Assembly (NCBI GenBank): GCA_008330645.1
Contig: VLTN01000002.1
Coordinates: 1 to 64,000 of the forward strand
Direction of reading: 5' to 3'
From: Cafeteria roenbergensis
Taxonomy: Eukaryota; Sar; Bigyra; Bicosoecida; Cafeteriaceae
DNA: 64,000 nucleotides
In this document: positions 1 through 64,000 of the stretch, in pieces
Layout: every line of letters starts with the position of its first letter
Numbering within the stretch: the first letter of the stretch is position 1
Made by a program: the position numbers and the translations under genes
The notes under the pieces: generated by a model
Seen by the model: only the letters and a program-made list of their open reading frames with translations
Databases searched by the model: none
What the model was told of the DNA's origin: nothing

Positions 1-826
1 CCGCCTCACACGCCGGCCCGCGACAGGAGCACGACGCCCCGACGCATCATCGCTATCGCCGCCTCCCGTGCCGCCACCTGCCCGTGACGCCCCGCGCGGC
101 CAGTCGCGCGGCAAAACGGCCGACCATCGCACTCACGTCGTCCGTAGCCTCCAGGTCGGCGCCCCGGTCCAGCAGCAGCTCCACAGTGTCCTTGTGGCCA
201 CCAGATGCGGCAAAAACAAGCGCCGTAGAGCCATCCTGCGACCCAGCAGGCCCGCACGTCACCGCACCTCGTCGCGGCATCGCTCCCCTGCCGACGTCCC
301 CCCCACGGCCAGCGCCGCCTCACACGCCGGCCCGCGACAGGAGCACGACGCCCCGACGCATCATCGCTATCGCCGCCTCCCGTGCCGCACCTGCCCGTGA
401 CGCCCCGCGCGGCCAGTCGCGCGGCAAAACGGCCGACCACCGCACTCACGTCGTCCGTAGCCTCCAGGTCGGCGCCCCGGTCCAGCAGCAGCTCCACAGT
501 GTCCTTGTGGCCACCAGATGCGGCAAAAACAAGCGCCGTAGAGCCATCCTGCGACCCAGCAGGCCCGCACGTCACCGCACCTCGTCGCGGCATCGCTCCC
601 CTGCCGACGTCCCCCCCACGGCCAGCGCCGCCTCACACGCCGGCCCGCGACAGGAGCACGACGCCCCGACGCATCATCGCTATCGCCGCCTCCCGTGCCG
701 CACCTGCCCGTGACGCCCCGCGCGGCCAGTCGCGCGGCAAAACGGCCGACCACCGCACTCACGTCGTCCGTAGCCTCCAGGTCGGCGCCCCGGTCCAGCA
801 GCAGCTCCACAGTGTCCTTGTGGCCA
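1..826. repeat. Tandem 313-bp repeat (ankyrin exon plus intron)
   Basis: Units begin at 1, 315 and 628. Each holds one 99-bp ankyrin exon plus about 214 bp of intron. Units differ by about a one-base indel and one substitution over more than 300 bp. The third copy diverges at 827, within exon 2, so exon 2 keeps the array sequence in its C-terminal half but has its own N-terminal half. The array runs off the left edge. Confidence 0.95.
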
Positions 827-1178
827 TGCTCTGCCGCCACGATCAGCGCCGTGACGCCATTCTGCGAGGCCACGAGCCATCAACAACCGCAGCCGTCACG
901 GCGTAGCACCGGAGACCCGATCGCCACCGCGGTCCACGGCGAGCCCCTGTCGCCCGTGCACGGTCTGCCTCGAAGGCAGCAGTCTCGCCTAGTGGGAGAG
1001 AGAGGCAGGACTGGCTGCACTACACGCCGTGACAACGAGCGCTCACGTTTGCGTGGTTTTTCCGGTTCACCGGCGCGCCCGCATCGAGCAGCCTGCTGGC
1101 CTCGGCAGTGTTCCCGGCCTTCGCCGCCTCCCAGAGCGCACTTGTCATTGCACGTTCATCCATAGCAGGGGTGGCCAT
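1..1178 (-). CDS. Ankyrin-repeat protein, one repeat per exon (partial, 3' end outside window)
   Basis: Exons read on the minus strand are 1047-1178, 763-861, 450-548 and 137-235; the gene continues past the left edge. Exon 1 (44 aa) starts at ATG 1178 and carries a capping ankyrin helix pair (ALWEAAKAGNTAEASRLLDA). Exons 2-4 are each exactly 99 bp, phase 0, and each encodes one 33-aa ankyrin repeat with the TALxxAAxxGHxDxVELLLDRGADL pattern. Exons 3 and 4 encode the same peptide. Introns (185, 214, 214 bp) start GTGAG and end CGCAG. Ankyrin repeats are protein-binding scaffolds; the partner is unknown. Alternative in-frame starts are ATG 1163 and 1148. The exon model is strong because phase, length and splice sites all agree; total repeat number is unknown. 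Confidence 0.85.
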
Positions 1179-2774
1179 AGTGTCTGATGCGCCGGGTGGC
1201 GGGCGGGCCCTGGTTGGGAGCTGCGGATCGGGCCGGAATTGTTGCAGAGCCTGACAGCCACACCGTTCGCTTTGGCTCAGGTCCGAGACTGTAAAGCGGC
1301 GCAGTTTCCGTGCACTGGTCAGCCAACCGCCCCGCGGCCCGGCAAGCAGGATGCGGCGAGAATGTTGGGTAGCGGGTTGGGCTCATATTGGCCCACAGAC
1401 GTAGGTTATACCCCGACAAAACAGACAAGCCATGTGGCATCGTCGCGACACTCGCTTGGGCCACGCGGCTTCCCCATGGCGTGTTGGGGGCGCCCCCGGC
1501 GTGACTCAGAGGGTCCTGATCCCTAGTCTTTCCGCCTGCCTACATTGGCTGCCAGCACGTGCAGCTCTCCGGCAAGGCGCGCGCAGCGTGCGCTTCGCTT
1601 TGCCTGCCGTGCCGTGCAAACGTTCGCACAGCACTCCAGGGCCCGTTGCGGTCGGCTTTGAGGTGGTGCGAGAAAGTACAGCCGCGCTCGTGACCCGCCC
1701 GCCCATCCCGCGGCAGGCTGGGAGGTGGCTTGCGAGGCTTCAGTGCCCCAGTCTCCGATCTGGGCACTGCCACTCCAAGCCCGCTGGCGCCGGACACCCA
1801 ACAGGTGCCCATTTGGCCACTGCCTTGTGCATAACTTCAATGTCCCAGGCACACACACACCAGGGCTTATCGGAGGCGTTGTCGGGCACGAGCGTGATGT
1901 TGGGGCCAAACGAAGAAGTTGTGGTTCGTGTACCACCAACCCTCAGCACTTGGCCTCTGGGGAGAACTGCGCGGCATCAAAAGCTGAAAGGCTGCTTCCC
2001 AGCTGGCGTCGCGGGCTTTGCTTTCGAGGTCGGGCGACGCAGCGCTCTTTAAGGACCTGCAGAGATTTTGCTCCACCAAACGGCACAGCGTTGTGGAGAT
2101 GCCCTTGGGCCACTCAGCTCTCAAGTGAATGCAGATAGAGTCGACATCACGACGCTGCGTGCGCGAGACGCTCTCCGTGCAGCCAACAGGGCGCGCGCCG
2201 CCGCTTCTCGGCCCGCCCCCAACAGCACCATCCGCAGCCGTCTGCGAAAGAAGCAGACTGCGGAAAGCCGTCGTGCGGCGCGTTTGTGAAGCCTGCTCCT
2301 GCGGCTCACGTGAGGCCGAGCCCGGTCTCCCAACTGGAGCATCTCCCAACTGTCACGGCGCGGAGCCAGAGGCGAACGTCGCCCCCTGGCGGCCCGCGCA
2401 GCGGCGGAGGAGGCTCAGGGAGAGCCGCCGAGGGCAAGGAGGGCACGATTGTGTGAAGACTGGGCCACCGCGCCTATGTTCCGTGTCAGCAGCGTGCTGC
2501 GCGGAGCAGGCTATTCCGACGCAGCAGAACCAGCTATGGGGGGCCACGCCACCCGCTTTGGTTTCTCACTGAATCGGCTGGGCGCTGCCCTAAATCCCTG
2601 GCGCGCAAGGCTTGATGCCTGGCCGCGCCCTCGCACGTTGCAGCGCAGGTGTGTGGCTCGAGTGAGTGCTGGGCAACACCCTTCAAGACCCGGTCTGCAC
2701 CATTTGAAGCAATGCTGCGGGCGAGTGCCTGCCAACCGTCCGTCACTCGCGCTCGCAAAGCCCTCATGGGGCAC
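1179..2774. other. Intergenic region, no confident gene
   Basis: This 1.6-kb stretch lies upstream of the ankyrin gene and downstream of eS28. Several reading frames of 70-200 codons are open on both strands, but none has a recognisable motif and none is linked by GTGAG/CGCAG splice sites. Minus-strand frames between about 1740 and 2180 look slightly more protein-like than the rest; they may be decayed coding sequence. A short CA tract lies near 1850-1862. Confidence 0.5.
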
Positions 2775-3673
2775 TCAGCGAAGCCGGCGGGCCTCACGCT
2801 CCCACTCAAGGAGCGTCAGGGTGTCTCCCTCGCGGACTGGGCCCTTGACGTTGCGGATGATGGAGCGCTTGGTGTCGTCCATGAACTCCACGCGGACCTG
2901 GGTCACGTTGCCAGTGCTGCCAGTGCGGCCGAGCACCCTGCGAGTGAGGAAACAGCGGCGCGGAGCAAAGGAGCATCAACCATGGAATTGCGCAGATGAG
3001 ACAGCGACAGCGCGCTCCCGCCACAGCCACTTGCTCGTGGCAAGCAAGGGCGCGCAATCGCCTGAGCGCTCCGGCCCGACTGCCCGCGGCTTCAATGAAG
3101 CCTCCCTTCCCCTAACAGACACACTGCCGACCAAGCACGCTTGCACAGTCCCCAAGCCTACTCCCTTGCCACACCAACACCCGAACCCCGGAAGCCCTCG
3201 GCCCAATGTTGGGGCAGTCATTGAGTGCGCGCAAGCACCGCTGCTGGTGTCTCGATGCCGACCATGGCCTGGCTCACTTGATCACCTTGGCGAGCTTCAC
3301 AGGGACCTCCTGCGAGCGAAACAGAGCAAGAGAACGGCGATGGCGCAAGCGGGGTCTTTTGGGCCTCGGAGCGCAAGGCGCTCGGCGCTCGCTTCAGCCA
3401 GAACGCAAAGGCGGCTCCGACTCCAGTCGCTGTCAGGCCTCCCGCCGCCTCGAGAGCAGGCATCGTCTCTCTCTGGCCCCGCTGCCACGACCAACGTCCC
3501 CGAGCCCCCCACGCCCGGCCGCGCGGCGGGTCTCCGGCGCCCCGGGCGGCGACCAAGGGGCGTGGGCGTCCGTCGCAAGCGCCAGGTGCAGAGCAGCGAG
3601 GCTGATGCCCGCGCCTCGGCTCGCCCTCCCGCGGCCAGGCCGCCGGCAGGCGCGGGGCTCGTCCGCTCACCAT
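2775..3673 (-). CDS. RPS28: 40S ribosomal protein eS28 (RPS28)
   Basis: Small-subunit protein near the mRNA exit channel. Exons on the minus strand are 3671-3673, 3278-3309 and 2775-2937, giving 65 aa. The coding part of exon 1 is only the ATG, followed at once by GTGAGC. Exon 2 encodes [11 protein letters not shown] and exon 3 begins VLGRTGSTG and ends [10 protein letters not shown], the signature C-terminus of eS28. The family is usually 62-69 aa, so the length fits. Introns are 361 and 340 bp with CTCGCAG acceptors. The start rests on the first exon being ATG alone; it yields MEVPVKL, in line with eS28 N-termini. It is divergent from the EF-hand gene at 3991. Confidence 0.9.
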
Positions 3674-3990
3674 TCTGCTTGTGAAATCGGCGTTGCCGAG
3701 GGGGGGTTCCGACCGAGCAGGTGGGACCGGGGTGGGATCGGGGGCCGGCAGGCCGTGATGGCCGGCGAAGCTGACGTCGGCGCGCCCTTTCCTGGCCAGA
3801 AGCGGCGGCGCTCTGCAGCCGAGGCGCTCTGGCCACCCGCCGGTCAGCAGCGCGGCAAGGCTGCGCGCGCGCCCACGCGGCGCCTCCCGTGGCTGCGCCC
3901 CTCGGTCAGGCCCCGCTACCGCCCGCCCTGCCCTTTCGCCGACTGCGCGTGCTTGCAGCCTGCGCTTGTCGGGGCCCGCCTGCCTTTTGA
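3674..3990. promoter_or_regulatory. Putative shared promoter of eS28 and the EF-hand gene
   Basis: These 317 bp separate two divergent start codons. The sequence is GC-rich, without a clear TATA element. A bidirectional promoter is inferred only from arrangement. Confidence 0.4.
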
Positions 3991-5451
3991 ATGGCGTCTG
4001 GGATGCGAGGAGTTGCCGGCTCGGCCGCTGACGGCTATGTGGCCTCAGGAAGCAACGTCCTTCGGGGCGGCAAGCGGGTGTTCCAAAGCCGCACCCTGGA
4101 TGGCGGCTGGTACGAGGACCGGGAGGCGCCTGGGTTCTCGGGCGTGCGCCCCGAGGCCCGGACTGAGGAGCAGGCCCGCCAGGCAGCCGTTACGGGGCGA
4201 GTGATTCCCAAGTATGGCGCCGCAATTCTCGATGCGGAGGAGCGGGCCGCGAGGGCTGTGCGGTACGACCCCAAGAACACTGTCGCACCAGACACGTATG
4301 CCCGGCCTGCGGACTGGCGCTCGACGGCTGCGGCGTCGTTCCGGCCGTCCGGCGTCGGCCCCGACGCCGACCTCGTCGCCACCAGCTCCACGTTCCACCC
4401 TAAGCACCACGAAATGGTTGCAGATGCCGCGCGCGCAGCGGACTATCGCGCGAGGTGGCTCAACCACGACGGGGGAGGACACCAGCTCCGGTTCCGCACC
4501 GTTGCGGAGGACTCGCTGGCCAGCGCCGTGCACCCCAGGTTCCGGGCACAGACTACGCGCACGCTGCCTGGCGTCCCCAAGTCGGTGGAGAGTCTGCGCT
4601 CCGTGCTCTTGGCGGGAAAGGGGCTGATGGCCCTTGTGCTGCTGCGAAGGGCATTTGCCGCGATGGACGACAGCGGAGACGGCGCGCTCAGCCGCGAGGA
4701 GCTGCAAGTCGGGCTCGCCGACCTTGGCGCGAAGCTCAGCGTGGATGAGTTCAACGAGCTCTTCCGCTTCCTGGACGCGGACAAGTCAGGCGGGGTGTCT
4801 TGGCCCGAGCTCGTGGCGGTGCTGACTGGCAGGCTGCGCACGCCCGCTGGGGCCGGGGCGCGCAGCTCCGGGCCAAGCCTTGCGGCATCAACGGTTGCCC
4901 GCGCCGCTCCTGTGCTGTCGACAACACGGGCGGCGGTCGTGGCGGCGGCCTGGGAAGCCATCGCGGCTCGAGGCGACGTGGCCGCGGCCACTGGCAGCGT
5001 GCCCGTCCGCTGGCTGCGCGCCCAGGCAGACCTCCACTCGTTTCCGGACGTCAAGATGGGTTCGATGGACCCTGATTCGCTGGCAACCTTGCTGTTCGAG
5101 TCAACGACGCCTGAGCCGGGAGCGCCCTCGGGCGCAGGCGAAAGCGGGGTCGACGCTGCGGCGTTTGAGCTCCTTCACCGCGCATGGTCGCCCATGGTAG
5201 GGCTCGACGACGAATTTGCCGGCATTGTGGCGGCCTTGTGGCGAGTCTCGGTCCCGGGCGCGGGGGCTGCAGCTGGCCCCGCGTCTGGCGCCTCGGTGTG
5301 CAAAGTGCTCGTGACGCACGCACGAACCGGCCGCAAGACTGTCGAGGACGTGCCCATGGGCCCGTTTTTCGACCGCTCTGACAAGGCTGACATCGTTCGG
5401 CGGCTTCGCAGCATGGGGATTGAGGCTGCGACAGTGTCCCTGGACTTTTAG
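3991..5451 (+). CDS. Two-EF-hand calcium-binding protein, calcyphosin-like
   Basis: Single-exon protein of 486 aa. A canonical EF-hand pair lies at about residues 215-280: loop 1 DDSGDGALSREE and loop 2 DADKSGGVSWPE both keep acidic or hydroxyl residues at positions 1, 3 and 5 and Glu at 12, so both should bind calcium. The N-terminal 200 residues lack a known domain but contain repeated short aromatic and proline motifs of the kind seen in axoneme-associated proteins. The C-terminus has a conserved-looking GPFFDRSDKADIVRRL segment. No signal peptide or membrane segment is seen. A ciliary role is inferred from the calcyphosin-like EF-hand spacing and from cilium genes elsewhere in the window; a cytosolic calcium sensor is equally possible. 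Confidence 0.8.
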   Translation: MASGMRGVAGSAADGYVASGSNVLRGGKRVFQSRTLDGGWYEDREAPGFSGVRPEARTEEQARQAAVTGRVIPKYGAAILDAEERAARAVRYDPKNTVAPDTYARPADWRSTAAASFRPSGVGPDADLVATSSTFHPKHHEMVADAARAADYRARWLNHDGGGHQLRFRTVAEDSLASAVHPRFRAQTTRTLPGVPKSVESLRSVLLAGKGLMALVLLRRAFAAMDDSGDGALSREELQVGLADLGAKLSVDEFNELFRFLDADKSGGVSWPELVAVLTGRLRTPAGAGARSSGPSLAASTVARAAPVLSTTRAAVVAAAWEAIAARGDVAAATGSVPVRWLRAQADLHSFPDVKMGSMDPDSLATLLFESTTPEPGAPSGAGESGVDAAAFELLHRAWSPMVGLDDEFAGIVAALWRVSVPGAGAAAGPASGASVCKVLVTHARTGRKTVEDVPMGPFFDRSDKADIVRRLRSMGIEAATVSLDF

Positions 5452-5911
5452 TTTTCTTGGCTTTGGGATGAGTGCGTCGAGCTTGCCCGTCGTTCGCACT
5501 CGCAAGCGTGGTCCTTCACCCTCTGCCTGGGGCTCTTGCATGCGCACGCTGCGCACAGACACGTGCGCCAACCGAAACGGCTGGCTGCGGGCGCGCAGGG
5601 CGCGAACCTCTGCCCGCCTTGAAGAAAATATACACGATTCTGCCCGATGCCAGCAGCAACCGCGGGGGAACCACCGGTCCTGGCCGCGGAGTGGACCGGC
5701 GGGCTTCCTGACGCCCTGCCAGCAGCGGCTCCCCGCCTCACGCTGGAGCAGGCCTCCTACCCCTGCCTTCGCGCGCCTTGGCCACGCCTCAGCCTGTCCG
5801 TGCGCGCTCGAGTGCGGGCGGGTTCGCCGGGTGCAGCGCTGTCTCCGGCCCAGCCCGCTCGGCTGGTTGCCAGGCCCACCAAAGGCACTGTTCCTGCCGT
5901 TAAGTCCGTGA
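5452..5911. other. Intergenic region between EF-hand and LRR genes
   Basis: These 460 bp lie between two plus-strand genes. No motif, RNA gene or supported exon is seen; the region presumably holds the 3' end of the EF-hand transcript and the promoter of the LRR gene. Confidence 0.5.
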
Positions 5912-8900
5912 ATGTCGGCTGCTGCGCACGGGGGGAGCAGCCCCGCAGGCTGCGGAGACCCAGGGGCCGAAGCCCCATGGCTTGCGCCCTCTCCAGCTGA
6001 ATCGCTGCTCTCTGACGACGACAATGACAGCGGGTCTGGCGGCCTGTCGAGGACAGCGAGCAGCGAAGAGGACTCTGACGAGGGCAGTGAAGCCGCCCCG
6101 GGCCCTGGGGCGGCAGCAGTGGCAGCGGCAGCAACGGCGGAGACGCAGGTCGCTGCTCCGCTGCCCGAGCCGACGGCAAACCCGGCGCGAGCGCCCAGAC
6201 TGCTTGAGCGAGTGATTCGCCGGGGCAGCTTCGTGGGCCACCCGAACGCTTCGGACTGCTCTGGCACGGCCGAGGTCGTGCTTCGCGGGGACGAGCTGTG
6301 GCTTCGCGTGGCGCGTTTGCGCTGCGCAGCGGCGTCGTCTGGGACGGAACTGTTTCTCTACACCAGCCCCAGGCCGCGCCCCATTGCCGTCGCCGACTTG
6401 GAGCAGGAGGGGCCTCGCGTACCCCTTCCCGGGACCGGGAGCAGCGGAGTCGAGGAGGTCATGCCAAGGCTGATGCTGGTGCCGACGGCCGAGATTCGCC
6501 GTGGCCCGCCAGCAACAGACCCTGGCGTGCACTGGCGGGATATGGCGTCGGTGTTCATTTGCCGCCCCGGCCAGAGACTGCTGCTGCAAGGTGGGGACGT
6601 TCCCACCGCGGTGTTTGGCTATTGCACTCTCCAGCAGGTGAGCGTTCGCGAGGCTGCGGCGGCCCGGGGCGTCGTGCCCGCTCCCTCGGGCACCGTCGCG
6701 GGCGAGCCCAAGGCATCCCCGGAAGAGACCAAAGCCAGCGGCATGCCAGCCGCGGCGGGATCAAAGCTGGTTGGAAAGAGCTGGGCCGAGCTGGGCGAGC
6801 TGGCCCGGGCGACGTTCAGGCACGCGTCCAAGTCCTGGCGACGGGGCACGTTCGATTTTCGAGAATTCAAAGCGGCGCTGCGCGATCTGGGAGTGCAAAT
6901 GACAGAAGCCAGAGCGTGGCTGTGGTTTCAAACGGCCGACGCGAGCGGCAACGGCGCTCTCGAGTGCTCGGAGCTGCAGACGGCGTTTCGAATTTTGCAA
7001 CTCCTTGCGTCCCCTGCGCGCCACCTTCCGTGGGACTCGTACTTCGCCTTCGACTCGGACCCGAAGGATCACTCAACGCGGTTTCGCCCCGGAAAGGTCG
7101 ATGTGGTCGCGTTTCACGGCATCTGCAGAGCTTACGGCCTGCGTGTCAGCCTGGCCAAGGCGGAGGCCGTGTTTCAGAAGCTTGACCCCGCAGGAAAGCT
7201 GCGAGTGCCGTACAGAAAGTTCTTCGACGGCTTCGCGACCTTGCTCGACCCGCGGTTCGAGCTCACTCGGCGAGGGATTAACCCCCGCCAGCTTCCGGCA
7301 GGGCTCCCCAGAAACCCCCGCGAGGCAGCGCGCGTGGTCATCTCCGAGGAAGAGGCTCGGCTTGTTGTCCAGGTCCAGCAGGCAGCCGCGGCAGCTGCTG
7401 CCGATCGCAAGGCAGAGCGCCAGGAGCACGAGCTGCTCAGCAAGGGCGCATGGGTCCGCCGGCAAATGGAGTACCGCAAGGCGAAGCGGGCAGCCGCACT
7501 GCGGGAGCGCGCTGGTCAGCGAGCCAAGGAGCGTGAGCAGCAGTCAAGTCACCAAATTCGATCCGCAGAGCTCCAGCTGCGGCGCCTCGTCGCTGAGAAA
7601 CGAGGCGCGCTCCGACGCGCAGCAGCGCTGGAGCAAGCCGAGGATGTTCGAGGCAGGGTGGAGGCGAAGGCTGCTCTCGTGGCATCGCACGGGTTGGACC
7701 GCGTCCTGCTTTCGGGCCGAGGTCTGACACACCTTCCTCACGGCCTGTGGGTCGACCCTGACGCAGCGGCTCTGCTTCCCAGTGTGCTGCTGCTCGACGC
7801 GTCGCGAAACGCACTGAGAACGCTGCCCGGGTTGAAGCTGTTCGCTCAGCTGGAAGCGCTTCGCAAGCTTGACGTCAGCTCCAACTGCTTGACGTCACTG
7901 CCCGCCGCCATTAGCTGGTGTGCTCGGCTGCAGATTCTCAACGCGTCAGCAAACGTCCTGGAGGGCGTCCCCGCGGAGCTGGGCAGCCTCGGGGAGCTGG
8001 TGAGCCTCGACCTGTCGAGCAACCGGCTTCGTGCGCTTCCCGCGGAACTGGCAGCTCTGTCGCTGCTCCGGTCACTCCGCCTGGATGGCAATGAGTTGCG
8101 GTCGCTCCCGGACGGCCTCGGCGAGCAGTGCGGCGCGCTGGCGCGCCTGTCGTTGCACTCCAACCTGCTCGGGTCCCTCCCAGAGTCGCTCGCTTCCTGC
8201 ACAGCGCTGACGGAGCTGGACGTCTCCTGGAACAAACTTCGCCGCCTTCCACCAGGTATGGGCTCCCTTGAGAGGCTCCGCCGCCTGGTTGCGTCGCACA
8301 ACGAGCTCGTCGAGCTGCCTCCGCTCTTGGGCAGTTGCTCGTCGCTGGAGGCACTTTGGGTCGAGCACAACGGCTTGACCAGGCTGCCTGACAGCATCTG
8401 CCAGATGAGCCGACTTGCCAGCCTCAGGGCCTCCCACAACCGCCTGAGCCGGCTGCCAGCAGACCTCGGTGACTGCCAAAGCCTTTTGGAGCTCACCGCA
8501 CGGCACAACCTGCTCGAGGGACTGCCGGGGTCGCTTGGGAGAATGGCCGACCTCCAGATGGCGGATCTGGCACACAACCGGATCAGCGCCATCCCTGGCA
8601 CCATTGGGGGATGCCGCAGCCTGCGGCACCTGTCGCTCGCACACAACCGGGTCGGCCAGGCTGGAGGCGACCCGCTGCCGCCCTCGTTCCCGTCGCTGGC
8701 CTCGCTGGAGGTGCTGGACCTGTCACGCAACCGCATCGAGCGTCTGGGGCCGGTCATTGGGATGCACTCCACCCTGGCTCAGCTGGTCCTGGAGGGGAAC
8801 CTGCTCTCCGAGCTACCAGACGAGCTTGGACAGACTGCGTCGCTCGTGGAGCTTTGCGTCGCAGGAAACATGCTGACGCAGCTGCAAGACGCGGTCTGCG

Positions 8901-11068
8901 CGAGACTCGGGTCCCTGCGAACGCTGGATGCATCCAACAACCGCCTGCGCAGTGTCTCGCCCGCGCTGGGGTGCATCACCACTCTGCGGCACCTGAACCT
9001 GTTCCACAACTTGCTCGAAACGCTGCCGCTGGAGTTCGCCCCGGCCATGACGCGCTTGGAGTCGTTCGACGTCGGGCGAAACCCCCTGTCGGAGCTTCCG
9101 AGAAAGCTGGCCGGCGTCAGGCCCTTGGGCGTTCGCGCCCTTGCTACCTCGCTCCAGTCGCCGTGGCTGCAGGTCGGATACCTGGCCCAGGCCAACGCCA
9201 GGGCCCGGGAGGCACGCGCCGTTCGACAAGTGGAAGATGCCAACGAGGCCGCCGACGCTGTGGAAGCGCAGCGAGCAGGCATGCTCCTGGAGGACGGGCG
9301 CGCCAAGGAATGGGAGCTTGCCGGCGTCCACCTGGAATTGCGGTCCTGGCGTGCTCCCGGAGACGCCCCCGTCGCCTGGAGCAAGGCCTCGCTGGCCAAA
9401 CCCGCGACAGGCCACTCTCTTGCGGATTGGTTCAGCCAGCCGCGCTCCAGCCGCGCCCAGGCGCCGGAGCAGCGGCGCATGCCCGCAGAGGGCGACGTAC
9501 CGTCACTTGGCACCGGCCTGCGGCCCAAGACAGCCTCCTTGACCACCGCGTTCGCGGCTGGCTCTCCGGCAACAGCTCAGGCGGATGAACTGGGCGCTGC
9601 CACGCTTGGTGATGCCAACGCCTCTCGCTTGCCAAGCGCGCCGTCCCGACGCTCTCCAGTCCCGCTGCTCCCCCTCCGCGGGACAGGGGGGCCCGAAGCG
9701 GGCCGCGGGGGAGGAGAAGCAGGCTGGCTCGCCAGTCGCCCAGCCACTGCCGACGCCGTCCTTCAGGTGGCGCCCAAGGGAATCAGAGGCACGCTTGGCC
9801 TCCTTCGCAGGCACCCGGGTCAGGTTGCGGAGCAGCGTGCGGTTTGCCGTGTCCTTCGCGGCCCGCCTGCTGTTGGTGGGCAGACGGCCGACGCCCAGCA
9901 GCGGCACGCCGAGAGCGCAAGCCTGCAGCTGGACACGCAGCCAGTCCGGCCTCTGCTGGCCCCTGCTGCTGGGCCGCGCCTGTTTCGCTTCGGCAAGGGC
10001 CTCGTGTACGACGCCCACCGGACTTCGCCAAGCCGGCCCATGCCCCCCCATGAGGAGGCAGCCTGGCGACTGCAGAGAGCGCGGACCGGCGCAACGCGCC
10101 ACTTCGAGATCGAGGACTCGGCCCGCGCGGCACCTCAGACGGCAAGCTGGGGAGACAGCCAAGACGAGGCGTTCGAGGCCCGCCGAAGCAGGCTGCTCGA
10201 GACTCACCCTGGCTCCGGGCAGCTGGGCGGCGCCGACCTCGCCGACGAGCACGAAAGCCCGTCAACTGGTGCTGCTCCCAACACTGGCGGGCAGAGGGGA
10301 CCATTGGCAACACCCAGAGCGGAAGCGGATTCGGCTCTGGCTGAGGCAGCCTCGAGAGAGGCGAGCCACGAACCGCCCGTTGACTTGATGAAGCGCCACG
10401 TCGCGTCTGCCGTGTTCTCGCGGGGCTACACAACAGCCGACGTTGGGGAGCACCTGACGGTGCAGGAGCGGTTTCACAGCCACGCCACGGCAGAGTGGCT
10501 TGCAAACGGGAGCCAGTACTTGCAAGGAACGCGCAAGGCGGCCGATTTTCGCTCGGCCGTGCGACGGCGGTGCGGGCCGGGCTACTCGGCGGCACTGCAG
10601 CCTGCCATCGACGCCTTTTTCCAGCACGCGACCACAACCAGTATGGTGCCTCTCTTGGGAAGCTATTCGCCCGGCGAGCTCGCCGCGCTTCGCGAGCTTC
10701 GGGCGGCTGGCTCGCGCACCATCGCCACTGGGCGAGACGCTGTTGCACGGGACGCACGTGCTCGGGCGTCGCTGGCGCCGGCACGCTACCAAGTTGACCT
10801 GGCCACCCTTGGCCAGCGCGTGATGAAGCAGGAGCGGGAGAGCTCGTCGAGGTTGCAGCTCGCGCGCGCAGAGGAGGTCGCGGCAGTCAGGAGGCGGGCC
10901 GCGCGAGCAAGGGTGCGGATCGAGGCCAACTCCATTGCCCTGTATAGGTTGCAGAGGGAGGCGGCCATGACCGAAACGCGGGCACTGCAGCGCGAAGTCG
11001 CCCGCCGAACACGCATTCGGGACCAGCAAGCGGCAGCGAGGGAGCTTGAGCGCCTCCTCCCTTCGTGA
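5912..11068 (+). CDS. Giant EF-hand plus leucine-rich-repeat protein
   Basis: A 1,718-aa single-exon protein. Residues 1-80 are acidic and low-complexity. Residues about 285-365 form an EF-hand pair; the second loop, DASGNGALECSE (about 343-354), is canonical while the first is degenerate. A charged coiled coil covers about 465-590. About 19 leucine-rich repeats of 23 residues (LxxLxxSxNxLxxLPxxLGxCxx, the SHOC2/plant PIRL class) run from about 610 to 1070. The C-terminal 650 residues are mostly disordered and Ala/Pro/Arg-rich, with a folded-looking patch at about 1490-1610 and a final Arg-rich coiled coil. LRRs bind proteins; the EF-hand suggests calcium control. No transmembrane segment, so it is likely cytoplasmic or cytoskeletal. 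No exact orthologue is recognised. Confidence 0.8.
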   Translation: MSAAAHGGSSPAGCGDPGAEAPWLAPSPAESLLSDDDNDSGSGGLSRTASSEEDSDEGSEAAPGPGAAAVAAAATAETQVAAPLPEPTANPARAPRLLERVIRRGSFVGHPNASDCSGTAEVVLRGDELWLRVARLRCAAASSGTELFLYTSPRPRPIAVADLEQEGPRVPLPGTGSSGVEEVMPRLMLVPTAEIRRGPPATDPGVHWRDMASVFICRPGQRLLLQGGDVPTAVFGYCTLQQVSVREAAAARGVVPAPSGTVAGEPKASPEETKASGMPAAAGSKLVGKSWAELGELARATFRHASKSWRRGTFDFREFKAALRDLGVQMTEARAWLWFQTADASGNGALECSELQTAFRILQLLASPARHLPWDSYFAFDSDPKDHSTRFRPGKVDVVAFHGICRAYGLRVSLAKAEAVFQKLDPAGKLRVPYRKFFDGFATLLDPRFELTRRGINPRQLPAGLPRNPREAARVVISEEEARLVVQVQQAAAAAAADRKAERQEHELLSKGAWVRRQMEYRKAKRAAALRERAGQRAKEREQQSSHQIRSAELQLRRLVAEKRGALRRAAALEQAEDVRGRVEAKAALVASHGLDRVLLSGRGLTHLPHGLWVDPDAAALLPSVLLLDASRNALRTLPGLKLFAQLEALRKLDVSSNCLTSLPAAISWCARLQILNASANVLEGVPAELGSLGELVSLDLSSNRLRALPAELAALSLLRSLRLDGNELRSLPDGLGEQCGALARLSLHSNLLGSLPESLASCTALTELDVSWNKLRRLPPGMGSLERLRRLVASHNELVELPPLLGSCSSLEALWVEHNGLTRLPDSICQMSRLASLRASHNRLSRLPADLGDCQSLLELTARHNLLEGLPGSLGRMADLQMADLAHNRISAIPGTIGGCRSLRHLSLAHNRVGQAGGDPLPPSFPSLASLEVLDLSRNRIERLGPVIGMHSTLAQLVLEGNLLSELPDELGQTASLVELCVAGNMLTQLQDAVCARLGSLRTLDASNNRLRSVSPALGCITTLRHLNLFHNLLETLPLEFAPAMTRLESFDVGRNPLSELPRKLAGVRPLGVRALATSLQSPWLQVGYLAQANARAREARAVRQVEDANEAADAVEAQRAGMLLEDGRAKEWELAGVHLELRSWRAPGDAPVAWSKASLAKPATGHSLADWFSQPRSSRAQAPEQRRMPAEGDVPSLGTGLRPKTASLTTAFAAGSPATAQADELGAATLGDANASRLPSAPSRRSPVPLLPLRGTGGPEAGRGGGEAGWLASRPATADAVLQVAPKGIRGTLGLLRRHPGQVAEQRAVCRVLRGPPAVGGQTADAQQRHAESASLQLDTQPVRPLLAPAAGPRLFRFGKGLVYDAHRTSPSRPMPPHEEAAWRLQRARTGATRHFEIEDSARAAPQTASWGDSQDEAFEARRSRLLETHPGSGQLGGADLADEHESPSTGAAPNTGGQRGPLATPRAEADSALAEAASREASHEPPVDLMKRHVASAVFSRGYTTADVGEHLTVQERFHSHATAEWLANGSQYLQGTRKAADFRSAVRRRCGPGYSAALQPAIDAFFQHATTTSMVPLLGSYSPGELAALRELRAAGSRTIATGRDAVARDARARASLAPARYQVDLATLGQRVMKQERESSSRLQLARAEEVAAVRRRAARARVRIEANSIALYRLQREAAMTETRALQREVARRTRIRDQQAAARELERLLPS

Positions 11069-11259
11069 GTCCGGGACGCGCTGAGGCCTCGGTGCCTGTC
11101 GTTGCGTGAGCAGCGCGAGCGGTGCGGCGGATGAAGAGAGCACGAGCGATCAACAATCACGGCCAACGCAGCGCCGGCCGGACGCCACCTGCGGACTTGG
11201 GCGCTCTGTGCCTCCCGTCACGCAAGGGCGCACACGCGCCAAACGCTCGCCCGCCCACG
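11069..11259. other. Convergent intergenic spacer
   Basis: Short spacer between the 3' ends of the LRR gene and ELP4. No feature seen. Confidence 0.4.
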
Positions 11260-12510
11260 TCAGTCAGCAAGGCTTTCAACAGCAGCTGCCAGCGCGCTGG
11301 GCTTGGTGCCCGACGACCCTTGGCCGTCCCGGGGCCGCGCGTCTTCGCCCTCCGGCGGAAGGTGCATCGGGTCGAGCGTCAGGCGCCGCTTCGACCGGCC
11401 AACAAGCAGAAGCCGCGACCCTCGTCCTCCTCGGGGCGCCGACGGAACAAGCCCGGGCCCCAGCGGCGCACGGCCGACCCGTAGAATGCCTGCATACTCG
11501 GCACCGAACCCTTGCGGGGCCTCCAAGCAGGCGCCGTTGCCGCACTCCTGGCCGAAAGCGGCCGCGCGCAGCACCACGTCCCCGCACCTCAGGAGGCATG
11601 CGACGTCGTGGGCAGTTGCGCCGTGCTCCGCGCGCGCAGTATGCATTGGCGGCACCACGACGAGGGCCACGCAGTCGCCCGCGGCCTTCACCCGCCGTCG
11701 CAGCCTCCACAAGCCCGCGAGCGCCTTGCACCGCACTGCCGCGCCGCCAGCCCCGCCAGGCCACGACGACATGTCCCCACCCCACAGCCACACCAGCCGG
11801 CCGGGGGCGCGCTGCCGCGCGGCCGCCGCGATGGGATCCGCGGCGCTCGCGTCGGCCTCCGCAAACAAAGCGTCCCCGGCAAACGCCAGCAACGCCGGAG
11901 GCACCGATTCATCCCCGCCACAGGCAGCGACTTCCAGGGTGGCGTTGCATCTGCGGGCCGCCTCGGCAACGCCAAGCGGCCGGTCCAGGTCGAAAGCAGA
12001 GCAGAAGACTGCGTCGGCGCCCGCGCCGCCCGCAGCAGCGTCGGACGCCCCGCGGAACGCAGACGGCCCGCTGGACGGCACTGGCGCGGCCGACCCCGTG
12101 CCTCCTCCGTCGCCGGCGTGCCGGTCCCCGCCGCGCTGCACGAAATCGCGGTACTGCCACGCCGACCCCAGGTGCCCGCCGCCCCCCGCCGCATGTGACG
12201 GCCCAGCACCCGAAGGCGGGCCAGCCGCCCTCGGGGCAGGCCTGGGCACGGATGCCAGAAAGCCCGCGAGCGCGGCTCGCCCGTGCGCGGCGACAAAGCC
12301 GCGGTGCTGACTCGGGCCGGCCTGCGCCAAGAACAGCGACGCAAGCGCCCTCGCCAGTCCCCCGCCCCCGGCGTCCTCCTCCAGCACGACCACGCTTCCC
12401 AGCGGGATCCCGCCGCCGAGGTACTGGTCCAGCGCCGCGCAGCCCGAGCTCAGCGCGAAGCCGCCGGAGAGCCACGGGCGCGTGCCCGGCGGACGACGCG
12501 AGGCCGCCAT
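11260..12510 (-). CDS. ELP4: Elongator complex subunit 4 (ELP4/PAXNEB)
   Basis: A 416-aa single-exon protein. Elp4 forms the Elp4-5-6 hexameric RecA-like ring of Elongator, which supports wobble-uridine tRNA modification. Hallmarks: an N-terminal GxxALDQYLGGGIPLGSVVVLEED segment at about 22-45, WQYRDF in the middle, FCSAFDLDRPLG, and a CVALVVVPPMH strand equivalent to the conserved threonine/histidine-containing strand. The usual P-loop is absent, as in the family. Alanine- and glycine-rich insertions enlarge the loops, as in other proteins here. It is divergent from the WrbA gene (261 bp between starts). Identification rests on several motifs in the right order. Confidence 0.85.
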   Translation of the reverse strand: MAASRRPPGTRPWLSGGFALSSGCAALDQYLGGGIPLGSVVVLEEDAGGGGLARALASLFLAQAGPSQHRGFVAAHGRAALAGFLASVPRPAPRAAGPPSGAGPSHAAGGGGHLGSAWQYRDFVQRGGDRHAGDGGGTGSAAPVPSSGPSAFRGASDAAAGGAGADAVFCSAFDLDRPLGVAEAARRCNATLEVAACGGDESVPPALLAFAGDALFAEADASAADPIAAAARQRAPGRLVWLWGGDMSSWPGGAGGAAVRCKALAGLWRLRRRVKAAGDCVALVVVPPMHTARAEHGATAHDVACLLRCGDVVLRAAAFGQECGNGACLEAPQGFGAEYAGILRVGRAPLGPGLVPSAPRGGRGSRLLLVGRSKRRLTLDPMHLPPEGEDARPRDGQGSSGTKPSALAAAVESLAD

Positions 12511-12771
12511 TCAGCCCGGAGGTGGGCGGCGCCGGCCACGCCTGGCTCTTGGGCGTCCCGCCAGGGCTCCAGGCCCGCCTCTGGGCGCACGCGCGGCTTG
12601 GCCGCGGGCGCGTGTGCCGCCTGAGCGCCAGCTCGCTCCACAGCGCAGCGGCGCCCAACACACACTGCGGGGCAGAGCCGGTTGGTCGATCGCGCGCAGC
12701 GCCGTCCATCTTGGAGGGAACAGCGGAACAACCCCCCGCACTCCCGGGACACTCGCACAGGCTCCGACACC
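12511..12771. promoter_or_regulatory. Putative shared promoter of ELP4 and WrbA-like gene
   Basis: 261 bp between divergent starts; no TATA element seen. Inferred from arrangement only. Confidence 0.35.
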
Positions 12772-14001
12772 ATGGCCGCCGCTACCACCGCCGCTGCCCC
12801 CACGGCAAAGATCAACATCATCCACTACTGTGAGACCGGGCGCTGCGCTTTTGCCTTGGGGCGCGACGCGCGCTTCGCGGCACCGCGGGGCCATCGGATC
12901 GCCCCTTGCTTCCAGACGCGCGACGTGGCATCCGGACGCCCGTCTTTGAAGGCGCCGGCGCCTCCCCTCCCCGCCCGCCCCCTCGCCCCCCTCAGCTATG
13001 TACGGCCACATTGAGGCCATGGCGCGCTCGTTCAAGGAAGGCGTGGACTCCGTGGACGGCGCCGAGGGCGTGCTCCTTCGGGTCCCGGAGACCCTCTCTG
13101 ACGACGGTGAGGCTCGTGACGTGTCACGCAACTCCGCTGCGCCTTCCCGGCATCCACGCTCCCCCTGCCTTGCCGATGTCACCATTCTTTCTCCCTCTCC
13201 TGTGCCTTGTGCATGCGTCGTCGACCGCAGTGCTTGCCGCGATGCACGCCCCGCCTGTGAGTGCGTATGGTCGGGAGAAAGCGCGCCCGCAGACGCTGCG
13301 CACGGCGCCAGCGACTGCCGTGCCGATGCTCCCAGCTGCGCCGTCGCCCTTTGCCCGACCCCGCGTGGCCTTTCGTTCCGCAGAAGGCCGAGGACATCCC
13401 GGAGGCCGACCGCGCGACGTTTGTCGACTGCGACGGGATCGCGTTTGGCATCCCCACCCGCTTCGGCATGATGGGTGAGCCACCTCCGGCAAAGCCCCGG
13501 CGGTCCCCACCATCGCGGAGCCCCCCGGTGCCGGTGCTGTGACGAGCGGCTCCGGCCGAATCCCCAGTGTTGCTCGCTCCAGAACCAGTGTTTCCCCCCC
13601 CCCGCCCACGTCGCTTGCGCCCACACCCTGCCGCAGCCGCCCAGATGAAGGCCTTCTTCGATAGCACTGGCGGCCATTGGCAAAAGGGCGCCCTCGTTGG
13701 CAAGCCCAGCGCGGTGTTCGTCAGCAATGGCTCGCAGGGCGGCGGTCAGGAGACAACCGCCTTGACCGCCGTCACGCAGCTGGCGCACCACGGCATGATC
13801 TTCGTGCCCTACGGCTACCAGTCGCCGGAGGTGCAGTTCGACAGCTCCTCCGTGCATGGCGGCTCCGCCTACGGCGCGGGGTGCATCGCCGGCGCGGACG
13901 GATCGCGCAAGCCGTCGGAGGCCGAGCTCTCGGTGGCCAAGGCCCAGGGCGCCTACTTTGCGAAGACCGCCCTGGCCCTCAAGAAGGGCCGCAGCGCTTG
14001 A
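12772..14001 (+). CDS. NAD(P)H:quinone oxidoreductase, WrbA/flavodoxin family
   Basis: FMN enzyme that reduces quinones by two electrons, protecting from redox cycling. Five exons: 12772-12829, 12996-13106, 13231-13256, 13384-13474, 13637-14001 (216 aa). Exon 3 is only 26 nt, encoding the LAAMHAPP stretch; without it the frame is lost and the WrbA alignment breaks. FMN-site motifs: [34 protein letters not shown] and the [11 protein letters not shown] segment. Introns are 124-166 bp; all donors are GTGAG and three of the four acceptors are CGCAG, intron 1 ending CTCAG. The C-terminus [10 protein letters not shown] matches the family. The N-terminal Ala/Thr extension of about 10 residues looks too short for organelle targeting, so the enzyme is probably cytosolic. 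Confidence 0.93.
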
Positions 14002-14331
14002 GTCGCATGCCACGCGCGGCGATGCCTCGACTGCCTTGTGTGGAGCCGTGACCTGGTCTGCAGCCCCCGTTTCGAACGTGATGCGCCATTCCGCCGGCGA
14101 GGCGGCAGTTGGCCGCGGGCTTCCCAGCTGGCCGGGAGCAAACGCATGACACGGCAAGCGATGCGTGGTTCTGGGTGCGCAAGCAAGGCAAAGCGTCGCG
14201 GGGCGCGCCGCCCTGTTGTCACTGGATGCAACGAACTTGGTGGTGCAAACCAAGGCTGGCACAAGACCCGCAGCGCTCGCACCGTCCTGCCTCACGCGCT
14301 TCCGGAGACAGGGGGGGGGGGGAGGAACAGG
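14002..14331. other. Convergent intergenic region with poly-G run
   Basis: 330 bp between the 3' ends of the WrbA-like and RIB43A genes. It contains a run of about 11 G near 14311. Nothing else is seen. Confidence 0.5.
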
Positions 14332-16065
14332 TCAGCGGTCCGATTGACCAAACTTGCCGAAAAAGTCGTCCGTCATGCTCGCGCCTCCGGCAAGGCCCAG
14401 CCGCAGCTTGCGCTCGTCGTCCTTGCGCCGCTGCTGGTCCGCCATTTGCCGCTGCAGGGCGGCAAGGTGCTCTTGCTGCCGGCGCCGCTTCTCCTCCGCA
14501 GCCGCCGCCTCGTAGCGAGCCACGCCCCGCAACTCCTCACGCACGGCTTCCTCCTCCCGCTCCTCTGCGGCGCGCGCCCGCCTCTGGGCGGCCTCCGCTT
14601 CGGCCGACTGCCGGGCCTGTTCCACTCGCATACGATGCAGCTGCTCCTCGGTCATGCCCCGGAAGTGGTCGCGGCGGACCCGGCCAGGACCGAGCGTGGC
14701 GCTCGCGTCCCCGTCCTCCACGTGCTCCTCCCCAAGCCCGGCGGGCAGCATTGACCGCGCTTGGGGCCCCTCGGCGTCGGCTCTGCGCGCCTCCTCCCTG
14801 GCCAGCCTGGCGGCCTCGGCGAGCTCCTTGTTCTCTTGAGCAAGCTCCGCTGCTCGCTGCCGCCTTGCCATGGCCGCCTCCTTCTCGTAGCTTGAGGCCG
14901 CCTCCGAGGCGCGCATCGAAAACGCAGCGAACCGCTCCTCCTCCTCCTTCTCCTCGCGCGCGCGCCGCGCCCGCTCCTCGGCCTGCTCCCGCCCCCACTC
15001 GCGCATCTGGGCGGCCTGCAGCGCAGCGCGCTCGGCCGCGCGCAGGTCCTCGCCGTCAAACACAATCCCCGAAGAGGGGCCGGCGCCCATCCTGTCCTCG
15101 GGGCTGATGCCTCTTGCCCTCTCTGCGAGGGCGCGCCGGTCCGGGTCCGCTCGCAGCGTCACGAGGTGGCGCTCCCGGTCGATGGCGAGCTGCCGGGCGC
15201 GCTGCTCGCGCTCCCGGCGCGCCGCCTCCTCGTGCGCCGCCACCGCCATGCGGATGCGGTTCGCCTCCTCGGCCTCCCGCCGCTCCTCCTCCTTGGCCGC
15301 GGCGGCGCGCTCCTTCTTCTCCGCGATCTGGGCGTCCAGCGCCGCATAGTCCATCTGCGCGGGGCGACAGGGCGCGCGGACGGTGGAGCGCGGCAGTGGC
15401 CGCCGCCGCGGGGCCGTGCGGAAAGGCGCGGGGGCAGGCTGCCATTGAACCGGTGGCGCGGGCCCAGGCTCGCAGCCACGGGGCCAAGGCAAGAAGAGCG
15501 GCGACCAGGAAGCGTGCGGCGGGGACCAATGGCAAGCCGCCGCCTTGCACTCGGCACAGACGGAACAAGCAAGAACCACAGCTCTGTTCCACCGCTGCCT
15601 CCCGCCTCGCAGCGCTGCGTTCCTCCCCCCTCATCCGCGGACCCCTCCCCCCTCATCCGAGCACCACAGCCAGGGACGAAGCTGCTTCGGCCTGGGGTGG
15701 CGCCGGGGGCGCCCGTTGGGGCGCCTGGCGCGCGGTCAACGCGGCGAGCTGCCGGCCCAACGGGCTGATGGGCAGTTGCGTGGCCGCAAAGCTTGCCGGG
15801 CCGGCGGGACCCGGCCTGCCGCACAAACCGCGGAGCCGCGACCTCAACAGGCCATGCGTCCGAGGCTTCCCGGGCTGCCTCTCCCGGCCGGTGCGCGCGT
15901 GCTGCGCGCGCGAGTTTGGCTCACCCCAACAGTCCGCGCCCGCGCGTCCAGCAGCCGCTCGCGCCTGGCCTCGGCGCGCTCCCTGCGGGCAGCATCCTGG
16001 CGCGCCTGGCGCTCCTCCACCATGAGCGCCCCCGTCTGCTCGCGCTCCCCGGGTATCGTCTGCAT
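14332..16065 (-). CDS. RIB43A-like coiled-coil protein of ciliary doublet microtubules
   Basis: Microtubule inner protein of the protofilament ribbon in doublet microtubules. Two exons on the minus strand: 15925-16065 (47 aa, ATG at 16065) and 14332-15354, joined in phase 0 to give 387 aa; animal RIBC2 is about 380. Nearly all of it is charged coiled coil rich in E, A, R and Q. Diagnostic points: the ARARTVG-MDYAALDAQIAEKK stretch across the splice junction, QMREWGREQAEERARR in the middle, and HFRGMTEEQLHRMRVEQ near residue 290, the RIB43A 'GMxxEQL' motif. The 570-bp intron has GTGAGC/CGCAG ends. It is divergent from prohibitin, 244 bp apart. Expected location is the axoneme. Confidence 0.9.
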
Positions 16066-16309
16066 CGCCTGTCTGCCCGGGTCCCCGCGAGGCTCGAGCC
16101 GAGTGCGCCCTCCCGATATTGGCCCAGTCGCAAGCAATGGCGCGCCGGCGGCTCTGCGCGTCGAGGCGATCGACGAGCGGGCGCAGTCCTCGTCCGGAAC
16201 TCTGGCCGACGCAATCGCGGGGCGCCAGCAGCCTTCGCCGGCCCGCACTCCCGCTGCGCCAGGCGCACCTTCCCGCTTCCGCCGCTCCCCCCCCCTCGCC
16301 GGCTGGGCC
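16066..16309. promoter_or_regulatory. Putative shared promoter of RIB43A and PHB1
   Basis: 244 bp between divergent starts of a ciliary and a mitochondrial gene. Inferred from arrangement only. Confidence 0.35.
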
Positions 16310-17478
16310 ATGGCCATGTCTCGCGCGCTGAACCGCCTCGCCGGCATCTCGACCGGCGTCGGCATCGTGGGCGCAGCCCTCGGGGCTTCCCTCTACACTG
16401 GTGAGGCGCTGCAGCTGCCGCCCTGCTCGCCGCCCCCTCCGGCGCGCCACCAGCGTGCGCGCGCGCCCGGGCCGCTTTCGGGCGCAGGCCCCCCGTGACT
16501 GCCGGGGCCCAGCCATCGAGCGGGGGGCGCGCGCGCGCCAGAGAGAGCGAGCGGGAGGGCCGCCGACTCGGCCTGCTGCGCTTCCTCAGGAATGCCCGCC
16601 CTGCTGGGCGCCGCCAAAGCTTGGGCTCGCGCGCCCCGCGTGCCGCTCCCGCGCCGGAACAGCGGTCGCCCGCCATGCGAACCCTCCTTGTTGTCCTGCC
16701 GTGCCCTGGTTCGGCCGCAGTGGAGGGCGGCCACCGCGCCGTCATGTGGGACCGGATCAACGGAGTCGGCGAGGTCGTCATCGACGAAGGCACCCACCTG
16801 CGGATCCCCATGTTCCAGTACCCCATCACCTTTGACGTGCGCCTGAAGCCGCGTGTCATCGCCACGCGCACGGGAACCAAGGACCTGCAGCAGGTCACCA
16901 TCAGCCTGCGTGTGCTCGCCAGGCCCCAGGTGGACAAGCTCCCGTCCATCTACCGGTCGCTCGGCGAGGACTACTATGACCGCGTGCTCCCGTCCATTTG
17001 CAACGAGGTGCTCAAGGCCACCGTGGCAAACTACGACGCGGAGCAGCTGCTGACGCTGCGTGAGCGCGTGAGCAGGCAGATCCGCGAGGCTCTCAGCGAG
17101 CGCGCCGACGACTTCAACCTTGTGCTCGAGGACGTCTCCATCACTCACCTCGCCTTTGGCCGCGAGTTCACCAAGGCCATCGAGAGCAAGCAGGTCGCCC
17201 AGCAGGACGCCGAGCGCTCCAAGTTCGTCGTGGCCAAGGCAGAGCAGGAGAAGCGCGCGGAGATCATCCGCGCCGAGGGTGAGGCGCTCGCTGCCGACCT
17301 CATCAACAAGGCCCTCGGCGAGAACCGCGAGGCTGTCATCGCCGTGAAGCGCATCGAGGCCGCAAAGGAGATTGCCGCCACGCTGGCGGTCTCGCGCAAC
17401 GTGACCTACTTGCCGGGAGGCGCCTCCGGCGGCTCCAGCCCCAACCTGCTTCTGAGCGTCGGCGGCGCGCGCCACTGA
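16310..17478 (+). CDS. PHB1: Prohibitin-1
   Basis: Subunit of the prohibitin ring complex of the mitochondrial inner membrane, a chaperone and scaffold for respiratory and m-AAA complexes. Exon 1 16310-16400 encodes a 30-aa N-terminus with a hydrophobic anchor (about 8-29); exon 2 16721-17478 encodes the rest (282 aa total; family about 275). PHB-domain landmarks: VEGGHRAVMWDR, GEGTH-like DEGTHLRIP, GTKDLQQVTISLRVL, SIGEDY-like SLGEDYYDRVLPSI, ITHLAFGREFTKAIESKQVAQQDAER and the C-terminal SRNVTYLPGG. The last two and the ring-forming coiled coil mark PHB1 rather than PHB2. The 320-bp intron is GTGAGG...CGCAG. The initiator is the first of two in-frame ATGs. Confidence 0.95.
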
Positions 17479-18022
17479 GCGGCCTCCGGCCGCCCCTCGG
17501 CCGTAGGGCGCACGGCGTCTTCGCCCGGCAGGAGTGCGGTAGCCTGCACCAGCGGGCGTGCACTCGCCTGACCCAAGGGCAGAGGCGCACATCCCGGCGA
17601 GCCCTTTTGGCCCGCCCGGTCTCATGTGCTGGCGCCCGAGCAAAGGCTCCCTGGTTGCGCCGCCGCCCAGCTGCGGGTGGGCGGGCGCCGCGGCCACCCT
17701 TTGCCACCCTCCCGCGCGCGCGAGGTTGTCATCGGCGCTGGCAGCGGTGCCGGCGCTTCTGGTTGTCGGGCTCGCGGCCTCCCCTCTCCAGCGGAGGGTT
17801 TGTGTGTGTGCTGGAGTTCGTTTGAGCGGTGGCGACGTGTGTTCTCGTGCGCCCCCATCCCCGCCACCCCGTCTCCCTTTGGAGATGCGGCCAACGCGGA
17901 GCCCCGCTGTGTATTGTTGCCGCCTGTGCGCGGCGCACCACGGGCTGCACAGGGTGGCGACGAACACGCAACCAAGCACGGAGAGGGCGCTGAGCCACGC
18001 AAGGAGGGCCGCGCAGAGGGCA
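17479..18022. other. Convergent intergenic region
   Basis: 544 bp between the 3' ends of PHB1 and the FG-GAP gene. A short TG-rich stretch lies near 17808. No gene, RNA or repeat family is seen. Confidence 0.5.
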
Positions 18023-19526
18023 TCACTGGGGTGCGAACGTCAAGCCCACGAGCTTGCCGATGTCGTAGCAAGGGAGAACCACATCGCTCCACCCGTCGCC
18101 GTCGGTGTCGCCGACAACGGGGGCGCCGACGGTTCCTTGGCAATCGAACGCCACAGAGCGCGTGTAGTTCCAGCTGCCGGGGTTCTCCGACGTCGGCTGG
18201 AGAAGGTGGAACCGCTCCTCGCCGTCACCGGCCACCACGACGAGGGGCTTGCCCGAGGTCTCGTTCGCACGCGGGTGCACGGCCAGCGCCAGGCCTGGGG
18301 ATGCCTGTCCGGGGCCGGGGATGCGCGTTGGGAAGCCGGACGCGAGCGTGTGGCGCGTCCACTTGGCCGGCTGCGTGAAGTCGCCGTCGGCAGGCGACTC
18401 ATAGCCGTACACGCCAGATAGGGTCGCGTTATCGACGTGGTTGGTGACGAGGAAGTCCGTCCGGCCATCGGCGTTCAGGTCCGCGGTGCGCACGCCAAAC
18501 ATGGTCCCCAGCGAGGTGTCGATGGCCACGCGCCTCACAGCCGAGGCGTTGGTCCACCTCGTCGGGGAGGCGTCCCCCTCCGTGTACAGGACAGAGAAGG
18601 AGCCGCCGCCCTCGCTGAAGAAGGTCGTGTACACGATCTCCCACAGGCCGTCCCCGTTCAGGTCCTGGCGGACGAAGAAGACATCGGGAGCGTACTTGCC
18701 CGCGGCCAGGGAGTGCTCCCGCCAGGGGAGGGACGCGCTGCCTAGGGGGTCGGGGCCGGCCGGCCGCTCGAGCCAGATCATCTCGCCGGCGGACGCGCCC
18801 AGAAGCGGCTTGGTGGCCCGCGCGGTGAGCACGTCCATGAGGCCGTCGCCGTTCATGTCAACTGCGGACGCCGTAGCAGCAGCGCGGGCACTCGGCGGCG
18901 GCGGCGCGCAGTCGGTCTTCGCGTGCCAGAGAACGCGCTGGAGGGGCAGCAAGGCGCGAGGACACCAAGGCGCGCGCGCACACTCTCCGCTATTCTCTCT
19001 CTCTCTCTTTCTCACCGCTGTGCGACTCGTGGTAAAACCATCCGTCGAAGAGTGGGTTGCCCTTGTCGGTGGTGATTTTGGCCATGACCGGCACGTCGGG
19101 CGTTCCGCTGGCGTCGTCGATGCGGACCACGTGCACGGCGCCCACGGACTTGGGTGGCACCAAAAAGCCCCCGGACACGAGGAGCGCGCCCGGCCCCGCG
19201 AGGCTTGGGTCAGCGGGCTGCGCCGTGTTGGGCCACGTGATGTTGTTCAGCACGGTGGCCACCTTGAGCTGGCTGAAGTCCCCTCGGAAGTCCAGCCCAA
19301 TCGAGGGCACCAGGTCAAGGCCGTCGGGGGCCAGCGGGTTCCCGGTGAAGCGCGAGATGAGGCACGACTTGCCTCCGCTGGGCGTCGGAACGTCAACAAG
19401 CGTCGTAAACGCCGGCTCGGTGGCGTTGGCCACCCCCACCACGCGCAGCACAGCCGCTTGGGAAGCGGCGACGGCAGCGAGGAGCAGCGCCGCGGAGGTC
19501 CTCAGGCCCCAGGCGTTGGCGCGCAT
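18023..19526 (-). CDS. Secreted FG-GAP/VCBS-repeat protein
   Basis: Two exons on the minus strand: 19016-19526 and 18023-18861 (449 aa). ATG 19526 gives a classic signal peptide (MRANAWGLRTSAALLLAAVAA, about 24 residues); ATG 19568 is in frame but would bury it. The mature protein holds four FG-GAP-type calcium loops, DMNGDGLMDV, DLNGDGLWEI, DLNADGRTDF and DTDGDGWSDV, spaced as in a partial beta-propeller. Several N-x-S/T sites (NATE, NITW, NASA, NATL, NETS, NYTR) suggest glycosylation. No membrane anchor follows, so it is probably secreted or lumenal. Such repeats occur in integrin alpha chains and lectin-like proteins; the ligand is unknown. The 154-bp intron holds a CT-rich tract and splits the first calcium-loop segment from upstream sequence. 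Confidence 0.85.
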
Positions 19527-19680
19527 CGCTCGCGCCTCGCTTGCAGATGATGTGACGGAGCAGCACACGCTGACGTGTGCAGCCGCCCCCGCGCAATCTT
19601 AGCGCCGGCCAAGGATCGGGGGCAGGGCAGAGCGGGCCGACGGGCACGGGCCGGCGCCTCTCACGGCTGCGCGCGCGACC
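19527..19680. promoter_or_regulatory. Putative shared promoter of FG-GAP gene and RP2
   Basis: Only 154 bp separate the divergent starts. Inferred from arrangement only. Confidence 0.35.
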
Positions 19681-21286
19681 ATGGGGCTGTGCGCGTCCTC
19701 CCCGTCAGAGGGCGGGGCCCCAGGCCCGTTCGCACCGGCAGCCGTCCCGCTGCCAAGCACCGAGTGAGGCGGGCGTCGCCACGGCGCTGCGGGCCTCTTG
19801 CCGCCGTTGCCGGCCTTTTGCCCGAGCCGAACCTCGCACACCCGTTGCCGCGCGCCTCGGAGCCCCGCAGGGGCTTGCGGCCGGAAGACTTTGCAATCGA
19901 CGACCGGACTGGCGAGCTCCACGTCCGCCGCCCTGGGTGAGCGTTGTTTTGCTTCTGTTGCCGTGCTGGCCGTGGCGCACGGAGCGCGCGCGCGCGCGCG
20001 CGCCCTCAGCCCGGAGAGGGAGCCCGAAACGCTGGCCGCGAGCCGTGCCTGTGAGCCTTTTGTGGCCGCGCAGAGAGGTGCGCGGGCAGGCGTTCCGGGT
20101 GCGAAACTGCACCAACTGCACAGTGCTGATATTGGACCACAGCGAGCAGACCATCCTGGAGCGTCTCCGCGGCTGCCGCGTGCTCGTGGGCGCGTGCGAG
20201 TCGTCGGTCTTCCTCCGCGAGTGCGAAGACTGCGACGTGGTGCTGTACACCAAGCAGCTGCGCACGCGCGATTGCAAGCGCGTCCGAATCGGGCTCTACA
20301 GCCAGACCAGGCCGGTCATCGAGACGTCGACCCACCTCAGCATCGGCGCGGCCCGCCTGCACTGGTTCTCCCACGGCGCGGCCATGACGGCGGCGCGCCT
20401 GGTCCCGCTCTCGAGCCGCTGGTCCGAGGTCCACGACTTTACCAGCGGCGCTCAGCGGGCCGGCGCCCCTCACTGGTCGCGCATGCCGCTCGAGGAGGAG
20501 CGCACGGGTCTGCTTGGCCTGGCTCTGCCGGCCACCGGCCCCGGCGCCTCCAGCGGGGCGGCCGCCCCGTCGCAGCCCCCGGCCGTGCCCTCCAGCCTCC
20601 TCGAGGACGAGGAAATTCGGGTCGCTTGGGACGGGCCTGGCTCCCCTCCGGGCTGGGCGGTCGCGGCGTCGGACGCGTCGGTGCCCCCGACGGCGGGCAT
20701 GACTGGACCGCGCGGCCACGACCGCCTCCTCCTCCTCTCCGGCACCGCCGAAGACCACGACGCCCTCCCGAGAAGGCTCTTCGCTGCAATGGCCCCGCCT
20801 CCGGCCACCGCCTCGGCGGCCGCTGCCTCTGCCGCGACAGGTGGCTCAGAGGGCGCCGCGCCGTCCGCTGCCTGCCCGCTGCCCTCCGAGCCGGCCGCGG
20901 CAGGCGCTGCTGCTGCACAGCTCGCTGGCGCGTTCGTGGTGCTGCGGTCGCGCGTGCTGGTGGTGCCGGCGGCGGCCGCTCGCTCGCTGGCGCCGGCAGG
21001 AGCGTGCATGGCCGCCTTCATCAAGGCGGCAGGGGCGTGGCCGGCGGTGGTCACTGCGCTGCATCTCCGGTCCGCCGAGGGCGTGGGCAGCGCCGCGGAG
21101 CTGGTCCGCGCTGCGGGCTGCGCCGTGATTGCGCCGTCCGCGCGCGCTGATGCGGCGGCCGAGGCCGCGGAGGCCGCCGGCGCGTCGTCACGGGGAGCGG
21201 CTTGGTGCAGCCCCGCAGGCGATGCTGGCGGCCGAGCGGCTCAGTCGGTGTTCCTCGACTGGGACGCGATCGAGAACAAGCGGTGA
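19681..21286 (+). CDS. RP2: RP2 homologue (TBCC-domain GAP for ARL3)
   Basis: RP2 is the GTPase-activating protein for ARL3, controlling release of lipidated cargo in the cilium. Exons 19681-19763, 19871-19936 and 20074-21286 give 453 aa. The N-terminus MGLCASSP offers Gly2 for myristoylation and Cys4 for palmitoylation, the dual acylation known for RP2. The TBCC domain (about 30-205) has RPEDF, VRNCTNCTVLILDHS, CESSVFLRECEDCDVVLYTKQLRTRDC with the arginine-finger region QLRTRDC, and the WSEVHDF end. A Ser/Pro/Ala linker follows, then a region (about 335-450) matching the ferredoxin-like NDPK-type C-terminal domain. The terminal TGA overlaps a perfect GTGAGT donor, so a further 3' exon cannot be excluded. 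Confidence 0.88.
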
Positions 21287-22167
21287 GTGCTGGAGAAGGG
21301 GGCTGTGTGCGTGTGAGCGTGTGTGCGTGTGTGTGCCGCAGCATCGGCGGGGGCTGAGGCCCCGCGCAAGGATACGGCTGTCCGGTACGCGGTCGTGCGG
21401 CACTTTGCACTCTAGCTTGGAAGGATTTGCGGTTTGCGGACGCGCAAGCACAGACAACCACACAACCACATGCACACGTGCACAGGCCTGCACAGGGGCG
21501 AGACCAGGCGCCAAGGCGCGCATAATTCTGAAGCCGGCGCGTCGTCAGGCGGGCGCGAGGCGCGGAAGGGGTGGGGCCAGGTCGGCTGGCCGCACTCGCC
21601 CTCGCTGCCAGGTCGCCACTCGGCCTCGATGGACGCGCCTGCAAAAACACCAGTCTGAAAGGCGGTGTGCCGCGCGAGAGCAGGCTGGAGCGGCGCGACC
21701 GCACTCCACCCGCCAGGTGGTGGCCGGGGAGGGCGTCGCGCGCAGAGACATGTTGGTGGAGGTGGTGGAGAGGGGTGCGCCGGAGGGAGTCGGCAGGGGC
21801 GCGGGGCTGAGGGGGCTCCGCAACCAGCGCGCCGGCTTGAAGGCGGGTGGCGTGGAAGGGCAGCGCGGCGGGCGGGCCGGCTCGGCAGCGCTGCTTGGGC
21901 CTGGGCGGGCCGGGTCCGATTGCCGCGCAGCAAACCGCGTCGCCGGGGCGGCGGGGCCCAAGGTCCCAAAGCGGGCGCTGGGCCTATCGTTGCGACGGCC
22001 ACTGCAGGCTTGCGCGGGCCAGGACAGAGAGAGAGAGAGAGACAGAGACAGAGAGAGAGAGACAAAGAGACACAGAGGCGGAGGCTGACAGAGACGAACA
22101 GAGAGAGAGGGAGAGAGAACGCCGCAGGCCAGCGTTCGGGCGGCGAGGAATCGGCCGGCCCGCGCTC
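21287..22167. other. Convergent intergenic region with low-complexity tracts
   Basis: 881 bp between the 3' ends of RP2 and the AAAP transporter. It holds TG-rich (about 21305-21345) and CA-rich (about 21450-21495) tracts and the GA tract noted separately. No supported gene. Confidence 0.5.
22022..22118. repeat. GA-rich (GAGA/GACA) microsatellite
   Basis: Imperfect purine run of GAGA and GACAGA units just downstream of the transporter stop codon, so it may lie in its 3' UTR as a CT tract. Confidence 0.8.
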
Positions 22168-24697
22168 TCAAGAGGCCGCTTTGGCAATGCTCTCGACGAT
22201 GTTGAAGATGACAAAGGCGGTGCACAGGATGGAGAAGAAGACGGCGCTGGCGGTGGCGAAGGTGAGCGGCGTCATGAAGCGGTGCATCCACCGGGGCACG
22301 GCGTTCACAGGCGTCTCATCGACGGCTTCGGAGTCGCTTTCGCTGCTGGGACCGCCCTCCAATGGGTGCTCGCCGTGCAGGTCGTCCGCGTCGACGGCGT
22401 CCGTGAAGCGGAGCTTCCTCGCAGAGGCCGGGCCGGCGGCCTCGCGGTCGAAGACGCCAACGTCTTCGCCGTGAGAGAGCCGCTGGCTGCGGTGGGACTG
22501 GCGGGCCACACCGTCGGCGTTGCTGCTGGCGTCCTCGTCGTCCGCGGCCGACGGCCTGTTTCCGCCTGTGAGCGACGCGCCCGCCTCGAGGAGCGACACG
22601 GAGGGCGTGGACGGCCCGACGTGCATGCCGTCGTCGTCGCCGTCCGCAGGGGGTGCGGTGCTGCCGCGGGTCTGCTTGGCACGCTTGCCGAAGCTGGGGG
22701 CGCGCGCGAGCGCTGAGAAGTCGGCCGAGTCGGAGGGCTGCTCGTTCCCGTCCGCGTCGACCAGGATGTGCTCGTGGGACGTGACGCGCATGCTGATGGC
22801 CTTGACGCTGAGGCGGCCGTCCTCGTCTGGCAGGGCGCGGACGCGGGCCCAGTCCACGCCGTCCGCGGGGCCGGGGAACTCGATGAGCGCCCTGCGGTAG
22901 AGCATGATGGGCACGAGGAAGTTGATGTACCCCTGCACCAGGATGGCGACCCAGTTGCAGAGCTGGTTGAGGACCTGCTGCTCGTAGCAGAAGGCGGTGA
23001 CAGCCCAGGGGAGGACCACACCGAGGATGTTGGCCATGAAGGGGCTGACGATCTTGCCGGTGATGAGGTTGTACTTTACCATGATGGCCAGGATAGGGAT
23101 GCCCGGCACCAGCGTGAGGAGGTTCCACATGTACGAGCTGTAGCGCGTGACCTGGGGCATGGGCGGGGACGCGAGGTTGGTGAGGATGTTGTCGGTGGGG
23201 TGGGCAAAGGCCCACGCGCCGAGGAGGCCGATGAGCAGCTTCATGATGAAGCCGACGAGGGCGGGCCACCACACGGCCGAGTTGACGGACACTCCGCTCT
23301 TCTTCTCGTTGAGCCAGGAGGGGATGGTCACCACGTACGCGTAGGCGAACATGGCCAGGCCCAGCACCTGTCCCTGGTTCCCGCCGAACAGGACGGTCTG
23401 CGACGGACCGTTGCCTGGCTCGTAGCCCACGCCGTCGGGCACGGAGCTCATGATGAACTGGACGAAGAACTCGCCGGTGAAGAGGAGGAGGCCCCCGAAG
23501 GAGAGCCACTGGAACCACATGTTCTCGTCCAGCTTCATGATGCCGAAGGGGATGCACAGCAGCATGGACAGCAGGTAGCCGAGAGAGATGACCGTGGCCA
23601 CGGGGTCGTGGGTCACGGGGTCGAACCAGACCTGGCCGTTGGGGTCGGCGCCGTGCGGCACGGTGGCGCGGATGCCGCGGAAGTCGGCGTAGTCAAAGGC
23701 GTAGGACGTGCCGAAGATGTGGATGATGAAGTCGTCCAGCACCTGGGCCGACACGATCATGGCCGCGATGTTGGAGGCCTGCAAAGACACGTTGTACGCG
23801 ATTTGCGACGCAACGTACGCGCGCTGCCCGTAGTAGTAGCGAACGAGGTCGCAAAACTCGACGCGCTTGGCGAAGTTGTGGTTGCCGGGGATGCGCTGGG
23901 CGGCCTCGCACAGCTGCGGACATCGCAGGGGGTGTGGGGCGGAGAGGAGCCGGGCGATGCGAGGGGAGGTTTGACACATTGCGCGCAGGGCCGCGGCGCT
24001 GAGAGATGGGCGCAGTACCCGTGGCACAGCCACCGCGCCGACGCGGAGGCGGGGGCGGGGCAAGCGCTGGCCGGCTGCGCCAGCCCCGTACAGAGCGTGT
24101 CGGACACAGAGGCATGCACGGCGAGGGTGGCCGGAGCAGCAAGTCGCTCTGGGCGCCGCTCCGACTCGCCCGCCGGGGCGCTGAGCCGCCAGCACGGGGC
24201 GAGGACGGGGCGAGGCGGGGGGGGGGGGCGCGGGCACTCGCCAGCAGCAGTCTGACCCCGGGCTGTCGTGGCCTCAAGGGCGAGGCGGCTCTCCGCAGCG
24301 GCAAGCGCAAGAGCAGGGCACGCAACGCCTCCGGCCGGCGCCAGCAGCGCCGGATCGCCCCTCCCACCCGTCCTGGCGCGCTCTGGGGCGTGGCCGCAGG
24401 ACGCGCCAGAGGCCGGCGCGGCGCGTGGCGCGCGTGCGGCGGCCTCACCATGGTGCACGCGAACGACGACTGCACAAAGATGATGAACAGCCCCAGCATG
24501 GGCGTGAGCCACCCCGCCTGGTGGTTCACGAGGGGCAGAAGCACGCAGGCTGGCCCCATCACGTTGTTCAGGTTGAGAACGAAGGAGCCCCACCAGGAAA
24601 TGGTCTTGGCGCCAAAGGCATTGCTGTGGTCGGGCTCAGCGGCGCTCGCGGCTCCCGCTGCGGGGGCGCTGGGCTGGTCCGCAGCTACAGCTGCCAT
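22168..24697 (-). CDS. AAAP-family amino acid transporter
   Basis: Predicted multi-pass carrier of the amino acid/auxin permease family. Exon 1 24449-24697 (83 aa) has an N-terminal tail and TM1-2, including NLNNVMGPACVLLP, the family's TM1 unwound-helix signature. Exon 2 22168-23913 gives 664 aa in total; the junction reads ACTM-LCEAAQRIPGN, common in protist AAAPs. About ten hydrophobic helices run to residue 445. A long acidic, Ser-rich cytoplasmic region (about 450-620) separates them from a last helix (SAVFFSILCTAFVIFNIVES). The intron is 535 bp, GTGAGG...CGCAG. Substrate cannot be told. The transposon lies about 410 bp upstream of its start, between it and the divergent La gene. Confidence 0.9.
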
Positions 24698-25109
24698 GCC
24701 GGCACCCGGGAAGGCGGGTCACGCCGCTGGTTCAGGGTAGAGGTGGGCGTGGTCGGCCTCTGGCAGCCGCCAGGCTCGCGAGTGCGACCAAGGTTCAACA
24801 AGGCCTCGACGTCAGCAGACCCGCTCAGCGAGTCTCGAACTGCTGCCAGATTCGATTGGCAGCGCCGCGCCCGCGCGCTGTGCCGAGGCTTTCGCGGCGC
24901 GCATGGCGCCGGGGCGCTTGTGCGACGCCGCGAACCATCGGGCTGGCGTGCGCGGGCGCCGCACGGGGCGCGCGCGGCGGAGCCAGTTGCATCAGACGCC
25001 GGCGCAAAACCTGGCTCGAGCGTCCGCTGCACCTCACCGGCAGCCGAGCGGAAGCAAAGCGGCCGCGAGCTCTGCCCGCTCTGCCGCGGCGGGCTTGTCA
25101 GCCGACGAA
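24698..25109. promoter_or_regulatory. Upstream region of AAAP transporter, ending at transposon insertion
   Basis: 412 bp from the transporter start to the transposon edge. Before insertion the AAAP and La starts would have been about 506 bp apart, so the element split a shared divergent promoter region. Positions 25101-25109 are the left target-site duplicate. Confidence 0.4.
25101..25109. repeat. Left target-site duplication (9 bp)
   Basis: GCCGACGAA, identical to 30182-30190 on the other side of the element. Confidence 0.93.
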
Positions 25110-25456
25110 GGTAGAGCGTACAGGGGGCCTAAGCCCCCCCCCTTATTGACATCATTTTCCCTTCCGCCCACTCCGGCAACCACACCACCGCCAAAACCAC
25201 CGCTTTTTCGCAAAAGCCGGCGCAAATGCTACTAAACCTTCATGTGTGACGCGGGCAGCGCCCAGGACCACGCCGCCGAGGCGTGAGGCGGCGGCAAAGT
25301 CGGCGCGAATTACGCAGTCGAACGCCCAGCCTCCCCCACCCTCTCCAGACCTTCGGTGTCACCCCTCCCCCCCGCAGATCCATCGTCAGGGCATGGAATG
25401 ACTCCCTGGCGCGGGAATCCGGCCCAATGGAGCCAGGGTAGCGCCAAGCGATCGCC
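25110..25456 (+). repeat. Left terminal inverted repeat
   Basis: 347 bp, inverted copy at 29835-30181 with three mismatches. It contains a nine-C run after the first 24 bases and an internal hairpin-prone stretch around 25265-25295 (GCCGCCGAGGCG/GAGGCGGCGGC). Confidence 0.95.
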
Positions 25457-25923
25457 CGGGAGAAAATGTGGTCACCGTTGAAGACCTTCCTCGCACATTT
25501 CTCTGCCATGAAAGAGCTTTCGCGACCACGGGGCTGTGTGCGACTTAATCAACTGTTAAGCGTCGCTGCGGTACTGTTGGGGATGAGGAAGGTGGGCTGC
25601 GGCGGTACCGAGGAGCATTTTTGCAGTGGCCGTTGATCCTCAGCCAGCTCCAGCCGCCCGGCTGTCGCCCACAGGGCCTAATTGCCAAAGCACCAGATGG
25701 ATCCGTTGTAGCTTCAAGTGATCTCGACGCTTGGGCCGCTGGCTGTTCGAAAGACCTCATTGCAAGGGCACGTCTGCTGTGAAGCCTGACATCCTGGCCG
25801 CAAATGAGCCACCAGCGTCGGCAGAGCAACGTAACTGCAAGCCGGCTGTGAAGTGTGAGGTGCGGGGGCACTTGAGTCGTGCGGAGACGCTGGAATCGGA
25901 CTCGTGAGGCTTCTGCGTAGCGA

Positions 25924-28902
25924 TCAATGGGGAGAATGGCCTCTGCGCATTCCGCGATGCGGTCCCAAGGAAGGCTCGCAGCTCGGGAGAATGCGTTGAA
26001 GAGTGATGGGTACGACGGCGCTGTCACTCACGACGCCAGCCGTGTGTTCGTCGATGGAATTGCAGTCAATGGCGTTCGAAATGACGCCAGCCATGAGGAA
26101 GCTGCTGGAATGGTCGTCACCCGCGTCAACGTCGCTGAAGTGGACGTCTACGTTGCTCGGAAGGACGTCAGCCGCGTCTACGTTGCTCTGGAGGACGTCA
26201 GCCGCGTCTACGTTGCTCGGGAGCACGTCAGCCGCGTCTACGTTGCTCGGGAGGACGTCAGCCGCGTCTACGTTGCTCTGGAGGACGTCAGCCGCGTCTA
26301 CGTTGCTCTGGAGGACGTCAGCCGCATCTACGTTGCTCGGGAGCACGTCAGCCGCATCTACGTTGCTCTGGAGGACGTCAGCCGCGTCTACGTTGCTCTG
26401 GAGGACGTCAGCCGCGTCGACGTCGCTGTAGTGGACGTCAGCCGCATCTACGTTGCTCTGGAGGACGTCAGCCGCGTCGACGTCGCTGTAGTGGACGTCT
26501 ACGTTGCTCGGGAGCACGTCAGCCGCGCCGACGTTGCTCGGGAGGACGTCAACCGCGTCGACGTCGCTGTAGTGGACGTCAGCCGCGTCTACGTTGCTCT
26601 GGAGGACGTCAGCCGCGTCGACGTCGCTGTAGTGGACGTCTACGTTGCTCGGGAGCACGTCAGCCGCGCCGACGTTGCTCGGGAGGACGTCAACCGCGTC
26701 GACGTCGCTGTAGTGGACGTCAGCCGCGTCTACATTGTCTACGTTGCTCTGGAGGACGTCAGCCGCGTCGACGTTGCTCGGGAGGACGTCAGCCGCGTCG
26801 ACGTCGCTGTAGTGGACGTCTACGTTGCTCTGGAGGACGTCAGCCGCGTCGACGTTGCTCGGGAGGACGTCAGCCGCGTCGACGTCGCTGTAGTGGACGT
26901 CTACGTTGCTCGGGAGCACGTCAGCCGCGCCGACGTTGCTCGGGAGGACGTCAGCCGCGTCGACGTCGCTGTAGTGGACGTCTACGTTGCTCGGGAGCAC
27001 GTCAGCCGCGCCGACGTTGCTCGGGAGGACGTCAACCGCGTCGACGTCGCTGTAGTGGACGTCTACGTTGCTCGGGAGCACGTCAGCCGCGCCGACGTTG
27101 CTCGGGAGGACGTCAACCGCGTCGACGTCGCTGTAGTGGACGTCAACCGCGTCTACGTTGCTCTGGAGGACGTCAGCCGCGTCTACGTTGCTCGGGAGGA
27201 CGTCAGCCGCGTCGACGTCGCTGTAGTGGACGTCTACGTTGCTCTGGAGGACGTCAGCCGCGTCTACGTTGCTCGGGAGCACGTCAGCCGCATCTACGTT
27301 GCTCGGGAGCACGTCAGCCGTGTCTACGTTGCTCTGGAGGACGTCAGCCGCGTCGACGTCGCTGTAGTGGACGTCAGCCGCGTCTACGTTGCTCGGGAGC
27401 ACGTCAGCCGCGCCGACGTTGCTCGGGAGGACGTCAGCCGCGTCGACGTCGCTGTAGTGGACGTCTACGTTGCTCGGGAGCACGTCAGCCGCGCCGACGT
27501 TGCTCGGGAGGACGTCAACCGCGTCGACGTCGCTGTAGTGGACGTCAGCCGCGTCTACGTTGCTCTGGAGGACGTCAGCCGCGTCTACGTTGCTCTGGAG
27601 GACGTCAGCCGCGTCTACGTTGCTCGGGAGCACGTCAGCCGCATCTACGTTGCTCGGGAGCACGTCAGCCGCGTCTACGTTGCTCGGGAGCACGTCAGCC
27701 GCATCTACGTTGCTCTGGAGGACGTCAGCCGCGTCTACATTGTCTACGTTGCTCGGGAGGACGTCAGCCGCGTCTACGTTGCTCGGGAGGACGTCAGCCG
27801 CGTCTACGTTGCTCTGGAGGACGTCAGCCGCGTCTACGTTGCTCGGGAGGACGTCAGCCGCGTCTACGTTGCTCGGGAGGACGTCAGCCGCGTCTACGTT
27901 GCTCTGGAGGACGTCAGCCGCGTCTACGTTGCTCTGGAGGATGTCAGCCGCGTCTACGTCGCTGTAGTGGACGTCAGCCGCGTCGACGTCGCTGTAGTGG
28001 ACGTCAGCCGCATCTACGTCGCTGTAGTGGACGTCAGCCGTGTCTACGTTGCTCTGGAGGATGTCAGCCGCGTCTACATTGTCTACGTTGCTCGGGAGGA
28101 CGTCAGCCGCGTCTACGTTGCTCGGGAGGACGTCAGCCGCGTCTACGTTGCTCGGGAGCACGTCAGCCGCATCTACGTTGCTCTGGAGGACGTCAGCCGC
28201 GTCTACATTGTCTACGTTGCTCGGGAGGACGTCAGCCGCGTCTACGTTGCTCGGGAGGACGTCAGCCGCGTCTACGTTGCTCTGGAGGACGTCAGCCGCG
28301 TCTACGTTGCTCGGGAGGACGTCAGCCGCGTCTACGTTGCTCGGGAGGACGTCAGCCGCGTCTACGTTGCTCTGGAGGACGTCAGCCGCGTCTACGTCGC
28401 TGTAGTGGACGTCAGCCGCGTCGACGTCGCTGTAGTGGACGTCAACCGCGTCTACGTTGCTCTGGAGGACGTCAGCCGCGTCTACGTTGCTCGGGAGGAC
28501 GTCAGCCGCGTCTACGTTGCTCTGGAGGACGTCAGCCGCGTCTACGTCGCTGTAGTGGACGTCAGCCGCGTCGACGTCGCTGTAGTGGACGTCAACCGCG
28601 TCTACGTTGCTCTGGAGGACGTCAGCCGTGTCTACGTTGCTTGGGAGGACGTCAGCCGCGTCTACGTTGCTCTGGAAGACGTTAGCCGCATCCACGGTGG
28701 TGGAATGGACCTCAACCGCGTTCGGATGACTGCCGATCGTCTCGATGCTCTGGGAAATGGCTTCTTGACTGTGGCCTTTTTGGCAGTGGATGCAGCCTGC
28801 GCTCGCTTTGGTCCTGTGCTCAAGTCTTCCAGTGGACATTGCCTTGATGATTGTGTGCTCTGCTGGGCTCATGGGCCGGCCTTGCGCTTGGGTGTGACGC
28901 AT
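25924..28902 (-). CDS. Repeat-dominated open frame inside the transposon (uncertain)
   Basis: 992 codons, ATG at 28902. About 70 unique residues at the N-terminus include CIHCQKGH, a possible Cys/His cluster. Then comes a run of 10-residue units (VDAADVLQSN, VDAADVLPSN, VDAADVHYSD), followed by a unique tail of about 70 residues. The product would be extremely acidic, regular and low-complexity. An equally long frame (996 codons, 25927-28917) is open on the plus strand with units SRVYVALEDV; because the DNA unit is 30 bp, a stop-free unit stays open in every copy, so length is not evidence of coding. Third-position GC does not separate the strands. I recognise no domain. Confidence 0.25.
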   Translation of the reverse strand: MRHTQAQGRPMSPAEHTIIKAMSTGRLEHRTKASAGCIHCQKGHSQEAISQSIETIGSHPNAVEVHSTTVDAANVFQSNVDAADVLPSNVDTADVLQSNVDAVDVHYSDVDAADVHYSDVDAADVLQSNVDAADVLPSNVDAADVLQSNVDAVDVHYSDVDAADVHYSDVDAADVLQSNVDAADVLPSNVDAADVLPSNVDAADVLQSNVDAADVLPSNVDAADVLPSNVDNVDAADVLQSNVDAADVLPSNVDAADVLPSNVDAADVLPSNVDNVDAADILQSNVDTADVHYSDVDAADVHYSDVDAADVHYSDVDAADILQSNVDAADVLQSNVDAADVLPSNVDAADVLPSNVDAADVLQSNVDAADVLPSNVDAADVLPSNVDNVDAADVLQSNVDAADVLPSNVDAADVLPSNVDAADVLPSNVDAADVLQSNVDAADVLQSNVDAADVHYSDVDAVDVLPSNVGAADVLPSNVDVHYSDVDAADVLPSNVGAADVLPSNVDAADVHYSDVDAADVLQSNVDTADVLPSNVDAADVLPSNVDAADVLQSNVDVHYSDVDAADVLPSNVDAADVLQSNVDAVDVHYSDVDAVDVLPSNVGAADVLPSNVDVHYSDVDAVDVLPSNVGAADVLPSNVDVHYSDVDAADVLPSNVGAADVLPSNVDVHYSDVDAADVLPSNVDAADVLQSNVDVHYSDVDAADVLPSNVDAADVLQSNVDNVDAADVHYSDVDAVDVLPSNVGAADVLPSNVDVHYSDVDAADVLQSNVDAADVHYSDVDAVDVLPSNVGAADVLPSNVDVHYSDVDAADVLQSNVDAADVHYSDVDAADVLQSNVDAADVLQSNVDAADVLPSNVDAADVLQSNVDAADVLQSNVDAADVLPSNVDAADVLPSNVDAADVLQSNVDAADVLPSNVDVHFSDVDAGDDHSSSFLMAGVISNAIDCNSIDEHTAGVVSDSAVVPITLQRILPSCEPSLGPHRGMRRGHSPH
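26121..28729. repeat. 30-bp minisatellite, about 87 units, with 81-bp higher-order repeats
   Basis: Basic unit GTCAGCCGCGTCTACGTTGC followed by a variable ten bases. Four main variants end CTCTGGAGGAC, CTCGGGAGGAC, CTCGGGAGCAC or, in a 21-bp short form, GCTGTAGTGGAC. A higher-order block of 81 bp (30+30+21) repeats head to tail, for example starting near 26891, 26972 and 27053. A short insertion containing TACATTGTC recurs near 26730, 27740, 28075 and 28205. All units are direct and abut, with no unique spacers. Each contains the palindrome GACGTC and two ACGT cores. Confidence 0.97.
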
Positions 28903-28913
28903 AGCAAACCCAG

Positions 28914-29408
28914 CTAGCCAAATGTGTGATGCCCACTGTGCAGAGCCGTCAAATTTGCGCGACCAAGCAGCTCGAACTTCGTCAAGTGCTCTGCTGCCTC
29001 ATGCGGTTCGCAACATTGTCTCCGGCACGCACCATGCCATTTGGCAGATGTGGCTGCGCCAGATTGGTAATCTCCCTTGGAAGCACTGGACAGGTCAACT
29101 CCTGCACCGGTACAAAGAGCGGCATCCTCTTGCGATGCTCCCCATCGCAGTGCCTCGCGGGGCTTAATGTCCCTGCGCGCGAGGCAGCGGTACGTAACAG
29201 AGGCCCCGGTTGCCTTGCGACTCAAACCCGCCCCTGTCGCGGCAACGAGAGTTTGTACCTGCTTCCCAGCATCCACCAGCGTAGTCCCATTGACGACGGC
29301 GAAGTGCCCAAGCAGCAAGTCCTCTGGCTCAGCTGCTCTGGTCAGCCAATCAGCCCTCCTTGGCAACGCCTGCCGAATGGATGAGGCGTTATACCATTCG
29401 GACACCAC
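28914..29408 (-). CDS. Unique open frame in the transposon interior (uncertain)
   Basis: 164 codons from ATG 29408; the frame stays open upstream to about 29505. The peptide is not low-complexity and looks protein-like: RAAEPEDLLLGHFAVVNG, then YRCLARRDIKPREALRWG, which faintly recalls the 'RDIKxGEELTxDY' strand of SET domains. That resemblance is weak and the catalytic Tyr is missing. It ends 12 bp before the ATG of the repeat-dominated frame and in another frame, so the two could be exons of one gene, but I find no convincing splice pair. A further open frame of 74 codons (29491-29715, minus) lies upstream. Confidence 0.25.
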   Translation of the reverse strand: MVSEWYNASSIRQALPRRADWLTRAAEPEDLLLGHFAVVNGTTLVDAGKQVQTLVAATGAGLSRKATGASVTYRCLARRDIKPREALRWGASQEDAALCTGAGVDLSSASKGDYQSGAATSAKWHGACRRQCCEPHEAAEHLTKFELLGRANLTALHSGHHTFG

Positions 29409-29834
29409 TTTCTGGGCAACTCGGTGACCACAACTACCGGATGCGCCTCTGGTAGCCAGGAGAAAAGGCTCTGCCGACGTCAGCAGGCAGTCACGACAAG
29501 CTCAGCGGGCTCTCCGCCGCTCTCAGCACTCCCAGGGCCAACGACTCCACGGCATGGGGCCGCAAATGCTCTGAAATGTTCTGAAGCAAGCAAACCGTGA
29601 CGGAGGTGGTCCTTGTTGCAGGGGGAGCATCTCCAGTGCTGGCGGGAGCGGCGAAAGCAACGGTCGATTCGTTTCGGGCAGCAAACGCCGCTACAGCCCA
29701 CATAGCCTCGCTCAACCAAGAGTCATCTCTTCCTGGGGAGTCTGAAAGACGTACATGCTGGTCCTTTGGTCAGATGGCTGCATTCCGGCCAAGAACTTGT
29801 GAGCCACGTGCGGCCTGTTGATGGCAACGGCCAC

Positions 29835-30181
29835 GGCGATCGCTTGGCGCTACCCTGGCTCCATTGGGCCAGATTCCCGCGCCAGGGAGTCATTCCATGC
29901 CCTGACGATGGATCTGCGGGGGGGAGGGGTGACACCGAAGGTGTGGAGAGGGTGGGGGAGGCTGGGCGTTTGACTGCGTAATTCGCGCCGACTTTGCCGC
30001 CGCCTCACGCCTCGGCGGCGTGGTCCTGGGCGCTGCCCGCGTCACACATGAAGGTTTAGTAGCATTTGCGCCGGCTTTTGCGAAAAAGCGGTGGTTTTGG
30101 CGGTGGTGTGGTTGCCGGAGTGGGCGGAAGGGAAAATGATGTCAATAAGGGGGGGGGCTTAGGCCCCCTGTACGCTCTACC
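29835..30181 (-). repeat. Right terminal inverted repeat
   Basis: Inverted copy of 25110-25456. Its outer end abuts the right target duplicate; its inner end stops at the same GCGATCGCC motif as the left copy. Confidence 0.95.
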
Positions 30182-30190
30182 GCCGACGAA
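30182..30190. repeat. Right target-site duplication (9 bp)
   Basis: GCCGACGAA, identical to 25101-25109. Confidence 0.93.
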
Positions 30191-30284
30191 TCGCGGCGGC
30201 GAGCGCGATATTTGGCAGCGGCGCTACATTGGACGGCAGAGGCCCGGCCGGGCGCCACTTTAGCGACTTGCCGCCGGGACAGCC

Positions 30285-31857
30285 ATGGCCAGCGACGCTG
30301 CCAGCAAGGTGCTCCGCCAGGTCGAGTTCTACTTCTCGGATGCCAACTTCCGCCGGGACAAGTTCCTGCAGGCCAAGGCGGCCGAGGACCCGCAGGGATG
30401 TGAGGACGCCGCCGGCGCGTTCGCTCTGCTGCGCCCGTCGCGCCGCTGCGGCCCTGCGCAGGGGACGCGAGCCCGCGCGGGGCCGCGTCGGTCTCGCGCG
30501 CGCTCCGATGCGCTGCTGCGCGCCGCGGGGACGGGGCCGATTGGCCGGCCTGAGGACGAGGGACGAGCGCTGTCGAAATTCCCGCCGCCGAGCTTTTCGG
30601 ACAAGCGCGGGCTACAAATCAATTCGCGCCCGAAATTGCGGCCACCCCGCCGCGCTCTCTCCCTCGCCCTTGCCGCTCGCAGTCGTGCCCATCGAGGTGC
30701 TCCTGAGCTTCAACCGGCTCAAGCAGCTCGGCCTTGACGCCAAGGCCATCTCCATGGCGCTTCTGGAGTCCAAGGAGCTGACGCTGTCCGCCGATGGCGC
30801 CAAGGTGCGCCGCAACACCCCGCTGCCGGCCACTGATGACAGCCGCGCGTGCATGGTGTACCTCAAGGGCTTCCCCGAGGACGTCACCCTGGAGCAGCTC
30901 GAGGCCTGGGGCCCGAACGGCGACGTGGCCCGCTACGTGCTGCGCCGCGTCCCCGGCAAGGCGGACAAGCAGAAGCCGTCCATCTTCATGGAGATGAAGA
31001 CGCCCGAGGCCGCGGCCGCGCTGGTGAAGCAGCACGCCGAGACCGCGCTCGAGTTCGCCGGCAAGGCCCTTGAGGAGGTGAAGCTGCGTGACGAGTACCT
31101 GCGCGAGAAGCGCGAGCAGCGCGCAGCCGCCGGCGGCGCCTCGGGCGGCCGCCGTGGCAAGATCCGCGAGGAGGACCTCATGGCGGGGTTCAAGCGCGAC
31201 AAGGTGGACGGGGCCATCATCAAGCTCACCGGCCTTCCCGAGGACGCCGACGGCGACGCCATGGACGCCGCCCTCCGCGAGCTCGCGGACGTGCGCTTCG
31301 TGGAGCTCATCGAGGACCAGCCCGACGCGGCCATCGTCCGCACCACGTCGGCCGCCGCGGGTCAGCTGCTGATGCGCGCCTGCGAGGAGCTCGTTGCGCT
31401 GTCTGCTGCCTCCAAGCCGCTCGACGCCGAGGCCGAGGAGGGAAAGACCACGGAGGAGGCCAAGCGCACCGCGCGCAAGGCGCTTGCGGAGGCGTGCAAG
31501 GGCACCATCCCCAAGGCGGAGGTCCTCGCCGGCGCCGAGGCCGACGCATACTGGGACCGCGTGTTCGCCCTGCAGGCGCGCAAGTACCGCGCCCGCGTGC
31601 TGCAGCGCATGAAGAAGACGGAGCGTGACGTCATCCCCGCCGGCACCCCGGAGCCCTCCGTCGAGGCCGCCGCCACGGCCGGTGCTGCCGAGGCTGGCGA
31701 GCGCCCCGCCAAGCGCACCGCCGACGACGTGGCCGCCGAGGATGCCGAGGCCGCATCGGCCGCCCCTTCCTCCTCGGCCGCTGCCGCTGCCGCTGCCGCC
31801 GCTCCTGCTGCTGCTGAGGATGCCGAGGCCGCTGCCAAGCGCGTCAAGACCGAGTGA
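30285..31857 (+). CDS. La protein (RNA polymerase III transcript chaperone)
   Basis: La binds the UUU-OH 3' ends of pol III transcripts in the nucleus and chaperones tRNA precursors. Exon 1 30285-30399 and exon 2 30683-31857 give 429 aa. The La motif (1-80) contains VLRQVEFYFSDANFRRDKF and, across the junction, DPQGFVPIEVLLSFNRLKQL. RRM1 covers about 92-170 (ACMVYLKGFPEDVTLEQLEAW...SIFMEMKTPEAA). A second RRM-like domain spans about 210-330. The tail is Ala/Glu-rich and ends AAKRVKTE, a likely nuclear localisation signal. The intron, 283 bp, interrupts the La motif within a Phe codon. The gene start is 95 bp beyond the transposon's right duplicate, so its promoter region is partly replaced by the element. 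Confidence 0.93.
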
Positions 31858-32068
31858 TCGGTTGGTTGAGTGCTCCGGTGGAGCTTCGTGTTTCTCCTGC
31901 GTGTGTTCCGCGTCGTTTGCGCTTCGCGCTGCGTGGCGTGCTTCAGTCGGCGGGCACTCCCAACCGACGCAGCCGCCCTTGCATGCAGTCGTCTCTTCTC
32001 AATGGCCACGTCACACGAAGCACACGCTCGCTTCGCCCGGAGCGCGACCCTCGCGGGCGCCCCTTGCC
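31858..32068. other. Convergent intergenic spacer
   Basis: 211 bp between the 3' ends of La and the DUF1295 gene. Nothing seen. Confidence 0.4.
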
Positions 32069-33628
32069 TCACGCCTCTGACTGGTACGCTGCGCCCTCGC
32101 TGTGGTGGGCGGGGGTGCCGCCGTGGCCGCGCATGGCAGCGCTGGTCTCGGCGTCGCTGTCGTCGGTGACAGCGTCTGCGGGCAGCTCGTACATGGGGAA
32201 CTCGCAGCAGAAGACCTGCTTCACGACGCGGGGCAGCGCACCGTAGCAGGCAGGGGGCACCGGCACGATGGGGCTGGTGCGGTCGCGGTAGCTGGCGTAC
32301 TCGTCGGCCAACGCAGGCGTCTTCATGTACTTGGTCTGCGCAGCCCCCTCCGCCGACGGCATGCCGGAGAGGAAGAGCAGGATGAGCATGGTGAAGACGG
32401 GGCTCAAGATGGACACCCACCCCACGGGGTCGGCGCCAAAGGTGGGCGCCGCCATGATGAACGTGCCCCACCAGAGAAGCATCTCCCCAGTGTAGTTGGG
32501 GTGGCGCATGCAGCAGTACAGCCCGCCGGAGGGGTGCCGCCCGCGAGAGTCGGGCGACTGCTTGAACACCAGCTTCTGCGCGTCGCCGCCCACCTCGAAG
32601 ATCAGGCCCAGCCCTGCGGACAGCGCGGGCGAGTTTGCCGGCCGGAGGGCGAGGCGAGAGGGGTGGGGGGCGTTGGGAGCAGCCGGTGCGCTGGCGGGGC
32701 TCCGCGCAGGCCGCCCCTCGGGCACGCTGGTTGCGGCACGCGGCACTGTCTCACCGTACACGGCAACGCCCACCCAGTCGAGCGCCTCGAGTGGGGGCTG
32801 CACTGGGCGGGAGTTGACGAACACCACCGGCAGCGACACGAGCCAGACCCAGAGCATCTGGAACACCCAGAAGCCGAAGAAGGCGCAGCAGCGGGAGCGC
32901 ATCTCGTCGAAGCGCCCGTCCTTGCCGCGCAAGCAGGTGACGCGGTACAGCAGGAAGCCGCCGAGCCAGAAGCGCGAGAGCAGCAGGCTGGCGGTCACGA
33001 TGATTTGCCGAGGGTGGTACTCCCCGCCCAGCACCAGCGTCAGGACTGCAAGCAGCACAAAGTTCGTGGCCCCCGAAAAGTCCTGCGTGGGTGGGTGAGC
33101 ATTGCAGGGAAGGGCGCACTGACAGCAGGGGCTGGCTGCGAGCCAAAGCGCCAGGGAAGCAGCAAGTGCGGCGCCGCGGCGGCGCAGCTCCGCCCGGGCC
33201 AGAGCGGCCCGGAGCCGCCTGGCGCCGGCTTCCCGGCGGTAGCACTGCATCCGCCCGTGCAGCTCCATCCATCCGCGCGACGGCGCTTCGGCCCGCGGGC
33301 CCCATGCTTCGCGGTTGCGCTGCCACGTCCACCCGCGCGTGTGACGTTGCTGCGCTAGGTCCGCCCAGCGCGACCCGCCTGGCCACCGCCGCCGGCACTG
33401 CCCCGTTGCGCGTGCGCAGGGGCGCAAGTGTGCACGCCGGGCCCGCCTGGGAGCACGTCCGCCCCGCCGGGGTGCGCCGCAGCGCGCGCTCTCCCGTGCT
33501 CCACTGCTCACAGTGATTTTGTCAAATTGGCATGCGAATGCGATGACGAAGCCGATGACCTGGAACGCGACGGTCACCAGCGCGGTGATGGCGAAGTAGT
33601 GCTCGTCGAGCACCTCAACGGCGGGCAT
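32069..33628 (-). CDS. DUF1295 / steroid 5-alpha-reductase-like membrane protein
   Basis: Multi-pass membrane protein related to the C-terminal domain of steroid 5-alpha-reductases and isoprenylcysteine methyltransferases. Exons on the minus strand: 33512-33628, 32755-33082 and 32069-32613; 329 aa. The first exon supplies TM1 (ITALVTVAFQVIGFVIAFAC). Further helices follow, then VGGDAQKLVFKQ and the family signature MRHPNYTGEMLLWWGTF at about residue 180, with His/Asn/Tyr likely lining the cofactor site, and the tail motif DEYASYRDRTSPIVP. A hydrophilic C-terminal extension of about 45 residues ends the protein. Introns are 429 and 141 bp. The exact substrate of DUF1295 proteins is not established. 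A continuous frame runs through part of the introns and beyond the start, but GTGAG/CGCAG sites and family alignment support removal. Confidence 0.87.
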   Translation of the reverse strand: MPAVEVLDEHYFAITALVTVAFQVIGFVIAFACQFDKITVSSGARESARCGAPRRGGRAPRRARRAHLRPCARATGQCRRRWPGGSRWADLAQQRHTRGWTWQRNREAWGPRAEAPSRGWMELHGRMQCYRREAGARRLRAALARAELRRRGAALAASLALWLAASPCCQCALPCNAHPPTQDFSGATNFVLLAVLTLVLGGEYHPRQIIVTASLLLSRFWLGGFLLYRVTCLRGKDGRFDEMRSRCCAFFGFWVFQMLWVWLVSLPVVFVNSRPVQPPLEALDWVGVAVYGETVPRAATSVPEGRPARSPASAPAAPNAPHPSRLALRPANSPALSAGLGLIFEVGGDAQKLVFKQSPDSRGRHPSGGLYCCMRHPNYTGEMLLWWGTFIMAAPTFGADPVGWVSILSPVFTMLILLFLSGMPSAEGAAQTKYMKTPALADEYASYRDRTSPIVPVPPACYGALPRVVKQVFCCEFPMYELPADAVTDDSDAETSAAMRGHGGTPAHHSEGAAYQSEA

Positions 33629-33811
33629 CTTCGCCGGCGCGAGGCGGGGTGCGAGCGCCTGGCCCGCCGCTGGCTCCGGCCGCTGCTGGCCCTGCGCTGG
33701 CGGTGTTCTTGCCGGCTCTGCCTGCCCAGAACGATCGATCGAGACCCGTCGCGGCCGGGCACGGCCCCTCCGCGCGCCGCCAGAGGCACTCCCCGGACGA
33801 GAGCAGCGGAA
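33629..33811. promoter_or_regulatory. Putative shared promoter of DUF1295 gene and secreted orphan
   Basis: 183 bp between divergent starts. Inferred from arrangement only. Confidence 0.35.
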
Positions 33812-34936
33812 ATGATCGGCCTTGCCACTGTCCTTCTTGCTGCGGGTGCTGCCGTGGCCGCGGCGGTTCCCACGCGCCCCCTGTTCCCAGGCACGTTCGT
33901 GGGTGAGCCTGGTTGCACCGTTGCTGTCCGATCCAGTTCTCTGTTGTGTGGTTCGCGCTCCGGCCCCGCCCGGGGAGCCCCGCCCGGCCCGCGCAGCCAC
34001 CGCAAGGGGGCTCGGCGGGGTGGAACGGAGGGAGGTGCGGGGCACGGCGCGGCGAGCTTGAGCCTGCTGGCGCGCGACGCCGAGCGCGGTGCCCTGCCCG
34101 TGCCGCCGTGACCCGCAGCCAAGGAGAGCACCGTGGTGCAGCAGACCGGCGAGCCCGTGCAGCGGGGCACGATCAACTCCTACTGGCTGCAACAAGCCAC
34201 GGGCCAGAACCGCACGAGCTACCACACCGAGGGCACCGAGAACTGGGTCGTGTGGGAGTACACCGGCGAGGACACCGGGGCAGCGTATGTCGTGCAGGAA
34301 AACCGTTGCCAGTACTACTGCACGCAGATCAACCTGCAGTGCAACGCCGCAGACTCGCTCTGCTCGTACGACTACCTCACAGGCGCCAAGTACGCCGGCC
34401 CCGGCGTGACCTCCTCTGGTCAGGCCTGCGACATCTTCTCGTGGAACGACGACCTCGGCCCCATCATCATGAACCGCCAGTCCCTCTGCGTCGTCAACGG
34501 CACCACCCCTGCATGGTCCACGCGGTGAGTCGGCCGCGCTGCGCTCGGTGCACTCGCCCCCCTCCCCCATGAAGAGGCCAGCTGAAGCACCGGCCGTCGG
34601 CGCCGCGCTGCTCCGCGCGCGCTCGCGGCTCTTGGCGAGGCCCGCCAGGGCGCGCTAGTGCGACGCGCGTGCCACTGCCGCCGCCGCCGCCGCTGCCGCC
34701 GCCGACCTTTGCTTTCCGCCCCTCGCAGCGACGTGTGCCCGTTCGAGAAGCACATTGGGTGGGAGAACTCGACCTACCTCAGCTTCGAGGCGACCACGCC
34801 GCCCGCCAGCGCCTGGGCCATTCCCGACAAGGAGTACTGCAACCCGGGCAACGATGACGTCTGCCAGGACTTCACCGAGACCGTCCGCGTCTTTGGCCCC
34901 GGCCGCGCATCCAGCATGCTGCTGCTGAGCCTCTGA
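33812..34936 (+). CDS. Secreted cysteine-rich protein of unknown function
   Basis: Three exons, 33812-33902, 34119-34524 and 34729-34936, giving 234 aa. Exon 1 encodes a signal peptide (MIGLATVLLAAGAAVAAA). The mature protein has about ten cysteines, including a CQYYCTQINLQC cluster, probably in disulphide bonds. It is rich in Asn, Thr, Tyr and Trp, unlike the Ala/Arg-rich neighbours, and has N-x-S/T sites (NRT, NGT, NST). The last residues, ASSMLLLSL, are hydrophobic but too short for a membrane helix. I recognise no family. Intron phases and CGCAG acceptors support the model. It might be a surface or lumenal protein; its function is unknown. Confidence 0.75.
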
Positions 34937-35273
34937 GCTGCAGCAACTTGTCTCACGCTCGCGCGCTCGCTGCTGCGGTCGCGGCCTGCGGCAAGCAGCG
35001 CGGAGGCACCCGCGTGTGCTGCTGTTGCGCGTGCTCCGTGTGTGACACAGCCAAACTGCCAACCTGCTTCTCGCCCCGGGACTGAGCAGAGCCGCGCTGT
35101 GCTGCTGGTGGGTGCGTTGCCGTCGATCGCCGGGCGAGCCTGTCGCCAGCAGCAGCCTCCACTCCCCGCCGCTCTGCCCGCGCGCGCTGGAACCGTCGGC
35201 TGTGGGCTAGCTGGCGGCCCCGCCGGCCTTGGGAAGCACTCGGGGCGTGCAAGGAACTCAGGCGCGGCCGTGC
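34937..35273. other. Intergenic region between two secreted-protein genes
   Basis: 337 bp between tandem plus-strand genes. No motif is seen; it should contain the promoter of the laminin-IV gene. Confidence 0.5.
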
Positions 35274-38200
35274 ATGGTACGGGCGGGGCGCGCGACCGCT
35301 CTCGCGCTGCTGGCAATTGCTGGCGTTGCGGAACGCGCGGGAGCGCAAGCCGCCTCTCGCTGCCGAGGGATCGAGGCCCAGCACGATGAAGAGTGCGGCA
35401 TCCACTGGACCCAAGGCGCGTGCCAGACCGATAAATCCCACTGCTATTTCGTCGGTGAGCCAAGGCCGTGCGAACTGCGCTGCCTGTTCTGCCTCGGCGC
35501 CTCCGCGCGCGGTTTCAGCCGCCCCCCCGTCCCGCCAGACTCGGCAAGACACGCAATAGCGCACGAGGCAGGCATTGCTGTGCGGCTATCGCGGTGTGGT
35601 GTTGGGGGAGCGCGAAGTTCGCCATTGGTTTGGCGGCTGCGGCTCGGGGCCTCGACCATTGCGCCGTGCCCGCGTGCTGCCATTGCATGCGCGCGCGTGA
35701 ACATCGGAATCGCAGGCGCGTGCAAGGCCACCCTGCCGGGGAGCGAGGGGCAGTGCGAGAGCCTCGAGGCAGACTTGGAGTGCAACGCCAACGCGCCGAC
35801 GTGCCAGTGGCTGCCTGGACCGTCGATCGCTGAACTGCGCCAGTTCGGGCACGCCATTCACGACATTGACCCTGCCGTTTTCGCGCCGCCGGCAGGGCCA
35901 CCGCCTTTGGAACCGCCTGTGGAGCGACCGTCGCTGCTTGGCGCGATGGGGGCGCCAGGCGACGTCTCGAGCGACGCCGGCCTCAGTGAAGGTAGCGGCG
36001 AAACTGCTGCCCCTGAGCCAGGGGACATGCTGCGACCGGAAAGCAGCCTTGCAGCCGGGGTGGCCCGGTCACTACGAGCGGTTCGCAGGCTTGGAGACGA
36101 CGCGTGCAACTCCTCGACGGCACAGCTAAACGTGGTGGCCCCAGCCTCAGTCCCAGTTGCGGTTCCCGGGGCTGCATGGGCGCTGCCCCTCGCCGGCGTC
36201 TTCAGCAACGGGCTGGCAGCCAATATTTCGCTGTCGGTTTCGTCGGCGCGCGAGGCCGACGCTCAGTATGCCGCTTGGATGGCGCTGAATCAGTCTGCTC
36301 CGTCCCTGGCGGGCACTGTGCCTCTGAGCCTTTCGCGGTTGGTGCGCCGCGTGGCCGTTCTGGTCACAGCCGTCGATGGGTGCGGCCGGTCCGCGACGCT
36401 CAACGTCAACGTGACCGTGAACGCGGCCCCGGTGCGCTCCGGGCTGCTCCCGGACTTGGTTGTGGATTCCACAGGCGTGCAGCTGGAGTACAGGCCACTA
36501 GCACTTGCCTCCGCGTTTGAGGACGCCGATGGCGACGAGCTCACGTTCGAGCTTTGGGCCTCCGACAGCGGCGCCAACGGCACGCTCGGCCCGCCCCCGT
36601 CCTCCATTCGGCTGCACAGCAGCTCCAGCCAAGCTCTCCCCACTTTCAAGGGCCTCCGGACCTTCAACATTTCGTGCGACCCATCAATGCACCCTCCGGG
36701 GACAACCGCAAGCCTGGCCATCGTCGCGGCGGACTCGCTGGGCGCGACAGCGGAGTCGAGGTTCTCGGTCAGCTTCGTGTCGCACTGCCAGGTGTCGCAG
36801 TTCTCCTCGTGGACCAACTGCACCGAGCTCTGCGATGGAGGCACTCAAACAAGAAACCGAACGGTCCTCGTTCCACCGACGGGCGACTCAGCGACGGCGT
36901 GCCCGACGCTTCAAGAGCAGCGGGAGTGCAACGTCGACTCTTGCGCGACGGCCCCTCGAGCCACTTTTTCCATGCGTTTTGAGGGCTTCAACGTGTCAAC
37001 TGCTCGGGACCGCAGGCTCAATGAGTCCCTTGTTGCAGTCGTTGCGCACCACGCGGCAGTCGCCCCAGGCCTCGTGGCCGTCGTGTTCGTCGACGCTGGC
37101 GTGGTGGAGCTGGACGAAGAGCTCGCTGCAGACGCTGGGGAGGCGGAGACGCAGCAGGAGGTGACCCTCGGCCGCCGCCTCGCAGGCGTGGGTGCCGACG
37201 CTGTCGGGGCAACTGCCCCGGTTCTGCTGCCCGTCACTGAGGCAATCGTCACTGTGCTCGTGCCAGCCTCCGCTCGGGCCACCGCCCAGGCAGTCGCGCA
37301 GGCCCTGGACTCGGCGTCCAGGACTGGGGCGATTGCTGCTGCGGTCAAGGCGCTCGCCGGTCTGCCTGCGTTCCGTTTGGTCCTGCTGCCGGTGTCGGTG
37401 TCCAGCCAGCGCGTGGAGAGCAACTCCAGGCCCGTCCCTCGAAGCCGCGTCGTGGTTGTGAAGGGTTCGGCCGACAGTGCCGCAACCGTTGTGGGACTCG
37501 AGGGCGCTGACGCGGACGGCGACTCGCTGGAGGCCCTCGTGCTCGCGGTTCCGAAGCATGGCACGCTGACCCAACTCTCGGACGTGTTCAGCCTGCACGG
37601 GTATCCGCCGGTGCAGGGCGCGGACCTCTCCGGCTCCGCTCCGTCCAACGCAAGCCTGGTGACCGGCTCCCGGAACCGTGTGGCATTCTTCCCGTCCGCA
37701 GAGGACTCGGAGCCCGAGGGTGCCTTCGGCTTCGCGACGCATGTGCTCTCCGACGGGCGGCAGCTCAGTGTGGCTGGCCTCACGTGGTTCGTTCCGAGCC
37801 ACGGCCGTCTCGCCGTCGAGAGCTTCTTCGTGGACGCTCAAGGGTGGGTCATCTCGGACAACAGCGACCGCCAGGCTGCCCTCCCTGGAGGCGGCATCGT
37901 GTTTGAGCCATACGCTGACGGGGCACTCGATCGCTACGTGCTTGGGATCGAAGCGGCCGTCAACCCGGACGCTGCCGGCGCCGACAGGGCTCAGTGGGCG
38001 TTCGTGGCGCCGCAGGCCCTCTCCGGGAACCTGGCCGGCGCCTACGGCGGTGCGCTCCGTTTTGCCATGGGCGTGTTTGAGGGCTCGCTGGACGACGCCT
38101 CGCAGGTGGAGGCGGCTACCCCGCTTGTGGAGCTGGACTGCGCCTCGTGCGGCGGCCGCAGCGGCGTCACCCTAGGGCACTACACGACCGTGGAGGTCCT

Positions 38201-38567
38201 GCAAGGCCTGTTTTCCAGCCCCAGGGAAACCGCCATCCCGCTCGTTCCCACCGCCTGGCGCAGGCGGCCCGCCACGCTCAACGCCGCGTGGCTTCCCGTC
38301 AGCGAGTGCGAGCTCGTCGCAGTGCTCTCGGGGCTCACGGGACTGCGGATTCGCGGCGACATCACTCGCGAGCACGAAGCCGTCGGCCTGGACACAGTCG
38401 CCTTTACTGTAGCCCAAGCCGAGCTGGGGAAGGCGGCAAGTGCCGGAGCGGGAATCACACGCCAAGTTGCCCAGCGAGGCCTTCCCCTCGAGTGCCGCTT
38501 CGCGCTCACGGGCGACGTTGCGACCGGCGGGACCAACGCCGTCGAGCTCACAGCTGCCTCGCCCTAG
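35274..38567 (+). CDS. Secreted TSP1 / cadherin-like / laminin-IV protein
   Basis: Exon 1 35274-35454 and exon 2 35716-38567 give 1,010 aa. ATG 35274 starts a signal peptide (MVRAGRATALALLAIAGVAE, cut near AGA-QA). A Cys-rich N-terminal module crosses the splice junction (HCYFV-GACKATLPG). A cadherin/He_PIG-like beta-sandwich lies at about 300-410 (ALASAFEDADGDELTFELWA). A thrombospondin type-1 repeat at about 415-468 has SSWTNCTELCDGG and ECNVDSC. At about 745-955 is a laminin domain IV: QGWVISDNSDR, ALDRYVLG, LAGAYGGALRF, PTAWRRR and VLSGLTGLRIRGDI. No transmembrane helix follows, so it is probably secreted to the surface or matrix. The combination suggests adhesion. Confidence 0.82.
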   Translation: MVRAGRATALALLAIAGVAERAGAQAASRCRGIEAQHDEECGIHWTQGACQTDKSHCYFVGEPRPCELRCLFCLGASARGFSRPPVPPDSARHAIAHEAGIAVRLSRCGVGGARSSPLVWRLRLGASTIAPCPRAAIACARVNIGIAGACKATLPGSEGQCESLEADLECNANAPTCQWLPGPSIAELRQFGHAIHDIDPAVFAPPAGPPPLEPPVERPSLLGAMGAPGDVSSDAGLSEGSGETAAPEPGDMLRPESSLAAGVARSLRAVRRLGDDACNSSTAQLNVVAPASVPVAVPGAAWALPLAGVFSNGLAANISLSVSSAREADAQYAAWMALNQSAPSLAGTVPLSLSRLVRRVAVLVTAVDGCGRSATLNVNVTVNAAPVRSGLLPDLVVDSTGVQLEYRPLALASAFEDADGDELTFELWASDSGANGTLGPPPSSIRLHSSSSQALPTFKGLRTFNISCDPSMHPPGTTASLAIVAADSLGATAESRFSVSFVSHCQVSQFSSWTNCTELCDGGTQTRNRTVLVPPTGDSATACPTLQEQRECNVDSCATAPRATFSMRFEGFNVSTARDRRLNESLVAVVAHHAAVAPGLVAVVFVDAGVVELDEELAADAGEAETQQEVTLGRRLAGVGADAVGATAPVLLPVTEAIVTVLVPASARATAQAVAQALDSASRTGAIAAAVKALAGLPAFRLVLLPVSVSSQRVESNSRPVPRSRVVVVKGSADSAATVVGLEGADADGDSLEALVLAVPKHGTLTQLSDVFSLHGYPPVQGADLSGSAPSNASLVTGSRNRVAFFPSAEDSEPEGAFGFATHVLSDGRQLSVAGLTWFVPSHGRLAVESFFVDAQGWVISDNSDRQAALPGGGIVFEPYADGALDRYVLGIEAAVNPDAAGADRAQWAFVAPQALSGNLAGAYGGALRFAMGVFEGSLDDASQVEAATPLVELDCASCGGRSGVTLGHYTTVEVLQGLFSSPRETAIPLVPTAWRRRPATLNAAWLPVSECELVAVLSGLTGLRIRGDITREHEAVGLDTVAFTVAQAELGKAASAGAGITRQVAQRGLPLECRFALTGDVATGGTNAVELTAASP

Positions 38568-38738
38568 CCGTCGCCTGGCGTGCCTGCGACGGGGAGGAGC
38601 GCTCCATTCGTGCGTGACTGACTTGCCGGCCCAAGCGAGTTTCGGCCGCGCGGCTGCACAAGCACGCCGGTGTTTGCAACCCGCGCCACGCACGCACCAC
38701 GCCAAACGACGGGCGGGAGCGGAGCCCAGCGGCCCGCG

Positions 38739-39356
38739 CTAGCCCGTGGCACTCGCCCCAGCGGCAGCGGCGGCGGCCGAGCTGGCAGCGGCGGAACTGG
38801 CAGCGGCGGCGGCCGGGCCAGCGGCGGCGGCCGCCACGTCGCCTTCCACCGGCTCAGCAGCGGCCGCCCTGCGCTCGGCTGCCCGCTGGCGCCGCAGCTT
38901 GACGATTGCCGCGTCGGTCATGTCGTCGAGCGCTCGCAGCTTGCGGCGCATGTCCCGCTTGAGGTCCCAGGTGTCCTTCTTGGGTGCCAGAGTCAGCGGG
39001 CGGTCGGCAGGGCGGGAGCGGTCGGCCTCCTCCAGCACCGCGATCTGGGCGCGCAGCGTCGACGACGGGGCTGGGGCCGAGGCCCTTGCGCTCTCGCGCC
39101 TGAGGGTGCTGTCCTGCGGCTTGTAGTTCTTGAACACAATCGGCCTGCGAGGGGCAGAACGGGAGGGATGCGAGGGCCCGCGAGGGCATGGCGCACGCAC
39201 GCACGCACGCACGCACGCCTCGCGGATGCAGCCGTGGCCAGAGCCCAACGCCGGGGTGAAGTCGGGGCGGAGCAGCGGGGCAGCGCCGCATCGAGGGCGC
39301 TCAAACACTCACGCGGAGGCCGCCGCCGCTGCACTGCCACCGAGCGACTGCGCCAT
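38739..39356 (-). CDS. CCDC12: CCDC12/Cwf18 spliceosome-associated protein
   Basis: Small component of the NineTeen-related part of the activated spliceosome. Two exons on the minus strand: 39313-39356 (15 aa, Ala-rich) and 38739-39144; 149 aa. The conserved core is IVFKNYKPQD near the start, followed by LTLAPKKDTWDLKRDMRRKLRALDDMTDAAIVKL, matching the Cwf18 'LAPKKxxWDLKRD' block. The C-terminal 45 residues are almost pure Ala/Ser/Gly, a low-complexity tail not typical of the family. The junction restores an Ala codon in phase. The intron is 168 bp and contains a short ACGC repeat near 39191-39216. Divergent from GatB, 126 bp between starts. Confidence 0.88.
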
Positions 39357-39482
39357 GCTGGACGCGCGTGCCGTTGCCCGGTTCGATAGGGCGGCCGGCA
39401 GCTGTGAAAAGGCGGGCGTCGGGTGCGAGGCGGGCGTCCCGAGGTGGCCGCGACGGGCGCAATCGCATGCTGGCAAGCCGAG
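39357..39482. promoter_or_regulatory. Putative shared promoter of CCDC12 and GatB
   Basis: Only 126 bp between divergent starts, the tightest pair in the window. Inferred from arrangement only. Confidence 0.35.
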
Positions 39483-41429
39483 ATGGCCACTCGCTCTGCA
39501 GCAACTTTTGCCGGCGGCGCACCACGCGCGGAGGGAGGCCAGCCCCACCCACCCCGCGAGGAAAGGGCGGGAGCGACAGCGCCGGAAGCGGTCTGCGGGA
39601 TGCGGGGTGCAGCTCGAGCTGCTGTCCGCGCGGTGCGTCCAGGCGTGGCGCCGGTGCGAGGCGCGGCCTCTGCGTCGGGCGTGCTCGAGGGCTCGGGCGG
39701 GCGCATCTGGGACCTTTGCGTGGGGCTGGAGGTGCACGCTCAGATCCTGTCGTCGAGCAAGCTCTTCTCGGGGGCACCGTCGGCTGGCTCGACCGAGGCA
39801 GCGTGGGCTGGGCCAAACGACTGCGTCGCGCTGTTTGACGCGGCTCTCCCGGGAGCACTGCCAGTCGTGAACCGGCACTGCGTCCTGCAGGCGGTGCGCG
39901 CCGGCCTGATGCTCGGCGGCGAGGTGCAGCCGGTGAGCGTGTTCGAGCGCAAGCACTACTTTTACGCCGACCTGCCGAGCGGGTACCAAATCACCCAGAA
40001 CCGCATGCCCATCGTGCGCGGCGGCCAGCTCACGCTGGAGGTGCCCACCGGCAAGAAGGGCCGCGACTTCCGGCGGGAAGTGGTGCGCCTCGACCGGATC
40101 CAGCTGGAGCAGGACAGCGGCAAGTCGTCCCACACCCTCGACCCGGAGCGCTCGCTCGTGGACCTGGGCCGTGCCGGCGTCGCGCTCATTGAGGTCGTGA
40201 CCTTCCCGGACCTGACTTCGGCCGAGTCTGCCGCTGCGTTCCTTCGCAAGATGCAGGCGGTGCTGCGGCACGGCGGTGTGTGCGACGGCAACATGGAGCT
40301 GGGGTCGATGCGCTGCGACGTCAACGTGTCTCTCACGGAGCGGGGCGGCGAGGCCGGGGAGCGGGTCGAGATGAAGAACCTGGCAAGCGTCCGCGCCGTG
40401 GCTCGCGCGGTGGAACACGAGGCGCAGCGGCAGCTGGAGATGCTGGACGCGGCCGCGGGGCGGGGCGACACCGTCTTCCGCGTTCCCCGAGAGACGCGCA
40501 GCTTCGACATGGGATCCGGCCAGTCCGCCCGCCTCAGGGGCAAGGAGGACGCGCCGGACTACCGCTTCCTCCCGGACCCCGACCTCGCGCCGTTGCGCGT
40601 GGGCAAGGCGTTCGTCGATCGCGCGCGCGCAACCCTCCCCGAGGACCTGGACGCGCTGCGCCAGCGGCTGACCGAGGCGCCCATCGGCCTGTCCGAGTAC
40701 GACGCGGGGGTCATCGTGGGCGCACCTGGCGGGGCTCGCTTCTTCGAGCAGGCCCTCCTGGCAGCCCGGTCGCTGCAGCCGGAGACGGCGTCCCTTGGGA
40801 AGACGGTGTGCGGCTGGCTCACGACGGAGGTGCTGGGCCGCCTGAACGACGCCGGGGCTGCCCTCATCGACACGGGCGCTGGGAGCGCCGGCGGCGAAGG
40901 CCAGGTGGCCTTCCGGGAGAGCGACGCGGGCTGGGACGCTGAGGCGGAGGCGGAGGCGGCTTCCGCCTCCGCAGCCTCCCCCGCTGCCGCGCGGTGGTGG
41001 TCCGACAAGTGCCCCATCTCGCCAGAGCAGCTGGGCCACGTGGCCGGCCTCGTCGACGCCGGCGAGATCTCGGGGGCGGCTGGCAAGCGGGTCGTAGCCC
41101 TTCTCTTCGGAGAGGCGCGCCGGGGACAGGCTGCCGACGCGGCGGAGGCGGCAGCGGCGCGCGCGTCCGGCGTGGTGGCCACTGTGGACCGGCTCGGCCT
41201 CCGCCAGGTTAGCGACGACGCCCTGGTGCGGGCATGGTGCGAGGCCGCAGTGAAGGACCCGAGTGCAGCTGCTGCTCTTGACAAGCTAGCCAAGGGCCGC
41301 GACCGCGCCATGGGCGCGCTGGTGGGGATGGCGATCAAGCAGAGCGGGGGCAAGGCCAACCCGTCGCGGGTGGCGCAGCTCATGCCAGAGGTCGCGGCGG
41401 CCGCCCTGGAGGCCAGGGCCAGCGGCTGA
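39483..41429 (+). CDS. GATB: Mitochondrial Asp/Glu-tRNA amidotransferase subunit B (GatB)
   Basis: Subunit of the GatCAB enzyme that converts Glu-tRNA(Gln) to Gln-tRNA(Gln) in organelles. Single exon, 648 aa. The first about 75 residues are Ala/Arg-rich with few acids, a likely mitochondrial presequence. The catalytic cradle then starts at DLCVGLEVHAQILSSSKLFSG. Key motifs: KHYFYADLPSGYQITQ, RIQLEQDSGKS, DLGRAGVALIEVVT, NMELGSMRCDVNVS, VEMKNLASVRAVARAVEHE, and DYRFLPDPDLAPL. The YqeY-like helical tail (about 480-648) binds tRNA and carries Ala-rich insertions. ATG 39483 is the first clear start; an in-frame ATG further on would still leave an Arg-rich leader. No intron. Confidence 0.93.
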   Translation: MATRSAATFAGGAPRAEGGQPHPPREERAGATAPEAVCGMRGAARAAVRAVRPGVAPVRGAASASGVLEGSGGRIWDLCVGLEVHAQILSSSKLFSGAPSAGSTEAAWAGPNDCVALFDAALPGALPVVNRHCVLQAVRAGLMLGGEVQPVSVFERKHYFYADLPSGYQITQNRMPIVRGGQLTLEVPTGKKGRDFRREVVRLDRIQLEQDSGKSSHTLDPERSLVDLGRAGVALIEVVTFPDLTSAESAAAFLRKMQAVLRHGGVCDGNMELGSMRCDVNVSLTERGGEAGERVEMKNLASVRAVARAVEHEAQRQLEMLDAAAGRGDTVFRVPRETRSFDMGSGQSARLRGKEDAPDYRFLPDPDLAPLRVGKAFVDRARATLPEDLDALRQRLTEAPIGLSEYDAGVIVGAPGGARFFEQALLAARSLQPETASLGKTVCGWLTTEVLGRLNDAGAALIDTGAGSAGGEGQVAFRESDAGWDAEAEAEAASASAASPAAARWWSDKCPISPEQLGHVAGLVDAGEISGAAGKRVVALLFGEARRGQAADAAEAAAARASGVVATVDRLGLRQVSDDALVRAWCEAAVKDPSAAAALDKLAKGRDRAMGALVGMAIKQSGGKANPSRVAQLMPEVAAAALEARASG

Positions 41430-41475
41430 GGCGGCGGACAGCCGCTGGCCTGGCGTGGCCCGGAGCGGCCCGGGG

Positions 41476-41645
41476 CGGCTCGGCTCGGCTCGGCTCGGCT
41501 CGGCTCGGCTCGGCTCGGCTCGGCTCGGCTCGGCTCGGCTCGGCTCGGCTCGGCTCGGCTCGGCTCGGCTCGGCTCGGCTCGGCTCGGCTCGGCTCGGCT
41601 CGGCTCGGCTCGGCTCGGCTCGGCTCGGCTCGGCTCGGCTCGGCT
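41476..41645. repeat. (CGGCT)34 pentanucleotide array
   Basis: 34 uninterrupted copies of CGGCT, 170 bp, starting 46 bp after the GatB stop. No imperfect copy is seen inside. Frames through it are open on both strands (for example SRAEP repeats) only because the unit lacks stops. Confidence 0.97.
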
Positions 41646-41648
41646 AGC

Positions 41649-41685
41649 TGTGTATGTGTGTGTGTATGTGTGTGTGTGTGTGTGT
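41649..41685. repeat. TG/TA-TG dinucleotide tract
   Basis: Alternating TGTATGTG and TG repeats directly after the CGGCT array; potential Z-DNA. Confidence 0.85.
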
Positions 41686-41862
41686 TCGTCGTGCGCGCCT
41701 CTGGGTGTCTCGCGAGCCGCCCTTCTCCCCAGCCAGGGGCCCGGTAGCAGTCTCATGACTCGGCCTCGCGCGCCGCCCGCTTGAGGCAAGCCTGCGCCGG
41801 CGCCACGAATCGCACGCACGCACTCGCTCACATTCGCCGCACCGCACTCCCGCCGCGACCTC

Positions 41863-42582
41863 TCAGGCTCTCAGGCCCTTGGCCTCGGCTGCCGCGCGCA
41901 CGCGCGCCAGCACGCTGCCCACCTCGTCCCAGTGCGGCTGCAGCTGCTCCTTCACCGCGGCCTGCCAGTCCAGCACGCGCGCCGACGGCTGCATGAACTC
42001 GACACCGCCCGGAACGCCCTCCAGCTGCTGTAGCTCGCACGCAATCGACAGGTCCGCGATGCTCGCGCGCTCTGTGCCCCCGAGGAACGAGCCAGGGCCC
42101 TCCGCGGCGGACTGTGCAAGCACCGAGTCGAACTGCTTGATTGAGCGCCGGGCCATCTTCCCGTGCCACTCCGCGACCTCGGGGCTCGCGGCGGGCAGAT
42201 CGCCGAGAGGACCCATCACGCGAGCAAAGGTCCACGTGGAGCAGCGGCGGATCTGGCTGTGCTGCATATCCATGGCGGCGTCGAGCCTTGCGCGCACACG
42301 CGCGTCAGAGGGATACCAGCTGTCCTCGACCTCGGGGTGCGTGGCGCAGAGGTACTTCATGATCGCATGGCTCTCGGCCAGGGCCCAGCCGTCCTCGAAC
42401 TCGGCCACGGGCACCTGGCCGAGCGGGTTGAGCTTGAGAAACTCGGCGGTGCGGTTTGCCCCCTTGGCCAGGCGCGTCAGCTTCACCTCGTGCGGGATGC
42501 GCGCGGCGCGGCAGAACAAAATCACCGCCCGAGAAGGCTGCGAGACAAAGTCGGCGTAGATGCGCACGCTGCTGGCTGCCAT
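41863..42582 (-). CDS. Theta-like glutathione S-transferase
   Basis: Single-exon protein of 239 aa, close to the usual GST length. The N-terminal thioredoxin-like domain has RIYADFVSQPSRAVILFCR, placing a catalytic Ser (theta class) in the SQPSRA motif, then NPLGQVPVAEFEDGWALAESHAIMKYLC with the cis-Pro (QVPV) and the glutathione gamma-glutamyl site (ESHAI). The helical C-terminal domain (about 90-239) includes TERASIADLSIACELQQLE, the N-capping-box region. It conjugates glutathione to electrophiles in the cytosol; substrate is unknown. ATG 42582 is preferred because it directly precedes the first beta strand. Confidence 0.9.
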   Translation of the reverse strand: MAASSVRIYADFVSQPSRAVILFCRAARIPHEVKLTRLAKGANRTAEFLKLNPLGQVPVAEFEDGWALAESHAIMKYLCATHPEVEDSWYPSDARVRARLDAAMDMQHSQIRRCSTWTFARVMGPLGDLPAASPEVAEWHGKMARRSIKQFDSVLAQSAAEGPGSFLGGTERASIADLSIACELQQLEGVPGGVEFMQPSARVLDWQAAVKEQLQPHWDEVGSVLARVRAAAEAKGLRA

Positions 42583-42991
42583 GGCCGCTCGCGCGGGAGG
42601 GTGCGTCTGACGCTTTGCGGAGTGCAACTGCTCTGCAGCTCCCAAGCGTCTGACGCACAGCTCTCGCATCGCAGGCCGCTGCGACTCTGCGCGCGCAGGC
42701 GTGTGTGTGTGTGTGTGCCTGCGTGTGCGCGTGCCATGTAAAACAAACATGCGCCAGAAGCGGGTGCGGCGGCCCCCTCATCGGCGGGAGGAAGGTGGCT
42801 CCGGCGCTCGCAGAACTTCGCCACCACAGCTGCGGCGGCCCTCGTCCGTTCCGGTCTCGCGGACGCAAAGAGAAACGCACGGCACACAAACACATGCACG
42901 CACGCGCACAGCAGCGAACGCACGCGCGCGAACGCGCGCGCGCGGACGCAGGCCCACAAACGATGAAGCGGAGCGCTGCCCGGGCCGGCGC
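42583..42991. other. Intergenic region upstream of GST, downstream of dynein
   Basis: 409 bp with TG (42702-42730) and CA/CG-rich tracts (about 42880-42955). It should contain the GST promoter and the dynein 3' end. No gene. Confidence 0.5.
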
Positions 42992-45900
42992 TCAGAACCT
43001 GAGCGAGCAGAAGGCGGCCACGCCGGCCTTGATCCACGTGTCCGAGTCGGCGAGGCCGAGGTTGTTGATCGTGTGGCCGCGGTCCGAGGGGAGCTCCACC
43101 CAGAGGACGAAGTTTGTGGAGTGCCCCGTGGTGGAGAGGGTTCCGCGGCGGCTGAGCACCTTGTAGACGGGGCAGCGGTAGATGTCCTTGACAGGAGTGA
43201 CGCGGTCGGGAATGGGCAGGAAGTGCATCGGGGGCACTTCAGTGAAGAGCTGCTTCGGGATGGAGTCGTCGAGGCAGCGCTTCTCGGGGTTCCAGCGCGC
43301 GCCCTCGAGGAAGAGGCCGCGGATGTAGCAGCCGTCCTCGGGGCGCTCGGTCAGGTCCTCGTGGCGGCCCTCCAGCACGTTGAAGTTGAACTCGAGGGTG
43401 TCGATGGGCAGCTTGTGCTTGCGCGCGTAGTTCTGCCGGGTGCCCGTGAGGAAGGCCTGGGGGAAGTAGAAGCCGCTGATCCAGAAGCAGGGCGGGATAC
43501 CGTCCTCCACCCACCCCTGGATGAACTGCAGCCGCTCGAGCAGCTCCGCCACCCAGGAGTTGAGGGGCTTGAGGGATGGGTACGCCTTGGCCTCCCACAT
43601 GTCCGGGACCTTCTGGGCGACCATGGCCGAGCCCATGCCGTCGAGCTCCGCGCTCATGACCACGAGGCCCTTGAGCGCCTTCTGGATGTCCGGCAGCGTG
43701 CGGTGCATCACGGCGAGGAGGCCGTTGTACCGGATGCACTCCTGCACCAGCACCGTGTTCATCGACTCCTCGTAGCGCACCGGGTAGGTCATGGAGATGG
43801 CCTCAATGTCGAACTCGCGCGGCAGCCGGGCCTGGATGCTGGCCGCGGTCTCGTCGATGATGTCCTCCCGGCTCTTGCCGGCGCCGCTGGCGCTGCGCGG
43901 CTGCATGCCGAGGAGGGTGTCGAACATGTCGTACGTGTCGTTCTGGTCGCAGGTGATGTTGGCGTTGGCGTGCATGCCGAACACTTCCGGGTCGGCGTTG
44001 AACGGCAGCGTGTCGATGTAGGTCATGTACGACGGCTGCGGGTTGTCCTCGTCGGCGTCGATGGTGTGGTAGTGGCCCGACGCGGACAGCCCGTACCCGT
44101 CCTTGAGGACGTCCGGCGTAAAGTAGTCCCGCAGGATGACGTCGATGGTGCGGAGGTCCTTGTCGTCCGTGACGCGGCCGCCGTAGTTGATGTATGCCAC
44201 GAGGAAGTTGAGCACCTTGTAGGGCACGTGGGCGTACTCGTCCAGGAACATCTCGAGTTGGCGGCGGCTGATGTCCAGGTCGGAGCTGTTGAACTCGTAG
44301 GGGACGTTCCAGCCGAGGGGCCCGAACTTGCGGCGCTCCTGCACGTTGGCGTGGAAGAAGGCGAGGCCGAAGAGGAGCTTTCTGAAGACGTCGGGCTTGG
44401 ACGTGAGCTGCAGGTCGTCGTCGGAGAGGCCGTGGAAGAAGTTCCGCAGGTTGGCCTTGAGGCCCTTGGGGGGCTCGCGGGTCATCTTGACGCCGTTCTG
44501 GAGCACGGAGACGGGGAAGAGCTTGGAGGGCATGGACGTGAGCCAGAGGCGGAAGTCGGGGGAGACCTTGTCCCTGTCGATGGCCTCGCAGATGGTCTCG
44601 AGCTCGCCCATCCAGGAGGAGGCCAGGTGGCAGTTCTGCAGCAGCACCCACTCGCCGTTGACTTGCGCCTTTTCGATCAGCCGGGAGGCGATGGCGCCCT
44701 GGCCCTGCCCGAGCGAGATGCCCTCCAGCTTGGAGCGCATGCCCACGGTCTCGGCGAACTGGTAAAAGGCCTTGGTGGGGTCCGAGCCCGTGGAGAGGAC
44801 GAAGATGAGGGGGGTGTCCACCTCGCTGTCCTCGAAGCAGGCGGGGAGGTCGAACGGGGGCGGGTCGGTGTACTCCTTGCCCATCTCCGCCTCGATGAAG
44901 TCCAGCACTGCCAGCGTGATCTTGTCCGGCCGCAGCGCGCGCAGCAGGCACATCTTCTGCAGGCCGTTGAGCCGCGCGTCCCACTCTCCGGGGAGCGGGC
45001 AGCGGTGGGCGTCGCTGCTGTCGAACACGGCGCGCCAGCCCTCCAGGTCCGTCGCCACGGACTTGTCGATCCCGGACAGGGCCGGCAGGGTGGCGATGCT
45101 GGTGATCTCCTCCCAGCACCGGTCCGTCATCCAGTCCGCGCCAGCGGGCTTGGGGGCGTCCACCTTGGAGGGCCCGATGCCGGAGATGAGGAACCGCCAC
45201 TCGTCCGGGTCGATCTTGCCGTACCCGTCCATGACGCGCTGCGTGAGGAGGAAGGAGAAGAGCATCTTGTGGCTCTCGAAGAGGGAGCGGCACACGTTGC
45301 GGTAGATGAGCTTGGTGAAGTAGTCGTTGAGGTTGGCGATGCGCTTGGGCACGTCGTCCTCCGCGGGCTCCGAGTTCTGCACGCCGCGCACGAAGAGATT
45401 GCGGAACCAGGGGAGGGAGTACTGGTACATGGGGTCGATGTTGGTCAGGTCCGCCAGCGCAAAGTAGAGCACGGAGGCGCGGAAGGCGACGGGCCTGTAC
45501 TCCTCTCGCGTGGAGTCGATCTCCTTCTCCGTCTCCGCGGCCGCGGCCACCTGCGTCTTGATCTCGTCCGACGTGACCTTGGACTGCTGCAGCGTGTCGA
45601 TGAGCTTGATGTCGTCCAGGATGTTTCCCTCCACGTTGGAGAGCTTGTGCAGGATGGTGGCCTCGATGTCGTGCAGCTCCTTCTGCATGCGCGCGTTCTC
45701 CGTGGTCAGCGTCTTCTTACGCTCCTCCAGCTCGGGCAGCTCGTTGACGATGAACACGCCCAGCATCTGGTCCTCCAGGCCCTTGGGCGTGATGGTGAAG
45801 TTGAGCAGGCTGACCTTCACGGCCACCTCGGGCGGGTAGTGAGGGTTGGGCAGCTTGGAGGTGAGGAAGAAGCGGAAGTCGGAGTTGTACGGGATGACGG

Positions 45901-48900
45901 CGTCGCCGAGGGTGATCATGTCGGCGCCGTTGAGCTTGAACGTGGACTGCAGCAGGATGGGCTCCAGCGCGGCGTCCAGCGACTCGCCGACGTTCTCGAC
46001 CAGCACCCACTTGCCGAAGCGCACTCCCGACTCCAGGTTCTGGAGGAACTTCTTGTCCGTCATGCGCAGCACGTCCATGTCGTTGCGCGCGAGCGACTTG
46101 TCGCGGCCCATGGTCTTGATGTAGCGGTTGGCCTGCCCCTGCGGGTCGATGAGCAGCGGCCAGCGGCGCGCCTTGTCCATGATGATGGCGTTCTCGATCG
46201 AGTGCGTGTCCGCGGGCAGCCCCGCGATGACCCACTGCTGCAGCTGCACCGGGTCCAGCAGCGTGCTGCGCACGGTGCAGCCCGGCGAGTGCGGCACGCC
46301 CAGCGTCTTGAGCTGCTCGCCCCAGCCCGCCACCAGCGAGGAGCGGAAGTCCGAGGTGAACGCGCCGAGGTAGGCGATGCTGGAGGCGGACACGAGCGCG
46401 TCGCCGACCAGGTTCTCGTAGTCGACGGCCAGGCGGGCGACGGTCTTGGTCCAGCGGTCCTTCTCGCCGGCGAGGCCGTCGATGAGCTTGTGGGCGCGCT
46501 CCAGGCGGCCCTGCGCCGTCTCCACCTCCTTCTGCAGAGCTTGCTTCTTCGCCTCGGCCGCGTCGAACCGGGCCGTCAGGTCCGCGAGCTTGGCCTCCAC
46601 GGCGTGCAGCCGGTCCAGGGCAGCCTTGAGGCGCTCCTGCGCGCCGTCGTAGTCGCGCTGCGCCGCCGCCAGCTTCTGGCGCTTGGGCTCCACCTCCTTG
46701 GCGATGGTGGCGTAGAGGTACATGGCGTGGACCCACTTGCACACGCCCGAGGCGGCCTTGTTGGAGCGCTCCACGGCCTCGGGGGAGAAGTTCTCCGTGT
46801 CGTTGACGAAGGGCTCGAGCTGCTTGATCATGTCGTCCCCGATGCCGTCCTTGTCGTAGTTGCGCATGTCCTCGATGAAGCCGTTGGCCTTGCTCAGCAG
46901 CTGCAGCTTGGCCGGCTCGAAGTAGTCCTTGACGGTCTTGCGCGCGCCGGTGCCCGTGTCCTCCTTCACCAGCTTGGGCGGCACCCCGAAGAGCAGGCAA
47001 GCGGCCTGCATGGTGATGACCACGCCGCGGCCAGGGGTGCGGATGGACTTGAGCTCGTCGATGTCGGCCTTCTTCAGCTTGGAGAGGACGCGCACGGCGT
47101 CGTCCAGCGCCGGCAAGGCCTTGTCGAGGTCCGCCTGCGCGTCGGACTTGATCGCCTCGCACTCGGCGGCCATCTTGGAGGCCGACGCCTCCTCGGCCTC
47201 CACCTCGGACTTGGTGGCGGCCGCGTCCTCCTTGTCCTTGTCGATCTGCACGATGAGCTCGTCGGCCGCCACCTGCGACTTCTCCAGGTTGGGGAGCATC
47301 ACCTTGAGCTTTGCCTGCAGGGACGTCACCTCGGCGGTGGCGTCGGCCATGGCGTCGAGGCCCTTCTGCAGCCGGGACTTGAGGGTCCCGACCTCGTCGC
47401 GCTTGGCGGTGATGACCGAGGCGAAGGTGTTGAGCAGCTCCAGGTAGGACGTCGGCGTCACGTAGTTGTAGCGGCGCAGGGTGTCAAAGTAGTCCCCGCT
47501 GGCCTTGTCCACGCCCTGGTGAACCTGCTTGAACATCTCGACCACGCCGTCGACGCAGTCGCCGAGCGCCAGGTCCTGCTCCGAGAGCATGGACATGGCC
47601 ACGGACTGGAGCGCCTCGTCGGGCCACTCGCTGAACCAGTCGATGGTGCAGCAGTTGACCAGGGCGGGGAACATGCGCAGCCGGTCGCGGAAGGCGTCGC
47701 CCATCGGGCTCATGCAGAAGACGACGTGGATGTTGCGCTGGACGCGCTGGAGGTACTGCGCGAACATGTTGAGCGGCGTGGCGGGGCGGCGCTTGGCGAT
47801 GCACTCGCGGCGGGTGGCGCTGTAGATCTCCTCAAAGTCCTCGGGCTCGTAGAGGTTGGGCACGTCGCCCGCGTTGAGGATGCCGTTGATGTCCTCCACC
47901 ATCCCCTCGAACACGATCTGGGTGTCGTTGAAGAGGAAGACGGTCGGCTCCTCCTGGATGCCCGCCCGCTTGATCACCTCCTTGAGGCGCTCGCGCCACT
48001 CGGCCTTGCCGTAGCCCTTGGTGATCTCCACGGTCTGCACCTTGTAGTCGGCGATGAACGCGGCCAGCCGCGTGAGCGACTGCCGGCCGGAGCCGCCGAC
48101 GCCGAGCAGCAGCGCGTGGCCGAGGGGCTGCCGCAGCACGCGCGCGATACGGGACACGTGCTCGATCGCGTCGAGGAAGAGGACGAGCTTCATGGGGCTC
48201 TTGGAGTCCGCGTTGTGCTCCGCCAGGTACTCCTCGATGGTGGGCTGCAGCGCCGACATGTTCACCACCTCCTCGTACACGCGCGGGTCCGCGCCGGGCA
48301 CCATGTAGTCGCCCGCGATGAGGCGGTCTGCCGGCATGGTGTCCTCCCAGCCCAGCTTGAACTCGGTCTCCATGCCGCGGCGCAGGTTGCTGTCGAACCA
48401 GTCGCCGTCCTCGGCGTTGACGAGGCGGTCCTTGAACACGCGGCGGCACTCGTGCGCCCACATGCGAGCAAAGGCCGGGCCGTCCAGCACCCGCTTCTCG
48501 CTCATCATGAGCATGCCCTGGAACACCTTGCCCAGGTCGCGGAGGTTGAACGTGTAGTGCGGCTTGGTGGGCGTGGGGAGGAGCTCCGAGAGGACGGTGT
48601 TGTACAGCGTCACGCTCGAGGCCACGGCCGCGTCCACCAGCGCGCGCACCGGCTCGGGGAAGCCCTTGGAGTCGAGGAAGTTGGCCATGATGGTGCCGAA
48701 GATGAGCTTCATCGACTCGTCGTCCATGGGCGTGTAGTTGATCACGTTGAAGTGCCGGATCATGCGCGGCGTGGTCGGGTTGCGGCCGCCGCCCGGCGGG
48801 CCCATGGCGGCGATGAGCACAGTGTCGACGATCTGGCGGAAAGTGCGCTCCTTCCTGTCGTACCAGCCGCTGTAGTCGCACCACTGGCGAAGCAGCTCGA

Positions 48901-51900
48901 TGGGCGGCTGGGCAAAGTACTTCTCGCGCTGGGGCATGTTGAGGTCGTCGACGAAGAGCACGAAGTAGGTCCCGACGGGGGGGCCGAACTTGCCGCGCTG
49001 GCGCTTGTCCATCTTGCCGTCGATGAGGTCCTGCGTCTGGTTGGCGCTCGTCTGGGCCGAGAAGGTGAGGCTGATGGGCGTCCACTTCTCCGGCATCTCC
49101 GAGGAGAGCATCTGCTGGATGTTCACCGTCTTGCCCGTGCCCGTGGGGCCGCTCATGAGGACGTAGCTGTGGTTGAGGATGAGGCGGCGGGCGAGGAACT
49201 TGTAGCGAACGCTGTCCTTGGTCGGGATGATGAGCTCGGCGAACTCGGCCTTGGCAGGGTACTCGTACGGCTCCACCGTCTCCATCCAGGGCGTCCAGGA
49301 GCGGGCGGCGCCCTCGTCCGCGCCGAGGGGCGCGCTCCAGCAGTAGTCGTACACGTACCCGGCGTCGGGGAAGGGCTGGCTGAAGCCCAGCGAGCTCATC
49401 TCGGTGCGCAGGAAGGCGTCGACGCGCTTGCGCCCCTCCTCGTTCACCGAGGCGCAGACGGACCACACCATGGAGAACATGAAGAGGGCGGGCAGGTCCG
49501 ATGCGAGCGCGGCGACGCGCTCCGCGGTGGGCGGGTCGCGGTCCTCGCGCTCCACGAACGGCTCGAAGAAGGTGTCGAGGATGTTGAACATGCTGCGCAC
49601 GAGCTGGTTGTCCACGGTGGGCACCGGCTCCGCGAGGTAGCGGCGGAGGAAGTAGAGCGTGCCCGGCACGTACAGGTCGAAGTGGTGCTGCAGCGTGGCG
49701 CGCATCGCTGCGCCGATGCTGGGGGGCAGGCTCTCGAGCCAGGAGTGCAGCAGCACGTCCACGCCCAGCGAGCGGGGCTCGGTGTACACCATGCCGCAGC
49801 GGGACACGGTGGCCGGCGACGCCACGGCGAGGTCCTCCACCTCGAAGATGATCTCCATGGGGGCGGAGAGCTTGATGATCTCGCCGGACACGAGGCAGAG
49901 CTTCTTGTTGTCGTCCAGCACCGTGTTCATGTTCTCGATCCAGATGGCGTCCACGGGGCCGTCGAAGATGATCCACTTGAGGTCGGGCGTCGGGCTGTCG
50001 GCGCACATGCGCACCATTCCCGCGAGGATGCCGTCCTGCCACTCGTGCGTGTTGGCGTCGAACTCGCCGTAGAGCTGGCCCATGGTGATGGACTTGGGGT
50101 TCATGATGTACGACTTGACCCGCTCGATCTTGGGGAAGGACTTCTTGCCGTGCTCCGCCATGAGGGTGAGGGCGTCCTGCAGCACGCGGATGATGCACGA
50201 CTTGCCGCCCCCCGTGGGCCCCACGACCATGAGGCCGTGGCGCACGACCACGGTCTCGTAGAGCTGGATGCACTTGGTGAGGAAGATGGGCGCGGGCTGC
50301 AGGTTGAGCCGCTCGGCGCACACGGTGATGGCCTTGAGCAGGTCCCCGTAGTCGATCTCGGGGCGGTCGATGCCGGGGAAGAGGTCGGACATGATGCCGT
50401 TGAACAGGGGCAGGTCGTGCGCCAGGAACTTGGGCAGGTTGACGTCCAGCAGGGCGCGGTAGAGCAGCACGGCCTCGTCCGCGTCGGGCTCCTTCCGCTT
50501 GAGGTTGCCCGCCGCAGTGATGACCGTCTTGACGGCGCGCATGCCGTAGTCGTAGTGGTCCTGGGAGGAGAGCTGCTCGGAGCACAGCGTGAAGGTGGCG
50601 ACCATCTTGCGGGCGCAGTCGAGCGCCTTGCCGAAGCCGAAGCTGAAGAGCATGATCTCGCCGATGAGGGCGTAGTCGGGCACCATCATGGCGACGGGGC
50701 GGAAGAGGGCCTTGAGGTTGTCGGGCAGCTCCGTGCGGCCGGCGTAGCCGGGGTTCATGGTGATGAAGGGGGCGAACTGGGCGTTGAGGGTGATGCGGCT
50801 GTCCATGAAGTCCACCTCCGTCTGGCCGGCCTGCGCCGCGGCCTGCAGGGTCATGAGCTGCTGCGCCACCACGGAGAGCACCTCGACGTCGATGCGGTTG
50901 AACTCGTCGAAGCAGGCCCAGGCGCCGCAGGCGGCGAGGCCCTTGAAGAACTTGCCCATGGCCAGGTAGTCGAGGCCGTCGGAGCAGTTGAACACCACGC
51001 ACTGCTTCGCGAGGGCCTTGGCCAGGTCCTTGGTGGTCTCCGTCTTGCCGGTGCCGGCGGGGCCCGCCGGCGCGCCGCCCAGCTGCAGCTGCAGCGCCCC
51101 CATGAGCGTCATGTAGCACTTGTCCGTGAGCGGCGTGATGACGAGGCGGAAGCTGTTGCCGAGGTACTCGTAGGCGTAGGGCCGGTGGGAGCTGACCATC
51201 ATCACCCACATGTCGCCGCCGTCCTCGCCCCCAGGCGCAAAGGCGTAGGGCTCGTCGGGGGAGTGCTCCGCGCCGGGCATCTCGCCGGCGGGGTGCCAGT
51301 AGTAGCGCATCTGGGAGATCCACATGAAGTCGTTGAGCGTGGAGACCTTGGCGTCGACCATCTTGCGCACCACGTCGCGCGCGTGCACGTCCATCACGGT
51401 GAGCGCTCCGCAGGTGGTGCGCATGCTGCTGGGGAGCTCGCCGCGCACGAGCTTCACCATGTCCTGCAGCTGGGCGAGCTGGCGCTCCAGGCAGACCTTG
51501 ACGCCCTCGGCGCCGCTCACGCGGATTCCCTCCTCGATCTCGCGGGTCCAGTGCATCTGGGAGCCGTTGAGCACGCACATGGCGGCGTGGCGGCCGATCC
51601 ACTCCGTGCGCTTGATGGTGGGGTACTCGATGACGGACTTGAACATGGCGTGCTTGACGCTCTTGCACATCATGGCCTCGAGCTCCGTCATCCAGTGCTC
51701 CACGTTCTTTCCCTTGGGGTCCACGCGGCCCTTGCAGGCGACCTCCTCGCCCTGCTCCGACACCATCTTGACGATCTCGGTGTTGTCGTTGAAGCCGACG
51801 TGGTAGAGGCCCTCGAAGCACTTCTTGAGGTGGTCCTGCACGGCCCGCGGGTCCTTGGTCGAGGAGAGGATGTCCAGCAGCTCGGCGTCGGAGAGGAAGT

Positions 51901-54900
51901 AGAAGCGGGCGAAGGCCGCGCGCTTGGTCTCCAGGTACTGCGAGAGCCGCTTCTGCACCAGGTCCAGGAACGTGTTGGACTCCCGCCAGCGCTCCAGCAG
52001 CTTCTCCCGCGGCAGGAAGGCGATCGCCTTGAGGCGCTCGGGGTTGTCGGCGCTGCGCTCGGGGCTGAGCTCCTCCATGGTGGAGCGCCAGTTCTTGTCC
52101 ACGGTGGCGAAGCGCTTGTACTCCTTGGGCAGCTGCTTCTGGATGTCCGGCGAGTCAAAGATGGGCTGCAGGTAGAGCCAGGAGCGCTGCACCTTGATCC
52201 ACTCGTCGATGACCTCGCCGGCCATGTTGAGCGTGGCCGTCCACTCGTCAATCTCCTCGGTGAAGTGCTTCTTGAAGGAGCTGAACGCCATGGCGGACGT
52301 CATGTTCACGTGCTCGTCCAGGAGCGCAAGCACCTCCTCGATGGTGGCGCCGGTGAGGATGGAGGTCCCGGTCTCGCGGTACGGGTCGGCCACGAGCTGC
52401 ACGGACTTCCAGGCGGACTTCATCTTGGCGAGGGCCATTTCGATCTGGTACTCCTTGCCCGCGCGCTCGCCGATCTTGCCGATGGTGTCCTTGTGCTCCA
52501 CCAGCCCGAGGTCGAGCACCCGGGTGAGGGTGAAGTCCTCGCCGGGCTCGTCCGGCACGTCCACGCCCGCGGTGTCGCGGAGCTCGGCCCAGTGGCGGGG
52601 CCGCATGCCCTGGTTGCGAAGCCCCTGCACCACGGGCAGCACCGGCCGGAAGTCGTCCACGGCCTGCCGCTCGGCCGCGGCAATGTCCAGGCACTCCGCG
52701 GCGCCGAGGCGCTCGAAGGTCTTGATGCTCTTGGCCATGTTCTTGTAGCAGCGCGAGTGGACGCGCTCCACCTCCTCGCTGTCCAGCGAGGTGAAGGGGC
52801 AGGTCATCCACTCCGCCTGGGACTCGCGCCACTCCGCCAGCGTCTCCCAGAGCGTGCAGTACGGCTCGAAGGCCTTCTGGATCTCCGCCATGCGGCTGTA
52901 CTCCGTCTCCTCGCGGCCGAAGAGGCCCTCGCGCATGTTGAACACGCTGGCCTTCTCCTTGTACGAGGCGATCTGCGTCTTGAGGCGGCGCACGAGCGCC
53001 ACCGTGGCGGGCATCTTGTCCATGTCGTGCATCTGCTGGAGCGAGAGCACCTCGGAGTGGACGGTGTTGAGGTCCTCCTCGAAGGAGGACTGCTCGCGCT
53101 CCATCTCGGAGAGGAACTCGGCCTGGCAGCGCTCCATGGTGGCGTGGGTCTCGCGCAGCTTGTCCGCGATGCGCTTGGGCCCGGCCCAGGCGCTCCAGCG
53201 CGTGTCAAAGGCGGACTTTTCCAGGATGTGGTGGTGGCGCTCCAGCACGGCGTAGGACTCCTCGTTGGCGGTCATGCGGGTGCGCTGCTCCTTCACCTTG
53301 TTGGGCACCTCGTCCACCAGCGCCTTGAGGTCGGCCAGCTCCTCAATGTCGCTGGGCTCGGCGCCGAGGGCCTTCTCCGTGCGGCGGAACTCGGTGACGA
53401 CGCCGGCGGACACCTCCTGCGCGTGGGCGGCCACGATCTCCGAGAGGATGCGGCGCGCGATGGTGCGGTGCTTCTCCACGAGCAGAGCCCGGACGTCCTC
53501 CATCTTGACCTGCGCCACGCCGCAGTCCACGTGCGAGGGCACGGCGGCGAAGACGGCGTCGGCGTCGCGAAGGTGCTGCTCGACCAGCGCCCTGAGGTCA
53601 CGCAGCTGGAAGTCCTCTGAGTGCTTCTTGTGAAGGGACGCGATGAGGGCGTCCACGTCCAGGTTGAGGAGCGGGAGGTAGGTGTCGAGCGTGGCCAGCA
53701 GCCTCTCGAGGGGCTCGCGGCGGGAGGCGAGCGACTCGGAGATGCTCTCGCAGGCGTCCCTCACCCACTGCTCCGCCTTGGTGGGCACGGGGATCTTGGG
53801 CTCGTGCGCCCAGATGAGCCGGTCCATCACCTGCCGCTCCACCTGCACCACGCCCTCCAGCGCCGCCAGGCCGCGCTCCAGGAGCGTCGCCGGCGCCGCC
53901 AGCAGCGCGTCCAGGGACGTGCTGAAGCGGAACACGCGGCGGGTGGCGGGCGCCTGGGCCGCCGCGTCGGCCGCGGCCCCGTCCCGTGACTTGCTCTCCT
54001 CGTCCTCCCCGCCGTCCTCGCTGGCCTCCTCGCCCTCGCCGTCGCCCTCCCCGGCCGCAGAGGCGGCGGCCGCGGCCGCCGCGGCCGCCAGCGCCGCCTT
54101 CTCCTCCTCGGTGGCCTCCACCTCCTCCACGGCCACGTCGATCACGAACAGAGGCGGCAGCGCCTCGCGGGTGGGGTCGGTGCCGAGGCAGTCCGAGTAG
54201 TCCACCTGGACGTCGGCGGTGGACCGCACGGTGACGACGCCGGCTGCGGCGCGGCTGACGAACCTGACCCAGTCGCTGACCACTGTCTGCACGGCGGTGC
54301 GCAGAGAGTCCGCCATGACGAAGTTGATGCGGTTGAGGAGGAGGCGCAGCTTGGAGGAGCGATACATCTCCTGGTTGCCCTCGCGCAGGTTGTAGGCGCC
54401 ACGGCCGACGCCGCCGAGGCAGTGGCGGGCGTGCCCGCGGACGGCGGGGGCCCACACATCCCGCAGGACGGTGGCAAAGGCGGCGGTGGCGTTGCCGTGG
54501 GCGTGCTCGAACTCGGCGAGGCGCAGGCTGCGGGTCTGGGGGGCGGTGAGGAGGAATGCAGAGCCGGCCTCGGCGGGCCTGAGGACCCGCTCCACGCACT
54601 CGGACTGCGTGAGGGCGAGGAAGTCGATGACCTCCACGCGGGTGAGGTGCGAGTGGAAGGAGAAGTGGGCAAACGTCTCGGTGATGTCGTGGGCGGGCAC
54701 GGGGACCACGCCGCTGGCGGGGGCGGCGGGGCGCATGCCGCTGCCGCTGATGGCCGGGTGATCGGCCGGGATCTTGATGAGGGAGAGCAGGCCCCGCCCG
54801 CGGGCGTCGCGGATGTGGCTGTCCAGCAGCAGCTTGTTCATGGTGCGCTGGTTGTCGAGCGACGCCTCCCGGAGCAGGTCCGTGGCGTCCAGGCCGCTCT

Positions 54901-56092
54901 CCCGCACGGCGCGGGAGGCGTGCACGGAGGAGAGCACCCGCGAGACCTGCTCGGAGTTGAGGCCCGGGACACCCTCCGTGGGCATGCAGTCCACCACCAG
55001 CTGGTAGTGCATGAGAGCCTCCGCCTGCCGGCGCAGGCGGTGGGCCTCGCCCACGCGGGCCGCAAAGTCGGAGGGGTCCTCTGCGTGGAAGCAGATCTCG
55101 ACCCGGGGGAGGAGGGCGCGGGTGCCAGCGTGCGACTTGAGGACTGCTGCGGCGGTCGTGGAGGCGGCCACGCCGGGGCGGCCCACGATCTCGTCATCCT
55201 TGCTGTCCTCGCCGGCCCCGGCCCCGGCCCCGGCCCCTGCGGCAGGCGCGGCGCCGGCGCCTGAGCGGGACGCCGCGAAGCGGCCCGACCTGCCGGCGGG
55301 GGAGGCGGGCGCATCTGAGGCCTCCATTCCGGCCAGCTCGGGGAGGAGGGAGGCGTTCTTGCTGTCGGCCGATGCCGTGTCGCCCCAGACCACTGTGAAG
55401 AGGTGCTCGGCCGCGTCCCACGCCACAGCGCGGCAGGGCGTCCAGGTGCCGCTGCCGTCGTCGTGGCGGAACAAGCCCCGCCCGGGCACGCCCGGGCCCT
55501 CCACGGTGGTTCCGTCCTCGTCGGCAAGCGCCATCCAGTCTGCCGGCTCGTGAATCTCGAAGGACGTGTCGTCGAAGGCCTCGAGGGGGAGCAGGCTGGC
55601 CTCGCCCTCGCCAGCCCCGTCGGGCGCCGCGCGAGAGTAGTCCACGCCCTGGGCGACGAGCAGCTCGTCCAGGGACTGCGACTTGAACTGCCGGCGCCGG
55701 CGCTCCACCTGGATGCGCCGCGGCGTCTTGCCTGCGCGCCGCTCGCGGGGCGCGAAAACGCGCGGCTCGTCTGCGCGACTGGACCGCGCGTCTGGCACTG
55801 CCTCGCGGCCCCGCGTGTACCGGGACGCGGAGGAAGAAGGCTTGAACGTGCCCGCGGCGGGCCGCCGAGGCACCATGGTCGCGGCGTCGAGGTCCACAGC
55901 GGCGCCCCTGGCCGCTGCCTCGGCAGCTCCCCAGGACGACGGGACCACGGACGACGGCCCAGCGTTGGCCGGCTCGCTGGAGTCCACATCCGAGTAGATG
56001 CCGCGCTCCCTGGGCGCAACGGCTGCGCCGGCGCCCGCGCGCCTGCCCGTCCCAAAGGCGGAGGCCAGCTTGGAGGACTGGCGGCCGCTCAT
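42992..56092 (-). CDS. DNAH1: Axonemal inner-arm dynein heavy chain 1 (DNAH1 type)
   Basis: Microtubule motor of single-headed inner dynein arms, needed for ciliary bending. 4,366 aa in a single 13.1-kb exon; DNAH1 of animals is about 4,265. The N-terminal block RRIQVERRRRQF...SLDELLVAQGVD and the EICFHAEDPSDFAARV...VVDCMPTEG segment match DNAH1 specifically. Motor landmarks: AAA1 P-loop GPAGTGKTETTKD (about residue 1675), AAA2 GPTGGGKS (about 1960), AAA3 GPTGTGKT (about 2315), AAA4 GVGGSGRQS (about 2665), the coiled-coil stalk with microtubule-binding tip (about 2900-3220), and the C-terminal GTLSTTGHSTNFV. P-loop lysines are kept in AAA1-3; AAA4 has GSGR with Arg, as usual in axonemal dyneins. 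ATG 56092 follows an 11-T run on the coding strand; a 5'-UTR intron is possible. Confidence 0.96.
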   Translation of the reverse strand: MSGRQSSKLASAFGTGRRAGAGAAVAPRERGIYSDVDSSEPANAGPSSVVPSSWGAAEAAARGAAVDLDAATMVPRRPAAGTFKPSSSASRYTRGREAVPDARSSRADEPRVFAPRERRAGKTPRRIQVERRRRQFKSQSLDELLVAQGVDYSRAAPDGAGEGEASLLPLEAFDDTSFEIHEPADWMALADEDGTTVEGPGVPGRGLFRHDDGSGTWTPCRAVAWDAAEHLFTVVWGDTASADSKNASLLPELAGMEASDAPASPAGRSGRFAASRSGAGAAPAAGAGAGAGAGEDSKDDEIVGRPGVAASTTAAAVLKSHAGTRALLPRVEICFHAEDPSDFAARVGEAHRLRRQAEALMHYQLVVDCMPTEGVPGLNSEQVSRVLSSVHASRAVRESGLDATDLLREASLDNQRTMNKLLLDSHIRDARGRGLLSLIKIPADHPAISGSGMRPAAPASGVVPVPAHDITETFAHFSFHSHLTRVEVIDFLALTQSECVERVLRPAEAGSAFLLTAPQTRSLRLAEFEHAHGNATAAFATVLRDVWAPAVRGHARHCLGGVGRGAYNLREGNQEMYRSSKLRLLLNRINFVMADSLRTAVQTVVSDWVRFVSRAAAGVVTVRSTADVQVDYSDCLGTDPTREALPPLFVIDVAVEEVEATEEEKAALAAAAAAAAASAAGEGDGEGEEASEDGGEDEESKSRDGAAADAAAQAPATRRVFRFSTSLDALLAAPATLLERGLAALEGVVQVERQVMDRLIWAHEPKIPVPTKAEQWVRDACESISESLASRREPLERLLATLDTYLPLLNLDVDALIASLHKKHSEDFQLRDLRALVEQHLRDADAVFAAVPSHVDCGVAQVKMEDVRALLVEKHRTIARRILSEIVAAHAQEVSAGVVTEFRRTEKALGAEPSDIEELADLKALVDEVPNKVKEQRTRMTANEESYAVLERHHHILEKSAFDTRWSAWAGPKRIADKLRETHATMERCQAEFLSEMEREQSSFEEDLNTVHSEVLSLQQMHDMDKMPATVALVRRLKTQIASYKEKASVFNMREGLFGREETEYSRMAEIQKAFEPYCTLWETLAEWRESQAEWMTCPFTSLDSEEVERVHSRCYKNMAKSIKTFERLGAAECLDIAAAERQAVDDFRPVLPVVQGLRNQGMRPRHWAELRDTAGVDVPDEPGEDFTLTRVLDLGLVEHKDTIGKIGERAGKEYQIEMALAKMKSAWKSVQLVADPYRETGTSILTGATIEEVLALLDEHVNMTSAMAFSSFKKHFTEEIDEWTATLNMAGEVIDEWIKVQRSWLYLQPIFDSPDIQKQLPKEYKRFATVDKNWRSTMEELSPERSADNPERLKAIAFLPREKLLERWRESNTFLDLVQKRLSQYLETKRAAFARFYFLSDAELLDILSSTKDPRAVQDHLKKCFEGLYHVGFNDNTEIVKMVSEQGEEVACKGRVDPKGKNVEHWMTELEAMMCKSVKHAMFKSVIEYPTIKRTEWIGRHAAMCVLNGSQMHWTREIEEGIRVSGAEGVKVCLERQLAQLQDMVKLVRGELPSSMRTTCGALTVMDVHARDVVRKMVDAKVSTLNDFMWISQMRYYWHPAGEMPGAEHSPDEPYAFAPGGEDGGDMWVMMVSSHRPYAYEYLGNSFRLVITPLTDKCYMTLMGALQLQLGGAPAGPAGTGKTETTKDLAKALAKQCVVFNCSDGLDYLAMGKFFKGLAACGAWACFDEFNRIDVEVLSVVAQQLMTLQAAAQAGQTEVDFMDSRITLNAQFAPFITMNPGYAGRTELPDNLKALFRPVAMMVPDYALIGEIMLFSFGFGKALDCARKMVATFTLCSEQLSSQDHYDYGMRAVKTVITAAGNLKRKEPDADEAVLLYRALLDVNLPKFLAHDLPLFNGIMSDLFPGIDRPEIDYGDLLKAITVCAERLNLQPAPIFLTKCIQLYETVVVRHGLMVVGPTGGGKSCIIRVLQDALTLMAEHGKKSFPKIERVKSYIMNPKSITMGQLYGEFDANTHEWQDGILAGMVRMCADSPTPDLKWIIFDGPVDAIWIENMNTVLDDNKKLCLVSGEIIKLSAPMEIIFEVEDLAVASPATVSRCGMVYTEPRSLGVDVLLHSWLESLPPSIGAAMRATLQHHFDLYVPGTLYFLRRYLAEPVPTVDNQLVRSMFNILDTFFEPFVEREDRDPPTAERVAALASDLPALFMFSMVWSVCASVNEEGRKRVDAFLRTEMSSLGFSQPFPDAGYVYDYCWSAPLGADEGAARSWTPWMETVEPYEYPAKAEFAELIIPTKDSVRYKFLARRLILNHSYVLMSGPTGTGKTVNIQQMLSSEMPEKWTPISLTFSAQTSANQTQDLIDGKMDKRQRGKFGPPVGTYFVLFVDDLNMPQREKYFAQPPIELLRQWCDYSGWYDRKERTFRQIVDTVLIAAMGPPGGGRNPTTPRMIRHFNVINYTPMDDESMKLIFGTIMANFLDSKGFPEPVRALVDAAVASSVTLYNTVLSELLPTPTKPHYTFNLRDLGKVFQGMLMMSEKRVLDGPAFARMWAHECRRVFKDRLVNAEDGDWFDSNLRRGMETEFKLGWEDTMPADRLIAGDYMVPGADPRVYEEVVNMSALQPTIEEYLAEHNADSKSPMKLVLFLDAIEHVSRIARVLRQPLGHALLLGVGGSGRQSLTRLAAFIADYKVQTVEITKGYGKAEWRERLKEVIKRAGIQEEPTVFLFNDTQIVFEGMVEDINGILNAGDVPNLYEPEDFEEIYSATRRECIAKRRPATPLNMFAQYLQRVQRNIHVVFCMSPMGDAFRDRLRMFPALVNCCTIDWFSEWPDEALQSVAMSMLSEQDLALGDCVDGVVEMFKQVHQGVDKASGDYFDTLRRYNYVTPTSYLELLNTFASVITAKRDEVGTLKSRLQKGLDAMADATAEVTSLQAKLKVMLPNLEKSQVAADELIVQIDKDKEDAAATKSEVEAEEASASKMAAECEAIKSDAQADLDKALPALDDAVRVLSKLKKADIDELKSIRTPGRGVVITMQAACLLFGVPPKLVKEDTGTGARKTVKDYFEPAKLQLLSKANGFIEDMRNYDKDGIGDDMIKQLEPFVNDTENFSPEAVERSNKAASGVCKWVHAMYLYATIAKEVEPKRQKLAAAQRDYDGAQERLKAALDRLHAVEAKLADLTARFDAAEAKKQALQKEVETAQGRLERAHKLIDGLAGEKDRWTKTVARLAVDYENLVGDALVSASSIAYLGAFTSDFRSSLVAGWGEQLKTLGVPHSPGCTVRSTLLDPVQLQQWVIAGLPADTHSIENAIIMDKARRWPLLIDPQGQANRYIKTMGRDKSLARNDMDVLRMTDKKFLQNLESGVRFGKWVLVENVGESLDAALEPILLQSTFKLNGADMITLGDAVIPYNSDFRFFLTSKLPNPHYPPEVAVKVSLLNFTITPKGLEDQMLGVFIVNELPELEERKKTLTTENARMQKELHDIEATILHKLSNVEGNILDDIKLIDTLQQSKVTSDEIKTQVAAAAETEKEIDSTREEYRPVAFRASVLYFALADLTNIDPMYQYSLPWFRNLFVRGVQNSEPAEDDVPKRIANLNDYFTKLIYRNVCRSLFESHKMLFSFLLTQRVMDGYGKIDPDEWRFLISGIGPSKVDAPKPAGADWMTDRCWEEITSIATLPALSGIDKSVATDLEGWRAVFDSSDAHRCPLPGEWDARLNGLQKMCLLRALRPDKITLAVLDFIEAEMGKEYTDPPPFDLPACFEDSEVDTPLIFVLSTGSDPTKAFYQFAETVGMRSKLEGISLGQGQGAIASRLIEKAQVNGEWVLLQNCHLASSWMGELETICEAIDRDKVSPDFRLWLTSMPSKLFPVSVLQNGVKMTREPPKGLKANLRNFFHGLSDDDLQLTSKPDVFRKLLFGLAFFHANVQERRKFGPLGWNVPYEFNSSDLDISRRQLEMFLDEYAHVPYKVLNFLVAYINYGGRVTDDKDLRTIDVILRDYFTPDVLKDGYGLSASGHYHTIDADEDNPQPSYMTYIDTLPFNADPEVFGMHANANITCDQNDTYDMFDTLLGMQPRSASGAGKSREDIIDETAASIQARLPREFDIEAISMTYPVRYEESMNTVLVQECIRYNGLLAVMHRTLPDIQKALKGLVVMSAELDGMGSAMVAQKVPDMWEAKAYPSLKPLNSWVAELLERLQFIQGWVEDGIPPCFWISGFYFPQAFLTGTRQNYARKHKLPIDTLEFNFNVLEGRHEDLTERPEDGCYIRGLFLEGARWNPEKRCLDDSIPKQLFTEVPPMHFLPIPDRVTPVKDIYRCPVYKVLSRRGTLSTTGHSTNFVLWVELPSDRGHTINNLGLADSDTWIKAGVAAFCSLRF

Positions 56093-56662
56093 GCTGGCAA
56101 AAAAAAAAAGCTGCGGCGTCGGCCAGCGGGCGGCAAGGGCGGAGCGGCGGGAGTGAGAGGCGCACCGGGGGCGGGGCAGCCTGGCACGAGAGCACTGCCG
56201 CGGTGGGCGCGGCGTTCGACGGGGCGGGGGGGGCGGCGGCCGGGCGTCCTGCCGCGGGCCAGCGGCCGCGGCGCGCCTGGCGATTGCAACCACACGGCCG
56301 TTGCGCAGCAGGCGCGGCGCGCCCGCCTCGCGGCCTCACCTCTGCGCCGCGCTCCGAGCCTCCGACAACGCGAGCCTGCGTCGCTCGGGTCCGGCTCGGC
56401 AGACTGTCGGCCCCAGACGCTGGCGCGTGCAGCGACCGCGGGAGCCGACTGTGCCCTGCTGGCGCAGCGGAACCACTGCTCGTTGCGACCGCGCGCCCGA
56501 GTTCAAGTCGTGAGTCGGGCGACCGCGGAGCTCTGCCGGGTTCCAACTAGGGATCAACTGCGGCCTCGCCGCGAACGCTGTTCACTCCGGCACCCCCCCG
56601 CGAGGGAGCCCCGGCGAGCAGCCATTGCGTCCAAGCCAGCCAAACGAGCCAAGCTCACAGGC
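56093..56662. promoter_or_regulatory. Divergent region between DNAH1 and a small gene
   Basis: 570 bp between divergent starts. It includes an 11-A run at 56099-56109 next to the dynein ATG and GC-rich sequence elsewhere. Binding sites for ciliary (RFX) regulators were not recognised. Nothing else is seen. Confidence 0.4.
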
Positions 56663-57048
56663 ATGGCTGATTCCGCCCGCGTCACCAGCGACGCCGAGCT
56701 GGCCGCCAAGCTGCAGGACGAGGAGGACCGCGCCGCGGACGCTGGTGAGATCGCAGGTCATCGGCGCGAGCGGCCGCGCAGCTCTCGCCGCCCACGGGCG
56801 GTGGTGGCTGCGGCGGTGTATGGCACCAGGATCGCGGGGGCGGGGCGTGCACACCCGTGGCCAGCGTGTGGCCGATCGCGCTCTCGGCCCGACCTGCGCC
56901 CCCGCGCCTCTCTGCCACGAAATTTACCGCAGTGTCGCGGCATCCAATGGCGCCCGGTGGCAGGGGCGCATCCAGGCACCCTCTCGTGCACATGGACCTG
57001 CTGATCAGGGTTGACCCGAAGGATTTTGATGACACGGACTTGAGCTGA
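56663..57048 (+). CDS. Small 65-aa protein of unknown function
   Basis: Two exons, 56663-56744 and 56933-57048, joined by a 188-bp GTGAGA...CGCAG intron. The N-terminal half contains TSDAELAAKLQDEEDRAADA, an acidic helix resembling ubiquitin-interacting motifs. The second half is basic (SRHPMAPGGRGASRHP) and then ends LIRVDPKDFDDTDLS. No signal peptide or membrane segment. The fit to the local splice code and the in-phase Val at the junction support the model, but no family is recognised. Exon 2 could also be entered from another upstream exon. Confidence 0.55.
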
Positions 57049-57247
57049 GCCCGAACCGCGGAAGAGGGGGTCATTGTGCGTGCCGCGGGCGAGCGAGCGG
57101 CCATGAATTTGGTTCCCCAATCGTCGCCCGAGCACACACACACGCACACTTTGTCTTTTCTTCTTGTTTTCCCGGTTTGGGAGAAAACGGAGCCTCGGCA
57201 CTGCACGCATCCCGCGCGCGCGCAACACGAGCGGGGGCGGGCGCTGC
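57049..57247. other. Convergent intergenic spacer
   Basis: 199 bp between the small gene and importin-11; a CA tract lies near 57131-57149 and a T-rich stretch follows. Confidence 0.4.
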
Positions 57248-59252
57248 TCACACGGCCAGGAGGGCCATGGCCTTTGCCGGCACGCGCGCGCAAGCCGCTG
57301 CCATGGCTGCCTGGCCCGCCGATGCGGACAGCTCGCCCAGCCGCGCCCGCGCGAACTCCGCCAGGTTGGTCGAGACTGCGGGGTCCGCCTTGAAGAGCGC
57401 GCGCTCCGCCTCGGCCAGCAGGCTGGGCGCCTCGCCGGGCACCGGGCCGGCTGGGAGCCCAGCCCTCGCCGCCAGCCCCGCTGCCAGCCGGGTGCCGCTC
57501 AGGGCGCCTCCGCGCCGCGCTGCCCCGGCCTCGGCGCACCCGGTCTCGTCCTCCTCGTCCGATGGCGGCGCCGCCTCCACCGAGGCCGCGTCGTCGCCCC
57601 ACCCCCTGCCGCTCGCAGGCGACCCGTCCGACGTCGGCAGGCCGAAGTCGCCCGTTCCCAGCCCAAGCTGGCGCTCCTCCCGCCCCACGTCGTCCGAGAG
57701 CGACGCCACGAGGTGCACCGCGCCCTCGAAGCGCCCCTCCGCCAGCGCCAGAGTCGCAGGCAGCGCCCTGGCAAGCGCCGCCACCAGCGCCATGCCCCAC
57801 ACCTTCCTCTTCCAGGGCCCGGCGCCGGACACGCCGTCCGCCCGCTCCACCCAGGCGTCCACCACCGCGGCACAAGCGGCCACCGCGCGGCCGTCGCCGC
57901 CGTCGCCGCCCACGGTCCGCCCGACCGCAGCCAGCAGGGCCGAGGGGTCGGTGGCCGTGGCGCGAGCCAGGATGCTCAGGCATGCGCTGCGGATGGAGGC
58001 GGTGTCGGGCGCCTCGCCCGCCGTGCAGGCCAGGTCGCGGCCCGCCTTGGTGGGCGAGGACCGAGCCGCCGCCACGGCCGCGCGGCGCTGCGCGTCGGCC
58101 TCGGCGATCTGTCCCGTGAACGCCGTGCGCAGGGCCGCGTCCAGCACGGGCGCGCAGAGCGCGACCCCCGGCGCCGCGAATCGAGCCATGATGGCATCTG
58201 CCGCGGCCGCCGCCGCCTCCACGGCCGGCCTCCCTCCGTCCAGCACCAGCGCGCGCAGCGTGGCAGCGACCTGGGCGCCGTGGCGGGACAGCGCCCCCTC
58301 CCCGCCGCGCAGGGCCACTGCCCGCGCTAGGGGCGCGATGCTGGAGCCGAGGGAGGAGTCCGACGACGCCAGGTCGGGCAGCGTGGTCACGAGGGCGAGC
58401 AGGCTGTCCGGCACAGGGTCGGGCGCGAAGTCGAGGAGCACCAGCGCCAGCGAGAGAGCGTCGCTTGCCGTCTCCTCCCGGGACGAGGAGGCGGGGTCTA
58501 GCGCGGAGGCCAGCAGCGGCGCGAGGGCGGGGGCGATGGAACCCGCCCCGGCCGGCACACGGCGCACCACCGCCTCCAGCAGCTGAAGCACGCCGGCCTG
58601 GACGTGGGCCGTGCATGCTGCCCAGAGCTGCGGCAGCGGCAGCACCAGCTCGCGGGCGCAAGCGTGCACCGCCGCGTCTGATGCCGCGTCCGTCATGCGG
58701 CGCAGACAGTGCAGCAGCGACGTGCGGGCGTCCGGGGAGGAGTCGCGGGCCATGGACGCGAAGGCGGCGGATATGGCCGAGGACAGCAGGGCGTCGACGG
58801 CGGCCGTCGGGGTCTCCACGTCCTGGCAGAGGACGCTGGCGGCGGCGGCGCCGGCCATGGAGACGCCGGCGTTGGCGGATCCGATGGCCTGGCAGGCGGC
58901 CGACAGCGCGGGCGCGCGGTTGGAGGGGCCGATCTCGCGACTGAGGCAGGACAGCGCCCAGATCGCCCGGCGATAGGCCACCGGCCAGGCCGCCACCGCC
59001 AGCGCCTTGTCGCGCGGGGGCGCGTCGGCCGGCACCGTGGCCTCCAGCGCAGCGGGGATGGCATCGGGGGAGGCCGCCAGCATCGGGCCGAGGCTGGTGC
59101 CTACCCAGGTGTCGACTGGCAGCGACTCGCCCCCCACCACGTGGCCAGCGTCGTCGTAGGCCGGCGAGTTGATCGACCAGGAGCTCAGCCCGAGCGCAAA
59201 GTGGGACGCCTCCAGCCGCGACAGCCTCACCCAGAGCGGCAGAGCACCGCCC

Positions 59253-59283
<31 letters not shown>

Positions 59284-61369
59284 ACACCCCGGCTTCCGCC
59301 CTGTGCAAGCACGCCGCCACGGCGGCCGCCGCCGCGGCCTTGGTGTGGCCTCCGCGGTCCATCAGCGCCCCCAAAACCCTGCTTCCGGCCCCGCGCGCAG
59401 TGTTCACCTCCAAGTGCGCGTCCAGCTCGGAGGCGGCGGACGGCTCTGCATCGTAGTCCTCCAGGGCCGACGCATGCAGCGGCATCAGGCCGGAGATGCA
59501 CAGGGTGGCCAGCCGCCCGGGCCGGTCGCCGCCCAGCAGCCAGGCGGTGGCGGGGCCCGCGAGGCGGGCTGCCTCGGCGGCGGCCGGGCTGGGCGCGGAG
59601 CCGCCGCCGCTGCCAGCGGGCGGGTCTGGGGTGCCGAAGGCTGACGACAGGCGCGCCGCCGCCTCGCTGTCAGCTGTTCCACCGCCGCTGCCGCTGCCGC
59701 TGCCCCAGCCAGCCGCGAGCCCGGTCGGGGCGGCGAAGGCGGCGGTAGCCGAGGGCGCGGCCGCGCCCGCCACGGGCAGCGGAAGGTATGCGGGGTTGGT
59801 GATGATCGTGTCCAGGGCGCTTCCGAGCCACCAAACCGCGCGGTCGTGAAGCGGTCGGCCCTCCGCCCGGAACGGGCAGAGCGCCGGGCCCGCCGCCCAC
59901 GGGCTCCCCGGCTCTGCCGGGGGCAGCGCTAGGGCGGAGGCCGGGTCCGCGTCCGCCTCCAGCGCCAGCGCCTCGCAGGCGGCCCGCAACACCGGTGGCA
60001 CGAGCCTGGCTGCGGGCAGCGGGTGCTGCGCCAGCAGCACGTCGAGCAGGCGCGGCAGCTGCGCGCACAGGTTGTCCAGCAGCTCCCAGCTGCTGCCAGC
60101 GCCCACGTCGGAGAGCGGGCGGCCCGAGCCGCTGGTGGACGCCTCGAACGACCACAGCGCGCGGTGCGCCGACAGCGCAGCGCGCATTGCTGCGGCGCAG
60201 GCCGGCCAGACGTGCCCGCCCGAGGGGCCGGGCACCAGCGCGGAGGCCTCCCCCGCGAGGATGCAGCGGCGGAGGCACTTGCAGCACAGCCGAAACCGCC
60301 GCATCGCCGGTGCCAGAGGCGCCAGGGCGGCGGCCGCCGACACTGCGGGCACCGGGGCCACCACCGCCCCCGCCCGGGATAGCTGGTCGCCCGCCGGGCC
60401 GGCAGCGGCCCCCGCCGCGGAGGAGCGCACGGCGTCGACGATGGACGCCAGCCTGCCGCTCAGCGCGGCGGCGTGTTCCTGCCACAGGGCTGTCACCACG
60501 GGCAGCGTCTCGGCGACAGCCTGCCGGTGGGCCTGCACGCACCGCGGGGTCTTTGACGCCGCAGTGCCCTTGAGCACGCTGTGCAGCGCGAGCAGCACCC
60601 GGCAGAGCCGCTCGCCCGCCGCTGCAACGGCGGCGTCCGCCCCCGCGTCGGCGTCGGCCGCGACCGCGCCGCCCATGGCGTGCGCCTGCGACGACGCTGC
60701 CGACAGCAGGCCGGCTGAGAGGAGCGCCGGCCAGCGCGCCGGGTAGTCGATGCGGGCGACGTCCCCCAGCACTGCCAGCAGCCGGCGGGCGCAGCGGGCC
60801 GGGCAGGTCAGCGAGGCGGACACCAGGGGCGCGTGCAGCGCCGCGCGCGCCTCCGTCGGCAGGCCGCGCCAGCGCCTCGAGGCGAAGGCGCCGATGCGCG
60901 TGCACGCGAAGAGCCGCAGGTCCTCTGTGTCGTCGCCAGGCCCGCCGGCGGGGGCGTTGATCAGAGTCTGCGTGGGTTTGGGGCCAGGCGAAAGCGCAAA
61001 GCACGCACGCTCACATTCGCCTTTTGCTGCTCAGCGCATCGGCTCGACAGGAACGATGGCAGGCAGCCCCCGGCAGACAACCGCACCACGACCACGGCAC
61101 CAACGGCGCGCGCTCGCGCGCTCGCGCGACAAGGCTGCCGTGAGCGGGCGGGCAACGCGCTCTGCGTGCGCTGCACCCTCAGCCCCCCTTGGCCTCACCA
61201 TGAGCAGGTCAGGCCACCCTGGAACCACCTCTGCTGCCTCGAAGAAGCGCGTGGCCTCGCCGAGTCGTGCGCCGGACCCAATCGCCACCCTCATCATGGC
61301 CACGATTTGCGGCACGTGCGCTGCCGTGAAGGCCGCCGGCATGGCCACAGCTGGCGCTTGACCGGACAT
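57248..61369 (-). CDS. Importin-11-like nuclear transport receptor
   Basis: Importin-beta superfamily HEAT-repeat receptor that carries cargo such as ubiquitin-conjugating enzymes into the nucleus with Ran. Exon 1 61199-61369 (57 aa) and exon 2 57248-60967 give 1,296 aa, longer than animal IPO11 (975) because of Ala/Gly/Ser-rich insertions, including a pure Gly run encoded near 59262-59282. The importin-N region reads ATRFFEAAEVVPGWPDLLM-TLINAP across the junction, then LFACTRIGAFASRRWRGLP (the 'K..I..YWR' region) and GDVARIDYPARWPALL, which corresponds to 'DxPxxWPEL'. The C-terminus DPAVSTNLAEFARARLGEL aligns with the IPO11 tail. The middle is too divergent to place by eye. Intron 231 bp. 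Confidence 0.8.
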
Positions 61370-61614
61370 GCTGGCTGGCGACCACGCGCGCGCCCCTGCG
61401 CGACGGGGTGCACTGGTCAGCCGCCCTGGCTGTCGAGGCGCAGTGCGGAGCTGGCTCGGACGGCCGCATCCGGAGGGCGCACCGACCTCGAGGCCTCTTC
61501 GGCCAAAGTGCAAATATTGCGCCGCGCACAACTCTTGCACGGCCGGCCGCCTCACCCCGGACCAGCGCCTCGGGGCGGTTGCCCTCTGCTCTCGCGTTCT
61601 GTGGCCCGGCTTGC
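61370..61614. promoter_or_regulatory. Putative shared promoter of importin-11 and the right-edge gene
   Basis: 245 bp between divergent starts. Inferred from arrangement only. Confidence 0.35.
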
Positions 61615-64000
61615 ATGCACCGGGTCGTCGCGCGGTCGCGGGCGGCGCTGCTTCGCACGCCTGCGGCGGGATGCGCCGCGGCCTCCGCTGCCAGCTCCCT
61701 GCCGCTCAGGCGCAGCATGCACGTCGGGCGCGCGGTGCAGGCCGCCTGCGCCGCACTGCGCGATGGTGACCAGGCGGGCGTGGCCGCGGCGGCCGCCGCG
61801 CAGGCCGCCCGCCTCGGAGAGCCCTCTGCTGCGGAGGCAGCGTCGCTTGCGGCGGACATCTGCGCCGGGCTGCGGCTTCACGGCCCTGGCCCTGCCAGGG
61901 ACGCGCTTCTGGAGCTCGCAGACGCGCTGATGGCCTCGAGCGCGCCCGCCGCCCGCGCCGCGTCCGAGGCGCTGATGAGCGGCGACGAGGCCGCGCAGGC
62001 CGCCATTGTCGAGTCCGTCAGCGGCGATGCGGCCTCGGCCAGCCCCGCCGCCGCGCGCGTGGCTGCCGAGGCGCTCGGGTGGTGCGCCCAGCGGGCCAGC
62101 GTCAAGCTGCTCTTCCCGCCCATGCCGCTGCTTCGCCGCCTGATGGAGCCGGCCGCCCTCGAGCGGGTCGACCGCAGCCTGCAGGCCGCTCTGCAGGACC
62201 CGGCGGCCCCCGGCGCCACCGCTGCCATCGCCGCGGCGGCCGTCCACATGAACTCGCTGCCGGACCTGCCCCAGGGCGAGGCCGCCGAAGTGGCCGCGCG
62301 CATCTCTGCAGCTCTGCTGGGGAAGGCGGCCCTGCAGCGACTGGTCACGGCGCTGGAGGCGGGAGACGAACGGCCGTCCCTGCTGGCCAAGGGGGCCTTC
62401 GCCGCCGCCCAGTACGCCACCACGGCCCTCGTCACGGCCCTGCGCAGCGCCGACGAGGCCGCCGTGGACCACGCTCTGCTGGGGGCCAAGCCCCTCATTC
62501 TGGCCGCCGGCAGGGTGGCCGCCCACCGTGTGGAGGCGTCGCGCGCTGCGGGGAAGAGGTCCCCCGCGGAGGGGGCGTTCCACGCGCCGCCAGTCAGCGG
62601 CGACGGCGCCGCCAGCGGCCTGCACGCCCTTCACGACGATGATGTTGGCGCGCTCGCCTATGCGCCGAGCATGCTGCTGCACATGGCCACCATGGGGCGG
62701 GGCCGGGAGCAGCAGCGCGACATGGAGCTGGCGGCGGCGGTGCTGGCTGTGGGGGCGATGCCGGTCGCGCCGCGGGTGTTCGGGCCGCGAGCCGACAACC
62801 CGACCAGTCCACCCGGCATCATCCCGGTGTCACACGCACTGGGCCCGCTGGGGATCCTGGCCAACGCCAACGGCGCCTACGCGGACAGGGCCGCCGACGT
62901 GGCTGCCTCGCCGCTGGCCGGGGCTGGCGTGGCGGGCTTGGCTCGGGCCCACGAGCGGTTTGCGGCCATGATGGTGGCATCCGCGCCAGGCTACGACGGC
63001 AGTGGGGGACAGCTGGAAGCCCTGCTGCGGCCGCTGCTCGAGGGCTCGGAGACCCTGGAGGAGCTGCTGGACGCGGTGAGGCCGGGATCGCTCGACACGC
63101 GGGCTCTGCCCGACGGTCTTGCACTCAACGCCAGCGCGGTGACGCTGGCCACGATTCTCATCGCGGGAGAGGCGGCCTGCGCGGAGGCGGCCGCGTCGGG
63201 CGCCGCCGCCAGCTTCGCCCGCACGTCGCTGGTCGCGCTGCTCCCCTGCTCCGGCTGGAAGCCGGCCAGCCCGAAGCACGACCGCATGACAGAGGCCTGG
63301 CTCAAGGGCATGATGGAGATGCTCAAGGCCCACCCCGCCGCGGTGGCCGCCGACCCCTCCGTCCCGGCGGCCTTCACCGCCATGGCAGGCGCCGCCATCG
63401 CGAACCAGTACGCAGAGGCATCGGAGCAGTTCCTCGGCGACGTCGTGGACTGCCTGGCCACGCTCGACACCCACGCTGGCTCGCACGCCGTCGCCGACGC
63501 TGCGCACCTCTTCGCCGCCACGCTCGGCAGAGCCGCAGAGCAGCCCCGTAAGGCCGGCGACGCCGCCACCGTGGCCTCGCTGCGCTGGCTCATGGGACAC
63601 CTGCGCCTGCTGCTCGAGCGGGGCGGCGAGGCGGCGGCCAGCCCGGGTCTGTTCGCGGCCCTGCTGGACGCGCAAGTGCCCCGCGCGGCCGTGGCGGTGC
63701 TCTCGGCCGTGGACTACTCCGACAGCGAGAAGGCGGTGCTCTCCTCGGCCCCCCTGCTGCTGCTAGCCCTGGGCACAGCGTGCCTGCAGCAGCCGGCTGG
63801 CGGCAGCTCGGCGGCGGCGGCGGCCGCGGAGGCCCAGGCATCCTGGCTGCGCGGGGCCCTCAGGCCCACGGCAGAGCTGCGCGGCGCGGCAGGCTCTGCC
63901 ACCGCGGACGCGGACGCGGACGGAGCCGGAGCCGGCGGCGGCAGCGGCGGCAGCGGCAGCGGCAGCAGCAGCGGCAGCAGCAGCGGCACTGCCGCGCCAG
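61615..64000 (+). CDS. Alanine-rich helical protein with mitochondrial presequence (partial)
   Basis: An open frame from ATG 61615 to the right edge, at least 795 codons with no stop. The first 36 residues (MHRVVARSRAALLRTPAAG...LPLRRSMHVG) are rich in Arg, Ala, Leu and Ser with no acids, a convincing mitochondrial presequence, probably cut near RRS-M. The rest is mostly alpha-helical with leucine/alanine spacing that suggests HEAT- or TPR-like repeats, but no family signature is found. More structured stretches are KLLFPPMPLLRRLMEPA and LPCSGWKPASPKHDRMTEAW. From about 63910 a Gly/Ser/Asp low-complexity stretch begins. Function unknown. Confidence 0.75.
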   Translation, partial: MHRVVARSRAALLRTPAAGCAAASAASSLPLRRSMHVGRAVQAACAALRDGDQAGVAAAAAAQAARLGEPSAAEAASLAADICAGLRLHGPGPARDALLELADALMASSAPAARAASEALMSGDEAAQAAIVESVSGDAASASPAAARVAAEALGWCAQRASVKLLFPPMPLLRRLMEPAALERVDRSLQAALQDPAAPGATAAIAAAAVHMNSLPDLPQGEAAEVAARISAALLGKAALQRLVTALEAGDERPSLLAKGAFAAAQYATTALVTALRSADEAAVDHALLGAKPLILAAGRVAAHRVEASRAAGKRSPAEGAFHAPPVSGDGAASGLHALHDDDVGALAYAPSMLLHMATMGRGREQQRDMELAAAVLAVGAMPVAPRVFGPRADNPTSPPGIIPVSHALGPLGILANANGAYADRAADVAASPLAGAGVAGLARAHERFAAMMVASAPGYDGSGGQLEALLRPLLEGSETLEELLDAVRPGSLDTRALPDGLALNASAVTLATILIAGEAACAEAAASGAAASFARTSLVALLPCSGWKPASPKHDRMTEAWLKGMMEMLKAHPAAVAADPSVPAAFTAMAGAAIANQYAEASEQFLGDVVDCLATLDTHAGSHAVADAAHLFAATLGRAAEQPRKAGDAATVASLRWLMGHLRLLLERGGEAAASPGLFAALLDAQVPRAAVAVLSAVDYSDSEKAVLSSAPLLLLALGTACLQQPAGGSSAAAAAAEAQASWLRGALRPTAELRGAAGSATADADADGAGAGGGSGGSGSGSSSGSSSGTAAP

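Follow-up and report, generated by a model that had tools for sequence, protein, structure and literature searches.

The window analysed here, positions 1 to 64,000 of Cafeteria roenbergensis contig VLTN01000002.1 (64,000 nucleotides), contains an inserted element at 25110-30181 that is bounded by long terminal inverted repeats (TIRs), the arms of which are 99.1% identical, and flanked by a duplicated target site (Table 1). Re-reading 25101-30190 directly confirmed the initial annotation in its description of a 5.07-kb element with 347-bp TIRs, three mismatches between them, and a perfect 9-bp duplication. Two details had gone unnoticed: a tandem array makes up about half of the element, and its last stretch (29066-30181) consists of the 5' remnant of a transposase gene together with the right TIR. 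The element's G+C content is 62%, against 72% in its flanks and 69.8% in the window as a whole. A La-domain gene follows, its start codon 103 bp downstream of the element's right end. Its exon at 30285-30398 matches positions 1-30 of the Pfam La profile (E 5.6e-11), with positions 31-57 weakly matched in a frame further down.

Elsewhere in the window, the contig start (1-826) consists of 2.6 copies of a 313-bp tandem repeat at 99% identity, perhaps a subtelomeric satellite, and a perfect (CGGCT)34 microsatellite occupies 41476-41645. A search for light-harvesting proteins found none, consistent with a non-photosynthetic host.

Table 1. Parts of the window element, by position in the window, and copies of the family in the genome, by length.
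Feature	Position or length	Strand	Remark
Left target-site duplication GCCGACGAA	25101-25109
Left TIR, 347 bp	25110-25456	+	Same termini at eight insertions
Left inner region, probably non-coding	25457-26128		83% identity to 8-kb copy C131; codon periodicity absent
Tandem array, 30-bp units of two 15-bp halves	26129-28682		One ACGT core per 15 bp
Post-array segment	28683-29036		Common to window copy and 8-kb copies; codon periodicity absent
Internal-deletion junction	29037-29065		~29 bp aligning to neither side; ~4.3 kb of 8-kb copy missing
Transposase-gene 5' remnant and right TIR	29066-30181	-	93% identity to 8-kb copy C43; broken frame
Right TIR, 347 bp	29835-30181	-	3 mismatches to left TIR
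Right target-site duplication GCCGACGAA	30182-30190
Copy C2 (window)	5072 bp		9-bp duplication
Copy C6	4891 bp		9-bp duplication
Copy C13	4582 bp		8-bp duplication
Copy C90	~4931 bp		Contig end; two readable ends absent
Copy C32	at least 1507 bp		Contig end; two readable ends absent
Copy C131	7777 bp		9-bp duplication
Copy C43	8025 bp		9-bp duplication
Copy C120	8027 bp		8-bp duplication

Copies in the genome and the origin of the window element

Searching the genome (36,303,456 bases in 167 contigs) with the left TIR recovered at least eight insertions that share its ends. Five belong to a class about 5 kb long and three measure 7.8-8.0 kb; all copy counts are lower bounds. The incomplete copy C32 was assigned to the 5-kb class on account of its deletion, which is the one typical of that class, and of its 97-99% inner identity to the other members. 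C13 is without ~126 bp of one TIR. Perfect duplications flank all six of the eight insertions that can be read at both ends. The prediction of the initial annotation is largely borne out: it had foreseen TIR copies with 9-bp duplications, which describes four of these six, the other two having 8 bp; it had also foreseen a longer copy bearing a transposase, and the three long copies all carry a transposase gene. Among 20 hand-picked frames flanking the other seven insertions, Pfam matches occurred at two (a kinase/response regulator at C6 and a SpoU methylase at C32).

The window structure is a genuine element. The same termini at eight genomic places, together with the duplications at every readable insertion, rule out a chance inverted repeat. 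Some copies do lie at the ends of contigs, and length differences of a single base are frequent, as might be expected if assembly had generated the structure; but the eight places have different flanks, six have duplications of their own, and the sequence to the right of the window copy occurs only once in the genome, so that an assembly artefact or a fortuitous repeat is vanishingly improbable.

The element appears to have moved recently, judging from the near-identity of copies at different sites. Comparison of the window copy with C13 over 650 and 778 bases of their inner parts revealed no mismatch; the remaining pairs within the 5-kb class are 96.6-99.7% identical, the lowest values involving C90, which lies at a contig end, and the inner parts of the 8-kb class agree at 98.6-100%. 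Recent movement had originally been deduced from the three TIR mismatches. That conclusion survives, on the strength of the copy-to-copy comparison, but its basis does not: both arms of an element travel together, and the mismatch between them is therefore not a clock. Between the two classes, identity is 81-84% in the left inner part, 90-91% in the right part (coding in the partner) and ~95-97% in the TIRs, or 88-89% for the right TIR of C90 at its contig end. The TIRs are thus the best-kept part, which fits recognition by one enzyme. A weak 155-bp TIR relic, 75% identical, on another contig (L017, C22:318653-318807) suggests an older relative of the family.

Aligned with the 8-kb copy C43, the window copy matches on both sides of a gap at ~2609-6910 of C43, a loss of ~4.3 kb. 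Its interior aligns throughout to the longer partner except for the ~29 bp at the junction, although the array does so at only 65-76%. By this alignment, the window copy is an internal-deletion derivative of an 8-kb relative that retains the 5' remnant of the transposase gene. No captured host gene, the feature of Pack-MULEs, was seen inside it. The earlier remark that no transposase is recognisable is accurate for database searches of the window, but the right fifth of the element derives from the partner's transposase gene. The autonomous partner that the initial annotation took to be implied has a counterpart in the 8-kb copies with their transposase gene, although the reading frame is broken in every one of them as assembled.

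We therefore consider it very probable that the window element is a non-autonomous MULE-type cut-and-paste DNA transposon, derived by deletion from the 8-kb form and mobilised in trans. An internal deletion in a transposase-encoding 8-kb relative would have produced the 5-kb element, which could then be moved by the transposase of the 8-kb copies, the TIRs of which are ~95-97% identical to its own. The transposase would bind the long TIRs, excise the element and insert it at a staggered cut of 8-9 bp, giving rise to the duplications. We infer that a complete, active transposase is made and mobilises the window copy. Because a 5-kb and an 8-kb form occur within one genome, trans-mobilisation is directly testable.

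The transposase gene and its superfamily

The transposase can be read from a 1380-aa open frame in C131 (L014:2945-7087, minus strand), although approximately its N-terminal 62 residues do not share the frame of the other copies. The right TIR of both C43 and C131 contains, 318 nt from the tip, an ATG that belongs to the C43 transposase frame, and a gene running from this ATG to the stop would span ~1,670 codons, frame breaks ignored. The whole gene is uninterrupted in none of the three 8-kb copies as assembled. These copies differ from one another at 41 places over 5.8 kb, and 30 of the differences are indels, nearly all of one base; with mostly single-base indels, many of the frame breaks resemble long-read errors. 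Between the window copy and C43, changes in the right part show a modest unevenness over the codon positions (26, 20, 15). We also considered frames on the left side as a mudrB-like second gene and rejected them, as changes there are even over the codon positions (35, 38, 32).

Read by eye, the C131 frame contains, in order, VDDTF (D364), LTVSDE (D456), HCSWH (C997, H1000), W1082 and E1100, the last being the sole Glu in residues 1061-1160. After E1100 comes a SWIM-like CxC...CxH pattern, CSC...CCRH (C1223-S-C1225 ... C1238-R-H1240). Each of the three 8-kb copies has these motifs, spread over more than one frame in C43 and C120. In Muta1, alanine mutants of D214, D283 and E419 abolish transposition, H307A lowers it by 99.5% and W401F by 79%, according to the available part of PMC5225508. 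Spacings in our protein and in Muta1 are, respectively, 92 and 69 residues from D1 to D2, 544 and 24 from D2 to H, 82 and 94 from H to W, and 18 and 18 from W to E (W401-E419 in Muta1), so that ~520 extra residues precede CxxH relative to Muta1. Inside this extra domain, the segment at L014:4478-5290 (minus strand) has a GTxD motif in common with the C18 protein described below, and a low-confidence secondary structure.

Profile searches found little. Pfam, at E up to 10, returned just a 13-residue VWF-like stretch below the cut-off, with an E of 0.93 when the whole frame was scanned and of 0.002 when a piece was, and NCBIfam only an unrelated kinase-type entry at 0.076. PDB held no match for the transposase or its pieces. 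PF10551 matched neither the protein nor its pieces, nor anything in the genome at E ≤ 1, a scan that a divergent member could escape. The Pfam SWIM and PHD profiles likewise gave no match, these scans being blind also to the SWIM-like pattern seen by eye. An AlphaFold model of the transposase core (1161 aa, from two sequences) was unusable at a mean pLDDT of 29.7; a model of the insertion segment (271 aa) reached 41.4 and had no Foldseek match at E ≤ 0.001, the best being 0.21. Given this low pLDDT and the lack of a Foldseek match, we claim no fold. A search of viral contigs with the single protein found no relatives, and a two-sequence alignment produced 23 pattern matches, none confirmed.

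Membership of the Mutator superfamily is likely, though not proven, on the basis of anatomy and motif order, and the 8-kb copies probably encode a MULE transposase enlarged by a sizeable additional domain. The duplications (9, 9, 9, 9, 8 and 8 bp, with two of the eight insertions unreadable at contig ends) fall within the MULE range of 8-11 bp, and TIRs of 347 bp are of the long kind that characterises MULEs. The Mutator assignment made at the outset thus agrees with TIR length, duplications and the motif order read by eye, but no profile match backs it.

An element of another DDE superfamily, hAT-, P- or Kolobok-like, with a large insertion in its transposase could also lack a MULE profile match. 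Large insertions between D2 and E are found in hAT and P transposases, and hAT elements make 8-bp target duplications, as at two of our six insertions, and have short TIRs. CxxH and W, moreover, are common to Mutator-type and hAT transposases in the available text of PMC5225508. Four of the six duplications are nevertheless 9 bp, and the 347-bp TIRs are far above the usual hAT length. The W-E distance is that of Muta1, and SWIM fingers are common in MULEs as described in the accessible sections of PMC6446971. We regard a non-Mutator origin as quite unlikely. A large insertion between D2 and CxxH would bear on the relationship of the Mutator, hAT and P enzymes.

The ACGT array and the C18 protein

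The array of the window copy holds 172 ACGT cores in ~2.55 kb; 157 of the 171 spacings are exactly 15 bp, and six slots have been lost. ACGT density is 6.7 per 100 bp in the array, compared with 0.29 for the window excluding the element. Arrays of C13, C6 and C90 have 144-159 cores and those of the three 8-kb copies 60-81, while C32 ends before its array; in the 8-kb copies the array lies past the transposase stop and before the TIR. The pattern ACGT-N11-ACGT-N11-ACGT has 583 matches genome-wide, 579 of them in these elements, and a reversed control pattern has 46. The constancy of the core was checked with anchors on other letters of the unit, and the check is hence not circular. With the anchor CAGCCGC, constancy in C2 and C13 is 0.94-1.00 for the letters of the core and drops to as little as 0.50 for those between cores; with TTGCTC, the first letter of the core farther upstream is 0.80/0.78 constant, variable spacing shifting the units. 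In C131 and C43 the check barely discriminates, as most letters are constant there.

Most likely, in our view, the array is a non-coding platform for a sequence-specific DNA-binding protein, either the transposase or a host factor. It is possible instead that the array is coding, a decapeptide repeat VDAxDVLPSx on the transposase strand in which ACGT would persist solely for the Asp-Val or Asn-Val that it specifies. The frame is stop-free through the array in all four copies tested (C2, C13, C131, C43), the ACGT spacings are all multiples of 3 in C2 and C13 and all but one in C131 and C43, and, by eye, the two classes have 8 of the 10 residues in common. Yet the phase is broken in C6, C90 and C120 by spacings such as 14 and 16, which may be sequencing errors, and changes from one unit to the next are not clearly concentrated at the wobble position (70, 64 and 43 by phase). 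Variable positions number 4, 4 and 4 by phase in C2 and 7, 6 and 3 in C43. GAC outnumbers GAT by 177:9 in the C2 array but only by 43:16 in the transposase, a bias that repeat homogenisation could also explain, and the segments flanking the array have no codon periodicity. The codon tests lean against a coding array, which we consider unlikely.

Searching the genome with the transposase revealed a sole diverged relative, a 1471-aa open frame at C18:91116-95531 (L018:4117-8532, minus strand). The C18 protein is collinear with transposase residues 139-1274 over 1164 columns at 25% identity (E 2e-50), and a 513-aa piece of it matches only itself and the three 8-kb copies. In the alignment D1 is kept, D2 changes from VSDEA to VAGKR, CxxH becomes CWWG, and the segment around E1100 is gapped. 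G+C by codon position is 0.71, 0.61 and 0.70 in C18 and 0.64, 0.55 and 0.61 in the transposase; third-position values in four conserved host segments are 0.71-0.87.

C18 is probably a domesticated, catalytically dead transposase: it is a single-copy gene with an intact frame, it is TIR-less, and its catalytic residues have been lost. It might instead be a long-dead copy from a related transposon, still open by chance, since decay too would remove catalytic residues and selection is not measurable from one copy. Against such an origin, its 1471 stop-free codons exceed anything in 100 Markov surrogates of the locus, where the longest open frame reached 868 aa and the mean was 528, and the collinear match to the transposase extends over more than a thousand columns. 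The 9.9-kb locus has 61 inverted-repeat pairs, the longest of 39 nt at 72%; the 25 longest include no TIR-like repeat flanking the gene. The C18 stop lies 131 bp from the stop of a carbon-nitrogen-hydrolase gene. A dead copy thus seems less likely than domestication, while keeping an appreciable share of the probability. If domestication holds, C18 is a protist case of a transposase domesticated alongside a living relative.

A bolder proposal, improbable as it stands, combines these observations: an unseen deep Mutator-type lineage in a bicosoecid, distinguished by the ~520-residue domain between D2 and CxxH, might have its ACGT array read by a dedicated DNA-binding protein, with the catalytically dead C18 retained as a regulator, perhaps one that binds this DNA too and governs the live elements or genes of the host.

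Relation to known systems

No such Mutator-type element in Cafeteria is named in the titles and abstract openings listed by our searches of the open literature. The available portions of PMC8547959, PMC6972860 and PMC6431247 do not mention one; the topics treated there in the host genome papers (PMC8547959, PMC6972860) are assembly, virophages and Ngaro retrotransposons. 'MULE', 'Mutator' and 'transposase' are all absent from the main text of the 2021 host genome paper. A DNA transposon of seemingly recent mobility whose enzyme escapes Pfam and NCBIfam suggests that annotation can miss whole families in such protists.

Like MuDR/Mu and Muta1, the family described here has long TIRs, 8-9 bp duplications, and coding and non-coding members with common TIRs, as well as the D-D-CxxH-W-E order and a SWIM-like finger pattern in the C-terminal part, both read by eye. 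It differs in its ~520 extra residues between D2 and CxxH and in lacking a profile match. Aedes MULE transposases, in the portion of PMC5225508 available, have 416-554 aa, against ~1,670 codons here. Tm1 of root-knot nematodes likewise makes 9-bp duplications and has transposase-coding and non-coding classes, but its TIRs are Foldback-type composites and its transposase has 496 aa (PMC3169594, partial text).

The arrangement of the array recalls two other groups. Rehavkus (9-bp duplications) and aphid Phantom (8-10 bp) both have long TIRs and a minisatellite after the transposase gene, which in Rehavkus lies before the 3' TIR (PMC6446971, in part), and our 8-kb copies have a repeat array in the same place. 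Rehavkus differs in its PHD finger and animal hosts, where we see a SWIM-like pattern and a protist host. VANDAL elements of Arabidopsis carry non-coding tandem repeats with a short specific motif that differs between families and is targeted by VANC (PMC10398659, available text). The array described here, probably non-coding, similarly repeats a fixed short motif, ACGT every 15 bp; in contrast to VANDAL, no VANC-like second gene was recognised, the left part of the element being without codon periodicity.

Domestication of MULE transposases into chromosomal genes is known (PMC6446971, in the sections available). C18 probably represents such a chromosomal gene, as do FAR1/FHY3 and MUSTANG, but would be an independent case in a bicosoecid, with D2, H and E lost.
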